Source of the DNA: Marivirga salinae
GTDB lineage: Bacteria; Bacteroidota; Bacteroidia; Cytophagales; Cyclobacteriaceae
Assembly: GCF_030503855.1 (NCBI RefSeq)
Contig: NZ_CP129971.1
Span: forward strand, 2,232,001 to 2,296,000
DNA length: 64,000 nt
Reading direction: 5' to 3'
Position 1 is the stretch's first letter, and every line of letters begins with the position of its first letter. Below, in pieces: positions 1 to 64,000 of the stretch. The position numbers and the translations under genes are program-made. The notes beneath the pieces were generated by a model, which ran no database searches, had not been told where the DNA came from, and saw only the letters and a list, made by a program, of their open reading frames with translations.

Positions 1-710
1 TTTTTTCGGTGATGCATTAACCAAACCATCACATTCACCACATCATCTACAAAAACAAAGTCTCTCATTTGCTCCCCATCCTTAAATTCAGGATTATGAG
101 AACGGAATAATTTCATTTTACCCGTTTCAGAAATTTGCTTGTAAGCATGTAAAATCACACTGGCCATTCTGCCTTTATGATATTCCCTTGGGCCATAAAC
201 ATTGAAAAACTTTAATCCTGCCCAGTAAAATGGTTTTTTATCTTGCTTAAGCGCCCATTTATCAAATTCATTTTTTGAAATACCGTAAGGATTAAGGGGT
301 TTTAATTCAGGGATTTTGCTTTCATCATCGTCATAACCTAGTTCCCCAAGTCCATAAGTAGCTGCAGAGCTAGCATAAATTAATGGAATTTGCATATCGA
401 TACATCTTTTCCAAACTTCTTTAGTGTAATCGGTATTGAGTTTAGTCAGTATAGCTAAATCAAATTCTGTAGTATCTGTTCTAGCACCTAAATGAAAGAT
501 AAATTCAATTTCTTTTTCATTTTGTTTATCTAGCCATTCAAAAAACACTTCCCTTTCGATTTTTTCTTGAATTTTTAAGCCTTCCAGATTTTTATTTTTT
601 TCAGCATTATCAAATTTGTCAACCGCAATAATGTGGTTAAAACCCTCAGAATTGAGTTTTTTGATGAGGTTTGATGCGATAAATCCAGCGGCTCCGGTAA
701 CTATTATCAT
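1..710 (-). CDS. hldD: ADP-L-glycero-D-manno-heptose 6-epimerase, 3' end cut by window edge
   Basis: NAD-dependent short-chain epimerase that makes ADP-L-glycero-beta-D-manno-heptose for the LPS inner core. About 236 codons are visible, starting at the ATG complementary to 708-710. The N-terminus reads MIIVTGAAGFIASN, the Rossmann glycine motif of extended SDR enzymes. A YASSAATYG stretch, the catalytic Tyr-xxx-Lys (NPYGISK) and the HldD-typical FNVYGPREYHKGRMAS follow. The C-terminal substrate-binding part lies beyond base 1. The gene diverges from the pterin synthase at 802. The specific HldD call over a general epimerase rests on the FNVYGPREYHKGRMAS region. Confidence 0.88.
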   Translation of the reverse strand, partial: MIIVTGAAGFIASNLIKKLNSEGFNHIIAVDKFDNAEKNKNLEGLKIQEKIEREVFFEWLDKQNEKEIEFIFHLGARTDTTEFDLAILTKLNTDYTKEVWKRCIDMQIPLIYASSAATYGLGELGYDDDESKIPELKPLNPYGISKNEFDKWALKQDKKPFYWAGLKFFNVYGPREYHKGRMASVILHAYKQISETGKMKLFRSHNPEFKDGEQMRDFVFVDDVVNVMVWLMHHRK

Positions 711-742
711 AAGATGTATGTTTTTGTAATAAGCTATTTAAG

Positions 743-779
743 CAAAACTATTTATTATAAATGAATAAACGTATATTTG
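743..779. promoter_or_regulatory. Divergent promoter region between hldD and the pterin synthase
   Basis: On the plus strand TATATTTG (772-779) matches the Bacteroidota -7 element TAnnTTTG and lies 22 bases before the ATG at 802. On the minus strand the complement of 743-750 reads TAGTTTTG, 33 bases before the hldD start. No clear TTG -33 element is present for either, so both are inferred from the -7 box and position. Confidence 0.5.
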
Positions 780-801
780 CAGCCTAAAAATTAAGATTGA
801 C

Positions 802-1218
802 ATGGTTTACGTTAATCGTAAAGAACATTTTAACGCAGCACACAAGCTATTTAATCCTAACTGGAGCCGAGAGAAAAACGAAGAAGTTTTTGGTCCTTGC
901 GCCAATGAAAATTGGCATGGTCATAATTTCGAGTTGATTGTAACAGTGAAAGGAGAACCTGATCCTGACACAGGATTTGTGGTAGATTTGAAGAAGTTAA
1001 GTAACTTGATTAGATCTGAAGTGATTGATAAGGTGGATCATAAAAACCTTAACATGGATGTGCCTTTTCTGGAAGGAAAAATGGCAAGTTGCGAAGTAAT
1101 TATAGCTGAATTTTGGAAAATTTTAGAACCGAAAGTAAAGCAATTGCAAGAAGGATCTAGTCTTCATAAGTTAACACTTTATGAAACTCCTAGAAACTTT
1201 GTGGAGTATTACGGCTGA
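802..1218 (+). CDS. 6-pyruvoyl-tetrahydropterin synthase / 6-carboxytetrahydropterin synthase family protein
   Basis: Zinc enzyme of the QueD/PTPS family acting on dihydroneopterin triphosphate. The 138-aa length is normal. Zinc ligands are H14, H39 and H41; the catalytic Cys is C33 with D79-H80 and E128. The cysteine motif is C-x5-HGH, as in animal-type PTPS, whereas E. coli QueD has C-x3-HGH; the stretch DHKNLNMDVPF also resembles animal PTPS. Function could be queuosine precursor synthesis or tetrahydropterin synthesis; no other queuosine or pterin gene is in the window to decide. A TATATTTG -7 element lies just upstream. Confidence 0.85.
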   Translation: MVYVNRKEHFNAAHKLFNPNWSREKNEEVFGPCANENWHGHNFELIVTVKGEPDPDTGFVVDLKKLSNLIRSEVIDKVDHKNLNMDVPFLEGKMASCEVIIAEFWKILEPKVKQLQEGSSLHKLTLYETPRNFVEYYG

Positions 1219-1318
1219 GAATATAGCTAAAGTATCATCTTAGAAAAATCTTGAAAAAAAATCATAATTATCCTTAATTCATATCCTAAAATCAAAAGGG
1301 TATTTATAAATTGCGCTA

Positions 1319-3006
1319 ATGGAAAATTTTGTTGTATCAGCAAGGAAATATAGACCAAAAGGTTTTGATGAGGTAGTAGGGCAGAAGCATATTACTACTA
1401 CTTTAAAAAACGCAATTGACAACGATCATTTGGCGCAATCTCTTTTGTTTTGTGGGCCAAGAGGGGTTGGTAAAACTACTTGTGCTAGGATTTTAGCAAG
1501 GCTGATCAACGATTTTGAAGTAGATAACATGGAAGGTTCTTCCTCCCTTAATATCTATGAGCTGGATGCTGCTTCAAATAACTCTGTGGATGATGTTCGG
1601 AATCTTATTGACAAAGTAAGAGTACCGCCACAGCATGGAAAATACAAAGTCTATATCATAGATGAGGTTCACATGCTTTCGAATGCAGCCTTTAATGCTT
1701 TCTTAAAAACATTAGAGGAGCCACCTTCTTACGCTATTTTTATTTTAGCAACTACTGAAAAGCATAAAGTAATTCCGACTATTCTTTCAAGATGTCAGAT
1801 TTATGATTTTAATAGAATAAAAGTTTCGGATATATCAGATCATTTAAAAGATATAGCAGAAAGGGAAGGGATAGAAGCAGAAGAAGCCGCTTTACACCTA
1901 ATTGCTCAGAAAGCGGATGGTGCTTTGCGTGATGCGTTATCCATTTTTGATTTGATAGTTACTTTCTCTCCTGATAATAAAATTACCTATCAGACAACTA
2001 TAGATAATCTCCATATTTTAGATTACGATTATTATTTTAAAGTAACAGATGCTTTAAATAATGAAAAAATACCTCAAGCTTTATTACTTTTTGATGAGGT
2101 CTTGAAAAATGGCTTTGATGGACATAATTTCATTAATGGACTTGCTGCCCATTTCAGAGATTTATTAGTTTGTAAAGACGAATCTACTTTACAGTTATTA
2201 GAAGTTTCAGAACAGGTGAAAGCACAATACAAGCAGCAAGCTGCTGAAGTTTCTCCTTCCTTTATACTTTCAGGTCTTCAAGTTTTAAGTCAAACGGATC
2301 AATCTTATAAGGCAAGTAAAAATCAAAGGTTGGCAGTTGAATTAGCATTGATGAAACTAGCCAAAATTAATAGTGCAATTGATTTGGCAAAACAGAATGA
2401 TGCTGTTTTAAAAAAAAAAGTGAGCTAAGTCAGTCTGAACAAGAAGATTCAACATCAAGTGAAGCAAAAAGCACCTCCCTTGCAGATCAAATTTCTGCTA
2501 AGGCAACCCAAAGCAAACCTTTAAAATCTTCTCCTTCCATTCCAAAACCAGGAGAGAAAATTAAATCTACTCCAGTAGAGTCCGCTTCCGAAAAGAATGC
2601 AGAAGATGCTAAGCAGGATTTGGATGATAATGACAATACTGAAGAAGGTAAGCAATTAAATGAGGGAGAATTAAAGTCTGCTATCTTAGAGTTCATCAAA
2701 AACGATAAAGTGGGTCCCGTAATCGAGAATTCTTTAAAAAACTCCGTAAAGCTAAAAGGGGAGATGATTACGGTAGAATTAACTAATCCTGTTGAGGTAG
2801 ATGGAATTGAAAAAATAAAGGCTGATTTACTTACATTTATTAGAAAGAAATTTCAGAATAAGGCTATTCAATTACAGCATCAAGTTAATATTGAAAAGGC
2901 GGCTGAAAGACCTTATACCCCTAAAGAAAAGTTCGAGGCCATGCTAAAAGAGAACCCTATTTTAGGTAAACTCAGAGATACTTTTGGTCTCGATACTGAT
3001 TACTAA
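1319..3006 (+). CDS. dnaX: DNA polymerase III subunit gamma/tau, joined across a frameshift in an A10 run
   Basis: Clamp-loader ATPase of the replicative polymerase. Frame 0 runs from ATG 1319 to TAA 2426-2428 (369 aa) and holds the AAA+ core: Walker A GPRGVGKT (46-53), Walker B VYIIDEVHML (111-120), SRC box with R158. Reading then continues in the -1 frame from the run of ten A at 2410-2419 to the stop at 3004-3006, giving a linker rich in Ser, Glu and Lys and a C-terminal tau domain; the joined product is 562 aa. The short form would be gamma-like. A real slippage site is favoured because both halves are intact and homologous to one DnaX; a sequencing error in the homopolymer is the alternative. 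The zinc module usual after Walker A is missing: residues 61-80 contain no Cys. Confidence 0.9.
2406..2420 (+). promoter_or_regulatory. Putative dnaX slippage site (T4-A10-G)
   Basis: Frame-0 codons are GTT TTA AAA AAA AAA GTG AGC TAA. Inserting one A in the transcript, or a -1 ribosome slip, changes the reading to AAA AGT GAG CTA AGT and opens the tau C-terminus. I see no Shine-Dalgarno-like stimulator upstream and no strong stem-loop downstream, unlike E. coli dnaX. The long A run resembles the transcriptional slippage known for Thermus dnaX. Confidence 0.7.
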
Positions 3007-3047
3007 ACTTAATCGTTGTTGATTTATAGAAATAGAGAATGCTTAGC

Positions 3048-3947
3048 TTATATCTTTATGTTAAGCCCAATGTTCATTACACTTTTAAATTGGATACCAG
3101 CTACATTTCTGGTCTCGCCTGTAGTTTCATTTACAATGATTTCTTTTGATTTGATATCGTTATCGTAAATTAATTGAGTACTGTAACTAGCAGATAAGAA
3201 TTTATTGATTTTAAAATTGAGAGCTGTTTCCCAGTTGACGTCAATATTTCCTATTTTTTCGTAATCAGAAAATAAGTTAAGGTTTGTAGATAGATTTACG
3301 TTATCCCATATGTCCTTTTGAAAGGAAGAAGAAAAGTTTAAACCAGCCTGAATTCTATAAGTTTCACCCGGATTAACCCCATAAGCACCTGCAGCGGACA
3401 AACTGTCATCTGTTACAAAAGTTGTTTTTGATGATATTGGAGAGATGGTAGCCGTAAATATCTTTTTATAACGATAGGTTATACCAATATTGGCTAATAA
3501 AAATCCAGGAGCCATAAAGCGTGAAATGACTTGATTTCCTTCTTCATTTAAACCTTCGGTAAATTGCGTTCTGAAATCCAAAATACTGGATACAAATATT
3601 CTTTTTCTTAATTGGCGGCTATAGCGAGAAGTTAAAATAATATTATCATCAGTTTTTACAAAGGGCTGTTCGCTATCCCCTTGTCTTAATAAGCCATATG
3701 CCATGTCAAGGCGATTGTCCCAAGCATCTTTATCCTTTTGGTAATTAATATTAAAGTTTGTTAAGCCAGCAATTGAAATTGAACTTTTACCACCACCATT
3801 CCAATTGGTAAGGTTAACCTGAGAAAAATTTAGGTTTAACACTGCACCTTTACTCCAATAAGTAGTATCAGATGGAATACTATCATTTTGTGCAAAAACA
3901 GATGAACTTAAGATTAGGAGGAATAAAATACTGGTAATAATCTTCAT
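3048..3947 (-). CDS. DUF3078 family outer-membrane-type protein
   Basis: A 299-aa protein with a cleavable signal peptide (hydrophobic 3-19, cleavage near VFAQ). The start of the mature part, with GAVLNLNFSQVNLTNWNGGG and later WDNRLDMAYGLL, is characteristic of DUF3078, a Bacteroidota family. Alternating hydrophobic and polar residues and the C-terminal strand ending in NIGLNIKI suggest a beta-barrel in the outer membrane. The role of the family is unknown. It converges with dnaX (41-base gap, no hairpin seen) and is followed upstream by a separate response-regulator gene on the same strand. Confidence 0.85.
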   Translation of the reverse strand: MKIITSILFLLILSSSVFAQNDSIPSDTTYWSKGAVLNLNFSQVNLTNWNGGGKSSISIAGLTNFNINYQKDKDAWDNRLDMAYGLLRQGDSEQPFVKTDDNIILTSRYSRQLRKRIFVSSILDFRTQFTEGLNEEGNQVISRFMAPGFLLANIGITYRYKKIFTATISPISSKTTFVTDDSLSAAGAYGVNPGETYRIQAGLNFSSSFQKDIWDNVNLSTNLNLFSDYEKIGNIDVNWETALNFKINKFLSASYSTQLIYDNDIKSKEIIVNETTGETRNVAGIQFKSVMNIGLNIKI

Positions 3948-3985
3948 AAAGTAATGATACTTTTAAAAATCAATGAATTACTAAT

Positions 3986-4402
3986 CTAGTATAGGTCAAG
4001 AGAACGGATTTCATTAAGTGCATTCTCGGTCAAAGGTTTTGTAATGAATTTAATTACATGATCATTATTCACAATCTTATCAATATCTCTTTTATTGTCA
4101 GAACTTGATAAGATGATAACCTTACATTTATCTTTTACGATATCCGAGAACTTTTCGAATTCATATAGAAATACGAAACCATCCACAATTGGCATATTGA
4201 TATCCAAAAATATAATATTAGGAAGCTTATCAGGATCCTCCTTGTGCTCTTCCAAATATTCTAAGGCGCTCTTGCCCGAATTTTTGATTTCAACGTATTT
4301 TGCGAACTCAGTTATTTCAATGATTCGCTTGCTAATGAAATTGTCAGTATCATTATCATCAACAAGCATCACTAAATCAACAGTTTTTGTAGCTGTTACC
4401 AT
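3986..4402 (-). CDS. Stand-alone response regulator receiver protein
   Basis: A 138-aa single REC domain without an output domain. Acidic pocket D15-D16, phosphoacceptor D67 in FLDINMP, Ser99/Ser100 at the switch position, and K122-P123 complete the active site. Such lone CheY-like proteins in Bacteroidota relay phosphate or bind partner proteins. No kinase is adjacent; the nearest sensor kinase in the window (31034-34426) lacks its own receiver domain but is 27 kb away, so a link would be speculation. The 169-base region upstream is AT-rich with no recognised motif. Confidence 0.9.
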   Translation of the reverse strand: MVTATKTVDLVMLVDDNDTDNFISKRIIEITEFAKYVEIKNSGKSALEYLEEHKEDPDKLPNIIFLDINMPIVDGFVFLYEFEKFSDIVKDKCKVIILSSSDNKRDIDKIVNNDHVIKFITKPLTENALNEIRSLDLY

Positions 4403-4571
4403 GTAAATTTACCCTTGTAATCTATTGATTAATTTACTCTGTTTAGAGTTATTTCTAAACATAAGTAAAGTTTTTTTTAATTAAAACATAAATCTTTCGA
4501 AATGCATTATTTTTTCGATAGATAACACAAATGTAAGATATTGTAGGCAAGATTTTAGTTAAAGGCAATAT

Positions 4572-6635
4572 TTATTTCTGCTTTATAAGAATTAATTCTC
4601 CCTCTTTTAAATTATAATCTTGCTTATTATTCCACTCCATGATTTCTTTTAAACTGACATTGTATTTTTTTGCCAATGCATACATTGTATCTCCTGAAGT
4701 TACCTTATGTTTAATACTTCCTTTAACAGTTTCTGATATAGGTTCTTCTGTTTGATTTTCTTTTGGTTTTTCTTGTGTTGCTTCAGTCACTACTTTAGAT
4801 GCTTCAACTACATATCCATCTTTGTTTACTTTAATTATCTGACCGATCGACAAAGTGTCTCTGATTTCTAATTCATTAACATTCAATAATGTTGAGATTT
4901 TCATATTAAACCTATTGGCAATGGAGAAAAATGTATCTCCTTTCTTTATAGCATATTCTACAAAATCATTTTGGTCAAACTCATCAGATTCATCCAATTC
5001 ATTTTCATCTTCTAAATCAGATTCAGAATTTTCTTCTTCCACCGCTAACTCAGTTTCTCGGGTGGTTGTAGTGTCTTTGTCAGAGATTGCTTTTGCTTCA
5101 CTATCAATACTATCGGTTTGATTAACGGATAATTCTTCTTCTTTTGGTAAGTTTTCTGTGGGTGTTGTTATAGTGCTATCCTGAACAACTCTTGGATCTT
5201 CAGATGAAATAGAATCCAAAAGAACTTCTTGTGGTTTCTCTTCTTTTTTCTCTAGTATAATTTCCTCTGAATTTTTCTTTTCTTGACTTTCTGAAGATTC
5301 AGTTATTTCAGCTTCTTCTTTTTTTTGCGGTGCTTCTCTATATTCTATGGGGATATTTGAAGGTCGATTATGACGCAACCATAAAACTCTTCCTTCTTTA
5401 GGATCTTGAGGAGGTTCCATTCTATTTTTTCTGTACAGTTTTTTCAACTTAACTCCATACTTTTGACTTATTTCCCACATATTCTCATTTTGAGAAACCG
5501 TGTGATAATAAAATTTCGCTCTATTTCTTTTTCTTCTTAAGTAATAGATTTTACCTGTTTTTAGCTCTTCCCTGATTTTGAGATCGTTCCATCTTCTAAA
5601 TTTAAATTCATCAACCCCTGCTGTTTCGGCTAATTTCTTTACAGTATATCCAGCAGGAGCATAAATCCCATCCAGCCCATTTATTTCAACTTCATGAGGG
5701 ATTGATCGATCTGATCTACTTGGGTAATTATCTATTAAAGGAAAGTTTTGCTGTTGGCTATCGTCAATGTCTCCAGGGGTGTTTTCCAATGCCATTTTCT
5801 TTTTGCTCTGCAATTTTTCAATTTTCTCTAAGTTGCTTAGCGGTACAATTACAGTGTAATTTTTGTCTTCAGGTATTTTACCCCTCTTAATCCACTTATT
5901 ATATTCCTCAATAAGTTCTGTTGATATATTTTCCTCTTTTGCAATTTCTTTAAGTGTTGTACCTTTTACATTATCCACTTCCTTTAAGTAATACGGAGGT
6001 TTCGAAGTGCCAATAGCATTTTCAAAAGCTACTTTATGGGCTAGGAATTTTTTCAAATACCAATAACTATCACTCGTTATTTTCAAACGGCTCTTACCGA
6101 AATTATTATCGTCTATAACATCAGCCGCACCACCACGCCCTCTTTGGTAAGCAATTAAAGCATAAGCCCAATTATCAAAGTATTTGTTGTGATCCTTTAA
6201 ATAAGTTGCGGCTGCTCTACTTGAGGAAACGATATTCATTCGCTCATCTATCAGACGATCAATTCTTAAATCGTTTTCCAATCCAGAAATTTCCTTGAAT
6301 TGCCAAAAGCCCACAGCATTACTACTAGAGACTGCATCAGAAACTAAAGCACTCTCTTGAATCACTAAATATTTGAAATCTTCGGGTAAGCCTTCTTCCT
6401 TAAAAATCCTTTCTATGATGGGCATATACATGTCCACCCGTTCCAATTTCTTTTGAAAGTATTTTTCGCTACGAGTTAAAGCATCAACATCAGCTTGTAT
6501 GTCTTTTATGGCGCCTGCAGTAAGTCTTAAATCCATATTGGCAAATTCCATACGTGAAGGAACTTGCTGAGCCCACAGCTGTGTGGAAAGAATTAGAATA
6601 GTAGCAGTAAATAATAATAGAAGTTTTATATTCAT
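4572..6635 (-). CDS. MltD-like lytic transglycosylase with C-terminal LysM repeats
   Basis: Periplasmic or lipid-anchored murein hydrolase. A signal peptide (1-22, ending WAQQ) precedes an SLT domain at about 65-200 with catalytic E94 in IQES, the GFWQF motif and an AYQRGRGG motif. The rest carries about five LysM-type segments, the clearest being YAIKKGDTFFSIANRF and HKVTSGDTMYALAKKY near the C-terminus. These are separated by a roughly 120-residue Glu/Lys/Ser-rich linker. The 687-aa length is longer than E. coli MltD because of this linker. The start overlaps the methyltransferase stop by four bases (ATGA), so the two are probably co-transcribed. Confidence 0.88.
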   Translation of the reverse strand: MNIKLLLLFTATILILSTQLWAQQVPSRMEFANMDLRLTAGAIKDIQADVDALTRSEKYFQKKLERVDMYMPIIERIFKEEGLPEDFKYLVIQESALVSDAVSSSNAVGFWQFKEISGLENDLRIDRLIDERMNIVSSSRAAATYLKDHNKYFDNWAYALIAYQRGRGGAADVIDDNNFGKSRLKITSDSYWYLKKFLAHKVAFENAIGTSKPPYYLKEVDNVKGTTLKEIAKEENISTELIEEYNKWIKRGKIPEDKNYTVIVPLSNLEKIEKLQSKKKMALENTPGDIDDSQQQNFPLIDNYPSRSDRSIPHEVEINGLDGIYAPAGYTVKKLAETAGVDEFKFRRWNDLKIREELKTGKIYYLRRKRNRAKFYYHTVSQNENMWEISQKYGVKLKKLYRKNRMEPPQDPKEGRVLWLRHNRPSNIPIEYREAPQKKEEAEITESSESQEKKNSEEIILEKKEEKPQEVLLDSISSEDPRVVQDSTITTPTENLPKEEELSVNQTDSIDSEAKAISDKDTTTTRETELAVEEENSESDLEDENELDESDEFDQNDFVEYAIKKGDTFFSIANRFNMKISTLLNVNELEIRDTLSIGQIIKVNKDGYVVEASKVVTEATQEKPKENQTEEPISETVKGSIKHKVTSGDTMYALAKKYNVSLKEIMEWNNKQDYNLKEGELILIKQK

Positions 6636-7276
6636 TTTTTTCTTAAAATCATTAATCCATCACGGATTGCGAATAGTACATTTTGAACTCGGTCATCTTG
6701 ATGCACAAATTCGTTGAATTCCAGCATACTTTCAGTGTCTTTATCTAATTTTTTTCTGTTTTTCTCCAACACTTTTCCACTCCACAATACATTGTCAACC
6801 AAAATATAACCTCCTTTTCTGACTTGGTCAATACAAAGTTTATAGTAGTTTAAATAATTTGATTTATCGGCATCTATAAACACCATGTCCCAAGTTTTAT
6901 TGAGTGTTGGCATAATTTCCAATGCTTTGCCTATTTTCATTTCAATTTTATCAGAATATTCTGATGATTGGAAATATTCTCTTACTCTTTCTTCCAATTC
7001 TTCATTTACATCTAGGGTAATGAGTTTCCCATTATCTTTCAATCCTTCTGCCATGCAAAGAGCAGAATAGCCTGTATATGTCCCAATTTCTAATATGTTT
7101 TCAGGTTGAATCATATGAGAGAGCATGGATAAAACCCTGCCTTGCAAATGACCACTAAGCATTCGCGGTTTTAGCACCTCGGTATGCGTCTCTCTATTGA
7201 TTTTATAAAGCAACTCACTTTCGGGCTCAGTATGGGCTTCAATATATTTCTCTAAATCTGGATCTAAAAACTCCAT
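6632..7276 (-). CDS. Class I SAM-dependent O-methyltransferase (caffeoyl-CoA OMT-like)
   Basis: A 214-aa methyltransferase of the O-methyltransferase family 3 fold. Motif I ILEIGTYTGYSALCMAE binds SAM, LITLDVNEE follows, and FIDADKSNYLNYY carries the metal-binding Asp typical of catechol-type OMTs; LVDNVLWSGKV is the post-motif. The length matches the bacterial family. The substrate cannot be deduced. It lies between an M16 peptidase (2-base gap) and the MltD-like gene (4-base overlap), indicating one operon transcribed right to left. Confidence 0.88.
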   Translation of the reverse strand: MEFLDPDLEKYIEAHTEPESELLYKINRETHTEVLKPRMLSGHLQGRVLSMLSHMIQPENILEIGTYTGYSALCMAEGLKDNGKLITLDVNEELEERVREYFQSSEYSDKIEMKIGKALEIMPTLNKTWDMVFIDADKSNYLNYYKLCIDQVRKGGYILVDNVLWSGKVLEKNRKKLDKDTESMLEFNEFVHQDDRVQNVLFAIRDGLMILRKK

Positions 7277-7278
7277 AA

Positions 7279-8517
7279 TTATCTTCTTTTGGCTTTGTAT
7301 GTTAAGATGCTCAATCGATCATCAGCAAAAATTTCATGTGCGGTATCTTGTAGATCTTTAGCAGAAACCAGCTTTATTTGCTCAAAAAGCTCATCTAAAG
7401 ATTCGATTTTATCTTTATCCAATAAGCTTCTACCCATCATTAGCATATAGCTCATATTATTTTCTTCTGCCATGGCTAATTGCCCCATCAGTTGCTGTTT
7501 GGCTACGTGCAATTGCAAACTCCCCAAAGGTTTTTCCTGCAACTTCCTTAATTCCTTTTTCACTAGTTTAATGCTTTTCGGAAGTTGTCCTGGATCGGTT
7601 CCGAAAAATATACTGAAAAGTGCTGTGTCCGTAAAGGGATGGTATCCGGCATCAATAGCATAAACAAATCCGTGTTTTTCCCTTAGTGCCATATTTAATC
7701 TACTGTTCATTCCAGGGCCTCCCAAAATATTAACCAACATAAAGAAAGCTAATCTTTTTGGATGGTGAATAGGGTAGGCAGTGGCACCAATTGCACATTG
7801 AGATTGTGATATTTCCTTATTAAAATTTATAGTGTTAGGCTGATAAATATCAAAAGGAATTCTATCTCTTTTTCTTTTATGATGCTCAATCGGTTCTAAA
7901 TATTTTTTAGTGTAACGTTCTAGTTTTTTTTCCGAGATATCTCCCACAATAGAAAAAACGGTACGCTCAGTATCTAAATTTTCTTCCAAAAACTCCAAGA
8001 AATGCTGTCTGGTAAAACTTTTCAGGCTTTCTTCAGTCCCTAAGATATTATTTCCTAAAGGATGCCCAGAGAAAATCACCTCATCGAATTGGTCTTGAAT
8101 ATCATCTTCAGGAGAATCTTTGTACATCGCCATTTCTTCCAAAATGACTTGTCTTTCTTTTTCAATTTGTTTTTCAGGGAAAATAGATTGAAAAGTGATA
8201 TCCACCAATAAATCCATTGCTTTATCCAGATATTGCTCCAACACTGAAGCATGGAAGAAAATCTTTTCTTTGGTAGTGTAGGCATTTAATTCACCACCAA
8301 CAGAATCTAGTCTATTGAGAATGTGGAAGGTTTTTCGTCTTTTTGTGCCTTTAAAAGCCATGTGCTCCCAAAAATGAGCAATTCCCACCTGATGTGGTTT
8401 TTCATCACGGCTTCCAATGTCCAAAGCAAAACCGCAATGCACTATTTTTGAGTTGCTTACCGGCTGGTGGATAACTCTAATTCCGTTTTCTAAAGTCTTT
8501 ATTTTATATCGATTCAT
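7279..8517 (-). CDS. M16 family zinc metallopeptidase (processing-peptidase-like)
   Basis: A 412-aa protein with the inverted zinc motif HxxEH at 48-52 (HFWEH) and a third ligand Glu at about 128 in ILEEM, 76 residues downstream, as expected for catalytically active M16 peptidases. The second domain carries GGPGMNSRLNMALREKHGFVY, including the conserved R/Y region. No signal peptide is present, so a cytoplasmic single-gene form is likely. First gene of the operon with the methyltransferase and transglycosylase. The complement of 8536-8543 reads TAGTTTTG, a possible -7 promoter element. Confidence 0.92.
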   Translation of the reverse strand: MNRYKIKTLENGIRVIHQPVSNSKIVHCGFALDIGSRDEKPHQVGIAHFWEHMAFKGTKRRKTFHILNRLDSVGGELNAYTTKEKIFFHASVLEQYLDKAMDLLVDITFQSIFPEKQIEKERQVILEEMAMYKDSPEDDIQDQFDEVIFSGHPLGNNILGTEESLKSFTRQHFLEFLEENLDTERTVFSIVGDISEKKLERYTKKYLEPIEHHKRKRDRIPFDIYQPNTINFNKEISQSQCAIGATAYPIHHPKRLAFFMLVNILGGPGMNSRLNMALREKHGFVYAIDAGYHPFTDTALFSIFFGTDPGQLPKSIKLVKKELRKLQEKPLGSLQLHVAKQQLMGQLAMAEENNMSYMLMMGRSLLDKDKIESLDELFEQIKLVSAKDLQDTAHEIFADDRLSILTYKAKRR

Positions 8518-8535
8518 TCATTCCCCGCTTAGGTG

Positions 8536-8603
8536 CAAAACTACAAATTATCTTTCTTTTTAAAGAAGTAATGAGTACTACATAAGAAATTTATTTAGTT
8601 TTG
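8536..8603. promoter_or_regulatory. Divergent -7 elements for the M16 peptidase and GT4 genes
   Basis: The complement of 8536-8543 and the plus strand at 8596-8603 both read TAGTTTTG, matching TAnnTTTG. They lie 19 bases before the M16 start and 32 bases before the GT4 start. Neither has an obvious TTG at the -33 position. Confidence 0.42.
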
Positions 8604-8634
8604 GGTAGATTCAAATTCTAAGAATTAATTAAAT

Positions 8635-9768
8635 ATGCATATAGCTTTTGAAGCCAAACGTGCTTTCAACAATTTTACTGGATTAGGTAATTATAGTCGA
8701 TTTGTAATTTCTGCTTTAAAAGAGCATTATCCAGAGGAGCAGTACTCACTTTTTACTCCAAAAATATCTAAACGCGAGGAGGCTAAAAATTTTTATAAAG
8801 AGAATAAAGACATTACAGTTCTACCATCAGGACTTTGGAAAGCAGGTTCTTTAAAAAGTGCGTGGCGCTCCAACAGGATAGGGAAGCTGGCTGTAAAACA
8901 AAATGCCGATGTTTTCCATGGTTTGAGTAATGAGTTACCAAGTGGATTGAAAGGCAATACTAAGAAAATTGTCACCATTCATGATTTGATTTTCTTACGC
9001 TATCCTGACTATTACCCATTTATCGATAGGAAAATATATAAGAAAAAATTTAAGTCAGCCTGTAAAAAAGCAGATGAAATTATTGCTATCAGCGAACAAA
9101 CGAAAAATGATATCATTGAATTTTTTGATATTGATGCAGCTAAAATTAATGTAGTCTATCAAGGAGTGCATCCAATTTATAATCAGGATTTGAAAACTAG
9201 AAGATTATTGTATTTGCTTGATCAGTATAGTTTACACCAACCTTATTTCTTGTATGTAGGGTCGATTGAAGATAGAAAAAATGCCAAGGATTTGGTTCAG
9301 GCTTTTAAATTAGTTTTAGATCAGGTTAAGCATGATTTATTACTTTTGATTATCGGAAAAAAAACAGACTATCAAAGAGAAGTGGAAAAAGAGATTAATT
9401 CGTTGAAACTTGGTCAAAGTGTTCGAATTTATAATAATATTCCTTTTACAGAATTGCCTTATCTTTATAAAGGAGCGGTAGCTTCGGTTTATCCTTCCAG
9501 TTTTGAAGGTTTCGGTATTCCGGTATTGGAATCGCTATCAGTGGGCACTTCAGTTGTTACGGGTAATCAATCCGCTATGAAAGAAGCAGGAGGAGAGCAC
9601 GCACTTTATGCAGACCCAAAAAATCACGAAGAGCTAGCTGCACAGATGGTGAAATTAGCTGAAGATAATGATTTTAATGAACATCTGATTAAGAATGTAG
9701 ATGCTCACTTGGCAAAGTTTTCATCAAGAAAGATCGCTGGGGATTTGATGGATTTGTATAAAAAGTAG
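8635..9768 (+). CDS. GT4 family glycosyltransferase
   Basis: A 377-aa GT-B glycosyltransferase using a nucleotide sugar. The N-terminal domain has the acceptor-side glycine region (FTGLGNYSRF) and KIVTIHDLIFLRYP. The C-terminal GT4 domain (about 195-377) has FLYVGSIEDRKNAKDLVQAF and the donor-binding motif SSFEGFGIPVLES. It most resembles mannosyl- or glucosyltransferases of polysaccharide and LPS synthesis, but specificity is not readable. It stands alone on the plus strand and converges with the glucan operon at 9873. Confidence 0.88.
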   Translation: MHIAFEAKRAFNNFTGLGNYSRFVISALKEHYPEEQYSLFTPKISKREEAKNFYKENKDITVLPSGLWKAGSLKSAWRSNRIGKLAVKQNADVFHGLSNELPSGLKGNTKKIVTIHDLIFLRYPDYYPFIDRKIYKKKFKSACKKADEIIAISEQTKNDIIEFFDIDAAKINVVYQGVHPIYNQDLKTRRLLYLLDQYSLHQPYFLYVGSIEDRKNAKDLVQAFKLVLDQVKHDLLLLIIGKKTDYQREVEKEINSLKLGQSVRIYNNIPFTELPYLYKGAVASVYPSSFEGFGIPVLESLSVGTSVVTGNQSAMKEAGGEHALYADPKNHEELAAQMVKLAEDNDFNEHLIKNVDAHLAKFSSRKIAGDLMDLYKK

Positions 9769-9872
9769 GGTGATGGGTGTAGGATGTTGTGTGATCAGGT
9801 CATACTCAAAACCTAAAACATATAACCTAAAACTCATATCCAATTCCTAATTACCCCATTCGTAATTCGAAT
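9769..9872. repeat. Low-complexity quasi-repeat between convergent genes
   Basis: The 104-base gap contains imperfect short repeats: AAACCTAAAACATATAACC then TAAAACTCAT, followed by TTCGTAATTCGAATTT, with GGGTGATGGGTGTAGGATG at the left side. The texture is like the TTAGAAG-type repeats at 44743-44786 and 45281-45329 but the words differ. No coding potential or terminator hairpin is evident. Confidence 0.4.
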
Positions 9873-10868
9873 TTACTTATACCGCAAGCTAATATCAGTC
9901 AAATGATTCATGCTGCTAATAAAATGGTCATAACCTTCTTCCTTGCTGGTTTGATTGATTTGCAAGAGATGGTCTGGTTGGCAAAGTAACATCAAAAGCT
10001 TTAAATCATCAATTGATAATTTTGAATGAAATTGAGTGACTAAAGCTGAACTTTGTTTCAGTAATGCTTTCTGCAATGGATTATTAGTATAATCCGGAAT
10101 TTTATGTTCCCAAGATGGTGAGCTTAATGGTAAACTCACTGCATAAACACTATGCTCATCTTCATTATCCATTAAGAATAGTTCTTGAATCTGTTTTTTG
10201 TTTGAAATATCCTTATCTATGAAATCAGAGGTATAGGCACTTCCATATCCATTTACTAAACTAATTTGAAAATTATCAGGGCCATCACCATTGGAAAGTA
10301 AAATATTAAAGGGTTGAGCTGTGTTTGATTTATAGACTTGACCAGAATGCTTTCCTGCCAGATGCCAGGTATTTGCAGTGGCTATTATGCCCTGATAGCC
10401 TAAAGATTTTACTATTTCCGCAATTTGGTCATCATACAAACAAGCTGTATTGATGAACATGCCTGGTTTCTTATCGAAATATTCCTTCAAGCCCTCTAAA
10501 TACAATTCTGCTTCTTTTTTGAAAAGAATGGGGGAGCAGAGATAACTAAATGAATGATATGCACAAGAACCGACCAACTGAATTTTACTGGCTTTGACTT
10601 GCTTTTTGATTTCAAGCAATAGATCAGTATTCAGCTGATTGAGAAAATATAAAAATGGTAGACTGAAATAAACCAAAGGCGATTTATTTTCTTCTGCCAT
10701 ATTTAAAACCGTTTTTAATTTAGGTTGAATGGTATTAACGAAATCCACAGAAAAATCCTTCTGACTTTTGGTTTCATCAATAGCAGGAAGGTTTTTTCCA
10801 ATATCTAAAAAAGATAATTTTTTCACCTCTAAAGGGTGATTGAAATGTATGATTTGATAATTATCCAT
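9873..10868 (-). CDS. GH57-like protein, probably catalytically inactive
   Basis: A 331-aa homologue of the Bacteroides-type glycoside hydrolase family 57 alpha-amylases that accompany glycogen synthases. The N-terminus NHPLEVKKLSFLDIGKN aligns with the family region HQPFRLKRYRFFDIG, and FINTACLYDDQIAEIVKSLG (138-157) aligns with the region holding the catalytic Glu (NTEL). The HQP motif has become NHP and the nucleophile position is Ala142. The C-terminal half is contracted compared with active enzymes of 400 residues or more. A binding or regulatory role in alpha-glucan metabolism is inferred. It overlaps the GT4 gene by 8 bases and ends the minus-strand operon. Confidence 0.7.
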   Translation of the reverse strand: MDNYQIIHFNHPLEVKKLSFLDIGKNLPAIDETKSQKDFSVDFVNTIQPKLKTVLNMAEENKSPLVYFSLPFLYFLNQLNTDLLLEIKKQVKASKIQLVGSCAYHSFSYLCSPILFKKEAELYLEGLKEYFDKKPGMFINTACLYDDQIAEIVKSLGYQGIIATANTWHLAGKHSGQVYKSNTAQPFNILLSNGDGPDNFQISLVNGYGSAYTSDFIDKDISNKKQIQELFLMDNEDEHSVYAVSLPLSSPSWEHKIPDYTNNPLQKALLKQSSALVTQFHSKLSIDDLKLLMLLCQPDHLLQINQTSKEEGYDHFISSMNHLTDISLRYK

Positions 10869-12090
10869 TTTTCAATTCTTGCTTTAAAGCTGAAAATATA
10901 TCATCTGAAACCGTCTCCCAATTTCTTTTCTTAACAGATTCTGCATTATCTTTTGCAATTTTTGAAGATTGCTCTCTATTCGTCAGTATTTCTCTAATAG
11001 CTGTTACATAGCTGTCAATATTGCTTTTTACCACCTTGGGCACATCTTTCAAAACTTCTGCTACTCCGCAATTTTTAGATAAAACCACTGGTAATTCTAA
11101 ACTAACGGCTTCTAATGCTGACAATCCAAAAGGTTCTGATAATGAAGGCATCACCATCACCTGAGATGCTTTCATAATGGCAAAAACATCCTCTTGAGGA
11201 AGATGACCAGTAAAATGTATTTTATCTAGAATAGCTTTTTCAGTTGAAGAGGCAATCATTTCTTCTAGTAATTCTCCTTGTCCTGTTACTACAAAACGAA
11301 GATTTTTCTCCTTTTTTAATAAAGCGTCTGCTATATCAATAAAAGTTTTAGCTCCTTTTTGCAGACTTAATCTTCCGCAAAACAGAATAATATCCTCATC
11401 AAATGGTGCTTTATAATCAGACACTTGTAATTCATCAATTCCATGGTGAATTACTTTTATTTTAGAGGCTTTAATTCCGTATTCTTTTACCATAATTTTT
11501 TTATGGTATTCGCTTACCGCAATCACTAAATCGGCTATTTGCATGCCTTCTTTTTCCAAATCGAATAACCATGAGTTGCTTATTTTTCCGGCTCTGTCAT
11601 AATCTAAAGCATGAATGTGCAGTACAAATGGTTTGCCGCTCAGTTCTTTCAAATTTTTAGAGGCAGGAATGGCTGTCCAGTCATGAGCATAAATAATATC
11701 AAAATCTAGATTTCTGCTTTTCGAAATTATTATTTGACTGAAATCTTCTAGGGCTTCCTGTACAGAGATTTCTATATTTTTATTGTCATTTTGGTGCTGT
11801 TCTATTTCAACACTACTTGCATAGAAATAAGGATTCAACTCACTTTTAACGGAAAGGTGAACCAAATCGGCATTCAGTTGCTTTTTGTTGGTTAATTTTT
11901 GTCGGTTTAGTGTTTCGGTTCTGCTGGTTTCTGTTTCCTGATCAGCTAATTCTTCTGCACTTTCAACTGAAAAAAGCTTTAAATGCACATTTTTAGCTAA
12001 ATTTTGAGCAATATGATAACAGGCAATTCCTAATCCACTGTTTTGTGGGTTTGGATTCCCGGGACCTATCATTAATACCTCCATGAGCAA
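10861..12090 (-). CDS. GT4 family glycosyltransferase of the glucan operon
   Basis: A 409-aa GT-B enzyme. EVLMIGPGNPNPQNSGLGI is the N-terminal glycine loop of GT4/GT5 enzymes; an acidic, Gln-rich insert follows, then IIYAHDWTAIPA, the DW motif of starch/glycogen-synthase-like enzymes. The C-terminal domain has ILFCGRLSLQKGAKTFI and SLSEPFGLSALEAV (donor site, EPFGLSALE). Translation probably starts at the second Met (complement of 12082-12084). In Bacteroides a GT4 of this type sits between glycogen synthase and GH57, the same company as here. It lies 13 bases after the GH31 gene. Confidence 0.87.
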   Translation of the reverse strand: MLMEVLMIGPGNPNPQNSGLGIACYHIAQNLAKNVHLKLFSVESAEELADQETETSRTETLNRQKLTNKKQLNADLVHLSVKSELNPYFYASSVEIEQHQNDNKNIEISVQEALEDFSQIIISKSRNLDFDIIYAHDWTAIPASKNLKELSGKPFVLHIHALDYDRAGKISNSWLFDLEKEGMQIADLVIAVSEYHKKIMVKEYGIKASKIKVIHHGIDELQVSDYKAPFDEDIILFCGRLSLQKGAKTFIDIADALLKKEKNLRFVVTGQGELLEEMIASSTEKAILDKIHFTGHLPQEDVFAIMKASQVMVMPSLSEPFGLSALEAVSLELPVVLSKNCGVAEVLKDVPKVVKSNIDSYVTAIREILTNREQSSKIAKDNAESVKKRNWETVSDDIFSALKQELKNG

Positions 12091-12103
12091 TTGTTTTTAA
12101 GGT

Positions 12104-14527
12104 TTATTGTTTTATGATCTCTAAGGAGTCAAAATTTCTATCGACTATTATTTTAGAATCATTGTTCACATTGACAGTATTTCCATCAACAATCATTTTT
12201 TCAACATTACTAAATCCATGTAAATGAATTTCAAAGCCTTTTGAACCCGATTCATATTCTGATTCCATTTTATGCTGAATGATGATAGTGTTATCTACGG
12301 GTTTCTGAATAAAAGTGTGCAATGTACTGATGCCTATATCAAAATCTTTAGTTAGACCATCATCTTCATACAATTCACTAACAGTTTCATTTGATGCTTT
12401 ATAAATATGCAATTTGATGTTTTCAGGCACAAATTCATCTACATATTGCATTTTATCTTGCATAGGAATAATAGCTCCAGCTTTAATAAACATTGGGATT
12501 TGATCCAGAGGCGTGGCGACTTGTATTTCTCTTTTTCCTGAAATCAGTTCATTTGTCCAATAGTTGTACCAATTACCTTCAGGCAAATACATCATTCGCT
12601 CCTTCACTTTAGGTGAAGAAACTGGGCAAATTAATAAATGCTGGCCCAATAGAAATTCTTCTTCCCTTTCTAGGGTTTCAGTATCCTCTTGGTAAGCCAA
12701 TGAGATGGATCTCAACATAGGTTTTGCATATTCTGCATATTGCCAGAAAGTAGTATAGAGATATGGCATAATTTCATACCTCAATTCAATAAATTTCCTA
12801 ACAATATTTAAATATTTATCCTCAAATTGCCATGGCTCTTTGTCCCCATGGTCTCCAGAAGAATGTGTTCTGAAAAAAGGATGGAAAGTAGCCATTTGAA
12901 TCCAGCGAGTATATAATTCTCCATCTGGGGCGCCAATAAATCCACCTACATCCGAGCCGGCAAAAGAAACTCCTGATGCACTTAATCTTTGACATTGAAC
13001 ATTGGCTATTTTCAAATGCTCCCATGAAGCAAGATTGTCTCCTGTCCAAACGGAGCTGAATCGTTGAATTCCTGCGTAGGCAGATCGGGTGATGGTAAAG
13101 CTTCTATTATTTCCTGCGAATTGCTCCAAACCTTCATAAGTTGCCCGAGCCATTTGCATGCCGTAAACATTATGCCCTTTTCTGTGGCTACAAGGATGAC
13201 CCTCATAATCATGTCGAACATCTCTTGGGAAAGTGCCTTCCTCAAATACAGCTGGTTCATTCATATCATTCCAAACACCCGCTACTCCGTCTTGTGATAG
13301 TCCGCCAAATAAGCCAGACCACCATTTTCTAGCAGCCGGATTAGTAAAATCGGGGAAATGGCAAGGACCAGGCCAAACGCTCCCTTTAAATCTTGCCCCA
13401 TCCATTCTTTGGCAGAAATAATCGTGATGTACACCTTGCTGATAAACCGTATATAGTGGATCGATTTTAATCCCTGGATCAACGATCACGATCGTTTTAA
13501 AACCATCGTTTTTTAAATCGGCAATCATTTGTTTGGGATTCGGAAATCTTTCGTTATTCCAAGTGAAAATGCGATAACCATCCATATAATCAATGTCCAA
13601 ATGGATGACATCACATGGTATTCTGTTCTCTCGAAATGTTTTGGCAAGGTCCCGAACAGTGCTTTCAGGATAGTAACTCCACTTACTTTGGTGATATCCT
13701 AATGCCCATTTTGGTGGCATTGGAGATTTTCCTGTGAGCTCAGTATAATCTTGTACTACGTTTTCTAACTGCGGACCATAGATGAAATAGTAACGCATTT
13801 CACCACCCTGTGCCCAGAAACTTATAGCTTCTTTCCTTTCATAACCGAAATCAAAGAAGCTTCTGAATGAATTGTCTAAGAAAATACCGTAGCCTTCTCC
13901 ATCATTCAATCCCATAAAAAATGGAATGTTTTTATAAACTGGATCAGTTTCATTGCCATATCCGTAGCAATCAGTTCCCCATAACTCCCTGCGGGTTCCG
14001 TTTAGATTTAGATTCCCTGTTTTATCTCCAAGTCCGTAATATTTATTGGTTTTAGAAGATTTAAGAGTGGAAATTACCACATGTCCACCAAACCTTCTTT
14101 CATCTTTCCAATGGTATCCTTTTTCATCTTCAATTAAGATCTTGCCATTTTTATTCAGAATTTTGATAGTAGCATCAGATTTCTTTATGATACACTGCAA
14201 TAATTCTGTCTTGATAATCAGTGAATCTTGCTGAGCTTCAAATTGATAATTTGTATTTCCTAATTCGAATTCAGGATCAATAGCATAAGAAAAATCATCT
14301 TCAAAATAGCCGTCATTGGCATATCTAAATTTTAAAATTTTTTCACTGATAATGCTTAATTCTAATGTAGAATTCTGAGCATAAATCTTTAATCTACCTT
14401 TCTTCTGTTTCCAGCTAATAATCCCGCCAGGGTAAAACTCTTCTTCCTTCTGCTCTTGAAATTTTTCTATATAATTGCCCTCAAAGTCTTTTTCAGATTC
14501 TTGAGCATTGTCTTTATTTTCTTCCAT
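12104..14527 (-). CDS. GH31 family alpha-glucosidase
   Basis: An 807-aa retaining alpha-glucosidase. The nucleophile is D421 in VWNDMNEP and the acid/base D497 in WTGDN; the upstream DIDYM and downstream SGVSFAGSDVGGF motifs of GH31 are intact. The N-terminal beta domain and the C-terminal beta-sandwich regions are full length. No signal peptide is present, and residues 1-30 are Glu/Lys-rich, so it should act in the cytoplasm, releasing glucose from glycogen or maltodextrin. It is the first gene of the minus-strand operon GH31-GT4-GH57. It diverges from the GT3 glycogen synthase across a 324-base gap. Confidence 0.95.
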   Translation of the reverse strand: MEENKDNAQESEKDFEGNYIEKFQEQKEEEFYPGGIISWKQKKGRLKIYAQNSTLELSIISEKILKFRYANDGYFEDDFSYAIDPEFELGNTNYQFEAQQDSLIIKTELLQCIIKKSDATIKILNKNGKILIEDEKGYHWKDERRFGGHVVISTLKSSKTNKYYGLGDKTGNLNLNGTRRELWGTDCYGYGNETDPVYKNIPFFMGLNDGEGYGIFLDNSFRSFFDFGYERKEAISFWAQGGEMRYYFIYGPQLENVVQDYTELTGKSPMPPKWALGYHQSKWSYYPESTVRDLAKTFRENRIPCDVIHLDIDYMDGYRIFTWNNERFPNPKQMIADLKNDGFKTIVIVDPGIKIDPLYTVYQQGVHHDYFCQRMDGARFKGSVWPGPCHFPDFTNPAARKWWSGLFGGLSQDGVAGVWNDMNEPAVFEEGTFPRDVRHDYEGHPCSHRKGHNVYGMQMARATYEGLEQFAGNNRSFTITRSAYAGIQRFSSVWTGDNLASWEHLKIANVQCQRLSASGVSFAGSDVGGFIGAPDGELYTRWIQMATFHPFFRTHSSGDHGDKEPWQFEDKYLNIVRKFIELRYEIMPYLYTTFWQYAEYAKPMLRSISLAYQEDTETLEREEEFLLGQHLLICPVSSPKVKERMMYLPEGNWYNYWTNELISGKREIQVATPLDQIPMFIKAGAIIPMQDKMQYVDEFVPENIKLHIYKASNETVSELYEDDGLTKDFDIGISTLHTFIQKPVDNTIIIQHKMESEYESGSKGFEIHLHGFSNVEKMIVDGNTVNVNNDSKIIVDRNFDSLEIIKQ

Positions 14528-14851
14528 ATTAAGAGATAAAATTTAGCGATTTATCGCCATTTTCAATACAAAATTAACTACTTATTGTAGTTAATACACT
14601 AAGTATTTCTTTATTTTTTTTAAATTAAGGGTTTATGAGTTTATACTCTTATAATTTACAGAAAATCAAGCAATTTCTTCTTATATTCTGACATTATTCG
14701 AGATTATTCTCATAAATTAAATTGTGCCTGATAGGTACTAATGATTGGAGCAACATTAATGATCTGATAATCAGTGTTAAAAGATGTTGTTTTGCTAATT
14801 ATTATTAAATCATATAAATAATCTATTCCAATTACTGAGAAACACACTAAT
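14528..14851. promoter_or_regulatory. Divergent intergenic region between GH31 and glycogen synthase
   Basis: This 324-base gap is AT-rich and non-coding. The complement of 14569-14576 reads TAATTTTG, a -7 candidate 42 bases before the GH31 start. A small inverted repeat GCGATTTATCGC lies in the GH31 leader at 14546-14557. For the plus-strand gene I find no convincing TTG/TAnnTTTG pair. The length would allow shared regulation of glycogen synthesis and breakdown, but no operator is recognisable. Confidence 0.45.
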
Positions 14852-16675
14852 ATGAATGATGATAATACAATTGATAATCAAACCCATATTTTAACAGAAA
14901 TTGCCTGGGAAGTTTGTAATCAAGTAGGCGGCATTTATACGGTAATTCGTTCTAAAGTTCCGACTATGGTCAAAAAATGGGATAAAAATTATTTTTTGAT
15001 AGGTCCTTATGCTCCAAAGGAAGCAGCCACTGATTTTGAAGAAGCTGACTTTGGTCATTCTGTTATAGATGAAACATTAAGAATTTGCAGAGAAAAAGGG
15101 TTAAGTATAAAATCTGGTTATTGGTTAGTTTCAGGCAGGCCACAAACTCTTTTATTTGACCATAAATCAGCATTTCATGAATTAGGAGATATAAAATATT
15201 ACTATTGGCAAAATCATGGAATTGATTTTAAAAACCATGATCCTTTGATGGATGAAGTTCTAGCCTTTGGTTATATGGTTCATATTTTTCTTTCAGAAAT
15301 GACACGAGTAGCCATTGACCAAAAAATTAAACCTCTGGCTCATTTCCATGAATGGATGGCAGGTTCTGCTGTCCCGAATTTAAGAAGAGATCAAGTGCCT
15401 TTGCAAACGGTTTTTACCACTCATGCTACTCTTTTGGGAAGGTATCTTGCGATGAATGATCCTCAATTTTATGACCATTTACCTTTTATGGATTGGCATA
15501 AGGAAGCAGTCCATTTTAATGTAGAGGCAAACGTAAAACTAGAACGAGCCTGCGTACATGGTGCTCACGTTTTTACAACGGTTAGTGAAGTTACAGGAAA
15601 AGAATGTTTCCATTTATTGGGGAGAAGTCCAGATAAAATTTTACCTAATGGATTGAATATTGAACGATTTTCGGTTTTACACGAAGTTCAAAATTTGCAT
15701 CATAAGTATAAGCAATTACTGGAGAATTTTATAATGGGTCATTTTTTCAAAAGCTATTCTTTTGACTTAAATAAAACCCTATACTTTTTTACATCAGGTC
15801 GGTTTGAGTACTCCAATAAAGGATATGATTTAACTTTAGAGGCTTTGGCTCGCTTAAATCATCGGCTTAAAGAGGCTAATTCACCTCTAACTGTTGTAAT
15901 GTTTTTTATTACTCGTCAGCCCGTTAAATCCATAAACCCAGATGTTTTGAATGCAAGGGCAATGCTTGATAAAATCAATGCTAATTCAAATGCAATTGTT
16001 GAGCAGATTAAAAACAGATTATATAGACAAGCTGCTTCAAGCAAAGGCGACCATAAATTACCCAACCTAAATGATATGGTGGATGATTATTGGAGATTAA
16101 GACATAGAAGAACTATACAAGCCTGGAAATCAGGAGGCTTACCGCCAGTAGTAACACATAATTTGGTAGATGATGCAAATGATTCTATTTTAAATTTCTT
16201 AAGAACGGCCAACCTTGTTAACAATGAATCCGATAAAGTTAAAGTAGTCTATCATCCTGATTTCATATCTTCCACTAATCCGTTATTCGGAATGGAGTAT
16301 GATGATTTTGTTAGAGCGTGCCATTTAGGCGTTTTTCCTAGCTATTATGAGCCATGGGGCTATACTCCTTTAGAATCATTGGCTAGGGGAGTTGCTTCTG
16401 TAACATCAGATTTATCAGGATTTGGAGACTACATGAAGAATGTAAGCATTGGTGATAAAAAACACGGAATGTTTATAGTGAAAAGAGCCAATAAAAGCTT
16501 TGATGAAGCAGCAGAGGAATTAACAAATGTGATGTGGGAGTTTACTCAGATCACGAGTAGGGAAAGAATTGATATGAGAAATCAATCAGAGGATTTGTCT
16601 GAAGTTTTTGATTGGAAGAATTTATATAAAGCCTATGAAAACAGTTACAAAATGGCTTTAGAAACTTATTTTTAA
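14852..16675 (+). CDS. Glycogen synthase, eukaryotic (GT3) type
   Basis: A 607-aa GT3 glycogen synthase, using UDP-glucose (or ADP-glucose) to extend alpha-1,4-glucan. The N-terminus TEIAWEVCNQVGGIYTVIRSK is the donor-binding glycine loop of the yeast/animal family, followed by HFHEWM and TTHATLLGRYL. The C-terminal donor site is SYYEPWGYTPLESLA with the two GT-B glutamates. The Arg-rich segment RLRHRRTIQAWK resembles the Arg cluster that binds glucose-6-phosphate in eukaryotic GYS, suggesting allosteric control. Bacteroidota commonly carry this type instead of GlgA. No branching enzyme is in the window. Confidence 0.93.
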   Translation: MNDDNTIDNQTHILTEIAWEVCNQVGGIYTVIRSKVPTMVKKWDKNYFLIGPYAPKEAATDFEEADFGHSVIDETLRICREKGLSIKSGYWLVSGRPQTLLFDHKSAFHELGDIKYYYWQNHGIDFKNHDPLMDEVLAFGYMVHIFLSEMTRVAIDQKIKPLAHFHEWMAGSAVPNLRRDQVPLQTVFTTHATLLGRYLAMNDPQFYDHLPFMDWHKEAVHFNVEANVKLERACVHGAHVFTTVSEVTGKECFHLLGRSPDKILPNGLNIERFSVLHEVQNLHHKYKQLLENFIMGHFFKSYSFDLNKTLYFFTSGRFEYSNKGYDLTLEALARLNHRLKEANSPLTVVMFFITRQPVKSINPDVLNARAMLDKINANSNAIVEQIKNRLYRQAASSKGDHKLPNLNDMVDDYWRLRHRRTIQAWKSGGLPPVVTHNLVDDANDSILNFLRTANLVNNESDKVKVVYHPDFISSTNPLFGMEYDDFVRACHLGVFPSYYEPWGYTPLESLARGVASVTSDLSGFGDYMKNVSIGDKKHGMFIVKRANKSFDEAAEELTNVMWEFTQITSRERIDMRNQSEDLSEVFDWKNLYKAYENSYKMALETYF

Positions 16676-16693
16676 ACCTAACAACCCAAAATT

Positions 16694-18199
16694 ATGGATG
16701 ATAAACTGAAAGATGATATTAAAAAAGCAGGTAAATCTGTGGAGTTGGTAGAAGAGCAATTAGAAAGATTTAAGAAAGGATTTCCTTATTTATCTGTAGA
16801 CAGACCTGCCACAATAGGAGATGGTATAATTCAACTATCCGAGAAAAGCATAGATGAATTCATTGCCTTTTTTGAAAAGCAGTGTATGGATTATAATATG
16901 ATTAAGTTCGTGCCTGCAAGTGGTGCTGCTAGTCGTATGTTCAAAAGATTGTATGCTTTTATGGAAGAGGATGAATCCCAAGCTGAGCAGGATGAATTTT
17001 TAAAAACTTTTTTTAATAATATCCACAAGTTTGCTTTTTCTGAAGCATTGGATAAAAAAATGATGGAAAAGAGTATTGGTTTAGATGATGCTTTAAAAGC
17101 AAAGAAATACCATTCCATTGTAAAAGCTTTATTGTTAGAAGAAGGTTTGAATTATGGTAATTTACCGAAAGGGCTATTAGATTTTCATGATTATAAGTCA
17201 GGTATAAAAACTCCTGTTGGTGAACATTTTACTGAAGGTGAAAATTATGCAAGAGGAATTCAAGGGAAAGTAAGATTGCATTTTACAGTTTCTCCAGAGC
17301 ATCAAAAACTTTTTGAAGAGCATGCTGAACATGTTAGAAAAGGCTTTAATGATTTTGATATTACTTTTTCTCAACAAAAACCAGAAACTGATACTATAGC
17401 CGTTAATCCTGATAATACTCCATTCTATAATGATGATGGAAGTATATTATTTCGCCCAGCAGGGCATGGAGCTTTAATTGAAAACTTGAATGATTTAGAT
17501 CATGATATTGTATTCATAAAGAACATTGATAATGTGGTGCCCGACCATTTAAAGCTGAAAACCATTCATTATAAAAAAGCTTTGGCAGGTTTATTAATGA
17601 GTGTTCAAAGTAAATTATTTGGATATCAGAATCAATTAGAGCGCAATATAAACGAATTAGAATTATTGGAAATTGAGAATTTCGCTCGAAAAGATTTGTT
17701 TTTGGTATTCAAGGATGATTATGCCCAATTAGATTTTTCAGAGAAAGTTGGCTATTTACAGTATCTATTGCATCGACCAATAAGAATTTGCGGTATGGTG
17801 AAAAATACTGGAGAACCAGGTGGTGGTCCGTTTTGGGTAAATGAGGAAGACGGCTCTTTAAACCTACAAATAGCAGAAACTTCCCAAATAGATCCTGATG
17901 ATAAGAAAGCACAAGAAGCTTTACAAAATGCCACTCATTTTAACCCTGTGGATCTAATATGTGGGATTAAAGATTTTCACGGAAGAAAATATGATTTGTT
18001 AAAATATAGAAATCCTGAAACAGGTTTTATCACAAGTAAATCAAAAGATGGGAGAGAGTTAAAAGCTCTAGAGCTTCCGGGGCTCTGGAATGGCGCAATG
18101 TCTGACTGGATTACGCTTTTCGTTGAAGTGCCATTATCAACTTTCAATCCTGTAAAAACTGTCAATGATTTATTGAGAGAAGAGCATCAAGCGGGATAA
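16694..18199 (+). CDS. DUF4301 family protein
   Basis: A 501-aa cytoplasmic protein of the Bacteroidota family DUF4301, whose function is unknown. Recognisable blocks are the nucleotidyltransferase-like FVPASGAASRMFKRL (about 73-87), FRPAGHGALIENLND (255-269), the IDNVVPDH segment, and GMVKNTGEPGGGPFWV (368-383). The Gly-rich block and the GHGALIENLN-type motif suggest a sugar-nucleotide transferase fold, which is inference. It follows glycogen synthase with an 18-base gap, so the two are probably co-transcribed and end at the hairpin at 18229. Confidence 0.85.
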   Translation: MDDKLKDDIKKAGKSVELVEEQLERFKKGFPYLSVDRPATIGDGIIQLSEKSIDEFIAFFEKQCMDYNMIKFVPASGAASRMFKRLYAFMEEDESQAEQDEFLKTFFNNIHKFAFSEALDKKMMEKSIGLDDALKAKKYHSIVKALLLEEGLNYGNLPKGLLDFHDYKSGIKTPVGEHFTEGENYARGIQGKVRLHFTVSPEHQKLFEEHAEHVRKGFNDFDITFSQQKPETDTIAVNPDNTPFYNDDGSILFRPAGHGALIENLNDLDHDIVFIKNIDNVVPDHLKLKTIHYKKALAGLLMSVQSKLFGYQNQLERNINELELLEIENFARKDLFLVFKDDYAQLDFSEKVGYLQYLLHRPIRICGMVKNTGEPGGGPFWVNEEDGSLNLQIAETSQIDPDDKKAQEALQNATHFNPVDLICGIKDFHGRKYDLLKYRNPETGFITSKSKDGRELKALELPGLWNGAMSDWITLFVEVPLSTFNPVKTVNDLLREEHQAG

Positions 18200-18228
18200 G
18201 CTAGCATTATTTACTTTAAGTAATGAAA

Positions 18229-18260
18229 AAAGCCTGTCGGATTTGAATCTGACAGGCTTT
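18229..18260. terminator. Bidirectional intrinsic terminator
   Basis: AAAGCCTGTC (18229-18238) pairs perfectly with GACAGGCTTT (18251-18260) around a 12-base loop. A T-rich tract follows on the plus strand and an A run (18226-18230) precedes it, so it can serve both the plus-strand DUF4301 gene and the minus-strand zinc-ribbon gene that converge here. Confidence 0.85.
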
Positions 18261-18285
18261 CTAATTTTATAACTGTTTCTACAAT

Positions 18286-19083
18286 TTACTTTTCTGCTTT
18301 TTTCTTTGCAGTAGTAGTCTTTCTTGTAGTACGTTTCTTTTTTGGCTTTTCTTCTATGATTTCCTCTTCAACATCAGTCAAGATTCTACCACAGTGCTCA
18401 CAAACGATTAATTTTTTTCTATCTCTGATATCAGCTTGTCTCTGAGGGGGAACAGTATTGAAACAACCACCGCAAGCTCCTCTTTTAACAGGAACAACAG
18501 CTAAGCCGTTTCTAACATTTCCTCTTAATCTTTCATAAGAAGCAGCTAATCTATCTTCAATTTTCTTTAGCGCCTTTTCTCTATCCTTCTCAAGTTTGCT
18601 AACTTCCTCTGTTGTTTCAGACTCGATATTTTCTAATTCAGCACGTTTGCTTTCTAAATCTTTTACACGGTCTTCGTGCATAGCTTTAGTTTCCTCGATG
18701 CCTTTTACCTTATCTTCAATTTTAGCTTCAGCTTCTTTTATTTTTTTCTCATGGATTTGAATATCCAATTGCTGTAATTCAACCTCTTTAGTGATGGCAT
18801 CATATTCGCGATTATTTCTAACGCTCATTTGCTGTTCGCCATATTTGGCAATCAACTTTTCTGATTCCTTCATGCCTTGCTTAGCGGCTTCAATTTCATC
18901 TTTGATTGCTTTTACGCTTTCATCGAATTTTTGAATACGGGTTTCATAGCCTGCAATCTCATCTTCTAAATCAGCTACCTCGTCAGGTAGGGCTCCCCTC
19001 ACTTTTTTAATATCGTCTAATTTTGAATCGATACCTTGTAATTTTTTCAAGGCATCAAGCTTTTGTGCTACAGTACTTTCCAT
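18286..19083 (-). CDS. Coiled-coil protein with C4 zinc ribbon (CT398-like)
   Basis: A 265-aa protein: residues 1-180 are almost continuous heptad-like coiled coil rich in Glu, Lys and Ile. A zinc ribbon follows with CGGC and CEHC pairs (GACGGCFNTV and VCEHCGRIL), then a Lys/Thr-rich basic tail (KKKRTTRKTTTAKKK) that could bind nucleic acid. It belongs to the widespread zinc-ribbon/CT398 family, usually encoded beside a Nif3-like protein as here (4-base gap). The exact role is unknown; family members are proposed to assist secretion or RNA-related processes. Confidence 0.85.
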   Translation of the reverse strand: MESTVAQKLDALKKLQGIDSKLDDIKKVRGALPDEVADLEDEIAGYETRIQKFDESVKAIKDEIEAAKQGMKESEKLIAKYGEQQMSVRNNREYDAITKEVELQQLDIQIHEKKIKEAEAKIEDKVKGIEETKAMHEDRVKDLESKRAELENIESETTEEVSKLEKDREKALKKIEDRLAASYERLRGNVRNGLAVVPVKRGACGGCFNTVPPQRQADIRDRKKLIVCEHCGRILTDVEEEIIEEKPKKKRTTRKTTTAKKKAEK

Positions 19084-19087
19084 GCAG

Positions 19088-20185
19088 TTAATAATATTTT
19101 ATCGGATTCGTGACAGTCTGTCCTAAATGGAGTGCAATATTAGCAAAATTTTCTTTCAATATTGCATAAAATATCTCATTTGTAAAACGTTCGCTCTCAT
19201 AATGCCCTATGTCGGCTATAATCAGCCTTTCATCAGCATCAAAAAACTCGTGATATTTAATGTCAGATGAGATATAAATGTCTGCTTGCTTAATTTTTGC
19301 TTGTGAAATTAGGAATGAACCAGCTCCTCCACAAATTGCAACTCTTTTTATTTTACGGTTTATCTCTTTAGTATGTTTTATAACGGATAAATCCATTTTA
19401 TCTTTCAAGTAGTCAAAAAATTCTTTTGACTCCATGGGTTGCGCTATTTCTCCTATCATTCCTGAGCCTAAATCTTCATAACTGTTTTCCAACTGATGTA
19501 AATAATAAGCTACTTCCTCATATGGATGTGCCTTTTTCATGGCACTCAAGATTTTATTTTTTAAATGCATCGGAAAAATAATTTCTATCTTATGTTCATC
19601 TACAGTTTCTAGCTCTCCTTTTTTGCCGATGCTTGGGTTGGCTTTGTCAGATGGGAGAAAACTTCCTTTTCCTGCTGTTTCAAAAGCACAATCTTTGTAT
19701 TCACCAATCTGACCTGCGCCTGCTTCGTGTAAAGCAGATTTTAATTCTTCAGAATTTTCTTGAGGGACAAAAACACTTAATTTACCTAAGAAACCATTTT
19801 TAGGGCTTAAGATTTCGGTATTAATCAAGCCTAGCTTTTCAGCAATCTTAGCATTCACTCCATTTTTAATATTATCCAAATTTGTATGAGATGCGTAAAT
19901 GGCAATATCGTTTTTAATGGCTTTAATAACAGTTCTTTCTACATAATTGCTTCCAGTTAGTTTTTTCAATCCTTTGAAAATTATAGGATGATGTGCTACT
20001 ATCAATTCACAATTTTTAGATATGGCTTCATCAATTACTTCTTCGGTTACGTCCAAAGTGATCAAGACATTGCTAACATTTTTAGATGCATCGCCCACTA
20101 TCAAACCCGCGTTATCATAAGATTCTTGATAAGCTAAAGGCGCAATGCTTTCCAAATGTTGGACGATATCCTTTATTTTGCTCAT
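19088..20185 (-). CDS. Nif3-like dinuclear metal centre hexameric protein
   Basis: A 365-aa member of the Nif3/YbgI/YqfO family, a toroidal hexamer with a two-metal site. Ligands visible are H65-H66 in VAHHPIIF, D104 in SHTNLDN, and the C-terminal HYESE. The central insert (about 125-235, with the YEEVAYYLH motif) is the PII-like domain found in the longer YqfO forms. The family has been annotated as GTP cyclohydrolase type 2 but the physiological substrate is unsettled. First gene of the operon with the zinc-ribbon protein; a strong promoter lies directly upstream. Confidence 0.92.
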   Translation of the reverse strand: MSKIKDIVQHLESIAPLAYQESYDNAGLIVGDASKNVSNVLITLDVTEEVIDEAISKNCELIVAHHPIIFKGLKKLTGSNYVERTVIKAIKNDIAIYASHTNLDNIKNGVNAKIAEKLGLINTEILSPKNGFLGKLSVFVPQENSEELKSALHEAGAGQIGEYKDCAFETAGKGSFLPSDKANPSIGKKGELETVDEHKIEIIFPMHLKNKILSAMKKAHPYEEVAYYLHQLENSYEDLGSGMIGEIAQPMESKEFFDYLKDKMDLSVIKHTKEINRKIKRVAICGGAGSFLISQAKIKQADIYISSDIKYHEFFDADERLIIADIGHYESERFTNEIFYAILKENFANIALHLGQTVTNPIKYY

Positions 20186-20208
20186 ATTTGTTTTTGTTTC
20201 AATTCGGT

Positions 20209-20238
20209 CAAAGTTAAAAAGTTTTACAGCCCTTGCAA
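20209..20238 (-). promoter_or_regulatory. Promoter of the Nif3/zinc-ribbon operon, overlapping the lpxK start
   Basis: Read on the minus strand: TTG (20238-20236), a 19-base spacer, then TAACTTTG (20216-20209), an excellent fit to the Bacteroidota sigma consensus. The ATG of the Nif3 gene follows 23 bases later at 20185. The -33 element lies inside the first codons of lpxK, so the two divergent genes share bases here. Confidence 0.65.
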
Positions 20239-21288
20239 TTATTTAAAAATAAGTATTGGCAATTATTAATGTCACCATTTAGTATTTTATACAAATGGGT
20301 AATGCAATTAAGGAATCATTTATACGATATCGAACACAAAGCTGTTTTTCATTTTGATACCAAAATTATTTCTGTGGGCAATCTGTCCATGGGAGGAACT
20401 GGGAAAACTCCATTTGTGGAATATATTTTAAGGTATTTAATTGAAAAAGGATATTCTAATAAAGTGGCTACTTTATCAAGAGGTTACGGAAGAAAATCTA
20501 AAGGCTTTAGAATTGCTAATGATGAAGATTCACCCAAAACAATTGGGGACGAACCATTTCAAATTTATCAGAAATTCAGAAAGGCAGCAGTAGTTTCAGT
20601 AGGAGAGGATAGAGTTTTGGCAATTCCGAGTTTAATTTATGAACATCCTGAAAATGAAGTTATTGTTTTAGATGATGCCTATCAACACAGAAGTGTGAAA
20701 CCCAATTTTTCAGTTTTATTGACTGATTTCAATTCTCTTTTCTACGAAGATTATGTTTTGCCATCAGGCACTTTAAGGGAAAGCAGAAAGGGAGCCAAAA
20801 GAGCAGATATTGTGATTGTGACTAAATGCCCACCGAATTTGGGGGGAATTGAACAGGAAAAGATTAAGAACGAAATTGTGCGTTATATTGATAAGGCTGT
20901 GTTTTTCACTTCTGTAAAATATGAAAAAACAGTGGCGACAAAAGAAGGGCAAGAGGTAGGAAAGAAAATTGTTTTAGTAACAGGAATTGCTCAAGCTCAA
21001 AAATTTAAAGAGCATTTAATTAATGAAGGATTTAATGTTGTAAAGCATTATGACTTTGCAGACCATCATAATTTTACTTCAAAAGAAATTGAAGAAATTG
21101 ATGGATTCGCAAATTTAGAAAATGCTGATATCATCACTACTGAAAAGGATTGGGTGAGATTAATCTGCTTTCCAGAATTACCTAAATCATTTCAAAGCAG
21201 GTTGTTTTACATCCCTATCATGGTACAGTTTTTGGATGATGAAAAATCTTTTCATCAAATCTTGGAAGATTCTATAATAAGAGCTTAA
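20233..21288 (+). CDS. lpxK: Tetraacyldisaccharide 4'-kinase
   Basis: Inner-membrane lipid A kinase that adds the 4'-phosphate. The 351-aa protein starts with an amphipathic membrane segment followed by LRNHLYD, as in LpxK, and has the Walker A motif GNLSMGGTGKTPF (49-61), then LSRGYGRKSKGF and the DDAYQHR Walker-B-like motif. I chose the TTG at 20233: an in-frame stop lies at 20215-20217, and the next ATG (20272) would delete the membrane helix start. Only 47 bases separate it from the divergent Nif3 gene. The porin follows after 7 bases. Confidence 0.93.
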   Translation: MQLFKNKYWQLLMSPFSILYKWVMQLRNHLYDIEHKAVFHFDTKIISVGNLSMGGTGKTPFVEYILRYLIEKGYSNKVATLSRGYGRKSKGFRIANDEDSPKTIGDEPFQIYQKFRKAAVVSVGEDRVLAIPSLIYEHPENEVIVLDDAYQHRSVKPNFSVLLTDFNSLFYEDYVLPSGTLRESRKGAKRADIVIVTKCPPNLGGIEQEKIKNEIVRYIDKAVFFTSVKYEKTVATKEGQEVGKKIVLVTGIAQAQKFKEHLINEGFNVVKHYDFADHHNFTSKEIEEIDGFANLENADIITTEKDWVRLICFPELPKSFQSRLFYIPIMVQFLDDEKSFHQILEDSIIRA

Positions 21289-21295
21289 TAAATCC

Positions 21296-23164
21296 ATGAC
21301 TTTACTTAATTTTGCAGCTGTTTTGAAGAAAATTTTATTAATTATATCGATTTTTGTTTGTGGAATAGGCTCAGTTTTTGCCCAGGTGATTGATGATTCT
21401 ACAAAAAATGTATATGGTGCTAAAACCACTTTTTTCACAACTGAGGAAAATATTAAAAATAACTTAGAAGCCTATCAGGTTATTGATACCAGTTTAACTG
21501 GTACACATAATTGGGATCCTGTAAACATCTCAGATTACTATTATCAAAATATAGGAACGATTGGAACTGCTATGCGTCCTGTATTTTATGAAACCCCGGA
21601 TATAATAGGTAAAAGAAGTGGATTTGGGGTTTATGATCGCTACATGAAAACGCCTGACGAATTCAGATACTTTGATACTAAATCTCCTTACACCAAAATG
21701 AGATCAGTATTTGGCGGTAATTATAGAGCATTTATTGGAATTGATTTTTCAAGAAATGTAAACGAAAACTGGAATGTAGGTTTTAGTTTTAGAAGATGGA
21801 CCATTGATAAACAAATTGGACCTTTGCAGAGTAGAGGTGATTTGAATGTGTTGAGCCATTCTTACGATATACAAACTGACTATCGCACACCAGATAGGAA
21901 ATATCATGTGATGTTTAATTTTGCTCGAACCTTTCACAAAGTAAATGAAACAGGGGGTATAAGAGATACTACTGAGACCTTAGTTTATAATGAACTATTC
22001 GATTATGATGACGAAGATATAAATCTGAGAAACGCTCAAAGTGGTGAGCTTAGGCAGCAATATCATATTTATCAACAGTATAAATTGAATAATTTAATAC
22101 AGTTCTACCATGTTTTTGATAGAACTAACAGAATGAATTCATTTTTAAATACAGATCCTTCCACTAATCCTGATGTTGATTACTTTGATCAATTTCTATT
22201 AAGAACAGATTCCACTGCTGATTTGAGTAGATATGTATATTTTCAAAATGAAGTAGGTTTTAAAGGGAGTATAGGTGATTTCTTTTATCGCTTTTACGGT
22301 AAGAGGAAAGAAATCCGATATACAGGGAAATATCTAAATTCCGTTAATCCATTAACAGAAAATTATGCGGGAGGATATATTCGATTTAAACCAAAAGAAA
22401 ATTGGCAATTAAAAGCCAATGCTGAATATGAATTAAATGGAAATTATCAGATTGGAGCTAGCTTGGATGTTCCATTTCTAACTGTTAGCGCTAAGAGCAT
22501 GCAATTTGCTTCCCCATTCTTTTATGAACAGCATTTAGGGAATCATGATTATTGGCGAAATAATTTTAGTAGCGAACAAGTGCAACAGTTAAGTGGAAAG
22601 TTGGATATAAAATGGAAGGATTATTTCAGAATACAGCCTAAACTGGATTTGAAAATAGTAAGCAATCATATGTATTTCGATACTTTAGCCATGCCTCAGC
22701 AATCAAATGGAATTGCTACTTTAATCCATCCCGGCATTGAAGCAAAAGCAAAATATGGCGCTATGAACTTGGATGCGAATTATGTTTATACGTTAAAAGA
22801 AGGAGCAGATGCTGATTTATTTAGGATACCTGAGCATTTCTTGACCTTAGATGTGTACTATCATAAAGTATTTGAAGGAAGATTAGAGGCCAGAATTGGG
22901 ACTGAAGCTCATTATAAATCTACTTATTTTGCTGATGATTACGACCCAGTTATTCAGCAATTCCATTTACAGAATTATTTCGAAGTTCCGGGCTATATGT
23001 TTATTGATTTGTATGCTAGTGTAAAAATCAATACAGCACAATTATTTATAAAATTCAGACATTTAAATCAGGATATTACGGCAGGCGGATATTTCACAAC
23101 CCCATACTATACCGGACAAGAAAGAATACTTGATTTTGGATTGACTTGGATGTTTTTTGATTAA
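21296..23164 (+). CDS. Putative porin (PF14121-type outer-membrane beta-barrel)
   Basis: A 622-aa protein with a signal peptide (about 1-29, ending SVFAQ) and a long run of beta-strand-like segments ending in an aromatic C-terminal strand (LTWMFFD). The blocks VYGAKTTFFTTEENI, GTAMRPVFYE and SVFGGNYRAFIGIDFSRNV are typical of the Bacteroidota putative porin family. Transport specificity is unknown. It lies 7 bases after lpxK, consistent with an envelope operon. The first 12 residues precede a stronger start-like Leu/Lys region, so a slightly later start is possible. Confidence 0.85.
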   Translation: MTLLNFAAVLKKILLIISIFVCGIGSVFAQVIDDSTKNVYGAKTTFFTTEENIKNNLEAYQVIDTSLTGTHNWDPVNISDYYYQNIGTIGTAMRPVFYETPDIIGKRSGFGVYDRYMKTPDEFRYFDTKSPYTKMRSVFGGNYRAFIGIDFSRNVNENWNVGFSFRRWTIDKQIGPLQSRGDLNVLSHSYDIQTDYRTPDRKYHVMFNFARTFHKVNETGGIRDTTETLVYNELFDYDDEDINLRNAQSGELRQQYHIYQQYKLNNLIQFYHVFDRTNRMNSFLNTDPSTNPDVDYFDQFLLRTDSTADLSRYVYFQNEVGFKGSIGDFFYRFYGKRKEIRYTGKYLNSVNPLTENYAGGYIRFKPKENWQLKANAEYELNGNYQIGASLDVPFLTVSAKSMQFASPFFYEQHLGNHDYWRNNFSSEQVQQLSGKLDIKWKDYFRIQPKLDLKIVSNHMYFDTLAMPQQSNGIATLIHPGIEAKAKYGAMNLDANYVYTLKEGADADLFRIPEHFLTLDVYYHKVFEGRLEARIGTEAHYKSTYFADDYDPVIQQFHLQNYFEVPGYMFIDLYASVKINTAQLFIKFRHLNQDITAGGYFTTPYYTGQERILDFGLTWMFFD

Positions 23165-23191
23165 ATATTAATCCCTTTATCTTTTCTGAAA

Positions 23192-23791
23192 ATGGAAAAA
23201 GAGAAATTCACATTAGGATTAGAATTACCTACCGACCCGAGATGGGTCAATATAGCTGAAAAAAATATTGAAGATATTTTAGTAGATCATGCTTATTGTG
23301 AGCAAAAAGCCGCTAGCTCATGCATGAGTTTGATCATTAATTTTCCTGAAATGGATGAAATGGTGAAAGTGATGACACCGGTGGTAGCTGAAGAATGGTC
23401 TCATTTTGAAAGAGTGTTAGAACAATTAGATAAAAGAGGTTATAAGCTCGGTTTTCAACGAAAAGATGAATACGTTTCTAAATTAATGAAATTGGAAATA
23501 AAAGGTGGTAGCCGAAAATTCCAGCTAATGGAAAAACTTTTAATTAATGCTTTGATTGAAGCAAGAAGCTGTGAAAGGTTTAAACAATTGCATTTGCATA
23601 TTCAGGATGAGGAATTAAAAAAATTCTATTATGAATTAATGGTTTCAGAGGCAGGCCATTATAAAAACTTCTTGAAATTGGCAGAAAGTTACCAACCAAA
23701 AGAAAATGTAAGAAAGCGTTGGGCAGAATTATTAGAAGCAGAAGCTGAAATTATGAAGAATTTGGAAGTAAGGGAAGATAGGTTGCATTAA
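23192..23791 (+). CDS. miaE: tRNA-(ms2io6A)-hydroxylase
   Basis: Non-haem diiron monooxygenase that hydroxylates the isopentenyl group of ms2i6A37 in tRNA. The 199-aa length fits. Diiron ligands are visible as E in DHAYCEQKAAS, the EEWSHFERV pair, the EARSCERF segment, and the SEAGHYKNF motif, giving the four-helix ferritin-like pattern. It is separated by 27 bases from the porin gene and is the last gene before a 260-base non-coding stretch with hairpin elements. Confidence 0.93.
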   Translation: MEKEKFTLGLELPTDPRWVNIAEKNIEDILVDHAYCEQKAASSCMSLIINFPEMDEMVKVMTPVVAEEWSHFERVLEQLDKRGYKLGFQRKDEYVSKLMKLEIKGGSRKFQLMEKLLINALIEARSCERFKQLHLHIQDEELKKFYYELMVSEAGHYKNFLKLAESYQPKENVRKRWAELLEAEAEIMKNLEVREDRLH

Positions 23792-24051
23792 TATAAATGA
23801 TTGCTTTCTTCCGCTAGCCAAGCTAGTGGAAACTACTAGCTCCTCTAGAGCGTTTTCAATATCAGCACCACCTTAAAAAAACAATATTTAGCTCAAACTC
23901 TTTTTCTAGAAACTAATCCTAAATAACTACTTTTTCATTCTATTCTTTGCCAGAGGCAAAAGTAATAATCGCTAACCGGAGGCAAGCGATAGAAAAACCT
24001 TCTTCTGGTATAAAATATCACAAATGGTTTTTTTGACTAGTGTTGTATAAA
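23792..24051. other. Non-coding gap with several short inverted repeats
   Basis: This gap between convergent genes contains, besides the hairpin at 23809-23831, TTTGCC-AGA-GGCAAA at about 23946-23960 and TCGCT...CCGGAGG...AGCGA at about 23970-23990. The two share a GAGGC core. The local GC is higher than in flanking gaps. No ORF is supported and no RNA gene was recognised. Confidence 0.4.
23809..23831. repeat. REP-like hairpin (TTCCGCTAGC/GCTAGTGGAA)
   Basis: TTCCGCTAGC (23809-23818), a CAA loop, and GCTAGTGGAA (23822-23831) form a 10-bp stem with one G-T pair. There is no T run, so it is not a standard terminator. It sits 18 bases after miaE and looks like an intergenic palindromic repeat; other copies would have to be sought in the genome. 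Confidence 0.45.
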
Positions 24052-24330
24052 TTATTTATACTTATTCAAACTAATAGCCTTTTGCCGAGAAGATTTGAAA
24101 CGCTTAACATCATCTTTCCTTAGCGCTTCATGTTTAGTTTTTCTGCCTTGTACACGCTTTCTCCACATCCTGAAACTAGAAGGCTTCATTTCCTTACGCA
24201 TGATTTTAATGGTTTGCTTTTCAGTTATGCCAAATTGATTGTAAATAGCATCAAATGTGGTACGATCTTCCCAACCCATTTCTACTATTCTGTCAATTTC
24301 TTCAGGGCTTAAATCCTTAATTTTTTTCAT
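24052..24330 (-). CDS. TIGR03643 (DUF2805) family small protein
   Basis: A 92-residue basic protein starting MKKIKDLSPEEIDRIVEMGWEDR, with GITEKQTIKIMRKEMKPSSFRMW and a Lys/Arg-rich C-terminus; this is the TIGR03643 family, predicted to be helix-turn-helix-like. An upstream ATG at 24399 is in frame, but the family begins at the inner Met, so 24330 is preferred. In other genomes the gene often neighbours photolyase or cryptochrome genes, which are absent here. The function is unknown. Confidence 0.82.
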   Translation of the reverse strand: MKKIKDLSPEEIDRIVEMGWEDRTTFDAIYNQFGITEKQTIKIMRKEMKPSSFRMWRKRVQGRKTKHEALRKDDVKRFKSSRQKAISLNKYK

Positions 24331-24418
24331 GCTACTAAAACCAGTGTATGGAATGATTGTTTTATGCTTACATTTAAAAATGTTTGGTAAAATCACCAAA
24401 CAGGCGAAGAGATGTAAA

Positions 24419-25651
24419 TTAATAGAAAAACATATAGCTAATCAAGATAGCTGCTATAATTCCAACTGCATCGGCTATTAAGCCGCAAGTTAAAGCATAT
24501 CGGGAATTACGAATATTTACTGAGCCAAAATAAACTGCTAATACATAAAATGTAGTTTCGGTAGAACCTTGCATCACACTCACTAGTCTTCCTACAAAGG
24601 AATCAGCTCCATGAACTTCCATTGCATCCACCATCATTCCTCTTGCTCCACTTCCGCTGAGTGGTTTCATTAAGGCAGTTGGGATACTCGGCACAAAGTC
24701 AGTGTTTAAACCAGCAAAAGCCACAACTGCCTCCAAGCCATCTTTTAAAACCATCATAGCCCCTGAAGCTCTGAAAACGCCAACTGCTACTAAAATAGCA
24801 ATCAGATAAGGAATGATCATTACTGCATAATTGAAACCTTCTTTAGCTCCTTCAACGAATGAGTCATACACATTTACTTTTTTACGGACAGCCAGGACAA
24901 TGAAAGCTATAATTATGGAGAATAGAATGAAATTGGCAATATTAGATGAAATAGGTCCAAGTTCTGCTTGGCTAAGACTACTAAAAAACCAGATAATTCC
25001 TGCAATTATAAGACTCAATAAGCCTAAAGAAAGCAATATGTTTTTATGGAAAAGGTTGATTTTCTGAATCAAAGAGACAGCTATCAATCCACTTAAAGTA
25101 GAGAAAAAAGTAGTAAGTAAAATCGGGATAAATACATCTGAAGGATCAGCGGCACCTAATTGAGAACGATAAACCATAATACTTATAGGAATAATAGTTA
25201 ATCCTGAGGTATTCAATACCAAAAACATAATTTGGGCATTGCTGGCAGTATCTTTCACAGGATTCAATTCTTGTAAACTGTGCATAGCTTTCAATCCTAA
25301 GGGCGTGGCTGCATTATCCAATCCCAACATATTAGCTGAAATATTCATCAGCATAGCACCCATGGCAGGATGATTTTTGGGAACTTCCGGAAATAGCCTT
25401 GAGAAAAGGGGTGAGGTGATTTTCGCTAAAATAGCAACCATTCCACCTCTTTCGCCTATTTTCATAATTCCTAACCAAAGAGACATCACGCCTGTTAACC
25501 ATAAAGAAATTTCAAATCCCAATTTGGCATTATCGAAGGTAGCCTGAGTGAGCGCAGGGAATATTTCCATATCGCCCATGAAAATCCATTGGACAAGGGC
25601 AAAGACAAAGGCAATCAGAAAAAATGCAATCCAGATGTAATTGAGAACCAT
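24419..25651 (-). CDS. SpmA-SpmB fusion, nucleoside-recognition (Gate) domain membrane protein
   Basis: A 410-aa polytopic inner-membrane protein with roughly ten hydrophobic segments. The N-terminal half matches SpmA (GVMSLWLGIMKIGERGG, NISANMLGLDNAATPLGLKAM) and the C-terminal half SpmB (IPTALMKPLSGSGARGMMVD, MQGSTETTFYVLAVYFGS). Both are Gate/nucleoside-recognition domains. In Bacillus the two are separate genes linked to spore maturation; here they are one polypeptide in a bacterium with no sign of sporulation, so transport or metal/nucleoside export is a more likely role. The gene before TIGR03643 on this strand. Confidence 0.9.
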   Translation of the reverse strand: MVLNYIWIAFFLIAFVFALVQWIFMGDMEIFPALTQATFDNAKLGFEISLWLTGVMSLWLGIMKIGERGGMVAILAKITSPLFSRLFPEVPKNHPAMGAMLMNISANMLGLDNAATPLGLKAMHSLQELNPVKDTASNAQIMFLVLNTSGLTIIPISIMVYRSQLGAADPSDVFIPILLTTFFSTLSGLIAVSLIQKINLFHKNILLSLGLLSLIIAGIIWFFSSLSQAELGPISSNIANFILFSIIIAFIVLAVRKKVNVYDSFVEGAKEGFNYAVMIIPYLIAILVAVGVFRASGAMMVLKDGLEAVVAFAGLNTDFVPSIPTALMKPLSGSGARGMMVDAMEVHGADSFVGRLVSVMQGSTETTFYVLAVYFGSVNIRNSRYALTCGLIADAVGIIAAILISYMFFY

Positions 25652-25812
25652 AAGCGCAATTAATCACTAAAAACAGGATTTTACAATAATGAGGTAAAAA
25701 TATGTGGAAAGAAATTCTAAGACCCCATATTATTGATGACTTTATTTCAATCCCCAACTTGTAATAAATCCATAGTTTTCAGATATTCAATTTTCAACCG
25801 AATATTGAACCG

Positions 25813-27093
25813 ATGAAAGAGAATTTTTTGCATTATGTCTGGCGATATCAGAAATTTGATACAAATGAGTTAAAAACTTCCGATGGCGCTTCAGTAAAAA
25901 CTATCAAAACAGGTTTTGCACATTCTAATTCTGGTCCAGATTTCCAGCAAGCTAAAATTTTAATAGATGAAATGGAATGGAATGGAGCTGTGGAAATCCA
26001 TATCAAATCTTCTGATTGGAACCGCCACAATCATCAAACTGACCCTAATTATGAAAATGTGGTTTTGCATGTAGTTTGGAAAAATGATGAACCGATTCAA
26101 CATCCTGATGGTAGTAAAATTCCCACTATTGAATTAAAAGATAGAGTAGATTATAATTTGATTGAGAAATACCAAAATCTGCAAAGTTCACAAGATGAAA
26201 TTCCATGTGGAGGTCATTGGTCAGAAATAAGTGGCTTGCATAAATCTGAAATGCTGGAAAAAGCATTGATAGAACGACTTTATCAAAAATCTGAAAAGGC
26301 AAAAAACCATTTTGAAAACGGAACCCAAAACTGGGATCAAGCATCCTATTTTATGTTGTTATCAGCCATGGGTTTTAAGGTAAATCAACATCCGTTTGAG
26401 CGCTTAGCTGAAATTTTACCCTATAATTTGATAAAAAAGTACAGTTCCTCAATTTTTCAATTGGAAGCCTTGCTTTTTGGAGTTTCAGGTTTTTTAACTC
26501 AGGATTTTGAAGATGAGTATCCCAATCAATTAAAAAAGGAATGGGAGTTTCTAAGTCATAAACATAAAGCCACTTTAGGTAGTGAAATGCATCTGCACGA
26601 ATGGCGATTTCTTCGATTACGGCCAGCCAATTTTCCCACCATCAGAATAGCGGAACTAGCTCAGATTTTACATGTTTTTCCTTCACTCTTCGATGCTTTT
26701 GTCATCGATATGGATTTAAAAAGTATTCAAAAGCGACTGAAAGTTAAAGTTTCCGATTATTGGTTGAACCATTATCAGTTTGACAAAGAAAGTAAATATC
26801 GCAATAAGCAAATGGGGCAGAATTCTATTAAAACGCTTGTCATAAACTGCATTCCGGCATTATTGGCGCTTTATGCCAATGGCGTAGGAGAGGAAAAATA
26901 TATGGATAAAGCCATTGGCTTATTAAATGACTTAAAAGCAGAAAAGAATTATATTACCCAAAAATTTACTGACTTAGGAGAAACACTTAATACTGCATTT
27001 GATTCACAAGCCATGATTCAACTTCATAATGAATATTGCCAACCTAAAAAGTGTCTGGATTGTAGCATAGGCTTATCCATTTTAAAAGCATGA
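25813..27093 (+). CDS. DUF2851 family protein
   Basis: A 426-aa protein starting MKENFLHYVWRYQKFD, the signature start of DUF2851. Other blocks are SGPDFQQAKILIDEMEWNGAVEIH and the C-terminal cysteines in YCQPKKCLDCSIG. The N-terminal part resembles restriction-endonuclease-like folds, which is inference only. It is cytoplasmic by composition. Its stop overlaps the start of the membrane protein at 27090 (ATGA), so they are translationally linked. The divergent 161-base gap to the SpmAB gene shows no clear promoter. Confidence 0.85.
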   Translation: MKENFLHYVWRYQKFDTNELKTSDGASVKTIKTGFAHSNSGPDFQQAKILIDEMEWNGAVEIHIKSSDWNRHNHQTDPNYENVVLHVVWKNDEPIQHPDGSKIPTIELKDRVDYNLIEKYQNLQSSQDEIPCGGHWSEISGLHKSEMLEKALIERLYQKSEKAKNHFENGTQNWDQASYFMLLSAMGFKVNQHPFERLAEILPYNLIKKYSSSIFQLEALLFGVSGFLTQDFEDEYPNQLKKEWEFLSHKHKATLGSEMHLHEWRFLRLRPANFPTIRIAELAQILHVFPSLFDAFVIDMDLKSIQKRLKVKVSDYWLNHYQFDKESKYRNKQMGQNSIKTLVINCIPALLALYANGVGEEKYMDKAIGLLNDLKAEKNYITQKFTDLGETLNTAFDSQAMIQLHNEYCQPKKCLDCSIGLSILKA

Positions 27094-28352
27094 TTTCATT
27101 GATCATTCATATTCTGATTATCGCCACAATTTTTATTGCATTCAATCGAAAGATGTCAAGAGTGGATGATCGTATTATTTTCAGCATTTTTACCCTCCTA
27201 AAAATTAGTTGTGGTATTTTAATGGGCTTTTTGTATTGGTCATATTATGGAGCAGGTGATACCATTTTCTTTTATGAACAAGCCCAAGCACTTTTTCAAT
27301 ATTTTCAAGCGGATAAAATCTCACTTTCTGAATGGACAGGATTTACTCCCTTAAGTTTGTCACAAGCTGAATTTTCAGCTCAGTCAGAGCCAAGAACCTT
27401 CTTTTTTGTACGGTTGATGAGCTTTCTTTACGCTTTTACCCAAGGAAATTATTGGGTTATGAGTATTTATTTAAGCTTTTTTGCAGGATTGGGTACTTGG
27501 GCTTTTGCTCATGAATTGGTGAGAATATCTAAAGTAAATAAATCAGTTATTTATATCGCTTTGCTTTTCATTCCTTCTATCACTTTTTGGAGTTCGGGTT
27601 TATTAAAAGAAAGTTTGATGACCATTGCGATTTATGTTTTAGGTTTATCCGTTCTAAAATGGGTAGCTAAACCTACAAAATGGCTTTATGCGATTCCTGC
27701 AATCTTAAGTGTTATTGTATTATGGAAAGTGAAATACTACGTCCCTATCACTTTATTGCCTATTGTGCTTTTAACTACCCTGTTTTATCGAGGTAAATTT
27801 CTAAGTAACTTCAGTTTTCCGAAAAAATTGGCACTGTGTTTTTCTTTATTGATATTAGGAGGAATTTCTATTGCATTTATCCATCCTGTTTTTCATAGTG
27901 GTCGCTTTTTTGAGTTGATTCGAATAAGTCATGATGTAATTGCATATAACTCTACGGAAGCCCTAATTCATTTTCAAAATGTAGAAGGCAATGTTTTATT
28001 TTTTCTACAAAATTTACCTTTGGCTTGGTTTACGGGCATATTTCGACCTTTTGTTTGGGAATCTTATAGTCCTATATCCTTAATGTGGGGGTTGGAAAAA
28101 GGAATGTTTACGCTATTAGCATTTGCTTCCATAATCCTTTCTTTTAAAGTTAAGTTTTCTCAAACTGAAAAATGGTGGGGGATTGCCATTTTGATTTATA
28201 CTTCTGTTTTGTCATCGGTTATCACATTAGCAACTCCAAATTTCGGAACATTAATTCGCTATGAAATAGCTTATATGCCATTTTTATGGCTTTTGGTTTT
28301 ATTCATTTTGAATAAATATAAAATAGGAACCGCTTTATTGCGCAAGGAATGA
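27090..28352 (+). CDS. Polytopic membrane protein, unrecognised
   Basis: A 420-aa hydrophobic protein with about 10-12 predicted membrane helices and no domain I can name. Between helices 2 and 3 it has a soluble loop with the GAGDTIFFYEQAQAL segment, and a SSGLLKESLMTIAIYVLG stretch follows. The arrangement (acidic motif in an early loop, Lys/Glu pair after helix 5) resembles bacterial polysaccharide-assembly or GT-C glycosyltransferase proteins. The next gene is a NeuD-like sugar acyltransferase, which supports a surface-sugar role, but this is inference. It starts inside the DUF2851 stop codon. Confidence 0.6.
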   Translation: MISLIIHILIIATIFIAFNRKMSRVDDRIIFSIFTLLKISCGILMGFLYWSYYGAGDTIFFYEQAQALFQYFQADKISLSEWTGFTPLSLSQAEFSAQSEPRTFFFVRLMSFLYAFTQGNYWVMSIYLSFFAGLGTWAFAHELVRISKVNKSVIYIALLFIPSITFWSSGLLKESLMTIAIYVLGLSVLKWVAKPTKWLYAIPAILSVIVLWKVKYYVPITLLPIVLLTTLFYRGKFLSNFSFPKKLALCFSLLILGGISIAFIHPVFHSGRFFELIRISHDVIAYNSTEALIHFQNVEGNVLFFLQNLPLAWFTGIFRPFVWESYSPISLMWGLEKGMFTLLAFASIILSFKVKFSQTEKWWGIAILIYTSVLSSVITLATPNFGTLIRYEIAYMPFLWLLVLFILNKYKIGTALLRKE

Positions 28353-28368
28353 TTAAGCCTTAACTTTG
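28338..28368 (+). promoter_or_regulatory. Promoter of the NeuD-like acyltransferase
   Basis: TTG (28338-28340), a 20-base spacer, and TAACTTTG (28361-28368) match the Bacteroidota housekeeping promoter. The ATG is 18 bases downstream at 28387. The promoter lies partly inside the end of the preceding membrane-protein gene. Confidence 0.6.
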
Positions 28369-28386
28369 CAGTTCTAAAAATTAACT

Positions 28387-29028
28387 ATGGACAAAAAACC
28401 TGTAATAATCTTAGGGGCTAAAGGGATCGGACCTTCTGCAGCTGAAATTTTCAAAAGTAATAGTGTTGAAATTTATTGCTTTTTGGATGATGATAAAACT
28501 ATACATGGCACCGAGATTGATTTCGTTTCTGTTTTAGGAGAAACAGATGATGATGGTTATTTAAAATATATCGGTAAAAAATGCGATGCTTTTGTGGCGG
28601 AAGACAATATGAAAGCGCGTAAAAAAATGACCAAAATGCTGAATGACCGTAGGAAGACAATGCCTGCCAATGCCATTCATGCTCAAGCAATTGTTTCTGA
28701 TTCTGCACATTTGGGTTATGGAAATTTCATTAACGCTAGAGCTGTTTTGGGAGCCTATTCCAAAGTGCCTAATCACTGCCTGATTCATTCTGGAGCAATT
28801 ATAGAATATAATGTAGAGCTTGGGGATTATGTCCAGGTTGGAGCTGGAACTCAGATAAATAGTGGCGTAATTGTTGGAGATGAAACCTTTATTGGCTCTG
28901 GAGTAACAGTGGTTTCAGGAGTGAAAATTGGTAAAAAAGCGAATATTGGAGCAGGTTCAGTTGTGATTAGAGATGTGAAAGATGGAGAAACCGTTTTTGG
29001 GAATCCTGCACAAACGATTGAAAATTAA
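28387..29028 (+). CDS. NeuD/PglB/VioB-type sugar O- or N-acyltransferase
   Basis: A 213-aa protein with an N-terminal Rossmann-like sugar-nucleotide-binding subdomain (VIILGAKGIGPSAAEIFK) and a C-terminal left-handed beta-helix of hexapeptide repeats (SAHLGYGNFINARAVLGAY, LGDYVQVGAGTQINSGVIVGDETFIGSGVTV, IGAGSVVIRDV). The ending VFGNPAQTI is the usual last coil. The family transfers acetyl groups to amino or hydroxy sugars of surface polysaccharides. His125 region (HCLIHSGAIIEYNVELGDY) would carry the catalytic base. Confidence 0.85.
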   Translation: MDKKPVIILGAKGIGPSAAEIFKSNSVEIYCFLDDDKTIHGTEIDFVSVLGETDDDGYLKYIGKKCDAFVAEDNMKARKKMTKMLNDRRKTMPANAIHAQAIVSDSAHLGYGNFINARAVLGAYSKVPNHCLIHSGAIIEYNVELGDYVQVGAGTQINSGVIVGDETFIGSGVTVVSGVKIGKKANIGAGSVVIRDVKDGETVFGNPAQTIEN

Positions 29029-29062
29029 TTAATTATATTTATAAAATCACCTTATTTACACT

Positions 29063-29069
29063 AAGGAGG
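29063..29069 (+). promoter_or_regulatory. Unusually strong Shine-Dalgarno before trhO
   Basis: AAGGAGG at 29063-29069 ends five bases before the ATG at 29075. Nearly all other genes in this window lack such a site, as is usual in Bacteroidota. Confidence 0.6.
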
Positions 29070-29074
29070 AAATT

Positions 29075-30049
29075 ATGGAAAATACAGAAAACCAATACAA
29101 AGTAATTCTTTATTACTGCTATGCGGAAATAGAGAATCCTGATCAATTCAGGGATGAGCATCACTTAATGTGTTTAGAACTCGATTTAAGAGGTAGAATC
29201 ATTATCTCAAAGGAAGGCTTAAACGGCACTGTTTCAGGTAGTACTGAAAATGTGGATGAATATATGAAAAGAGTAAAAGCAGATCCTCGATTTGCGGATA
29301 CTGATTTCAAAGAAGATTTTCATCCTGAACACACCTTTAAGAAATTGAATGTGAGGCATAAACCTGAAATCGTTCATTCAAGTCTTTCTCATATTAATCC
29401 TCGAAAGAAAACTGGCGCTTATGTTGAGCCTGAGCAATTCAGGGAGATGATCAAGAATGAGGAGGATATTGTGATTTTAGATGTTCGGTCCAATTATGAA
29501 CATGAATTAGGGAGATTTAAAAATGCCGTAACTTTAGATATAGAAAATTTCAGGGATTTTCCCGATAAAATCAACGAATTAGAGCAATATAAAGGTAAAA
29601 AGATTGTGACTTATTGCACAGGAGGTATCAAGTGCGAGAAAGCAAGTGCTTTTCTGTTAGAGCAGGGATTTGACAATGTTCATCAACTACATGGCGGAAT
29701 AATCAAATACGGTTTGGAAGCGGAAGGAGAAGATTTTGAAGGGAAATGCTATGTCTTTGACAATAGACTATCAGTAGATGTAAACAAAGTGAACCCTAAA
29801 GTAGTTTCTAAATGCTTTGTTTGTGATACTAATTCCGATAGGATGGTAAATTGTGCGAATCCTACCTGCAATGTGCATGTACCGATTTGCGAAAAATGCG
29901 GTTGGGAAATGGAAGGTGCTTGTTCTAAGGAATGTAAAGAGCACCCTGAAAAAAGAGAATATAATGGAACTGGCTATTACCAAAAGAAAACCAATGGATA
30001 TGATCCTTACAAAGGCTTTCAAGGTAAAGTTGAAAAAACTAAAATCTAA
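29075..30049 (+). CDS. trhO: tRNA uridine(34) hydroxylase, rhodanese-related
   Basis: A 324-aa TrhO/YceA family enzyme that forms 5-hydroxyuridine at tRNA wobble position 34. Residues 1-95 form the N-terminal acylphosphatase-like domain (SKEGLNGTVSGS). A rhodanese domain follows at about 120-225 with the catalytic Cys in YCTGGIKCEKASAFL. The C-terminus is Cys-rich (CFVCDTNSDRMVNCANPTC, CEKC), a predicted zinc site typical of the longer family members. It is preceded by a rare strong Shine-Dalgarno and followed after 5 bases by the phosphorylase gene. Confidence 0.92.
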   Translation: MENTENQYKVILYYCYAEIENPDQFRDEHHLMCLELDLRGRIIISKEGLNGTVSGSTENVDEYMKRVKADPRFADTDFKEDFHPEHTFKKLNVRHKPEIVHSSLSHINPRKKTGAYVEPEQFREMIKNEEDIVILDVRSNYEHELGRFKNAVTLDIENFRDFPDKINELEQYKGKKIVTYCTGGIKCEKASAFLLEQGFDNVHQLHGGIIKYGLEAEGEDFEGKCYVFDNRLSVDVNKVNPKVVSKCFVCDTNSDRMVNCANPTCNVHVPICEKCGWEMEGACSKECKEHPEKREYNGTGYYQKKTNGYDPYKGFQGKVEKTKI

Positions 30050-30054
30050 TTGTA

Positions 30055-30924
30055 ATGAACGAGAAATATCCTGAGTCAGAATTAATATTGAACAAAGACG
30101 GTTCCGTCTATCATTTGAGTTTAAAGCCTCAGGATATTTCAGATGTGATACTTACTGTAGGAGACCCTTCCAGAGTTCATAAAGTGAGTCAATATTTTGA
30201 TGAAGTCACTTTTGAGATGAACAAAAGGGAGTTTATTACACATACGGGTACTTATAAGGGGCGAAAACTTACGGTGATGTCCACAGGAATGGGGACTGAT
30301 AATGTGGAGATTTTAATGACAGAATTGGATGCCCTTGCCAATATCAACCTGAAGAAAAGGGAAAATAAGGTTAAGAAAAAGTCATTAAAAATCATTAGAA
30401 TAGGTACTTCTGGCGGACTTCAGCAGGATTTGCCTGTCGATTCATTGTTAGCTTCTCAGTTTGCAATCGGGATAGATACCTTAATGCAATTCTATCATTT
30501 GGAAAGAACCGAAGCTGAGTCCAATGTTGAATCTGCATTACAGTTAGAAATTGGCCTTCCTTTTCGACCATATTGTGTAGAAGGTTCTACCTCCCTACTC
30601 AAACATTTTTCTGATGGAATGAATATTGGTAATACAGTTACATGCCCAGGATTTTACGCTCCACAAGGAAGACAATTACGCACCCCAATTCGCTTTCCTA
30701 AAATTACAGAAAGTTTATCTATGTTTCATTATGGAGATTTGTGGCTAACCAATTTTGAAATGGAAACAGCAGGTTATTATGCAATGGGCAGATTGTTAGG
30801 ACATGAAGTTTTAAGTTGTAATGCAATTGTGGCCAACAGAATGACTCATCAATTTTCAAAAAACTCTGATAAAACGATTGATACACTAATCAAAATGGTT
30901 TTAGATAAAGCCTCAGAACTATAG
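30055..30924 (+). CDS. Nucleoside phosphorylase (uridine phosphorylase-like)
   Basis: A 289-aa PNP/UDP family enzyme of nucleoside salvage. VGDPSRVHKVSQYFD carries the phosphate-binding Gly/Asp/Arg segment, MSTGMGTDNVEILMTEL the second conserved loop, and IRIGTSGGLQ the GTSG motif. FEMETAGYYAMGRLLG holds the ribose-binding Met-Glu-x-Glu-type motif. The length is slightly above that of E. coli Udp. It probably forms an operon with trhO (5-base gap). Specificity for uridine over purines is inferred from overall similarity. Confidence 0.87.
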   Translation: MNEKYPESELILNKDGSVYHLSLKPQDISDVILTVGDPSRVHKVSQYFDEVTFEMNKREFITHTGTYKGRKLTVMSTGMGTDNVEILMTELDALANINLKKRENKVKKKSLKIIRIGTSGGLQQDLPVDSLLASQFAIGIDTLMQFYHLERTEAESNVESALQLEIGLPFRPYCVEGSTSLLKHFSDGMNIGNTVTCPGFYAPQGRQLRTPIRFPKITESLSMFHYGDLWLTNFEMETAGYYAMGRLLGHEVLSCNAIVANRMTHQFSKNSDKTIDTLIKMVLDKASEL

Positions 30925-31033
30925 AATTCCGTAAAAATACAATCACATCTTCATAGTGCTGAATGAACAGTTAGTCGAAAATGATTGATTTTAATAAGAT
31001 AATATCCTACTTTGAAGTCTTATTGAACCAATT

Positions 31034-34000
31034 ATGAGGTTTTTATATCTATTAATAGTACAATTATTAGCCATACCACTCTGGGCACAGAATCAGTTGA
31101 AAAACACTGATTTTAATAATTTGAATGTGAGTGATGGGCTTTCTCAGAATATAGTGGAGACCATTTATCAAGGTAAAAGTGGGTTTCTTTGGTTAGGTAC
31201 ACAGGATGGACTCAACAGATATGATGGAAAGAATTTCCTTTCCTTTCAATATAAAATCGATGATTCTACAAGCTTAAGCAATAATTACGTAAAAGACATA
31301 GTAGAAGACAATGATAAGAATTTATGGATTGGTACTTACGGTGGCGGCTTAAATAAATTTGATAAAAAGTCAAATTTTGAGCACTTTCTTCAAGATAGTG
31401 AAAATCCAAATTCCATAAGTAACAATGTTGTATATTCAATTCTTCAGTATTCAGATTCAGTTTATTGGTTGGGTACTAAAAATGGTTTGAATAAATTCAA
31501 TATAAAAACAGAAAAGTTTTCAAATCAAATTTCAAATCCTGAAAATTTCCCTTCTTTAAATAACCCAGTTGTTTATTGTATTTCAAAAGCTGAGGATGCC
31601 AATGAAATTTGGGTTGGAACTCGAGAAGGACTTCATAAAGTGAATACTGAAACTTATCAAGTTGAAAAGTTCTTAAAAGGCGAAAATGGCTTAAAAGATG
31701 ACGATATAAGAGATCTGTATTTTGATACGAATGGAATTTTATGGATAGCAACAAAATTAGGTGGGGTATTTTATAAAAAGTCAAATAGCAATAATTTTGA
31801 GCAAATAGATTTAAAGTTTGTTGATGAAAATAAAGTCTATGCTCGTAAAATTTATCCTAATAATAAAGGTGGAATTTGGTTGGGTACCTTTGATAAAGGA
31901 TTATTTTACATAAATGATGAATTTAAAACGATACATCAATTCCAAGAGGAAAAGTATAATCCTAATGCTTTACCATCTAGTAATGTTGTTGAGATTTATC
32001 AAGATGAATCTGGCAATTATTGGTTAGGTACGCATGGAGGAGGAATTTCCTCCTTTAATTTAAATCAGAAAAAATTTGATTTGTATCAGCCTGATGAAGA
32101 TGATCCATATAGCATCTCAGATGATGCAGTAAATTATATCTTTGAAGATAGTAGAGGAGATATTTACATTGCAAATGATGCAGGAATAGACATTGTTTTA
32201 GAAAACAATGAGCAACTCCAATTTAAACAAGTTTTAAGTAGTTATTCAGGCTTTCCTGATGATAGAGGATGGCTTTTATTCGAAGATTCTGATAATATTC
32301 TATGGGTTGGGTTATGGAATTTTGGATTATCTAAATATAACAGAGATACTGGTGAATTAAAATCGTACAGAAATATAGAAGAAGATACTAACTCTATTAC
32401 TACCAATTTTATTGAAAGTATTGCTGAAGCTCCGAATGGTAAACTTTGGATAGGTTTATTGGGTGATGGTGGATTAGTTGTTTTCGATAAGGATAAAGAA
32501 AATTTCAAACGATATCGGCATGATGTGAATGATCCAAGTTCTCTGTCAAATAACAGGGTGCATAAAGTATTGATTGATCATAAGAATAGAATTTGGCTTG
32601 GAACAGATTTTGGCTTGGATTTATATCGACCCACTACAGATGATTTTAAGCATTTCAGATATGATAAGAATGATTCTAGTAGTATTAATTATAATATTAT
32701 CAGAACGATAATAGAGGATAGCAACAACAATATTTGGATCGGTACTGGAGGAGGTGGAATAACTAAGTTGATTGAGACGAAAGCTGGAATTCAATTTAAA
32801 TCCTTTACTGAAGATGATGGCTTGGTAAATAACAATATAGCTGGAATAACTGAAGATTTGAATGGAAACCTATGGATTTCCACTTATAAAGGTATCTCAT
32901 CTTTTAATCCTAAAACTGAGGAATTTAAAAACTATGATAGTTCAGATGGATTGCAAGGAGAGGAATTCGTAAGAAGATCTATTACTACTTTGAAAGATGG
33001 GAGAATATTTGCTGGTGGTTATAATGGGTTGAATGTTTTTAAGCCTGAAGATTTAAAGAGAAGTGAATATGAACCTTCTGTAAATATTGTTTCAGTAGAA
33101 ATCACTAGTGAAAATGGAGCAAATCAGATACGAGATTTCTCTATCGATTCTATTTTATTAGATCATAATGATTATTTACTTTCTTTTGAAATTGCTACTA
33201 CTGATTTAAGTAATTCAGATAAAATTGAATATGCTTATTTGCTGGAAGGCTTTAATAAAGAGTGGATTTATAATAAAAATAGAAGGCATTTTACTTTTAC
33301 TAATTTACCACCAGGTGAATATAATTTGAAGATAAAAGGTACGAATTCAGACGGAAAATGGTCTGGGAATATTAAAGAACTTTATATTAATGTTGATCCT
33401 CCATTTTGGGCGACTCCTTGGTTTCGAACTTTGTTTGTTGTCTTCTTAATTATTTTAGTTTTGGCGTATATTCAGTTAAGAATTAGGTATTTAAAAAAAT
33501 CTAGAAGGACGTTACAAGCTAAAGTAGAAGAGCGGACATCAGAATTAGAAATTACAAATAAACATTTATTGGAAAACCAATCATTGGTGCTACATCAGAA
33601 AGAAGAGATTGCTCAAAAGAATGCAATCATACAGAAGCAGAATGATGAATTAAAATTAAGTAATCTTCAATTGGAGGAAATGGTGGATGAAAGAACAAAG
33701 GAATTGAGAGAGACGAATGATAATTTGAAAATTGCAAAACATGAATTTGATACCTTTTTCTATCGAGCAGCGCATGATCTAAAGGGACCGGTTTCTACTA
33801 TTCTAGGTCTTTGTTATTTGGCTATGAAAGAAACAGATGAGGAGGCCGCAGTATTTTACTTTACAAAAGTTAATGAAACTGCTGACCGTATGAATAATAT
33901 TTTATTCAACCTTCAAAAGATCAACAAGCTGAAGCAACAAGAAGTAGTGGTTCAAAATCATAATATAAGAAAATTAATTATTGATGCAGCTAAGGAAAAC

Positions 34001-34426
34001 ATTCCTGATAATGAAGATTGGCAACAATTTATAAATATTGAATTAAAAGCTTTAGATGAAAATATTTTAACTGATTCAGTTCATTTAAAAGTGATTTTCT
34101 CAAATTTAATTAATAATTCTATCAAGTTTTCAAAGCGCGCTGAAAAGCCCAATGTAGTAATTGAATTTTCTAAAAATGAAAAGGATAAAACTTATCAAAT
34201 AGTATTTGAAGACTTTGGATTAGGAATAGATCCGCATTTTAGAGATAAGATTTTTAATATGTTTTTTGTGGCTACTGAACATAAAAGAGGAAATGGGTTA
34301 GGGTTATACAGCGTTAGATTGGCAGTATCAAAATTAGGAGGAGAAATTTACTTGGAAGAGGATAAGTCAGCTTGCTTTCGAATAGAATTACCAATTCCAT
34401 ATCGTAAAGAACTTATGGTGAATTAG
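31034..34426 (+). CDS. Two-component propeller sensor histidine kinase without receiver domain
   Basis: A 1130-aa sensor kinase. A signal peptide (1-18, ending WAQN) is followed by a periplasmic double beta-propeller built from repeats such as GFLWLGTQDGLNRYDGK and NLWIGTYGGGLNKFDKK (about 25-690). A Y_Y_Y domain at about 700-785, a transmembrane helix at about 792-815 and a coiled coil to about 900 come next. The HisKA box has phosphoacceptor H914 in AAHDLKGP, and the HATPase domain has NLINNSIKF, DFGLGIDP and GNGLGLYSV. The usual C-terminal REC and AraC domains of Bacteroides hybrid systems are absent, so a separate response regulator must be used. No polysaccharide-utilisation genes are adjacent. 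Confidence 0.93.
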   Translation: MRFLYLLIVQLLAIPLWAQNQLKNTDFNNLNVSDGLSQNIVETIYQGKSGFLWLGTQDGLNRYDGKNFLSFQYKIDDSTSLSNNYVKDIVEDNDKNLWIGTYGGGLNKFDKKSNFEHFLQDSENPNSISNNVVYSILQYSDSVYWLGTKNGLNKFNIKTEKFSNQISNPENFPSLNNPVVYCISKAEDANEIWVGTREGLHKVNTETYQVEKFLKGENGLKDDDIRDLYFDTNGILWIATKLGGVFYKKSNSNNFEQIDLKFVDENKVYARKIYPNNKGGIWLGTFDKGLFYINDEFKTIHQFQEEKYNPNALPSSNVVEIYQDESGNYWLGTHGGGISSFNLNQKKFDLYQPDEDDPYSISDDAVNYIFEDSRGDIYIANDAGIDIVLENNEQLQFKQVLSSYSGFPDDRGWLLFEDSDNILWVGLWNFGLSKYNRDTGELKSYRNIEEDTNSITTNFIESIAEAPNGKLWIGLLGDGGLVVFDKDKENFKRYRHDVNDPSSLSNNRVHKVLIDHKNRIWLGTDFGLDLYRPTTDDFKHFRYDKNDSSSINYNIIRTIIEDSNNNIWIGTGGGGITKLIETKAGIQFKSFTEDDGLVNNNIAGITEDLNGNLWISTYKGISSFNPKTEEFKNYDSSDGLQGEEFVRRSITTLKDGRIFAGGYNGLNVFKPEDLKRSEYEPSVNIVSVEITSENGANQIRDFSIDSILLDHNDYLLSFEIATTDLSNSDKIEYAYLLEGFNKEWIYNKNRRHFTFTNLPPGEYNLKIKGTNSDGKWSGNIKELYINVDPPFWATPWFRTLFVVFLIILVLAYIQLRIRYLKKSRRTLQAKVEERTSELEITNKHLLENQSLVLHQKEEIAQKNAIIQKQNDELKLSNLQLEEMVDERTKELRETNDNLKIAKHEFDTFFYRAAHDLKGPVSTILGLCYLAMKETDEEAAVFYFTKVNETADRMNNILFNLQKINKLKQQEVVVQNHNIRKLIIDAAKENIPDNEDWQQFINIELKALDENILTDSVHLKVIFSNLINNSIKFSKRAEKPNVVIEFSKNEKDKTYQIVFEDFGLGIDPHFRDKIFNMFFVATEHKRGNGLGLYSVRLAVSKLGGEIYLEEDKSACFRIELPIPYRKELMVN

Positions 34427-34488
34427 GATATCACTTCATTTTTTACAGGTTGAAATTTATAAATACTCATTTCGTAAAGAAATTACTT

Positions 34489-35511
34489 TCATTCTCTATC
34501 CCAAATCTTCTCTGCTTTCTTGCCTATTAACCAAAAAGATACTGCTATGATACCAAAGAACAATGCTTTGTGTAATTCATCCCAAAAATATTCGAAATAA
34601 CGAGTATAAAGATTCAGGAAGATAAAGGAAATTCCTATGTTTTTAAGTAGGCTGTCTTCTTTTTTAATTCCTATCAAAATAGCTCCAAAACTTGCTAATA
34701 GTAAAATAAGGCTATACCACCATAGGTAGAATTGTCTTATTTCCAACCATTTTTCATAACTGTTATAATTGCCGAAAATTGTTAAAAACCAAAGGGACAT
34801 AAAGAAGATAATCAATCCGCTCCAATAAGTTGGCTCTACAAATGGCTTTAATTTTTCAGCTTTTTTGATGAAATAAGTAACAATTAAAATTAAGGCACCA
34901 AAAAATGTAAACCGCATAGGGAAATTCATTCCAATAAATAAGTAATTATCTTTTCCCAGATTATGAGTAATTGAGCCAAAAGCAATCACAATAGCAATAA
35001 TTCCAAAAAGCCAAAGCAATTCTTTATTTCGGACTACAGCGATAACGAAATATAAAGAAGCTAATCCCAAAATGATAACACCCGGATTTTCTTCCATTCC
35101 GAATAGAAAACTTATAAACCCTGAGGCGATAGCTAAAAATATTGCTCCAAAAAATGCAAAAACTTCTTTGCTGTATTTTTTTCGTTTCTTTTTTAAATTG
35201 TAGCGATAATCCAACCAAAAGAATAATGCACTAAAAGCTATAAATGTGATTGACTTAGTGGCATAAGAAGTTGAAATTAAAGAATCAATTAAGTCTAAAA
35301 GAGCTTTGTCTGCGAAGATGCTAACTACTGCAATAAGTAAACTCACTAAAGCGAAAAGAAAGGAATAATGGGCTAAAGACTGCCAATTGAAAGGTTTGTT
35401 TTCTATACTTTCGTCAAGCTCTTTTGCTTTTTGGGCATCAATTAAACCACTAGATTGCCAATGGCTAAGTGCTTTGGTAATAGTCTCTTTTTCCTTTTTG
35501 CTTATTTGCAT
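34489..35511 (-). CDS. DUF2157-like polytopic membrane protein
   Basis: A 340-aa protein with a soluble N-terminus of about 45 residues (ETITKALSHWQSSGLIDAQKAKEL) and then about ten hydrophobic segments. The N-terminal pattern, in which a short helical domain ends with LIDAQKAKELDE and passes directly into a membrane region, resembles DUF2157. The function is unknown. It converges with the sensor kinase across a 62-base gap and is read in the same direction as the THUMP methyltransferase, 32 bases downstream of it. Confidence 0.65.
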   Translation of the reverse strand: MQISKKEKETITKALSHWQSSGLIDAQKAKELDESIENKPFNWQSLAHYSFLFALVSLLIAVVSIFADKALLDLIDSLISTSYATKSITFIAFSALFFWLDYRYNLKKKRKKYSKEVFAFFGAIFLAIASGFISFLFGMEENPGVIILGLASLYFVIAVVRNKELLWLFGIIAIVIAFGSITHNLGKDNYLFIGMNFPMRFTFFGALILIVTYFIKKAEKLKPFVEPTYWSGLIIFFMSLWFLTIFGNYNSYEKWLEIRQFYLWWYSLILLLASFGAILIGIKKEDSLLKNIGISFIFLNLYTRYFEYFWDELHKALFFGIIAVSFWLIGKKAEKIWDRE

Positions 35512-35543
35512 TTTCTAAAGATAATAGATTTGGAAAAATTTAA

Positions 35544-36695
35544 TTAACCTTTGTCTTTTTTAGTACCTGCATACAGTTCATACTCTAATAATCTACACTC
35601 GATTTTAGCGTTCATAAAAGGAATTCTTCTTTTAGTTCGCAAACCAATTTTCTTAGCTAAATTCATATTTCCAGTAAATATGTAGCCAGTTTTTCCTTTG
35701 CAGTCTCTTTTAAAGAAATCACCAATTTGGCTGTAAACATTAGCTAATTCTTCTTCCTCACCTAATCTTTCCCCGTATTCAGGGTTAAGAAAAACAACGC
35801 CATCACTTTCTGGAATTGTGCTATCTCTAAAATCTTTTTTCTCGAATGTTATGGCATCTGCAACGCCCGCTTCTTCTGCATTTTGCTTTGCTGCTTGAAT
35901 TGCCATTCTACTGTTATCGCCTGCAATAATTTCGCATTCAATTGGTTTTTCATTGTGAATGGCTTCTTCTTTTAACTTCTCCCAAGCGTCAAGATCAAAT
36001 CCTTTTAAATAATGGAATCCGAATTTTTCACGATTTAAACCAGGTGCTTTATTGGCTGCAATACAAGCTGCTTCAATTGCTAAAGTTCCTGATCCGCACA
36101 TTGGGTTAATAAATACCTGATTGGGTTTCCAGTTTGAAGCTAAGATGGTAGCCGCAGCTAATGATTCATTCATAGGTGCTTTACCAGGAATTTTTCTGTA
36201 GCCGTGTTTGGAAATAGTCTCTCCTGAAGTATCCAAATATATCGATACCTGATCCTCCATCCAATGTAGAAAAACCACCATTTGGTCTCTTAAAGGACCA
36301 GAATCTGGTCTTATACCAGTTTTGTCTTTCAATCTGTCAACTATGGCATCTTTTACCCTAACATTGGCAAATTGAGTGTTTAATATTTTTTCATTATTAA
36401 CATAGGAAGTGATACATAGATAGCCATTTTCATCTAAAATTTCTTCCCATTTTACCTGATAAAGCTGCTGATATAATTTATCAGGATTGTTTGCCTTAAA
36501 TGATTTTATCAGGAATAAAACTTTATTCGCAGTTCGGAGATGAAGATTTAAATGCATGCAATCGGTTTTGGTACCTTCCAAAGCTACATCTAAAGGGCCT
36601 TCGTGAGTCACTTTATAACCAAGATTCTCTATTTCCTGTCTTAGAACAGGAGCGATATAAGGGGGGCAGGGGAGAACGATTTTACTTTTTTCCAT
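35544..36695 (-). CDS. THUMP-domain class I SAM-dependent RNA methyltransferase (RlmL/YpsC-like)
   Basis: A 383-aa enzyme. The N-terminal THUMP/ferredoxin-like half (about 1-160) includes LHLRTANKVLFLIKSF. The methyltransferase half has VFINPMCGSGTLAIEAACIA (SAM motif I), IIAGDNSRMAIQAAKQNAE, and the catalytic VFLNPEYGERLGEE (motif IV). Motif IV is NPEY instead of the common NPPY or DPPY. The family makes m2G in 23S rRNA (RlmL-type), and this is the probable role. The complement of 36700-36707 reads TAACTTTG, a promoter -7 candidate just 5 bases before the start. Confidence 0.88.
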   Translation of the reverse strand: MEKSKIVLPCPPYIAPVLRQEIENLGYKVTHEGPLDVALEGTKTDCMHLNLHLRTANKVLFLIKSFKANNPDKLYQQLYQVKWEEILDENGYLCITSYVNNEKILNTQFANVRVKDAIVDRLKDKTGIRPDSGPLRDQMVVFLHWMEDQVSIYLDTSGETISKHGYRKIPGKAPMNESLAAATILASNWKPNQVFINPMCGSGTLAIEAACIAANKAPGLNREKFGFHYLKGFDLDAWEKLKEEAIHNEKPIECEIIAGDNSRMAIQAAKQNAEEAGVADAITFEKKDFRDSTIPESDGVVFLNPEYGERLGEEEELANVYSQIGDFFKRDCKGKTGYIFTGNMNLAKKIGLRTKRRIPFMNAKIECRLLEYELYAGTKKDKG

Positions 36696-36781
36696 TGGGC
36701 AAAGTTAAAACAAATTCATGAGCCATTTCCATTCGATTTTGATTTCCTTTATATTCGCAATCCAATTTGAAAAATAAGATT

Positions 36782-37264
36782 ATGAAGCAGTGGTTTTTGT
36801 GCAAAGTTAAATACCAGAAAGAAGATGAAAACGGTAGGTTAAAATCCGTTACAGAGCCTTATTTGGTCGATGCCGTTTCTTTTACTGAAGCGGAAACTCG
36901 CATGTATGAAGAAATGGGGGAGCGTGTGAGAGGAGAATTTATGATTACTGGCATTAGCAAAAGTAAAATAGTGGATGTTTTCCATTATGAGGATGCTGAC
37001 ATCTGGCATAAATGTAAGGTGGTTTATTATGTAGCAGAGGAAAGCGGGAAAGAAAAGAAAATCACCAATCAAATGATAGTGACTGCTAAAAATGTAAAAG
37101 AAGCTTACGATAGAATTTATCTAAGCTTAAATAATATGTTGGTTTCATTTCAGGTACCAGAAGTAATTGAAAGCTCGATAATTGAAGTATTTAATTATTC
37201 TGGCGATCTTTCACCAGAGTCATCTGAGGTGGAGGAAGAAGTTTCTGAAGAAGAGAATGATTAA
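36782..37264 (+). CDS. DUF4494 family protein
   Basis: A 160-aa protein beginning MKQWFLCKVKYQKEDENG, with EPYLVDAVSFTEAETRMYEEM; this is the Bacteroidota family DUF4494, function unknown. The C-terminal 15 residues are almost all Glu, Ser and Val. An in-frame TTG at 36767 would add five residues, but the ATG at 36782 matches the family start. It diverges from the THUMP methyltransferase across 86 bases. Confidence 0.85.
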   Translation: MKQWFLCKVKYQKEDENGRLKSVTEPYLVDAVSFTEAETRMYEEMGERVRGEFMITGISKSKIVDVFHYEDADIWHKCKVVYYVAEESGKEKKITNQMIVTAKNVKEAYDRIYLSLNNMLVSFQVPEVIESSIIEVFNYSGDLSPESSEVEEEVSEEEND

Positions 37265-37271
37265 AAAAGAA

Positions 37272-37305
37272 AACTTTCCCTTTGTGCTCTGACATTGGGA
37301 AAGTT
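37272..37305 (-). terminator. Terminator of the DUF547 gene
   Basis: AACTTTCCC (37272-37280) and GGGAAAGTT (37297-37305) form a 9-bp stem. On the minus strand it is followed by TTTCTTTTTT, a good U tract; on the plus strand the tract is weak. It lies 6 bases past the stop of the minus-strand gene at 37311. Confidence 0.7.
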
Positions 37306-37310
37306 AATTC

Positions 37311-38036
37311 CTATTGAATATTTAAACTCCAATCGTATTCATAATGATTTATATTATAGCTCGATGGGATTTTGCTTTCTCTGAATTGATTGATATATGA
37401 TATCACATTTTCTGCTTTCATTTTAAAGTCCTTTTCATACCATTTAAAAATCATAGACAATTCAACTAGATTTTGGTTTTCTTTAACTTTAATAAAATCA
37501 GGATTATTGATTGAGTTGGAAGTTCTTTCATCCAATTGAGCATCCAATTTATCGGCAGTGTAAGCAAAATTAGCCAACTCGGGACAGCCTATAGCCGCAC
37601 ATGAAAACGCAAAGTGAACGCGAGGATCTCTGAAAGGAATAATAACTTTTCCTTTTTCTATTTGATCTAATGTGAGCATTTCGCCTCCGACATTATGCTT
37701 TACCTTGTCAAAAAACCCGTTTTTATCTAAGGCCGATTTTAGTGGGTAGTATTCTGTTATTTGTCTGATTACAATGATGTTATAAGCATTAATGTACAAG
37801 GCTTTTATTTCATTTTTCGTCAATTCTTTAATATTCACTGAAGCTAATGACTGATATAATTTATCTACTTCCTCAAAATTGTTCTTCAATCTTTTATAGT
37901 CAACTTTTCCATCTTGAACATATTTTTTCAGGAATAGATCTGCTTCTTGATTAAATTCGTTAATGTTCTGTTTGTATGCCATCAAGCTCAGGCTTGATAA
38001 TAATACGGTAATAATTGTCAGTTTAAGATTTTTCAT
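37311..38036 (-). CDS. DUF547 domain-containing exported protein
   Basis: A 241-aa protein with a signal peptide (about 1-22) and a DUF547 domain, recognised by ALYINAYNIIVIRQI, RDPRVHFAFSCAAIGCPELANFAY and the MIFKWYEKDF motif. The conserved His, Ser, Cys and Asn/Asp residues give a predicted papain-like catalytic centre. DUF547 proteins occur widely, their function is unknown, and some are linked to thiol or glutaredoxin systems. The gene stands alone between two convergent or divergent neighbours. Confidence 0.87.
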   Translation of the reverse strand: MKNLKLTIITVLLSSLSLMAYKQNINEFNQEADLFLKKYVQDGKVDYKRLKNNFEEVDKLYQSLASVNIKELTKNEIKALYINAYNIIVIRQITEYYPLKSALDKNGFFDKVKHNVGGEMLTLDQIEKGKVIIPFRDPRVHFAFSCAAIGCPELANFAYTADKLDAQLDERTSNSINNPDFIKVKENQNLVELSMIFKWYEKDFKMKAENVISYINQFRESKIPSSYNINHYEYDWSLNIQ

Positions 38037-38173
38037 AGTTCTTTTATTTTTTCTTCAATTTACGATAAGAATTTAACTTCGGATTGCTTTTTATTGTCTT
38101 CGGCTTGACAATTGATTAGTTTTAATAGCTTTAAAATTGAATTGAGAATTTTCACAACATTTAAATCAACCCT

Positions 38174-39505
38174 ATGAGGAGCATAGTCATCATTGGAAAT
38201 GGTATTTCAGGTGTTACCACCGCTAGGCATATTCGCAAACATAGTGAAGATAAAATCACAATCATTTCTGCTGAGACAGAACATTTCTATTCTCGCACAG
38301 CCTTAATGTATATTTATATGGGGCACATGAAATATGAAAATACGAAGCCATATGAAGATTTCTTCTGGAAAAAGAACAGAATTGATTTAGTATATGATTA
38401 TGTGGAGCAAATTGATTTTAAAAACAAAAAACTGCAATTAAAACAATCTGAGGCGGTCAACTATGATGTTTTAGTATTAGCAGTAGGATCTAAATCTAAT
38501 AAATTCGGATGGCCTGGCCAAGATTTGGAGGCAGTTCAAGGGCTCTACAGTTATCAGGATTTAGAAGGGATGGAGAAATATTCTTCAACCACAAAGCAGG
38601 CTGTAATTGTAGGAGGGGGGTTGATTGGAATTGAAATGGGGGAGATGTTCCACACCCGAAATATAGATGTCACTTTTGTAGTCCGTGAAAGCAGCTTTTG
38701 GGATAATGTATTGCCTCCCGGAGAATCAGAGATGGTCAATAGACATATTAGAAAGCATGGTTTTAAATTGATGCTTGAATCCGAGATTACGGAAATTATA
38801 GATGATGGAAATGGAAGAGCAAAAGGAGTGAAATTGAAAGAGGGAGGAGAATTAGAAGCACAGTTTGTTGGATTAACTGTGGGGGTTTCTCCAAATATCG
38901 ATTTTCTTAAAGATACGGACTTGGAAACCAATAAGGGGATAAAAGTCAATGAATACTTTGAGACCAACCAACCAGATGTTTATGCTATTGGTGATTGTGC
39001 TGAATTTGAAAAAGTTCCTGCTGAAGATAGAAAGTCTATTGAACAAGTTTGGTACACAGGAAGAATGCATGGAGAGACTTTAGCTCAATCGATTTGTGGG
39101 AATAAAACAGCTTATCAACCAGGTGTTTGGTTCAATTCAGCTAAGTTTTTGGATATAGAATATCAAACTTATGGACAAGTGACCAATCAGCCTAATGAAA
39201 AAACTGAAGAACATTTTTATTGGGAACATGAAAAAGGAGAAAAATCAATCAGATTGGTTTTTCATAAAGAAGATAAGACTTTGAAGGGCGTAAACTTAAT
39301 GGGCGTAAGATATCGTCATGAGGTTTGCGATAAGATGATAAGGGATAAATGGCCCATGAAAAAAGTTTTTCAAAATTTGAAGAAGGCTAATTTTGATCCT
39401 GAATTTTTCAAAAGATATGAGGATGAATTGGTGGGTATGTATAATAAAAGATACCCAAATGAAATGGTTAAAGTAGGTAGAAAAAAAGTATTGGGATTAT
39501 TCTAA
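38174..39505 (+). CDS. FAD/NAD(P)-dependent pyridine-nucleotide-disulfide-type oxidoreductase
   Basis: A 443-aa flavoprotein of the NirB/rubredoxin-reductase type. FAD-binding GNGISGVTTARHIRK (8-22), NAD(P)-binding VIVGGGLIGIEMGEMF near the middle, and the second FAD motif YAIGDCAEF are intact. The redox-active CxxxxC of disulfide reductases is not evident, so electron transfer rather than disulfide chemistry is likely. An additional C-terminal part (about 320-443) is conserved in this family. It precedes the membrane iron-sulfur protein by 9 bases, which suggests the two work as one electron-transfer unit. Confidence 0.88.
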   Translation: MRSIVIIGNGISGVTTARHIRKHSEDKITIISAETEHFYSRTALMYIYMGHMKYENTKPYEDFFWKKNRIDLVYDYVEQIDFKNKKLQLKQSEAVNYDVLVLAVGSKSNKFGWPGQDLEAVQGLYSYQDLEGMEKYSSTTKQAVIVGGGLIGIEMGEMFHTRNIDVTFVVRESSFWDNVLPPGESEMVNRHIRKHGFKLMLESEITEIIDDGNGRAKGVKLKEGGELEAQFVGLTVGVSPNIDFLKDTDLETNKGIKVNEYFETNQPDVYAIGDCAEFEKVPAEDRKSIEQVWYTGRMHGETLAQSICGNKTAYQPGVWFNSAKFLDIEYQTYGQVTNQPNEKTEEHFYWEHEKGEKSIRLVFHKEDKTLKGVNLMGVRYRHEVCDKMIRDKWPMKKVFQNLKKANFDPEFFKRYEDELVGMYNKRYPNEMVKVGRKKVLGLF

Positions 39506-39514
39506 ATTAGATAT

Positions 39515-41308
39515 ATGAAGAGTTTAAAAATAATACATAAAATCGGTTTATTTGTCTTTATTATTGGTTTTTCAACCTTTTTATCCTTGTTCTTTTTAGG
39601 GCAATATCAATTAGATAAAAATGATTTGAAGGAAGTTTTAGGGGAAGATACTTTTCCTTTGGTTGATGAATTTGCTAGTGATATTTATAATAAGAAGTAC
39701 ACTAATCAATTTGCATTTATTAGTGATTTTAAATCTGTCTTAGAGCAAAGCAATCAAAAAGTAAAATCAAAATTTGAAATCAAATCAGATTTAGCTAAAG
39801 AAATTGCAACTTCAGTTGAAGGAAAAGCATTTCAGCAATCTGCAATTGAAAAAACAATAGGCAAAGCTTCTGATGATGTAGGAGAATGGCAATTGAAGCA
39901 ACTCATAGATTATACAGGATGGATGGAAGGCAAGGAATATGAAACCACTGATGAATTGACATCTCAATTAGAGAATGTTATTACTGATATAAATAATTCA
40001 ATTATTTCCCAAAAAGGCTTCAGCCAAAATAATATAAATAACAAGACATTTACAATTACAAAACAGTCAGAGGTAGGTCCAGTTGCTCAAAACCCTTGGT
40101 TATGGTTGCTTTTAGCTATAGGTATTCCAATTATCGGAGCCATTATGTATTTATTGCCTAAATTAAAAACAGAACATGCTGGGATTAAAAATGATGGGAT
40201 ATTCCATAGTGCCCTGAAAAACAGAGGCTGGATTGGTATTTTATTAGGTACATTTCTAATCAGTTTTTATGTATTTCTTTATTGGTTTCCTGAATATATG
40301 ACCTCCTGGATTGTGATGGTTGACCCGCTCAGTAAAATGTTAAGCGGGAATCCTGCTAGTCAGTGGTTTATGTATGGATTCCTTTACACCTTGGCTATTT
40401 TGGTCATGGGCATTAGGATGATTATTAAGTACAGACATAGCCCTTATCAAATGGTTCGGACTGTATCTGTTATGTTCTTTCAATTGGCTTTTGCTTTTGT
40501 GATTCCTGAAATACTGGTTCGCCTGAATCAACCTTACATGGATTTGAAAAATATGTGGCCATTGGATTACAGCTTCTTTTTTGATTACCGATTAAACGAA
40601 ATGGTTGAAGCAGGCACGATTGGCTTGTTTATGTTGGGTTGGGGGATAGCCTTGTTTACATTGGGGGTTCCAATCTTCACCTATTTGTACGGTAAGCGAT
40701 GGTATTGTAGTTGGGTATGTGGTTGTGGAGGATTGGCCGAAACTTTGGGCGATCCTTACCGACAGTTATCAGATAAGTCACTAGGAGCGTGGAAAATAGA
40801 AAGGTGGCTAATTCATGGTGTCTTAGTTTTTGCAGTGGTGATGACGGCTGCTGTTTTATATACATATTTCACAGGCAGCTCTCAGCTTCTGGGTATGAAT
40901 ACTTATAACATAAGAGCGGTCTATGGCTTTGGAATTGGATCTATATTTTCCGGTGTAATAGGTACCGGATTTTATCCTTTTATGGGTAACAGGGTTTGGT
41001 GTAGGTTTGGGTGTCCTTTAGCGGCTTACTTAGGCTTTGTTCAGCGTTTCAAGTCTCGTTTTAGAATTACCACAAATGGAGGGCAATGCATTTCATGCGG
41101 TAACTGCTCTACTTATTGTGAAATGGGGATAGATGTTCGTTGGTATGCTCAAAGAGGACAAAATATTATCCGTTCTTCATGTGTTGGTTGTGGTGTTTGT
41201 TCTTCTGTTTGCCCTAGGGGTGTTTTAAATCTTGAGAATAGAGATGAAAATGGTAGGTTTAATCAGCCTTCTTTGGTTGGTAATGATAGTTTTGGCGTTC
41301 AGAGTTAA
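39515..41308 (+). CDS. Membrane 4Fe-4S protein (NapH/CcoG-like) with periplasmic domain
   Basis: A 597-aa protein. An N-terminal helix (about 12-34) leads to a non-conserved domain of about 150 residues, then six to eight membrane helices. Membrane-adjacent cysteines in WYCSWVCGCGG and VWCRFGCPLAAYLGF are typical of NapH, NosR and CcoG. The C-terminus has two ferredoxin motifs, CISCGNCSTYCEMG and CVGCGVCSSVCPRG, for two [4Fe-4S] clusters on the cytoplasmic side. It presumably moves electrons across or into the membrane, with the FAD oxidoreductase upstream as donor or acceptor. The physiological partner is unknown. Confidence 0.85.
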   Translation: MKSLKIIHKIGLFVFIIGFSTFLSLFFLGQYQLDKNDLKEVLGEDTFPLVDEFASDIYNKKYTNQFAFISDFKSVLEQSNQKVKSKFEIKSDLAKEIATSVEGKAFQQSAIEKTIGKASDDVGEWQLKQLIDYTGWMEGKEYETTDELTSQLENVITDINNSIISQKGFSQNNINNKTFTITKQSEVGPVAQNPWLWLLLAIGIPIIGAIMYLLPKLKTEHAGIKNDGIFHSALKNRGWIGILLGTFLISFYVFLYWFPEYMTSWIVMVDPLSKMLSGNPASQWFMYGFLYTLAILVMGIRMIIKYRHSPYQMVRTVSVMFFQLAFAFVIPEILVRLNQPYMDLKNMWPLDYSFFFDYRLNEMVEAGTIGLFMLGWGIALFTLGVPIFTYLYGKRWYCSWVCGCGGLAETLGDPYRQLSDKSLGAWKIERWLIHGVLVFAVVMTAAVLYTYFTGSSQLLGMNTYNIRAVYGFGIGSIFSGVIGTGFYPFMGNRVWCRFGCPLAAYLGFVQRFKSRFRITTNGGQCISCGNCSTYCEMGIDVRWYAQRGQNIIRSSCVGCGVCSSVCPRGVLNLENRDENGRFNQPSLVGNDSFGVQS

Positions 41309-41351
41309 ATAGAAAGAGCTTATTGGAATTTTTAATTCTATAATTTTGTAT

Positions 41352-41359
41352 TATATTTG
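41352..41359 (+). promoter_or_regulatory. -7 promoter element of the MazE-like/MazF module
   Basis: TATATTTG matches TAnnTTTG. It lies 23 bases before the ATG at 41383 and overlaps the alternative GTG at 41359, which argues for the ATG start. No TTG at the proper -33 distance. Confidence 0.45.
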
Positions 41360-41382
41360 TGATATACAAATATGAAATAGCC

Positions 41383-41625
41383 ATGAATATAACAACTACA
41401 CTTCCCAAACATGTCGTTGATTTATTGGCCAAAAAGGCTAATGAATTAAATATGCCTAAGAATAAATTGATAGAAAAGGCCTTAACTGTCTATTTAGAAA
41501 ACATAGAAAAGGCAGAATATGCCAAATCATACAAAATGGCAGGAGACGATATAGATGTCATGATGGTTGCAGAAGAAGGTATGCAAGATTACTGGAAGCA
41601 ACTCAAAGATACTGATGACGCATGA
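41383..41625 (+). CDS. Ribbon-helix-helix antitoxin
   Basis: An 80-residue protein starting MNITTTLPKHVVDLLAKKANELNMPKN, a classic ribbon-helix-helix DNA-binding start, then a helical acidic tail that would neutralise the toxin. It overlaps the downstream MazF/PemK toxin gene by four bases (ATGA). Upstream GTG 41359 would add eight non-conserved residues. Such proteins autorepress their operon. Confidence 0.85.
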   Translation: MNITTTLPKHVVDLLAKKANELNMPKNKLIEKALTVYLENIEKAEYAKSYKMAGDDIDVMMVAEEGMQDYWKQLKDTDDA

Positions 41626-41954
41626 AGCAGGCTGAAATTTGGAATGTAAACTTAAATCCTGTTAAAGGTAGTGAGCAAGCAGGATTTCGGCCTGTTGTCA
41701 TTTTAAGTGGAAATTTGGCTAATGAATTTTTGCGTACCGTAATAGTTTGTCCACTCACCACAAAGGTTAAAGGATATAAAGGAAATCCTGTTTTAGAACC
41801 AAATATTAAAAATGGCTTGAAGGAAAAGTCAGAAGTTTTGGTTTTTCATATCCGCTCCATTTCAAAGGATCGATTTGTCAATAAATTGGGAGAAGTTTCG
41901 CCAGATTGCATGGAACAAATGAAGAAGACTTTAGGGGATATTTTGAAATATTAG
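41622..41954 (+). CDS. MazF/PemK family mRNA interferase toxin
   Basis: A 110-aa sequence-specific endoribonuclease of the type II toxin fold. EIWNVNLNPVKGSEQAGFRPVVIL is the conserved MazF start with the catalytic-loop Arg, followed by IVCPLTTKVKGY (the catalytic Thr region) and the HIRSISKDRFVNKLG segment. Length and motifs are intact, so it is probably active. It is translated from within the antitoxin stop and ends 4 bases from the RelE/ParE toxin gene read in the opposite direction. Confidence 0.92.
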   Translation: MKQAEIWNVNLNPVKGSEQAGFRPVVILSGNLANEFLRTVIVCPLTTKVKGYKGNPVLEPNIKNGLKEKSEVLVFHIRSISKDRFVNKLGEVSPDCMEQMKKTLGDILKY

Positions 41955-41958
41955 TTTA

Positions 41959-42258
41959 TTACAAATACTTTTTGATTTTTGTTGGGTCTTGACGATTATC
42001 CCAAACACTTGCTATTATGAGCTTTGTTGCTGTTAGTTTATAAAAAATACTGAAATTCCCATCTGAAATAACTCTAATGTTTTGGAAATCAGTTGGTTTT
42101 CCTATGTAATTGAATTTTGAGAGATGCTTAATTTTCCTTCTTATAAACTTTGATATTTTTACGCTATATTTTTTGTTACCTGTTTTATTATCCCAAAATT
42201 CAAGGATGTCTTTTCTTTGGTTTTTTGCTGTGTCTGTCCAAATTACTCTTTTAGCCAT
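41959..42258 (-). CDS. RelE/ParE family toxin
   Basis: A 99-aa toxin. VIWTDTAKNQRKDILEFWDNKTGN is the N-terminal helix-strand of RelE/ParE proteins, and the C-terminal NIRVISDGNFSIFYKL and ASVWDNRQDPTKI strands hold the conserved Arg and Trp-Asp-x-Arg-Gln. Whether it cleaves ribosome-bound mRNA (RelE) or attacks gyrase (ParE) cannot be told; the WDNRQDP end is common in the ParE-like group. It overlaps its antitoxin by 16 bases. Confidence 0.88.
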   Translation of the reverse strand: MAKRVIWTDTAKNQRKDILEFWDNKTGNKKYSVKISKFIRRKIKHLSKFNYIGKPTDFQNIRVISDGNFSIFYKLTATKLIIASVWDNRQDPTKIKKYL

Positions 42259-42482
42259 TCGTCTTCTTCAGCATTTACTTCTTCATCTGTAGAAATTCTA
42301 CCATATTTTATATCTTCTTCAGCGGCTTTTAATGCATCTAGTTGTTCAACAGATACTTTATAAATTCCATCTTTTTCTTTTGATTTTTTTAATATGTCAT
42401 CTATAGTTGATAAGGCACTAATATCATTAATGGCTAATATTTTTTTGATTAGGTCGATTTTTATTTGTGCTTCTGATATCAT
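42243..42482 (-). CDS. Antitoxin of the RelE/ParE module
   Basis: A 79-aa acidic protein, MISEAQIKIDLIKKILAIND at the start, with a long helical N-terminus and an Asp/Glu-rich C-terminus (EVNAEEDEWLKE). It lacks a recognisable ribbon-helix-helix but its length, acidity and 16-base overlap with the toxin identify it as the partner. It is the first gene of the pair, read right to left. The 48 bases between it and hutG show only a weak AGAAAT-CAA-ATTTCT hairpin. Confidence 0.75.
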   Translation of the reverse strand: MISEAQIKIDLIKKILAINDISALSTIDDILKKSKEKDGIYKVSVEQLDALKAAEEDIKYGRISTDEEVNAEEDEWLKE

Positions 42483-42530
42483 AGTTATTAATTTAAAAAA
42501 GGATAATGAGAAATCAAATTTCTTTAGATT

Positions 42531-43523
42531 TTAATTCTCTAAAACCCCTTTAACAAAATCACTCACTAAATAAGAAAGTAATTTTCCTGTGCTATTATCT
42601 TTTAAGCCAGTTTCCAATTCGGTAGCGGCTTCACAGATATGAAAATAAGCTGGATGTAAATTATGAGCGCTTTTGTAAGCATAATATCTTGCTTCTGTGG
42701 TGGTAAAACCAGAGGGTGTCATGGCTGAACTTAATACACCTTCTATGCTGTCCATATCCAATTCAATTCCGCAAGCTTTATGTTGATTGAGTTGAATGAA
42801 ATCATTTATAGCATCTTCAAAACTGATCTTTTTCCGTAAATAAATATCTTCCCAAAAATAGTATCGAATGCCTTTATGTTTAGCCATTTCATCCAGCATA
42901 TTTTGGCTATTGTAATTTTCATGTAAGCCTAAAATGCTATAATCAGCCATAAATCCTTCAGCTTTGGCAGTGCTGAATGGATTACCACTATGTCTGCCTT
43001 CCAAAGCTCTGAAATCAGCATGAGCATCCAAATTCATTACATTTATTGTCCCATCTTTTGCCTGACTTACTCCTTTTATGATAGGATAAGCATTGGCATG
43101 ACTTCCGCCAATAATAATCGGAATTTTTCCTGCATTTGAAATTTCTTGAATAAGCGGAAATACAGCATCATCAATTAAAGGGACCAATTCTCTGAAATCT
43201 TCTACAGTTTTAGCGTTTTCAGCCAATTCTTGAAAATTAAAATTCCCTAATAGGTGAATACTTTCTCCATTCAATTTGTGGGTATGCTGAATATTTAAGA
43301 AAGCTTTCAAAAATGAATTCCATGCAGTATGGGTACCGCTAACTCCTAAATTTCCTTTTACCCCTATCGATTCTTCAATTCCTAAAAGGATAAATTTTGC
43401 AGTAGAATTCTTATATTCAGTTCCATAACTGATTTTCTCACCTATTTTAATTTCTCCTTTTCTAGGCTTTAGGTAGCTATTTAAAGCTGTTTCGTCAAAA
43501 TAATGGAAGTGATTTATATCCAT
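42531..43523 (-). CDS. hutG: Formimidoylglutamase (arginase family)
   Basis: A 330-aa ureohydrolase that splits N-formimidoyl-glutamate to glutamate and formamide, the last step of histidine degradation. Manganese ligands are visible: H142 in GGSHAN, D166-H168-D170 in DAHAD, and D256-D258 in LDMDSI. Assignment to formimidoylglutamase over arginase rests on overlap (10 bases) with the imidazolonepropionase gene upstream. The other hut genes, hutH and hutU, are not in the window. Confidence 0.87.
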   Translation of the reverse strand: MDINHFHYFDETALNSYLKPRKGEIKIGEKISYGTEYKNSTAKFILLGIEESIGVKGNLGVSGTHTAWNSFLKAFLNIQHTHKLNGESIHLLGNFNFQELAENAKTVEDFRELVPLIDDAVFPLIQEISNAGKIPIIIGGSHANAYPIIKGVSQAKDGTINVMNLDAHADFRALEGRHSGNPFSTAKAEGFMADYSILGLHENYNSQNMLDEMAKHKGIRYYFWEDIYLRKKISFEDAINDFIQLNQHKACGIELDMDSIEGVLSSAMTPSGFTTTEARYYAYKSAHNLHPAYFHICEAATELETGLKDNSTGKLLSYLVSDFVKGVLEN

Positions 43524-44737
43524 TCTCCTTTTATCATAACTTTTTCGATATTCTGAGAGCCAAATGCATAAGGCATATAGGCCAAAGAAGGAATATCCTT
43601 TGTGAGGATTAAGTTAGCACTTTTTCCTTTAGAAATGGAACCCACTTCCTTTTCTACTTCCATAGCGTAAGCTCCATTTAGAGTAGCCGCATTAAAAGCT
43701 TCCTCAGGCGTTATTTTCATTTGAATGCAAGCTAATGAAATCAATAATGGAATATTTCCACTTGGAGAAGAGCCTGGATTATAATCGGTTGCTAAGGCTA
43801 TGGCAGCGCCTGCATCAATTAATTCCCGAGCAGGAGGGAAGCCCATTCTTAAGAAAAAGGCTGCAGAAGGAAGTAAAGTTGAAATGATTTCATTCTCACC
43901 TAACAACTTAATTTCTTCTTCACCTAAAGTTTCCAGATGGTCAACAGAAAGGGCATTGGTTTTAATACCCAATTGCACTCCACCGCTATTATTTAATTGG
44001 TTGGCATGAATTTTTGCTTTCAAGCCATACTTCGCACCTGCACTTAGTACTTGCTCACTTAATTGTTCATCGAAAAAGCCTGTCTCGCAAAACACATCAA
44101 TGTAGTCTGCTAATTTCTCCTCTGCTATGGCAGGCAACATCTCATCTATAATAAGCTTTATATAAGCTTCTTTATTTTCTTTATAGGGCTCTGGGAAAGC
44201 ATGTGCTCCCAAAAATGTAGATTTTACTGGGATATTTACAGCTTCCTTTATTCTTCTGATTACCCGAAGCATTTTGAGTTCGGCTTCCAAGCTCAAGCCA
44301 TAACCGCTTTTGATTTCCAAGGCACCAGTTCCAAGGTGCATCACCTCATTTACCCGAACCATAGCTTGCTCAAAAAGCTCGTCTTCAGATGTATTAGCCA
44401 ATCTTTTAGCTGAATTCAAAATTCCGCCTCCTTTAGCAGCAATTTCAGCGTAACTTAGTCCTTTTATTTTGTGAACAAATTCATCTTCTCGGCTACCGGC
44501 AAAAACAATATGCGTATGAGAATCACAAAAAGTAGGTAAAATAGATTTTCCTTTGGCATCGAATACCTTCTTTCCTTCTGTTATGGCATTTGCCATTTTA
44601 CCAAAATCCACTATTCTACCATTCTCCACTTCTAAGAATGCATTTTCTAATGAGGGGAAATCAGCTAGTTCCTTTCCTCTTAGCAATTGCGTGGTTTCTC
44701 TTGTACCGTAAAGTGATTTAATGTTGGTTATGAGCAT
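43514..44737 (-). CDS. hutI: Imidazolonepropionase
   Basis: A 407-aa metal-dependent amidohydrolase opening the imidazolone ring in histidine catabolism. The metal-binding HxH is H74-T-H76 in DSHTHIVFAG with GSREDEF, and further conserved blocks are IKSGYGLSLEAELKMLR, KIHANQL, SVDHLETL and ALATDYNPGSSPSGN. Full length. It forms an operon with hutG. Its start lies next to the left flank of the inverted repeat around the four-helix-bundle gene. Confidence 0.95.
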   Translation of the reverse strand: MLITNIKSLYGTRETTQLLRGKELADFPSLENAFLEVENGRIVDFGKMANAITEGKKVFDAKGKSILPTFCDSHTHIVFAGSREDEFVHKIKGLSYAEIAAKGGGILNSAKRLANTSEDELFEQAMVRVNEVMHLGTGALEIKSGYGLSLEAELKMLRVIRRIKEAVNIPVKSTFLGAHAFPEPYKENKEAYIKLIIDEMLPAIAEEKLADYIDVFCETGFFDEQLSEQVLSAGAKYGLKAKIHANQLNNSGGVQLGIKTNALSVDHLETLGEEEIKLLGENEIISTLLPSAAFFLRMGFPPARELIDAGAAIALATDYNPGSSPSGNIPLLISLACIQMKITPEEAFNAATLNGAYAMEVEKEVGSISKGKSANLILTKDIPSLAYMPYAFGSQNIEKVMIKGEWI

Positions 44738-44742
44738 GGGTG

Positions 44743-44786
44743 TGAGTTGGGAGTTAGAAGTTAGAAGATGGAAGTTTGAAGTTGAG
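44743..44786. repeat. Left inverted repeat of the four-helix-bundle cassette
   Basis: An imperfect tandem of TTAGAAG/TTGAAG-type heptamers. GGAGTTAGAAGTT (44750-44762) is found exactly inverted as AACTTCTAACTCC at 45317-45329, and AGAAGTTAGAAG (44756-44767) is inverted at 45298-45309. Confidence 0.6.
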
Positions 44787-45140
44787 CTATCGAACCTTAC
44801 TTCGGAAACTTACCATCATATTCATTAAATTATATGCTTGATTGTATTGAGTTTGAAATTGATTTTCATCTATATAATTTCTTCTTTTTGCTTTATGTAA
44901 GCAAGTTACAACTTCAGCAAGAGATCGAATACTGTAGCTTAGAAATCTTTTATATTCTGGAGCAGACTGTAAAATAGAGCCCTCAGAAATATTTAAAGCA
45001 ATTGAATCGGAAGCCCTCCGAAGTTGAGAAGTTAGATTAAATATTTCATCTTTTGGGAAGTTTATAGATAAATTAAACAAGTCTTCTCCATAATCCATAG
45101 CAATTTGCCATATTCGAAGATTTTCAAATTTAAAGTTCAT
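44787..45140 (-). CDS. Four-helix-bundle protein (23S rRNA-intervening-sequence / Avd-like)
   Basis: A 117-aa helical protein of the TIGR02436/S23 family: FENLRIWQIAMDYGEDLF, the LRRASDSIALNISEGS motif and the SLAEVVTCLHKAKRR segment are diagnostic. The fold is that of Avd in diversity-generating retroelements and of proteins encoded in 23S rRNA intervening sequences. No reverse transcriptase, template repeat or rRNA gene is near. The gene lies between inverted low-complexity repeats (44743-44786 and 45281-45329) and has two palindromes in its upstream region. Its role is unknown; nucleic-acid binding is plausible. Confidence 0.88.
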   Translation of the reverse strand: MNFKFENLRIWQIAMDYGEDLFNLSINFPKDEIFNLTSQLRRASDSIALNISEGSILQSAPEYKRFLSYSIRSLAEVVTCLHKAKRRNYIDENQFQTQYNQAYNLMNMMVSFRSKVR

Positions 45141-45157
45141 GGTTGATTTTTTAATGA

Positions 45158-45209
45158 AATACTAAAGTATTAAACCATATTAAATCTACCAACTGATTTT
45201 GCAAAATCA
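45158..45209. promoter_or_regulatory. Two palindromes upstream of the four-helix-bundle gene
   Basis: TGATTTTGCAAAATCA (45194-45209) is a perfect 16-base palindrome. AATACT-AA-AGTATT (45158-45171) is a second, imperfect one. Both lie within 70 bases of the gene start, where an operator would be expected. Confidence 0.45.
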
Positions 45210-45280
45210 ATTCCTTTAAATTTGTGTACAGACAAACATAACTGTTAAGCTATAAACCGGTCTGACCTTCGGTACTGACC

Positions 45281-45329
45281 TAACTTCCTACTTCCTACTT
45301 CTAACTTCTGTCTCCCAACTTCTAACTCC
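45281..45329. repeat. Right inverted repeat of the four-helix-bundle cassette
   Basis: Tandem imperfect ACTTCCT/ACTTCTA heptamers followed by CTCCCAACTTCTAACTCC. Exact inverted matches of 12-13 bases to the left copy are present. The outer end touches the asnS stop codon (45329-45331). Confidence 0.6.
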
Positions 45330-46780
45330 TAAAATTCCGCGTTATCCGGTGTCCTAGGGAAAGGAATCACATCCCTAATATTCCCCATTCCAGTCACAAA
45401 AAGCATCAATCTTTCGAAGCCTAAGCCGAAACCACTATGTGGAGCGGTACCGAATTTACGGGTGTCTAAATACCACCATAATTCGTCCTCAGGAATGTCC
45501 ATTTCTCTCATCCTTTGGGTGAGCTTATCTAGTCTTTCCTCTCTTTGAGAACCACCTACAATTTCGCCTATGCCTGGGAATAAAATATCCATGGCACCCA
45601 CCGTTTTATCATCATCATTCTGACGCATGTAGAAGGCTTTGATGTCTTTCGGGTAATCAAATAAAATCACAGGCTTTTTAAAGTGCTTCTCCACTAAGAA
45701 CCTTTCATGTTCCGATTGTAAATCTGCTCCCCATCCTTCAATGATGTAGTTGAATTTCTTCTTTTTATTCGGCTTGCTGTTTCTTAGGATTTCTATAGCA
45801 TCAGTATAGCTTACTTTCTCGAAATCATTGTCCAGAATGAATTGTAATCTTTCCAATAAGCCCATTTCCTGACGCTCATTCTGCGGCTTTTGCTTATCCT
45901 CTTCATCGGCTCTATTCGCTAGGAAATCCAAATCTTCTTTGCAGTTTTCCAAAGCGTATTTCACAACATACTTCAACATTTCTTCTGCCAAGTTCATGTT
46001 GTCATTCAAATCATAGAAAGCCATTTCAGGCTCCACCATCCAGAATTCAGCTAAATGACGGGTAGTATTAGAGTTTTCAGCTCTGAAAGTTGGTCCGAAT
46101 GTATAAATTTCGCCTAAAGCCATTGCACTTAATTCGCCTTCCAGCTGACCAGAAACCGTTAAATTGGTTTCTTTACCGAAGAAATCTTGCTTATAATCCA
46201 CTTTTCCATCATCCGTCATTGGAATTTTGTCCAAATCGAAATTAGTAACATGGAATGTTTCTCCTGCACCTTCAGCATCATTGGCTGTTATGATTGGTGT
46301 ATGTAAATTATAAAATCCTTTTTCATGGAAGAATTGATGAATAGCAAAAGCCATTGCATGACGAATTCTAAAAACTGCACTAAAAGTACTGCTTCTCATT
46401 CTGAGGTGAGCTTTCTCCCTCATGAATTCCATGGAATGCTTTTTAGGTTGCAATGGATATTTTTCAGGATCAGCTTTTCCTAATACCTCAATATTTTCAG
46501 CTAAAATTTCAACAGATTGACCTGCTCCTTGAGAAGCCACTACTTTTCCTACCACACTAATTGCAGCTCCTGTGGTAATATCTTTTATAATATTTTCAGA
46601 AATAACCTCCGGATCGGCTACAATTTGAATGTTATTGATAGTGGAACCATCATTAAGCGCAATAAAAAAAACAGGCTTTCCACCTCTTTTTGTTCTTACC
46701 CATCCTTTTACATTTGCTTGTTGTTCAGTAGCTTCGCTAGATAATAGTTTCTTGATTTTAATTCTTGCCGGAACAGTCAT
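45329..46780 (-). CDS. asnS: Asparagine--tRNA ligase
   Basis: A 483-aa class II aminoacyl-tRNA synthetase. The N-terminal OB-fold anticodon-binding domain (about 18-110, [22 protein letters not shown]) precedes the catalytic domain with motif 2 [21 protein letters not shown] and motif 3 [15 protein letters not shown]. The insert [17 protein letters not shown] and the [15 protein letters not shown] block separate AsnRS from AspRS. Full length. It directly abuts the right inverted repeat of the four-helix-bundle cassette. Confidence 0.97.
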
Positions 46781-46948
46781 AAAATTATTGCGTTTATAAA
46801 TGATAAAATTTAATCTGCCAAAATTCGATATTATTGGCTTTTTATCAAAGATATAATGTGCATATAATTGATTTTTTAATGCTTAATTCCAGAATTTAAA
46901 ATAAATTTGAATTAAGAACATTGGCACAATTTTTAGTGAAATAGATTT

Positions 46949-48382
46949 ATGCAAAAATTAGTACTCTCACAATCATTAGGACAAAGGTTGTCTCCTCAGC
47001 AAATTCAGTTTATAAAACTGTTACAAGTGCCTACTGCTGAGTTAGATACTAGAATTGAAGAAGAATTGGAAATAAATCCGGCTCTGGAAGAAGGAAAAGA
47101 AGAGCCAGAAGAGGATAATTATGAAGAGGATTATGAGGAAGATGCAACCGATGATGATTTTGATATAGAAGATTACCTCCATGATGATGAAGCCGGCTAT
47201 AAAATGCAGGGTGATGGAAACAGTCAGGAGGAAGAAAAGGAGATGCCAATTGCCATGGGCACTACTTTGAATGACCAATTGATGACTCAATTGGGTTTTC
47301 TAGGCTTGGATAAGCATCAATATAAAATAGGAAAACAATTAATCGGAAGTATTGAAAGTGATGGCTATATCCGTAGAGAAATTAATGCTATTGTCAATGA
47401 CTTGGCATTTTCACAAAATGTAAACACCGATGAAGATGAGATTGAAAGTGTATTGACCAAAATTCAGGATTTTGATCCAGCCGGAATAGCAGCTCGCAAT
47501 TTAGAGGAATGTCTTTTACTGCAGTTAGAAAGAAAACTAGACCAATCAGAAGCTGTAAAATTAGCTTATCAAATTATTGATGAATGTTTTGAGGAGTTTT
47601 CTAAAAAGCATTATGAAAAAATAGTGAAGAAACTCAATATTGAGGATGAGTCATTATTTAAAGATGCCATCGATACTATTAAGCGCTTAAATCCTAAACC
47701 GGGTGGCTCTGGCTCGGGCGCTGTAAAAACACAATTTTTAATGCCTGATTTTATTCTGACTAATCAGAATGGAGAAATGGTTATCACCTTAAATTCAAGA
47801 AATGCACCAGATTTAAGGGTAAGTCCATCTTATTCTGAGATGTTGAAAGCCTATGATAAGGGCGATAAAAAGGATAAAAAATTAAAAGAGACTGTAGGTT
47901 TTGTAAAGCAAAAACTAGATGCTGCAAAATGGTTTATTGATGCTATCAAACAGCGTCAATTTACACTTTTGAACACTATGCAGGCAATTTTAGAATATCA
48001 ATATGAATTTTTTAGAGAAGGAGACGAAAGCAAATTGCGTCCGATGATTTTAAAGGATATTGCTGAAAAGATTGATATGGATATTTCTACTGTTTCAAGA
48101 GTGGCGAATAGCAAATCTGTTCAAACAGAATTTGGAATTTATCCTTTGAAATATTTCTTTTCAGAAGGTATAGCTACGGAATCAGGAGAAGATGTAAGCT
48201 CAAGAGAAGTGAAAAATACGTTAAGAGGCTTTATTGATAAGGAGGATAAAAGTAAACCGCTATCAGATGATAAATTAGAAAAACTATTGAAGGAAAAAGG
48301 CTATAAAATTGCCCGAAGAACTGTTGCCAAGTATAGAGAACAGTTGAATATCCCAGTTGCACGTTTAAGAAAAGAGTTATAG
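46949..48382 (+). CDS. rpoN: RNA polymerase sigma-54 factor
   Basis: A 477-aa sigma-54. Region I is QSLGQRLSPQQIQFIKLLQVPTAELDTRIEEELEINPALEE, followed by an Asp/Glu-rich region II. The core-binding region has DFDPAGIAARNLEECLLLQL. The HTH DIAEKIDMDISTVSRVANSKSVQT and the C-terminal RpoN box (RRTVAKYREQLNI) are intact. It directs transcription from -24/-12 promoters with enhancer-binding proteins, none of which is encoded nearby. The stop TAG shares its G with the GTG start of the next gene. Confidence 0.97.
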   Translation: MQKLVLSQSLGQRLSPQQIQFIKLLQVPTAELDTRIEEELEINPALEEGKEEPEEDNYEEDYEEDATDDDFDIEDYLHDDEAGYKMQGDGNSQEEEKEMPIAMGTTLNDQLMTQLGFLGLDKHQYKIGKQLIGSIESDGYIRREINAIVNDLAFSQNVNTDEDEIESVLTKIQDFDPAGIAARNLEECLLLQLERKLDQSEAVKLAYQIIDECFEEFSKKHYEKIVKKLNIEDESLFKDAIDTIKRLNPKPGGSGSGAVKTQFLMPDFILTNQNGEMVITLNSRNAPDLRVSPSYSEMLKAYDKGDKKDKKLKETVGFVKQKLDAAKWFIDAIKQRQFTLLNTMQAILEYQYEFFREGDESKLRPMILKDIAEKIDMDISTVSRVANSKSVQTEFGIYPLKYFFSEGIATESGEDVSSREVKNTLRGFIDKEDKSKPLSDDKLEKLLKEKGYKIARRTVAKYREQLNIPVARLRKEL

Positions 48383-48999
48383 TGAATAAATTCTGGGCGC
48401 ATTTCATATCAGTAGTTTTTCAACCTTTGCTTATTCCAAGTTATATTTTTTTAGGGATTTTATTTATGCTTCCCTATAGTTTAAACATGACTGGGGATTT
48501 GGCTTGGAGATTTATGTCCATGATTTTCATGACTACTTTTCTTATCCCTTTAATGGGAATTTTACTCCTAAAATTTACCCGAAATATCACTAATTTGAAT
48601 ATGGAAGACAGAAAAGAAAGAGTCTTTCCATTTCTATTTAATGCCATTTTTTATGGAGCTACCACTTACCTTTTCTGGGAAAAATTCCGTTTTCCGAATT
48701 TGGTAACAGTTATTTTATTGTCTGTTACAATCAGCATCGTTATTTTAACCGTAATCACCATTTGGTGGAAAGTAAGTGCACATGCCATTGCTATTGCAGG
48801 TGCCACAGGAATATATCTTGCATTGCTATTAAAAGCTGAGCCTTCAGATTTTTATTATGCTGTAGCTATATGTTTTTTATTTTGCGGATTGGTCGGTAGT
48901 GCAAGATTAAAATTAGAGGCTCATGATTCCAAGCAAGTTTGGATTGGTTTCCTTGTTGGGTTTTTTGTAAATTTCCTCACAATTTTGATATTTAATTAA
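48382..48999 (+). CDS. PAP2-like membrane protein
   Basis: A 205-aa protein with about six membrane helices. The segment KVSAHAIAIAGATG matches PAP2 motif 2 (S-x-H), and ARLKLEAHDSKQVWIGFLVG matches motif 3 (R-x5-H-x-x-x-x-W-x-G), but the first lysine/RP motif survives only as KERVFPF. It could be a lipid or undecaprenyl phosphatase, or a degenerate relative. GTG start, coupled to the rpoN stop by one base. Confidence 0.6.
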   Translation: MNKFWAHFISVVFQPLLIPSYIFLGILFMLPYSLNMTGDLAWRFMSMIFMTTFLIPLMGILLLKFTRNITNLNMEDRKERVFPFLFNAIFYGATTYLFWEKFRFPNLVTVILLSVTISIVILTVITIWWKVSAHAIAIAGATGIYLALLLKAEPSDFYYAVAICFLFCGLVGSARLKLEAHDSKQVWIGFLVGFFVNFLTILIFN

Positions 49000-49066
49000 A
49001 TTGAGCCAATTAGGCCGTTACACAATAGAAATTAATTATTAGATTCCATATAAAGAAAAATAAATA

Positions 49067-49846
49067 ATGTACGAGTTTTTAAAATATGAACTTCACGATG
49101 GTGTTTGTACCATCACTTTTAATCGCCCAGATTTTTATAATGCTTTTAATGACGGCATCAGTTATGAATTTCAAGATGCATTGAAATCAGCTGGAAAAGA
49201 TTCTGAAGTAAGAGTTGTAGTGATAACAGGAGAGGGGAAAGCCTTTTCTTCCGGTCAGGATTTGAAATCTGCTCGTGATGAGGATGATAAGATGTTTTAT
49301 AACTCATTGGAGAAAAGATACAATCCGATCATCAGGGCAATGCGAAAGTTGCCAAAACCCATTATCGCCAGATTAAATGGAGTTGCGGCAGGAGCAGGAT
49401 GTTCTTTAGCATTGGCTGCCGATATGATAATTGCTGCAGAATCTTCTAAAATGATTGAAGTTTTTATCAATATAGGGTTAGTTCCCGATTCTGGCTCTTC
49501 TTTCTTCCTACCGAATTTAGTAGGTTATCAAAAGGCATTTGAACTATGCGCTATGGGTACAAAAATCACAGCTCAGGAAGCCTATGAGTTAGGAATTGTG
49601 AATAAAGTAGTGAAAGATGATGAGTTAGATGCAGCTGTAAAATCTTATACGGATTATTTTGCAAAAGCGCCAACAAAATCAATTGGCATGATTAAGAAAA
49701 TGTTGAACAAAGCTGCTACTTCTACTTTAGATGATATGTTGGAATATGAAAAATATTCACAGCAGATTGCTGGAACTTCAGAAGATTACAAAGAAGGAAA
49801 ACAAGCCTTTTTAGAGAAGCGTAAGCCAGAGTTTAAAGGAGAATAG
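49067..49846 (+). CDS. Enoyl-CoA hydratase/isomerase family protein (PaaG-like)
   Basis: A 259-aa crotonase-fold enzyme. The oxyanion-hole motifs are GEGKAFSSGQDL and LNGVAAGAGCSLALAADM; the C-terminal helix is complete. The Asp in VFINIGLVPDSGSSFFLP is at the position used by ring-isomerases such as PaaG (1,2-epoxyphenylacetyl-CoA isomerase) rather than the second Glu of standard hydratases. That favours an isomerase. Isolated from other fatty-acid or phenylacetate genes, so the pathway is not clear. Confidence 0.87.
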   Translation: MYEFLKYELHDGVCTITFNRPDFYNAFNDGISYEFQDALKSAGKDSEVRVVVITGEGKAFSSGQDLKSARDEDDKMFYNSLEKRYNPIIRAMRKLPKPIIARLNGVAAGAGCSLALAADMIIAAESSKMIEVFINIGLVPDSGSSFFLPNLVGYQKAFELCAMGTKITAQEAYELGIVNKVVKDDELDAAVKSYTDYFAKAPTKSIGMIKKMLNKAATSTLDDMLEYEKYSQQIAGTSEDYKEGKQAFLEKRKPEFKGE

Positions 49847-49895
49847 AAAAGGATAATAATAAAAAATATTCCGATACCTAGGATTGGGAATAAAT

Positions 49896-49933
49896 AAAAA
49901 GACCACTTAAGAATTTTCTTAAGTGGTCTTTTT
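49896..49933. terminator. Bidirectional intrinsic terminator
   Basis: AAAAAGACCACTTAAG (49896-49911) pairs with CTTAAGTGGTCTTTTT (49918-49933), a 16-bp perfect stem with a 6-base loop. It lies between the converging enoyl-CoA hydratase and outer-membrane barrel genes. Confidence 0.9.
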
Positions 49934-49954
49934 ATACCTATTGAATTTAATTTT

Positions 49955-50719
49955 TTAGAAAAGGTTGAAACTCAACCCAAATCTATATGGAGTAGTTTGG
50001 GTAAACTCATCATTTGAATTGAGAGGTCCTCTTCCAGGGTTAAATAATTCTGAGAAATCGTATTGGAAATATGCGCCAAAGCCAGCGATGCCAACTCTAA
50101 AATGAGCACCATATCTAAATTGATTCAGCTCGAAATCTTCTTTTCTCTTAATTTTTTTAGTCTCTTCATTTTCCACATATTTAATTTTGGTTTTACCAGA
50201 AACTAAATAGCCAATACTACCACCAGCGGCTAAGAAAAATCCTCCGTCATCAATTTTATTCTTATTAAAGTAGTATCTGAATTCGAGTGGAATATTAATA
50301 TAATTTGTTTCGAATTTTGATTTTTCCACAACCCCATTTCCAATCATATTAGCCCCAATGGAATCGATCATGATAACCTGGCCTTCAGTAGAAGGGTTAG
50401 AACCATAATTTAAAGTTAAACTAGTGTCGTTTGCAAATGCGTATTTATCAAAAGAAAAATTAAACCCACCATTAAAAGTGAAGTTTGAATTCCCAACTTG
50501 GATAGGATACATATACCCTATTTTAAATGAATTATTTCCAAGGGGCCTAAGATCTAAGGCTTCAACATCATTATTACTTAACATATTTAAGCCAAATGAT
50601 AAGGTTAAATCACCTTTTAAATCTGGTCTGGGACCAAATGTATTTTTTTCTTCTAAATTCTGAGCCTGAATGGATATTGTGGTAGTCAATAATACAAATG
50701 CTACGAATAGTTTTTTCAT
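49955..50719 (-). CDS. Outer-membrane beta-barrel protein, unrecognised family
   Basis: A 254-residue protein from the inner ATG (complement of 50717-50719), which gives a proper signal peptide MKKLFVAFVLLTTTISIQAQ. The longer reading frame to 50791 would put 24 non-signal residues before it. The body has alternating strands (TLSFGLNMLS, FTFNGGFNFSFDK, INIPLEFRYYF, GGFFLAAGGSIGYLVSG), and ends in the aromatic strand PYRFGLSFNLF, typical of PorT/OmpA-like barrels of Bacteroidota. The function is not known. Confidence 0.8.
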   Translation of the reverse strand: MKKLFVAFVLLTTTISIQAQNLEEKNTFGPRPDLKGDLTLSFGLNMLSNNDVEALDLRPLGNNSFKIGYMYPIQVGNSNFTFNGGFNFSFDKYAFANDTSLTLNYGSNPSTEGQVIMIDSIGANMIGNGVVEKSKFETNYINIPLEFRYYFNKNKIDDGGFFLAAGGSIGYLVSGKTKIKYVENEETKKIKRKEDFELNQFRYGAHFRVGIAGFGAYFQYDFSELFNPGRGPLNSNDEFTQTTPYRFGLSFNLF

Positions 50720-50814
50720 TGGTGTTATTTTGAATTTTACTTTCGGGTGACAAAGATAGTGTTTTATGTAGAGGATAAATAAATAATTCATTTTTCTTAT
50801 AAGAAATAATTATT

Positions 50815-50822
50815 TACCTTTG
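50815..50822 (+). promoter_or_regulatory. -7 promoter element upstream of tRNA-Arg
   Basis: TACCTTTG matches TAnnTTTG and lies 75 bases before the tRNA on the same strand. It has no clear TTG at -33; transcription would include a leader of about 65 bases. Confidence 0.4.
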
Positions 50823-50897
50823 CACACTCATTTACAAACGCAGTGAATGATTTCATATTGTTTCTACAATTATAAAACAGTTTGAAAATTTTAAAAT

Positions 50898-50971
50898 GGC
50901 CTTGTAGCTCAACTGAATAGAGCACCTGATTACGGCTCAGGAGGTTCCAAGTTTGAATCTTGGCAAGGTCA
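50898..50971 (+). tRNA. tRNA-Arg (anticodon ACG)
   Basis: A 74-nt cloverleaf. The acceptor stem GGCCTTG pairs with CAAGGTC (one G-T), the anticodon stem CCTGA/TCAGG encloses TTACGGC with anticodon ACG, and the T-arm is TTCCAAGTTTGAATCTTGG. CCA is not encoded. The A34 would be deaminated to inosine to read CGU, CGC and CGA. A terminator follows 7 bases later. Confidence 0.95.
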
Positions 50972-50978
50972 CTTATTT

Positions 50979-51009
50979 AAACCCATTCAAAAGCGAATGG
51001 GTTTTTTTG
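50979..51009 (+). terminator. tRNA-Arg terminator
   Basis: AAACCCATTC (50979-50988) pairs with GAATGGGTTT (50995-51004) around a six-base loop, followed by a T run. It is close to the tRNA 3' end. Confidence 0.9.
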
Positions 51010-51085
51010 TTTAAGTTTAATTAAGAACTTTTGTAACGAAATGAGTATAAATATTCGAAGGCGAATTTATACCAACCGAAGGATG

Positions 51086-51105
51086 CCTGCCTGCCGGCAG
51101 GCAGG
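51086..51105. repeat. 20-base perfect GC-rich palindrome (REP-like)
   Basis: CCTGCCTGCC followed by GGCAGGCAGG, a perfect palindrome of 90% G+C nested in AT-rich DNA. Flanks carry related pieces: TATAAATATTCG...CGAATTTATA on the left and AATATTTATCGCGAATTC on the right. It lies between the tRNA terminator and the TlpA-like gene. No T run, so it is not a terminator. Confidence 0.65.
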
Positions 51106-51153
51106 AATATTTATCGCGAATTCCATGCGACCGTTGAAAATAAACATATACAT

Positions 51154-51813
51154 ATGAAATATTTATTCATATCTCTTCTTTTTATCTTTTTCTCCTGTTC
51201 TAGCCCTGAAAAGGATGAGTATACTTTAAAACTTGAGAGTTTTATTGAAGCATCTCAACATATATATAATGATCAAGCGGATGAATTATTGGAGTATTCA
51301 GACATATCTGCCTTTACAGATTCTATTATAGGAACTTCCATGGGTAATTATCAATTTCAAGATTATTATGGGAATGATGTTGATTTATTGACTGATTCAA
51401 AACCAGTCCTTTTGGAGTCGTTTGCTAGTTGGTGTGCACCGTGTATCAGTTCTATTCCTGCTTTAAATCAACTTTCAGAAGACTATCCTGAGGTTCGGTT
51501 TATTATTTTAGCACATGATACTCCTGATAAATTGGAAAAGTATGCAGATCAATTGAATTCTAGAATTCATTTTATTCCATCAGATAGTATTGTAAATGCA
51601 AGTAAAGTGATAAAACTAAAAGTAGGGGGGGTTCAGAGCATTTTTCCATTTCCTACTACTTTCTCTATTGATGCTAAAGGCGTAATTCAAAATGTGATGA
51701 TAGGAGGCCCCAGAGCAGGTACTTTTGGTGGGAGGACCTATACTGAAGAAGAAGTATATGAAACGAATCTGGAAAGATTAGGAAGGGAGCTTGATCATTT
51801 GATTTCTAAATAA
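51154..51813 (+). CDS. TlpA-like thioredoxin-fold lipoprotein
   Basis: A 219-aa lipoprotein with a lipobox ending at C15 (LLFIFFSC). A thioredoxin-fold domain (about 65-215) has the redox motif W93-C94-A-P-C97, then a conserved Pro/FPTTFSIDAKG in place of the cis-Pro loop, and the VMIGG end. It probably reduces disulfides or delivers electrons in the periplasm, for example in cytochrome c maturation. Only a 1-base gap separates it from the convergently read S8 protease. Confidence 0.87.
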   Translation: MKYLFISLLFIFFSCSSPEKDEYTLKLESFIEASQHIYNDQADELLEYSDISAFTDSIIGTSMGNYQFQDYYGNDVDLLTDSKPVLLESFASWCAPCISSIPALNQLSEDYPEVRFIILAHDTPDKLEKYADQLNSRIHFIPSDSIVNASKVIKLKVGGVQSIFPFPTTFSIDAKGVIQNVMIGGPRAGTFGGRTYTEEEVYETNLERLGRELDHLISK

Positions 51814-53298
51814 TCAATTCCAATTCACTTCAAAAAGCAATTTATCTTGAGCAACAACTGTGGTGAATTTTGCTTCATCTACTTTCTCAATTTTTAAGCT
51901 TGTTTGTCCCTCTTCAATTTTGATAGATTCTTGTTCTAAAACATTTCTTGAATCTTCTTTATGGAAAATTACAAACACTTCAATTCCAGCTGGGATTTCT
52001 ATTTCAATATAATCTTGATCAGAATTAATTGATTTGAAAATAGACTTTGGTTTTTCTTGGTTTAAAATTGAGATGATTTTTTCACTGTCAGGCACCCCAT
52101 AACCGATATAGTTGTTAGGATTTTCAGCTAAATGGCTTCCTGATTTTATAATATCCATTACTTCTATATTACTTAAAGTGCTGTCATATTCCCATATACA
52201 TGCCGCTAATCCTGTGATAACTGGAGCCGAAAAAGAAGTGCCATTGGATGCAAAACAAACTACATCTGGTTTTACATAGTCCAGTTTTTCAGGGCCAATT
52301 GAGGAATAATATATTTTGGACCAATCATCAAAACGAACAGCTCCCACTGTTAATATATCTTTTGCATCTGAAGGCAAAGATAGAATTTCCCAATTTTTGT
52401 GTCCATCATTTCCGGCAGCACTTACGATTAACATTCCCTTTTCGGCTGCCATTTGAGCAGTTTTTGTGATTATACTGCTTTTTCCATTCACCTCTTTTTT
52501 GCTATGATTTTCTTTTCTTTTATCATATCCATCAGTATACCCTAAAGAAGAATTGACCAATCTAATTCCCATTTCATGGAACAACTCAATAGCTTCTACC
52601 CAATAATCTTCTTCCAGCCTTCTTTCTCTGATACCGTGATCCGTTCTTGCTAAATACAGGTCCGCGTTTGTAGCCATGCCATATTTAATTGAGGTTCCAT
52701 TGTCCGATCCTGCCATCATTCTTAATACCTGAGTGCCATGATCATCTCCAGAAATCCTTTTACCATAGAATGGATCATTATTCCCTTTTAAGAGATAATC
52801 CTGAAAAAATTTTATTTGCTCATTTTCAATTAAATGCTTTAGTGAAGGTTCTACATTGGCATTCATATATCCACCATCAATCACACCGATCTTTACATTT
52901 TTTCCACTTAATCCCAGGCTGTCAGTTATGAAATGAGCCTTAATTTGTTCTAATGCATAAGAATACTCTATTGTTGTTAGAGTTTCAATTGATAATGATT
53001 GAAGTTTTTTCTGAGGACTAATGCTTTTGACTAAATCATGATTTTTTAAGGTTTGAGCAATTTCTTCCTTTGTGAAAATACTAACCACGGGATTCCACTT
53101 CGATTGGTAGTGGAATTCTATATTTTCTGAATATTTCTTTTTTAAGCTGTCCTTTAAAAGTTCTATTTGTGGGTTTTTTGCATTCAAATAGTCAATATTA
53201 AATTCCATCCAGTACTTCTGTTGTGCTAAAACTGCAATCGAAAGCAGATAAAAAGGGATTAAAAGGAAGATTGTCTTGAAAAAAGCCTGTTTTAACAT
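51814..53298 (-). CDS. S8 family secreted serine peptidase (subtilisin-like)
   Basis: A 494-aa protease with a signal peptide (about 1-25, ending VLAQ), a propeptide-like region (about 26-115) and a catalytic domain with D141 in GVIDGGY, H187 in DDHGTQVLRM and S355 in NGTSFSAPVITG. The oxyanion Asn is present in VSAAGNDGH. After the domain (from about 410) comes a short beta-rich tail; no type IX sorting domain is seen. Acts outside the cytoplasm on proteins. Its stop converges with that of the TlpA-like gene. Confidence 0.93.
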   Translation of the reverse strand: MLKQAFFKTIFLLIPFYLLSIAVLAQQKYWMEFNIDYLNAKNPQIELLKDSLKKKYSENIEFHYQSKWNPVVSIFTKEEIAQTLKNHDLVKSISPQKKLQSLSIETLTTIEYSYALEQIKAHFITDSLGLSGKNVKIGVIDGGYMNANVEPSLKHLIENEQIKFFQDYLLKGNNDPFYGKRISGDDHGTQVLRMMAGSDNGTSIKYGMATNADLYLARTDHGIRERRLEEDYWVEAIELFHEMGIRLVNSSLGYTDGYDKRKENHSKKEVNGKSSIITKTAQMAAEKGMLIVSAAGNDGHKNWEILSLPSDAKDILTVGAVRFDDWSKIYYSSIGPEKLDYVKPDVVCFASNGTSFSAPVITGLAACIWEYDSTLSNIEVMDIIKSGSHLAENPNNYIGYGVPDSEKIISILNQEKPKSIFKSINSDQDYIEIEIPAGIEVFVIFHKEDSRNVLEQESIKIEEGQTSLKIEKVDEAKFTTVVAQDKLLFEVNWN

Positions 53299-53299
53299 G

Positions 53300-53335
53300 T
53301 TGAATGAGATAATAAAATGTAAATTTGAAATTTAC
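53300..53335 (+). promoter_or_regulatory. Promoter of aminopeptidase P with inverted repeat
   Basis: TTG (53300-53302), 17-base spacer, TAAATTTG (53320-53327), a good Bacteroidota promoter 47 bases before the ATG at 53375. The -7 element lies inside the perfect inverted repeat GTAAATTT-G-AAATTTAC (53319-53335), whose other arm would be a weaker -7 box (TAAATTTC) for the divergent S8 protease. Confidence 0.5.
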
Positions 53336-53374
53336 GAAGCTTAAACGATTAATTTGAAATAAATAGTAATTTTT

Positions 53375-54664
53375 ATGAGATACAAAACTTTAGATTCATC
53401 CCTTTATATAAAGAACCGCAAAAATTTCATGAAGCAAATGCCTGCTCGTTCTTTGGCAGTATTCAATTCCAATGATGTGATGCCTATGAATGCAGATGGC
53501 ACCATGACTTTCTGGCAAAATAGTGATTTGTTTTATTTGACGGGTATTGATCAGGAAGAAAGTATTTTGGTTTTATTCCCTGATTTTGATAATGATGGCT
53601 GGAGAGAGATTTTATTTGTAACCGAAACCAATGAGCATATAGCCGTTTGGGAAGGGCATAAATACACCAAAGAAGAAGCTACTGCTGCATCAGGTATTCC
53701 TACCGTAATGTGGTTATCACAATTTGAAACTGTTTTCAATACCTTGATGGCGGAAGCTGAGCAAGTTTTCATCAACACCAATGAACACATTAGAAATGCT
53801 ACTCCTGTTGAAACAAGAGATATGCGTTTTATCAAATGGTTACAAGATAGATATCCTGCTCATCAATATAGAAAAGCAGCTCCAATTTTGTATGATTTAA
53901 GAGCGATTAAAGATCCTCAGGAAATCACGCAAATGGAAAGGGCTTGTAAAATTACGGAAGATGCATTTAGAAGAAGCTTAAAATTTGTTAAGCCTGGTGT
54001 TAAGGAATACGAAGTGGAAGCAGAAGTTTTACATGAGTTCATAAGACAAGGTTCAAAAGGTTTTGCTTATACCCCGATTGTGGCTTCTGGTGCAAATGCT
54101 TGTGTTTTACATTATATTGAAAACAAGGATGTTTGTAAAGATGGTGAGTTACTATTGATGGATGTAGGAGCAGAGTATGGTAATTACAATGCGGATATGA
54201 CTCGCGCAATTCCTGTTAACGGAAGGTATACCCAGCGTCAAAAAGATGTTTATAATGCTGTTTTAAGGGTAATGAAGGAATGTTATAAAATCTTAACACC
54301 TGGAAACAGAATTCCAGAATATCATAAAGAAGTTGGGAAGTTGATGGAAAGTGAGTTATTAGGCTTAGGCTTATTAGATAAAACTGATATCAAAAATCAA
54401 GATCCTACAAATCCTGCATATAAAAAGTATTTTATGCACGGCACTTCTCACCATATCGGATTGGATGTTCATGATGTTGGGAATATTTATAGAAAATTTG
54501 AGCCGGGCATGGTATTTACTATCGAGCCTGGAATTTATATCCAAAATGAGGGCTTAGGCATTCGTTTGGAAAATGATGTAGTCATCACTAAAGATGGTCA
54601 TCATGACATGATGGGCAATATTCCGATTGAAATCGATGAGATTGAAGATATAATGAATAGCTAA
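53375..54664 (+). CDS. Xaa-Pro aminopeptidase (M24, aminopeptidase P)
   Basis: A 429-aa dinuclear metallopeptidase removing residues N-terminal to proline. The N-terminal creatinase domain (about 1-170) is followed by the pita-bread domain. Metal ligands are D in MDVGAEYGNYNADMTR (two Asp), H in GTSHHIGLDVHD, E in TIEPGIY and E in RLENDVVI. Full length, cytoplasmic. A terminator hairpin follows the stop at once. The promoter region is shared with the divergent S8 protease. Confidence 0.95.
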   Translation: MRYKTLDSSLYIKNRKNFMKQMPARSLAVFNSNDVMPMNADGTMTFWQNSDLFYLTGIDQEESILVLFPDFDNDGWREILFVTETNEHIAVWEGHKYTKEEATAASGIPTVMWLSQFETVFNTLMAEAEQVFINTNEHIRNATPVETRDMRFIKWLQDRYPAHQYRKAAPILYDLRAIKDPQEITQMERACKITEDAFRRSLKFVKPGVKEYEVEAEVLHEFIRQGSKGFAYTPIVASGANACVLHYIENKDVCKDGELLLMDVGAEYGNYNADMTRAIPVNGRYTQRQKDVYNAVLRVMKECYKILTPGNRIPEYHKEVGKLMESELLGLGLLDKTDIKNQDPTNPAYKKYFMHGTSHHIGLDVHDVGNIYRKFEPGMVFTIEPGIYIQNEGLGIRLENDVVITKDGHHDMMGNIPIEIDEIEDIMNS

Positions 54665-54671
54665 AAAAAGG

Positions 54672-54699
54672 AAAGCGATGACTGAGAGGTCATCGCTTT
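54672..54699. terminator. Intrinsic terminator between converging genes
   Basis: AAAGCGATGAC (54672-54682) pairs with GTCATCGCTTT (54689-54699) around a six-base loop; T run after and A run before, so it can work in both directions. The minus-strand gene ends at 54690, so its stop codon is inside the hairpin. Confidence 0.85.
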
Positions 54700-55775
54700 T
54701 TTATTTTCATCTCTGGTGAGTAGCTTGTATAAATTGTTTCCATGCCTTTTGTCATTGCTTCATATTTTTCAAGCAATTCATCCTCTGGAATAAGAAAAGT
54801 AAAGTCTATGGTATTCATGTTTTGGGTTACACTAGAAAATATGAAGGGTAGCTTAGTTTTCTTCAAGAAGTGGAGTTTTTCTTTCCTTTCGGTTAAGGTA
54901 GTTGCGTACCATTTTTCTCTTAGTTCATTATGGGCTTTCACTTCTTCTGGACTTCCAGGATCTCTCATAATTTTTCTTTTAAGACTGTCTGGTAAAGCGT
55001 CATGCGTATAGACCCAGTATTGACTCAAATGCATATAATCTGCACTGTCACTTTCATCTTTTTGATAATAAATATATGTTACAGCTGCTTCAGGATCCAT
55101 TCTACCAGCATCCACAGCATTTCTCATTAGATTCTTAAGGTTCATAATACTCTTATCTTTAGCTCTTCTCCGATTAACATGAATTAACACAATGTTGTGA
55201 TCTTGACCATTCAAATTTTCTCGATATCCTAACTCTATTTGTGAAGGGAAGCCATATTGTTCTGTGAAAGTTAAGATTTGTTGAAGGTTAGATTTTTCGT
55301 TTTTATAAATAATCTCATCAAATTCATCATAGTGTGGACGGTATAATTGATCTTTTTTCATTATTCCAGCAAATTCAGCTCTTTGCACAAGATCATATGC
55401 AGGAACTTTATTATTTAAAAGATTATCCCACTGTTCCTGAGTCAAGAAAGTTCCTACGAATACAGATTTAGTCTTTTCGGCATTTTCAGAGTTGTTAATA
55501 ATGATTTGTAGATACTTATCTCTTTCATTAGGCATATTGGCTAATTGACTTGCTAGCGCTGCATTGAACACATCCTTTCCGAAAGGCTTTTCAATTAGTG
55601 GGAATGCACTTTGGTAGAGATTGACTGCTTCTTTGTATTCTTCTCTCACAATCTGCATCTCGGCATCTTTTACTAATTCAAAATAGCGAGGGATGTTGAT
55701 TTCTTGGGGTTGGTTGCAAGATGATATTGATAACAGTAAGGCTAAGATAAAAAATATTAAATAGCATGATTTCAT
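54690..55775 (-). CDS. Lipoprotein with DUF6624-like domain
   Basis: A 361-residue lipoprotein from the inner ATG at the complement of 55773-55775, which gives a lipobox (LLLSISSC). The longer frame to 55826 would delay the signal peptide by 17 residues. The N-terminal part is helical with TPR-like spacing (KEAVNLYQSAFPLIEKPFG). From about 170 it resembles the downstream-family DUF6624 layout: ILTFTEQYGFPSQIELG, then NIVLIHVNRRR, and AVDAGRMDPEAAVTYIYYQKDE. The function is unknown. It follows the DUF6624 gene by 28 bases. Confidence 0.72.
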   Translation of the reverse strand: MKSCYLIFFILALLLSISSCNQPQEINIPRYFELVKDAEMQIVREEYKEAVNLYQSAFPLIEKPFGKDVFNAALASQLANMPNERDKYLQIIINNSENAEKTKSVFVGTFLTQEQWDNLLNNKVPAYDLVQRAEFAGIMKKDQLYRPHYDEFDEIIYKNEKSNLQQILTFTEQYGFPSQIELGYRENLNGQDHNIVLIHVNRRRAKDKSIMNLKNLMRNAVDAGRMDPEAAVTYIYYQKDESDSADYMHLSQYWVYTHDALPDSLKRKIMRDPGSPEEVKAHNELREKWYATTLTERKEKLHFLKKTKLPFIFSSVTQNMNTIDFTFLIPEDELLEKYEAMTKGMETIYTSYSPEMKIKKR

Positions 55776-55803
55776 TGGTTTTGAATTAGTATTAAAGATA
55801 TTT

Positions 55804-56487
55804 TTATTGAGGAACTTGATAAACATATGGTTCAGTAACCCCTCTTTTTATCATGTTTTCTTTATTCATTTCAAAATGCATTTGGGACATCATGTTTAAG
55901 TATTCTTCAATAGGGGGTAATCCAACTTCAGCTCTCCTTTTATTGACATTCGCGCTATCTTCCAATGGCTTCGGTATTGCTTGACATTTTTCTGAAATGT
56001 AGGTGACTTGGGTGCCATAAATCTGTTTTTGTCCCGTATTAATTTTTACTCTATCTGTTAGCAATCCAAAATTTCTAGAATTTGCATTTTCTTTTTGAAC
56101 TTGTTTTTCTAGTTCTAAGAGTACCTTTTTCTGAAACTCAGGATCAAAATCGCTATGTTGAACCATCAGCCAATATGCTTGTTCTGCTTTTTCCCCAACT
56201 AAATCATAGCCGGGATAACCATATTGTTTTAAAATTTCTTCTAGTCTAATTTTATGAGTTCTAAATATGCTATCTTTTTTTGTATCCCATTGATCAGGAG
56301 TTAAGTGGTCATATTCTTTTGGAGGTCGGGCGTTTTTTGCAGCAAGTTGATCAATTTCTTTTAGCGCAATCAGTTCATTAGACAATTCTTCATTGAAGCT
56401 GACTTTTTGCTCTTTGTCACTTTTCTTTTCAGAAGTACAATTGGACAATAATATTCCTAGTGAAATTATTAAAATTAATTTTCTCAT
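55804..56487 (-). CDS. DUF6624 family lipoprotein
   Basis: A 227-aa protein with a lipobox ending at C17 (ILLSNC). The DUF6624 signature is clear: LEEILKQYGYPGYDLVGEKAEQAYWLMVQHSDFDPEFQKKVL, then FGLLTDRVKINTGQKQIYGTQV and NVNKRRAEVGLPPIEEYLNMM. It may have a hydrolase or sensor function, but none is established. First gene of a two-gene unit with the paralogous 54690-55775. Confidence 0.8.
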   Translation of the reverse strand: MRKLILIISLGILLSNCTSEKKSDKEQKVSFNEELSNELIALKEIDQLAAKNARPPKEYDHLTPDQWDTKKDSIFRTHKIRLEEILKQYGYPGYDLVGEKAEQAYWLMVQHSDFDPEFQKKVLLELEKQVQKENANSRNFGLLTDRVKINTGQKQIYGTQVTYISEKCQAIPKPLEDSANVNKRRAEVGLPPIEEYLNMMSQMHFEMNKENMIKRGVTEPYVYQVPQ

Positions 56488-56563
56488 TGATTAAAGGTTT
56501 AAATAGTTTGATTTTTAATGTGATTTATGAAGTATTTAATTAAGATTATTTTATAATAATCTA

Positions 56564-56592
56564 CTAAGGTAAGGATTTAATAATTTACGCAA
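56564..56592 (-). promoter_or_regulatory. Promoter of the DUF6624 pair
   Basis: On the minus strand, TTG (56592-56590), 18-base spacer, TACCTTAG (56571-56564), one mismatch to TAnnTTTG. It precedes the ATG by 76 bases. Confidence 0.4.
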
Positions 56593-56639
56593 AGGGTTGT
56601 ATTGATTTATTTCGGAAAACCTAAATTATATATAAGATA

Positions 56640-57332
56640 CTATTCAAAAACAGCTACAGCCCTAACAGGAGAACCCGTTCCACCTCTTATTTTTAAAGGA
56701 AATGCGATAAATCGAAATCTTCCTCTTCCGATTAGTTGATGCAAATTGATCATGTTTTCATAATGCGTGAAGCCTAATTCACCACAAATATGATGTACTT
56801 CTTTATTGGAGACTTTTCTTACGCCTGGAGACATAGTTTCCACTCCAAAAGCTGAAATCTTTTGTTCTCCTAGCCAGCGAGCGGTTTCGGCAGAAATTCC
56901 AGGGCCATTTCCCCAATCTTTTTTATTGAAATGTTTTCTGTAATGATCAGTATAAAGTAGTACCGTATCACCTTTTTTTATTTCAATATTAGCTTTTTTA
57001 CACGTCAATTCAACTTCATGAGGTTCTATTAATTCTGCTAGCTTTTTGTGAGAAAAATCTAAACAAATCCCTTCGGTATAAAACATAGACAAGGGCATTT
57101 TGTCTATAGATTGCCCTTCATATTGCTGTGCCATGTGATTAATGGCATCTACATGAGTGCCCGTATGTTCTCCTAACTCTAGTTTATGAACAGCCGGAGT
57201 TCGTTTTTCAGGATTTTGAATACCAGCCCATTCTTCATGCGAATTATGGATTTTCATTTTGACTTGTGGAAGATCTTTAAAAACAGGCATCCCCTCATAA
57301 ATTTCTTGGCTTAGGTCGATGATTTCGGGCAT
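56640..57332 (-). CDS. Cyclase family protein (kynurenine formamidase-like)
   Basis: A 230-aa metal-dependent hydrolase of the cyclase/KynB fold. The signature HTGTHVDAINHM (the H-x-G-T-H-x-D motif) supplies the metal ligands; the sequence also has DTVLLYTDHYRKHF and IDLSQEIYEGMPVF at the start. Known members hydrolyse N-formylkynurenine or isatin; the substrate here is unknown and no tryptophan-catabolism gene is near. 153 bases from the next gene downstream. Confidence 0.87.
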   Translation of the reverse strand: MPEIIDLSQEIYEGMPVFKDLPQVKMKIHNSHEEWAGIQNPEKRTPAVHKLELGEHTGTHVDAINHMAQQYEGQSIDKMPLSMFYTEGICLDFSHKKLAELIEPHEVELTCKKANIEIKKGDTVLLYTDHYRKHFNKKDWGNGPGISAETARWLGEQKISAFGVETMSPGVRKVSNKEVHHICGELGFTHYENMINLHQLIGRGRFRFIAFPLKIRGGTGSPVRAVAVFE

Positions 57333-57372
57333 TTTATTTTTTGAGCATATTTTATCAGCAAATTACTAAAAA

Positions 57373-57401
57373 AAAGTCTGCATAATGGTTATGCAGACTT
57401 T
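57373..57401 (-). terminator. Terminator of the lipoprotein pair
   Basis: AAAGTCTGCATAA (57373-57385) and TTATGCAGACTTT (57389-57401) form a 13-bp perfect stem with a 3-base loop. On the minus strand it is followed by a run of T (complement of 57368-57375), so it ends transcription of the gene at 57430. Confidence 0.88.
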
Positions 57402-57429
57402 CCTGTGACTTTATATTCAAAAATGACTT

Positions 57430-57954
57430 CTAATAAAACTTATCTTCATAATTTGAGAATTCAAAGGCTCCATCACTTAAAGTATAAGTGACTGAAGGGT
57501 CTTGCTCTGAACTAACTTTTATAAAAAATTCACCTTTTATTATATCCTTGTTGACTGTAGTGTATTTTAACCAAAGGCTATCAATCACAGTATAGGCATA
57601 CGATAAATTAGTAGGGTGCTCATCGTATTCATCATGATGCACAAATCTAATTCCAATATTATCTTCTTTACTATACTCGCCTTCGCCACGAAAAGAGTCG
57701 TCCAAATGAGCAATACTTAGATCATATTCTCTGTCTCCTTCAACACCACGAAGTCCATTTTGAGCCCTGAAAGCTGTTGATTGTGATTCTGGACTGCTTC
57801 CAATACTCACCGCATTTAAAACTATCGGGCCTTTGTTAACATCCGCACTGTCAAGTTCAAATGTGGTTAGTGCATAATAACTCTCTTTTTTTTCACAGGC
57901 TGAGATTGATAAAATTATTATAATTAATGATATTCCTAAGATTAAGTTTTTCAT
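57430..57954 (-). CDS. Small lipoprotein, unrecognised
   Basis: A 174-aa protein with a clear lipobox (IIIILSISAC, Cys20). The mature part looks all-beta and ends with KGEFFIKVSSEQDPSVTYTLSDGAFEF, a pattern resembling DUF6252-type Bacteroidota lipoproteins, but I do not assign it. It lies 12 bases after the FN3 lipoprotein and before a terminator, so the two are one transcript and probably function together on the cell surface. Confidence 0.7.
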   Translation of the reverse strand: MKNLILGISLIIIILSISACEKKESYYALTTFELDSADVNKGPIVLNAVSIGSSPESQSTAFRAQNGLRGVEGDREYDLSIAHLDDSFRGEGEYSKEDNIGIRFVHHDEYDEHPTNLSYAYTVIDSLWLKYTTVNKDIIKGEFFIKVSSEQDPSVTYTLSDGAFEFSNYEDKFY

Positions 57955-57966
57955 GATTTTTCTTGT

Positions 57967-59760
57967 TTAGTATGACTCTGTGAATTTGACATCTATTTCT
58001 CCTTTAGAATGGTTTCGTTCAGAAAAGGTATAAGTTTTCTCTGGGTCTTCCCAGTGATACATATAATTTGGATCCCATACTTCATCTTCAATATTACTAA
58101 ATTTAATTGTGCCTGCCCAATCAGCAGTAACAGTTCCTTCTGCACTACCCCACTTCGTATCTTTAGTACCTGTTAATTTGACTTTTGCAGCTAGATTTAG
58201 TTCTGAATTACCTTCGCTAGCCTTATAATCGTATTCTACTATACCAAATACACATATGTAACCATCATCTTCGGCCTTCCATTGAAAAAACTTTTTATTT
58301 ACTTCCGCTGTTACAATATCGTTATTATCACCAAATCCCCAATCGTTATAATTCGTTGTTTTAAATTCAAACTGTTCATCATAAGTACGTGTATCTGGAT
58401 TGTTTTCGGATTGAAGCACTAAGTGAATACGCCAATCTAAATCTCCTAAGTACCATGGCTCTACTTTATTTTTATACTTAATATGGTCAAGAGTAAAAAA
58501 TTTATCAGAGCTTCTCTTTGAGTAATAAGTACCAATTAATTTAGATGATTCTAGTCGCCCACATTGATTGAAAGCACTCAATTTAATATTAATGTGTTGA
58601 CCAGAAGAATAACCTGTGATTGTTCCGCTTAAAGTATTGCCTGAGTTAATGGTTTTTCTTCTGCGATTTGCTTCTCCATCGGCCCAGTAATCTAAGTGAT
58701 ATCCTGAAGCATTATCCACTTTATTCCATTGCACCTCTATACCAGTAGGTTTAGGAGTTACAGCAGTTGCCATTGGAATTTCAGGTAAACAATGGTCGGT
58801 TGAAATACCTATAAAAGAAATGCCTTTGCAATTATAGGCTTCAATTTTATAGTAAGATACTGCATCATTTATTGAGGGCGAATAATTGAAGTAGGTAGAT
58901 TCTGTATTTCCAATGAAACTATAGCTAGCTGTATAATCTGAATATTTATAAATTCTATACGATACTGCATTGCTTGCCGCAGTCCAATTTAATTGCAGGT
59001 AGTTTCCAGAAAGTGTCGCAGATCCAGATTCAATTTTCCCAGGTACACTTTCGTATTCGCATTCTATTGGGTCTAAAAGAATTGGTTCTTTTGTAATGCT
59101 TCTACTAGAAATTTCGGTTCTCAAAGCATCGTTTGTTTTTTGTCCTTTATAATCAAAATCATCTGGTACGCTTTCAGATTTTCTCAAGACTATAACAGGG
59201 TCCTGTGGTGGATCATTTGCATCTATTTTTATTTTTTTTCCTTGATTATCATAACCTTTTAAGAATTTTAATTCCTTTTCATCAAATTTGTTTGGAAGAT
59301 AATAGACATTAGGTATTTGAGTATCTGGATTCCATTTGTCAAAATTGATTGGAATACTAATTGTTAAATTTGGATCATCTTTTTCAATTTGAGCTAAATC
59401 TTTATTAGGATTCTTTTTTGAAATCAACAATATGGATTCAACTTCCTCTTTAAATTGAAAATTTTCATTTTTATAATCTTCAAATATCTTTCGAAGATAG
59501 ACATTAAAATCACCATCAATTTGCTTCTGTGCTTCTTCATATAGGTAATTTCTAAAATCACCATTATTCAAAGCTTCAGCTAAGTTTTTTGTTATTTTAT
59601 TTCGGTTTTTATTATTGTTGTCTTCTTTATTGTAATATTCAAACTGATTAGATTTTATGTTTACGTTTTCGGTAAATTTATCGAATTCTTTATTTTCTTG
59701 ACAAGAGATTGTTAGAACTATAAGAATTATTAATGTAGTGTTTTTTATTAATTGGTTCAT
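57967..59760 (-). CDS. Fibronectin type III-containing lipoprotein
   Basis: A 597-residue lipoprotein from the inner ATG (complement of 59758-59760), with lipobox LIVLTISC; the frame to 59826 adds 22 residues before it. After the Cys comes a helical charged region (about 25-170; NLAEALNNGDFRNYLYEEA), a Pro/Asp-rich linker (DANDPPQDPVIVLRK), and two FN3 modules at about 230-310 (LNWTAASNAVSYRIYKYSD) and 320-400 (EVQWNKVDNASGYHLDYWAD). The C-terminal 190 residues are Tyr/Trp-rich and beta-like with no match I know. The N-terminal region recurs in other Bacteroidota surface lipoproteins. A T10 run lies 5 bases upstream of the start codon. Confidence 0.75.
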   Translation of the reverse strand: MNQLIKNTTLIILIVLTISCQENKEFDKFTENVNIKSNQFEYYNKEDNNNKNRNKITKNLAEALNNGDFRNYLYEEAQKQIDGDFNVYLRKIFEDYKNENFQFKEEVESILLISKKNPNKDLAQIEKDDPNLTISIPINFDKWNPDTQIPNVYYLPNKFDEKELKFLKGYDNQGKKIKIDANDPPQDPVIVLRKSESVPDDFDYKGQKTNDALRTEISSRSITKEPILLDPIECEYESVPGKIESGSATLSGNYLQLNWTAASNAVSYRIYKYSDYTASYSFIGNTESTYFNYSPSINDAVSYYKIEAYNCKGISFIGISTDHCLPEIPMATAVTPKPTGIEVQWNKVDNASGYHLDYWADGEANRRRKTINSGNTLSGTITGYSSGQHINIKLSAFNQCGRLESSKLIGTYYSKRSSDKFFTLDHIKYKNKVEPWYLGDLDWRIHLVLQSENNPDTRTYDEQFEFKTTNYNDWGFGDNNDIVTAEVNKKFFQWKAEDDGYICVFGIVEYDYKASEGNSELNLAAKVKLTGTKDTKWGSAEGTVTADWAGTIKFSNIEDEVWDPNYMYHWEDPEKTYTFSERNHSKGEIDVKFTESY

Positions 59761-60191
59761 TTTATAAAAAAAAAATGTATAGGTTTTACTTTGACTTATT
59801 TTAAAATTTCTATAAATGAATATCATGGGGGAGGACGGGGCATAAGGTTTTGGTTTTATTACTTTAAAAATGTTTGTTGATAAATGTAATATATATTAAT
59901 TTTTATAAAGGTAATTTAATGTCGAAAAAAATCAAACTTTCAGTAAGTTTATTCTAAAGGTTATTGAAATTATTGCAAATAGGCACAAAGCCCTGAAATT
60001 GTCTGTAGTCAAACTACCTGTCTTTAAAAACGGAATTGCCAAAATAAAATTCTTGGCTTAGGTAGATGATTACGACACTATTGTTCAGATTTATTCAGGT
60101 TCAAATTATTTGAATAATATTTAAATATATTCTAGATTTAATAGTTTACTGTCAAAATAAAAGTCAATTTTCAATTAGACATAATTAACCC
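59761..60191. other. Non-coding divergent region
   Basis: A 431-base gap between the FN3 lipoprotein and the alpha/beta hydrolase. It contains a run of ten A (59766-59775) just upstream of the lipoprotein start and GGGGGAGGACGGGG near 59825. No convincing promoter pair, hairpin or ORF was found elsewhere in it. Confidence 0.6.
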
Positions 60192-61010
60192 ATGAGTAAA
60201 TTCCTAATCCTTCTTTTCCTCCCATTAAACCTAATAGCCATTGACCCTGACAGGGAATATACTATGACTCCCGATTCCATTGGTTGGGAATATGAAGAAT
60301 TAATAATTACTACAGAAGATGGTTATGATTTGAATACTTGGATTTATGCCGCTAATCCTGAAAACCAAAAAGATGAGGTTCTGATTTTGGCTTATCCTGA
60401 CGCAGGAAATATGTCCTATTTCGTTTATCATGCTTCCATTATGGCAAATTTAGGATATACAGTGGTCACTTTTGACTATAGAGGATTTGGCAAAAGTTCT
60501 GATTTTAAAATCAAATCTGAATATTTGTTTCATACTGAGTTTTCCAATGATTTAAAAGCGATTGTAGATTTCACTGAAAGTAGATTTAAAGATCAAAAAC
60601 TAGGTATTTGGGCGTTGTCAATGGGCACTATGGTCACCACTTATACTTTTGAAGATATTAAGGATAAAATAGATTTTCTGATTTACGATGCATTCGTTTA
60701 TAATCCTGAAGATCATATCCGAAGAATAAAATCTCTAAAGGGAAATGAGACCTTTTCACCAATTAAATCTGATGAATATTTCTTAAAATGGAAAGCAATC
60801 GATATTCCCATTTTGCTTTTTGCAGGAACAGAGGATAAAGTCACTACAGCTCAGGATGCTAAATCAAATAGACATAAATTTACTGTAGAACCAGAAGTTA
60901 AAATTTATGATGGAGGGCATTTAATGGGATTTCAGCATGAAATTGAGACTGGTGGATTTGGTAAATGGTATTCGACCCAGATGGATGAGTTTATTCAAAG
61001 TAATTTATAA
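60192..61010 (+). CDS. Alpha/beta hydrolase
   Basis: A 272-aa serine hydrolase with a short hydrophobic N-terminus (MSKFLILLFLPLNLIA) that may be a signal peptide. The nucleophile is in WALSMGT (A-x-S-x-G instead of G-x-S-x-G), the oxyanion region is YPDAGNMSYFVYH, the acid is D in FAGTEDKVT, and the His is in DGGHLMGF. FDYRGFGKS is typical of the YfhR/BEM46 peptidase-like group. Substrate unknown. Separated by 57 bases from the DinB gene. Confidence 0.87.
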   Translation: MSKFLILLFLPLNLIAIDPDREYTMTPDSIGWEYEELIITTEDGYDLNTWIYAANPENQKDEVLILAYPDAGNMSYFVYHASIMANLGYTVVTFDYRGFGKSSDFKIKSEYLFHTEFSNDLKAIVDFTESRFKDQKLGIWALSMGTMVTTYTFEDIKDKIDFLIYDAFVYNPEDHIRRIKSLKGNETFSPIKSDEYFLKWKAIDIPILLFAGTEDKVTTAQDAKSNRHKFTVEPEVKIYDGGHLMGFQHEIETGGFGKWYSTQMDEFIQSNL

Positions 61011-61067
61011 GGCAATGGAAACTACATAATTTCCCTAACCTTTCTCCCTGAAATCCGATAAGCAAAT

Positions 61068-61628
61068 ATGATTTGGCTAAAAGACGTAATTAAAGACTTA
61101 AAAGAAATAGAAGAAACTACTACCTATGAGTTTCAAGATTTAAGCGAAGAAGAGTTAGTTTGGAAACCTGCACCTGATAAATGGTCGATTGCGGAATGTC
61201 TGCAACATATCATCATTGCTAATTCAATTTATATAAAGGATATAGAAAAGCGACTGCAAAAAGCAGAAGTCAAAACCATCGAATACCCTATCAATTTCTC
61301 AATCACAGGAAAATTATTTCTATATGCAGTTGATCCAAAATATAAATGGAAAGTCCCTGCGCCTAAGATTTTCAAGCCTGTAAAAGAAAATAAAGTAGAG
61401 AAAGGTCATGAAACCCTTGAAGAATTTTTAAAATTGCAGGAAGAAATCATTGGTGTATCATTGAAAGCCTGTGCTTACGATCATCAGCATGTTCATACTT
61501 ACAGTCCATTAAGTAAATTATTGAAATTCAATGTAGGCGAACAATTGTATATCATGATGCGGCATACTAAGCGGCATATCAATCAGGCAAAAAAAGTAAA
61601 AGAACAATTACCGAAAACAGTAGCATAA
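61068..61628 (+). CDS. DinB family protein
   Basis: A 186-aa four-helix-bundle protein of the DinB/YfiT superfamily. The metal-binding His residues are in ECLQHIIIAN (H47), HTYSPLSKL, and MRHTKRHINQ near the C-terminus. PAPDKWSIAE is the usual start of the first motif. These are predicted thiol-dependent transferases or metal hydrolases; the specific role is unknown. Its stop overlaps the start of the RidA gene by one base (TAATG), so they are translationally coupled. Confidence 0.88.
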   Translation: MIWLKDVIKDLKEIEETTTYEFQDLSEEELVWKPAPDKWSIAECLQHIIIANSIYIKDIEKRLQKAEVKTIEYPINFSITGKLFLYAVDPKYKWKVPAPKIFKPVKENKVEKGHETLEEFLKLQEEIIGVSLKACAYDHQHVHTYSPLSKLLKFNVGEQLYIMMRHTKRHINQAKKVKEQLPKTVA

Positions 61629-62050
61629 TGGAAGATAATATCAGAAACTCAGATCGTGCACCATTACCCGTTGGCTTATATCCACATGCTCGAAAAGTGG
61701 GTGGTTTGCTATTTCTTTCAGGAGTTGGTCCCAGAAAAAAGGATAGTAAAAATATTCCAGGTGTGGAGCTGAATGATAAAGGAGAGATAGTTTCTTATGA
61801 TATTGAAACTCAATGCAAATCAGTTTTTGAGAATGTTCGTATGATTTTAGAAGATTGTGGTAGCAGTTGGGATAAGTTAGTGGATGTGCAAGTCTTCCTT
61901 ACTAATATGAAAGATGATTTTTCTACTTTTAATAAGGTGTATGCCGATTATTTCAAGGATATTCAGCCTTGCAGAACTACAGTGGAGATAAATGCCTTGC
62001 CAACACCCATAGCCATTGAATTAAAATGTGTGGCTGAGGTTTCTTCTTAA
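61628..62050 (+). CDS. RidA family protein
   Basis: A 140-aa trimeric Rid-family protein. RidA enzymes hydrolyse reactive 2-aminoacrylate and other enamines or imines. The key Arg is in PCRTTVEINALP, and VGPRKK and NVRMILEDCGSSWDKLVDVQVFLTN are typical of the fold. It is coupled to the DinB gene, and the TonB receptor follows after 60 bases. Because the N-terminus (APLPVGLYPHARKVGGLLFLSG) deviates from canonical RidA, it may be an Rid2-7-type member. Confidence 0.88.
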   Translation: MEDNIRNSDRAPLPVGLYPHARKVGGLLFLSGVGPRKKDSKNIPGVELNDKGEIVSYDIETQCKSVFENVRMILEDCGSSWDKLVDVQVFLTNMKDDFSTFNKVYADYFKDIQPCRTTVEINALPTPIAIELKCVAEVSS

Positions 62051-62110
62051 AATTTAAACTTTTATAGCTTTCAGCAGTTCAATTAAGTGTATCGACATTG
62101 AAAAAAACTA

Positions 62111-64000
62111 ATGAAATACACTCTAATTTTATTCTTATCATTTCTTATTTTAAATCCAGTTTTTGCTCAAAATGCAATTGTAGAAGGAATAATTTCTGAT
62201 CCTGATTCAGGTAAAGTAATTCCTTTTGCTCAAGTCGCATTTTATCAAAGTGATAGCCAATCGCCTGTTACAGGAGCTACTACTGATGAAAGCGGAAGTT
62301 TTAATATTTCAATTGAGCCTGGTGATTATAGAATGATAGTTTCATTTGTTGGGTACCAAGATTTTGAACAAAAAATTACCGTTCACGAAGGTGGTGTGAA
62401 TTTGGGTGATATAGAACTTTCAGTTGAAGAGGAAATTATGGACGAAGTAGTAGTGGAAGGAAACGAAGTAAGACGACCTGTAATGACTACTATGGAAGGA
62501 ATGGAAATTAAACCTGATGAAACAATAGCAAATGTAGGAGGTACGCTTTTAGATATTTTAAGAAATACGCCTTCCGTAAATGTATCAGATGACGGAAGTG
62601 TATCTTTAAGAGGTAGTGGAAGTACAAATGTGTTAATTGATGGAAGAAACTCAGCTTTAGCTACTGATTTAGAGCAAATTCCAGCAAGTGCAATTGAAAC
62701 GGTAGAAATTATAAATAATCCCAATGCAAAATATGATGCATCTGCAGATGGTGGGGTAATTAATATCAAATTGAAAAGAGGTGAAGAGTTAGGGACTAAT
62801 GCGCGAGCTGAATTGACAATGGGAACTCGAATGCGTACAAATGCCAGTGTGAATTTATCTCAAAGAACTGCTAGATATGCCATTTATGGAGGATACAGCT
62901 ATAGAAAGTGGCCTAGAGTAGGAAGTAGGGAAACAGAAAGAAGAAGTACATTTAACGGAGAAAACGAATTATTTCGTCAAGAGCAAGAAGGTAGAAATGA
63001 AGACTCAGAACATACAGTTAACTATGGCGGAGATTATTTCTGGGGACAGAATAAATTAAGTATTGAAGGAGTATTTAATACTGAAGATGAAAGTGATTAT
63101 GAGTCGAGCAAGGCTTTTATTCAAAATCTAGATAATGATGAATTTTCGACTAGATACGTGAGAAACAATAATGAAACAGAGCAGAATTACACTTATGATA
63201 ATGCTTTAATATATGAAAGAGATTTTGATGATAAGGATAAATTTTTTAGAGCATTAGCTAGCGTTTCCATCAGAGATCAAGTTGAGAATCAAAAAATCGA
63301 TATTTATAATAATACATTAGAAGATGAAGGAAGAGATCCTAATAGAATTGAGGGAAGTACAACGGATGAGTTTAGAAATACTTCTGTCATCCAATTAGAT
63401 TATGCAACACCTGTTTTAGGTGGATTGATAGAAACTGGTTATAAGTCTATTTTTAGAAAATTTGATAACGATTATAAATATGGATTAGGGAATCCGCAAT
63501 CAGAAAATTTTCAATCATACGACAGTATTAGTAATCGCTTTATTTATCAAGATCAGATACATGCCCTTTATGCTATATATTCTGACAGTATACCAAATTT
63601 CAATTATGCTGTTGGTTTAAGAGCCGAGCAAACATTACTGGAAAATGAATTGTTGAATGTGGAAAATTCATTAGTCGCAGTAGAAGACTTAAATAACAAT
63701 CAACGTTATCTTGATTTCTTTCCAAGTGTGCAGTTAGCATATCACCTGAATGATCATCATATTTTAAAATCAACTTACTCCAGAAGGATAGATAGACCGA
63801 ATGGATGGAGTTTAAATCCATTTCCAGATTTTGCAGATTCATTGAATGTGAGGGTAGGAGCGCCTAATCTTCAACCTGAATATATAAATTCTTTTGAATT
63901 GGGTCATATGTATCAAAAGGGAGGATTTACCTTGACTACTAATGCTTTTTATAGAAGAATCAATGGGCAGGTAGATTGGATTGTGAGGGTTGAAGATGGT
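62111..64000 (+). CDS. Outer-membrane beta-barrel TonB-dependent receptor, 3' end cut by window edge
   Basis: About 630 codons are visible from ATG 62111 with no stop. A signal peptide (ending NPVFAQ) precedes a carboxypeptidase-like regulatory domain (about 22-105; AIVEGIISDPDSGKVIPFAQV) and a plug (GGTLLDILRNTPSVNVSDDGSV, VLIDGRNSA, IETVEIINNPNAKYDASADGGVINI). Barrel strands of the PF14905 type (YSRRIDRPNGWSLNPFPDF) follow. It resembles the TonB-receptor-like outer-membrane family with unknown ligand. The carboxy-terminal barrel strands lie past the window. Confidence 0.9.
   Translation, partial: MKYTLILFLSFLILNPVFAQNAIVEGIISDPDSGKVIPFAQVAFYQSDSQSPVTGATTDESGSFNISIEPGDYRMIVSFVGYQDFEQKITVHEGGVNLGDIELSVEEEIMDEVVVEGNEVRRPVMTTMEGMEIKPDETIANVGGTLLDILRNTPSVNVSDDGSVSLRGSGSTNVLIDGRNSALATDLEQIPASAIETVEIINNPNAKYDASADGGVINIKLKRGEELGTNARAELTMGTRMRTNASVNLSQRTARYAIYGGYSYRKWPRVGSRETERRSTFNGENELFRQEQEGRNEDSEHTVNYGGDYFWGQNKLSIEGVFNTEDESDYESSKAFIQNLDNDEFSTRYVRNNNETEQNYTYDNALIYERDFDDKDKFFRALASVSIRDQVENQKIDIYNNTLEDEGRDPNRIEGSTTDEFRNTSVIQLDYATPVLGGLIETGYKSIFRKFDNDYKYGLGNPQSENFQSYDSISNRFIYQDQIHALYAIYSDSIPNFNYAVGLRAEQTLLENELLNVENSLVAVEDLNNNQRYLDFFPSVQLAYHLNDHHILKSTYSRRIDRPNGWSLNPFPDFADSLNVRVGAPNLQPEYINSFELGHMYQKGGFTLTTNAFYRRINGQVDWIVRVEDG

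Follow-up and report, generated by a model that had tools for sequence, protein, structure and literature searches.

A run of ten adenines at the gamma/tau junction of Marivirga salinae dnaX: probable transcriptional slippage and its relatives across Bacteroidota

The complete 4.49 Mb genome of Marivirga salinae contains a dnaX gene in which the gamma and tau parts lie in different reading frames. The window, that is, the whole 64,000-nucleotide stretch of DNA analysed, contains the following features at this locus.

1319 to 2428, + strand: zero-frame open reading frame of dnaX, encoding gamma; 369 aa with an AAA+ ATPase, lid and domain III, from profile and PDB matches
2389 to 2409, + strand: stem-loop AAAACAG-(AATGATG)-CTGTTTT, 7 bp; candidate nascent-RNA stimulator
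2410 to 2419, + strand: putative A10 slippage run, seen in the sequence and kept in 10 of 10 genomes of the genus
2419 to 3006, + strand: tau-specific extension in the -1 frame, 195 codons plus TAA, from a profile match, the substitution pattern and an alignment
2421 to 2423, + strand: TGA predicted by frame reading to give a gamma-like end to mRNAs that have lost one A or gained two
2426 to 2428, + strand: gamma stop TAA in the template register, from the sequence and the list of open reading frames

The gene starts with an ATG at 1319, and at the junction its zero frame reads ...GTT TTA AAA AAA AAA GTG AGC TAA. The junction tract is made up of T4 (2406-2409), A10 (2410-2419) and G (2420), and the gamma stop follows the A10 run after 6 bases, or two codons. 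The -1 frame begins with the AGT from 2419 and is open for 195 codons, until the TAA at 3004-3006. Joined to the gamma part it gives a protein of 367 + 195 = 562 aa. The third frame reads AAG TGA directly after the run. Thus, with zero, one or two added A's there are 2, 194 and 0 open codons past the run, and the two non-tau frames close at 0 and 2 codons. The coordinates, length and frame that the preliminary description gave for a 369-aa frame stopping 6 bases past the A run are all confirmed, and the frames, together with a profile match, bear out its tau-like C-terminus in the -1 frame to 3006, with 562 aa in total.

The gamma part matches the dnaX model TIGR02397 with 384.8 bits against a cut-off of 250 (4.1e-115), and its matches in the PDB are E. 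coli-type gamma/tau chains, the best at 3.8e-54. With gamma alone the model NF011531 scores 646 bits, under its cut-off of 685, and the 195-aa tau piece, searched separately, matches positions 430-613 of the 614 in the same model (2.7e-18). The two pieces, searched separately, thus match opposite ends of one DnaX model, gamma its N-terminal and tau its C-terminal part. The tau-specific region gave no Pfam match at 0.001, and the best hit of its C-terminus in a PDB profile search, a PolC chain with E = 0.2, was not significant. The genome holds two other dnaX-like matches, both AAA+, with up to 32% identity over part of the query; a second close dnaX match was not found in it. The dnaX loci of the nearest named contigs are those of Marivirga sp. 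LH_M32 (98%), M. sericea (96%) and M. atlantica (84%). As a separate observation, the segment of the window's DnaX between ARILARLIND and NIYELDAAS (gamma residues about 50-80; window 1319-1600) is free of cysteines; it is the site at which L065 and similar relatives carry a cysteine-rich stretch, probably a zinc module; in this comparison the motif search missed 127 of 325 loci and some segments were shortened.

In all ten Marivirga genomes the run is A10, its register is the same and tau lies in the -1 frame; each of them also shows a 372-codon open frame at dnaX. Over all pairs of the ten, substitutions in the tau C-terminal part at codon positions 1, 2 and 3 number 1908, 1157 and 3134; the tau frame evolves as coding sequence, with looser constraint in the first 80 alignment columns than in the remainder. 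A further alignment, A1, sets the last 130 aa of the tau extension beside 59 relatives. Exact A10 runs occur 18 times in the 4.49 Mb, both strands counted, and ten A's are matched twice in the window against 9.3 expected from dinucleotide shuffles. These low counts, taken with the conservation throughout the genus, indicate that such runs are rare and that the one in dnaX is kept.

Other A10 runs are recorded here for their own sake. The only other one in the window, at 59766-59775, reads T10 on the minus strand, five bases ahead of an in-frame ATG at which the open reading frame called at 57967-59826 may really begin. Elsewhere in the genome two further exact runs lie inside long sense frames, L395 (C1:598374) and L400 (C1:1748051), 31 and 65 codons past the first ATG; these could be more slippage sites.

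The comparison of run length across relatives that the preliminary description had proposed was carried out on 367 distinct dnaX loci, gathered from genus, family, order, class, phylum and named contigs after removal of two other AAA+ loci (L002 and L003) and of loci identical around the run. Four homologue searches matched 188, 96, 137 and 116 genomes, only part of which was sampled: up to 30 loci per search, closest first, and 200 further regions. Nineteen extra family genomes were chosen for a long frame; from the remaining genomes 66 of 107 were taken for the class, with short frames favoured, 63 of 66 for the order and 52 of 86 for the phylum. In this non-random sample of the phylum, 326 of the 367 loci have 9-12 A's at the gamma/tau junction, and in 267 of those 326 the run is exactly 10. 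The run is present in 10/10 loci of the genus, 42/42 of the family, 72/73 from named contigs, 76/85 of the order, 93/104 of the class and 33/53 of the phylum outside the class. All 16 loci (L335-L350) of one family outside the class, f87, carry it. Elsewhere between the start of the gene and a point 600 nt beyond the junction, runs of at least nine A's number 17 in 365 genes (622 kb). A G+C content of at least 55% in the 900 nt upstream was found at 30 loci, 21 of which still have the run. The 41 loci lacking a run of nine at the junction, 20 of them outside the class, include L173, L354-L356, L362-L371 and L375-L376. Subtracting these 41, and one run-bearing locus with no clear tau frame, leaves 325 usable loci.

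The position of tau relative to the run varies. One extra A is needed to reach the tau frame at 178 of the 325 loci, none at 139, and one fewer or two more at 8, counts that are not population frequencies, since the sample was picked partly by frame length. Among 126 divergent representatives the same three relations are found in 51, 70 and 5; the first A of the run falls in codon phases 0, 1 and 2 in 21, 53 and 52. The length of the run centres on 10 whatever the register. On a gamma tree made with FastTree the frame relation changes at least 46 times, a rough figure since the tree has no support values. Gamma parts that are 99% identical are followed by A10 with tau out of frame in L029 and by A11 with tau in frame in L035, in nearly the same sequence context at the run; other pairs at 99% are L025 (A10) with L026 (A9) and L340 (A9) with L342 (A10), and in further pairs, such as L341 and L342 at 93%, both members have A10 and the register differs. 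Single A9 or A11 cases could be homopolymer sequencing errors. Run length is equal in 26 of the 62 cross-register pairs with at least 80% identity (pairs that share loci and are not independent), so miscounted homopolymers cannot explain all of them. The default product predicted from the DNA, gamma or tau, switches repeatedly among relatives.

A -1 ribosomal shift uses two frames, whereas a slipping polymerase fills three, so that with the latter all side frames must be closed. In the loci needing one extra A, the frame left unused by a -1 shift meets a stop no more than 5 codons on in 160 of 178, and the figure for control positions in the linker is 41% (p 1e-35); in the representatives it is closed within the same distance in 43 of 51 (p 1e-8). 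Where tau is in frame, the two side frames are closed early in 132 and 110 of 139 loci, against 36% and 27% in controls. Early stops in both non-tau frames are what transcriptional slippage would predict.

Folding is stronger in the 30 nt ahead of the run than in other parts of the gene. In the window, 2389-2395 pairs with 2403-2409 in the top-scoring stem of the 33 nt upstream (MFE -4.2 kcal/mol), whose 3′ arm ends on the last base ahead of the A run. The preliminary description had seen no stimulator here; this holds downstream, where the fold, with z +1.34, is equalled or bettered by 189 of 200 shuffles, and fails upstream, where this 7-bp stem abuts the run. For the survey, each locus was scored by its best stem ending within six bases of the run, and the null was made by swapping codons for synonyms drawn from the same gene. 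The representatives score 9.83 against 7.93 (sd 0.36) in this null, z 5.3, and 34.9% of them reach at least 12 against 17.6%. Six control windows are weaker, although not all flat (z -0.6 to 2.7), with smaller excesses at -33 and -99 (z 2.7 and 2.1). A swap control is partly confounded, its -99 control lying above the null (7.27 vs 6.21), and we therefore rely on the synonymous-codon null. A score of at least 12 is found in two of the ten Marivirga loci, the window (L001) and L012. Related loci have stems of differing sequence at the same site, for example L056 and L059 as against L072 and L306, and in family f71 one stem is kept in 8 of the 10 loci listed, which show all three frame relations. 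We infer that the stem-loop in the nascent RNA, where present, promotes slippage; it is likely a helper in part of the loci and not a requirement.

We propose that Marivirga dnaX probably makes gamma and tau by programmed transcriptional slippage on the A10 run, as follows. RNA polymerase would stutter on the run and release mRNAs with a spread of A-run lengths. Those whose run is 10 long, or departs from 10 by a multiple of 3, would give gamma; those with 11 or 8 A's would give tau; and those with 9 or 12 would run into the immediate TGA and yield a gamma shortened by one or two residues. With these three outcomes every product would be gamma-like or tau. The same run in many relatives would yield tau by default and gamma by slippage. 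Because slippage would randomise the frame, the DNA register would be nearly free to drift. We infer the slippage and its efficiency from what is observed, namely the sequence, frames, stops and conservation. It is the best supported reading because the run occurs in any register, tau stands in all three frame relations to it, the third frame stops early and no downstream structure is found in the window.

The main alternative is that transcripts are faithful and that tau is made by programmed -1 ribosomal frameshifting on the in-frame heptamer A_AAA_AAA inside A10, which we regard as unlikely. The two tRNA-Lys genes found in the genome are both UUU, with no CUU (30 of the 34 tRNA hits typed), a state that, as in E. 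coli, allows ribosomal slippage and that Atkins et al. 2016 link to it (PMC5009743). SD-like 4-mers within 20 nt upstream of the run are found at 123 of 325 loci, and six other windows give 8 to 41 of 325; these 4-mers start mostly at -8 to -4, very near the run, and the stretch ahead of it is Glu- and Ala-rich, with Glu codons favouring GAG somewhat (47% vs 38%). The 60-nt windows downstream show slightly stronger folding than controls (mean z -0.42 and -0.46 vs -0.06 and -0.19), with z under -2 in 10-12% vs 2.5-6% (120 of the 325 loci). Chlorobium phaeobacteroides has potential E. coli-like stimulators in the account of Atkins et al. (PMC5009743), and in our sample L088 (a MAG, JAGQYI010000083.1) has A7 in GAA AAA AAG TAG, the E. 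coli-type heptamer A_AAA_AAG directly before the gamma stop, so that some lineages may have switched machine, from transcriptional to ribosomal. Against ribosomal shifting as the general route stand the lack of conservation of register and direction, the early closure of the third frame, the absence of a downstream fold in the window, 8 loci among the 325 whose tau cannot be reached by a -1 shift, and a run length centred on 10 in every register. No Rfam frameshift element scored over its cut-off in the window; the four matches were all far below gathering scores, and one of these, a Gag/pro frameshift site about 300 nt downstream with 18.1 bits against 70, was taken as chance. In the tRNA searches ARAGORN called six tRNA-Cys(gca) in a row beside a tRNA-Arg (L418: 77-1450, near C1:2838208 of the genome); at L418 RF00005 finds the tRNA-Arg alone, and the six may be tRNA-like repeats.

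Long A runs are slippery for both RNA polymerase and the ribosome. On this ground both layers could operate, with polymerase slippage giving most of the frame mixture and ribosomes also slipping on the A-rich mRNA, which would be compatible with the weak SD-like and downstream-fold signals. We think this less likely again than ribosomal shifting by itself, as the comparative data need transcriptional slippage alone and none demands a ribosomal shift. Homopolymers of about ten A's are prone to sequencing error, and A9, A10 and A11 all occur among near relatives, so an artefact (a true run of 11 A's) or a pseudogene that has lost tau has to be considered. This is very improbable and is rejected for the genus: the ten Marivirga assemblies agree on A10 and on the split, the tau frame is under coding constraint, and A10 is found in other registers in other assemblies. 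The single uninterrupted frame with 9 or 11 A's, which the preliminary description had named as the result that would count against it, is seen in none of the ten. The least probable reading of all is that the downstream frame is expressed by internal initiation, for which there is a TTG-started open reading frame of 128 aa at 2620-3006, or that the cell makes no tau. Against it, gamma and the tau part share one frame at 139 of 325 loci, and in E. coli the tau-specific part works attached to the ATPase.

Taking transcriptional slippage as the preferred reading, we lean, with some reserve, towards the broader proposal that slippage on about ten A's is the ancestral and still prevalent route to gamma and tau in Bacteroidota, the sister classes of Bacteroidia included. 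The run, the closed side frames and often the stem-loop would be under selection, and the register would drift almost neutrally, having changed at least dozens of times. Some slippage genes would then pass for ordinary ones, their tau being in frame by chance. If this is true, an essential replication gene of a major phylum depends on inaccurate transcription, and the DNA-level reading frame of dnaX is largely irrelevant, which would explain dnaX genes that seem short or frameshifted. It would also bear on the debate about gamma function, since gamma production seems to be retained while the default product changes, and slippage could be tested on the variety of run lengths, registers and stem-loops that these loci offer in nature.

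The comparison with known systems begins with E. coli dnaX, which shares with Marivirga the production of gamma and tau from one gene and an A-rich site between the domains. E. coli uses a -1 ribosomal shift at A_AAA_AAG with an SD-like element and a downstream stem-loop. In contrast, the Marivirga zero frame reads TTA AAA AAA AAA GTG and has no A_AAA_AAG, no downstream stem-loop is found in the window, and the roles of the products are reversed. Thermus thermophilus dnaX, known here by description, uses transcriptional slippage and is alike in its long run, nine A's, and in the nearby stops in both other frames (PMC1088944, PMC5009743). In Thermus the template frame encodes tau and slippage gives gamma, the reverse of Marivirga: the window has the run of at least nine A's, with gamma instead of tau in the template frame, and the Thermus-type arrangement with tau in the template frame is found at 139 of the 325 sampled loci. 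Roseiflexus IS630 (Penno et al. 2015), as summarised in PMC5009743, offers a likeness to the upstream stem, in that slippage there is driven by a nascent-RNA stem-loop lying immediately 5′ of the motif. That motif is T5C5, with slippage undetectable without its context, whereas in dnaX the motif is a homopolymer and only some loci have a stem.

The closest precedent is the two-ORF dnaX of Antonov et al. 2013 (PMC3711429), described for 17 genes from 12 genera, none annotated as such in RefSeq. Like the Marivirga gene, these have gamma in the zero frame and tau in the -1 frame, and nine have 10 A's, with 9 in Chloroherpeton and 8 and 7 in two Chlorobium; Marivirga may be among the nine A10 species. 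Transcriptional realignment, the Thermus mechanism, was proposed for them, with mixed direction among orthologues taken as its mark, and Atkins et al. 2016 (PMC5009743) discuss the two-ORF dnaX beside the E. coli and Thermus cases. The window shows the gamma stop just after the A run and tau in the -1 frame, and the split is conserved in 10/10 of the genus, with one extra A needed at 178 of 325 wider, non-randomly sampled loci. It follows that the Marivirga split belongs to a kind already described: slippage, as the preliminary description had it, is the best supported reading, and the third lineage that it thought would be notable is not new. Among the open-access matches listed, we found no survey of dnaX slippage over Bacteroidota and met neither the phylum-wide spread, nor the register drift, nor the upstream stem-loop. 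The cluster of Antonov et al. consists of split genes only, to which our survey adds single-frame relatives, the closed third frame, the drift in register and the stem. The architecture itself is not new; what is added here is its breadth, the repeated switching of the default product and the upstream stem-loop.
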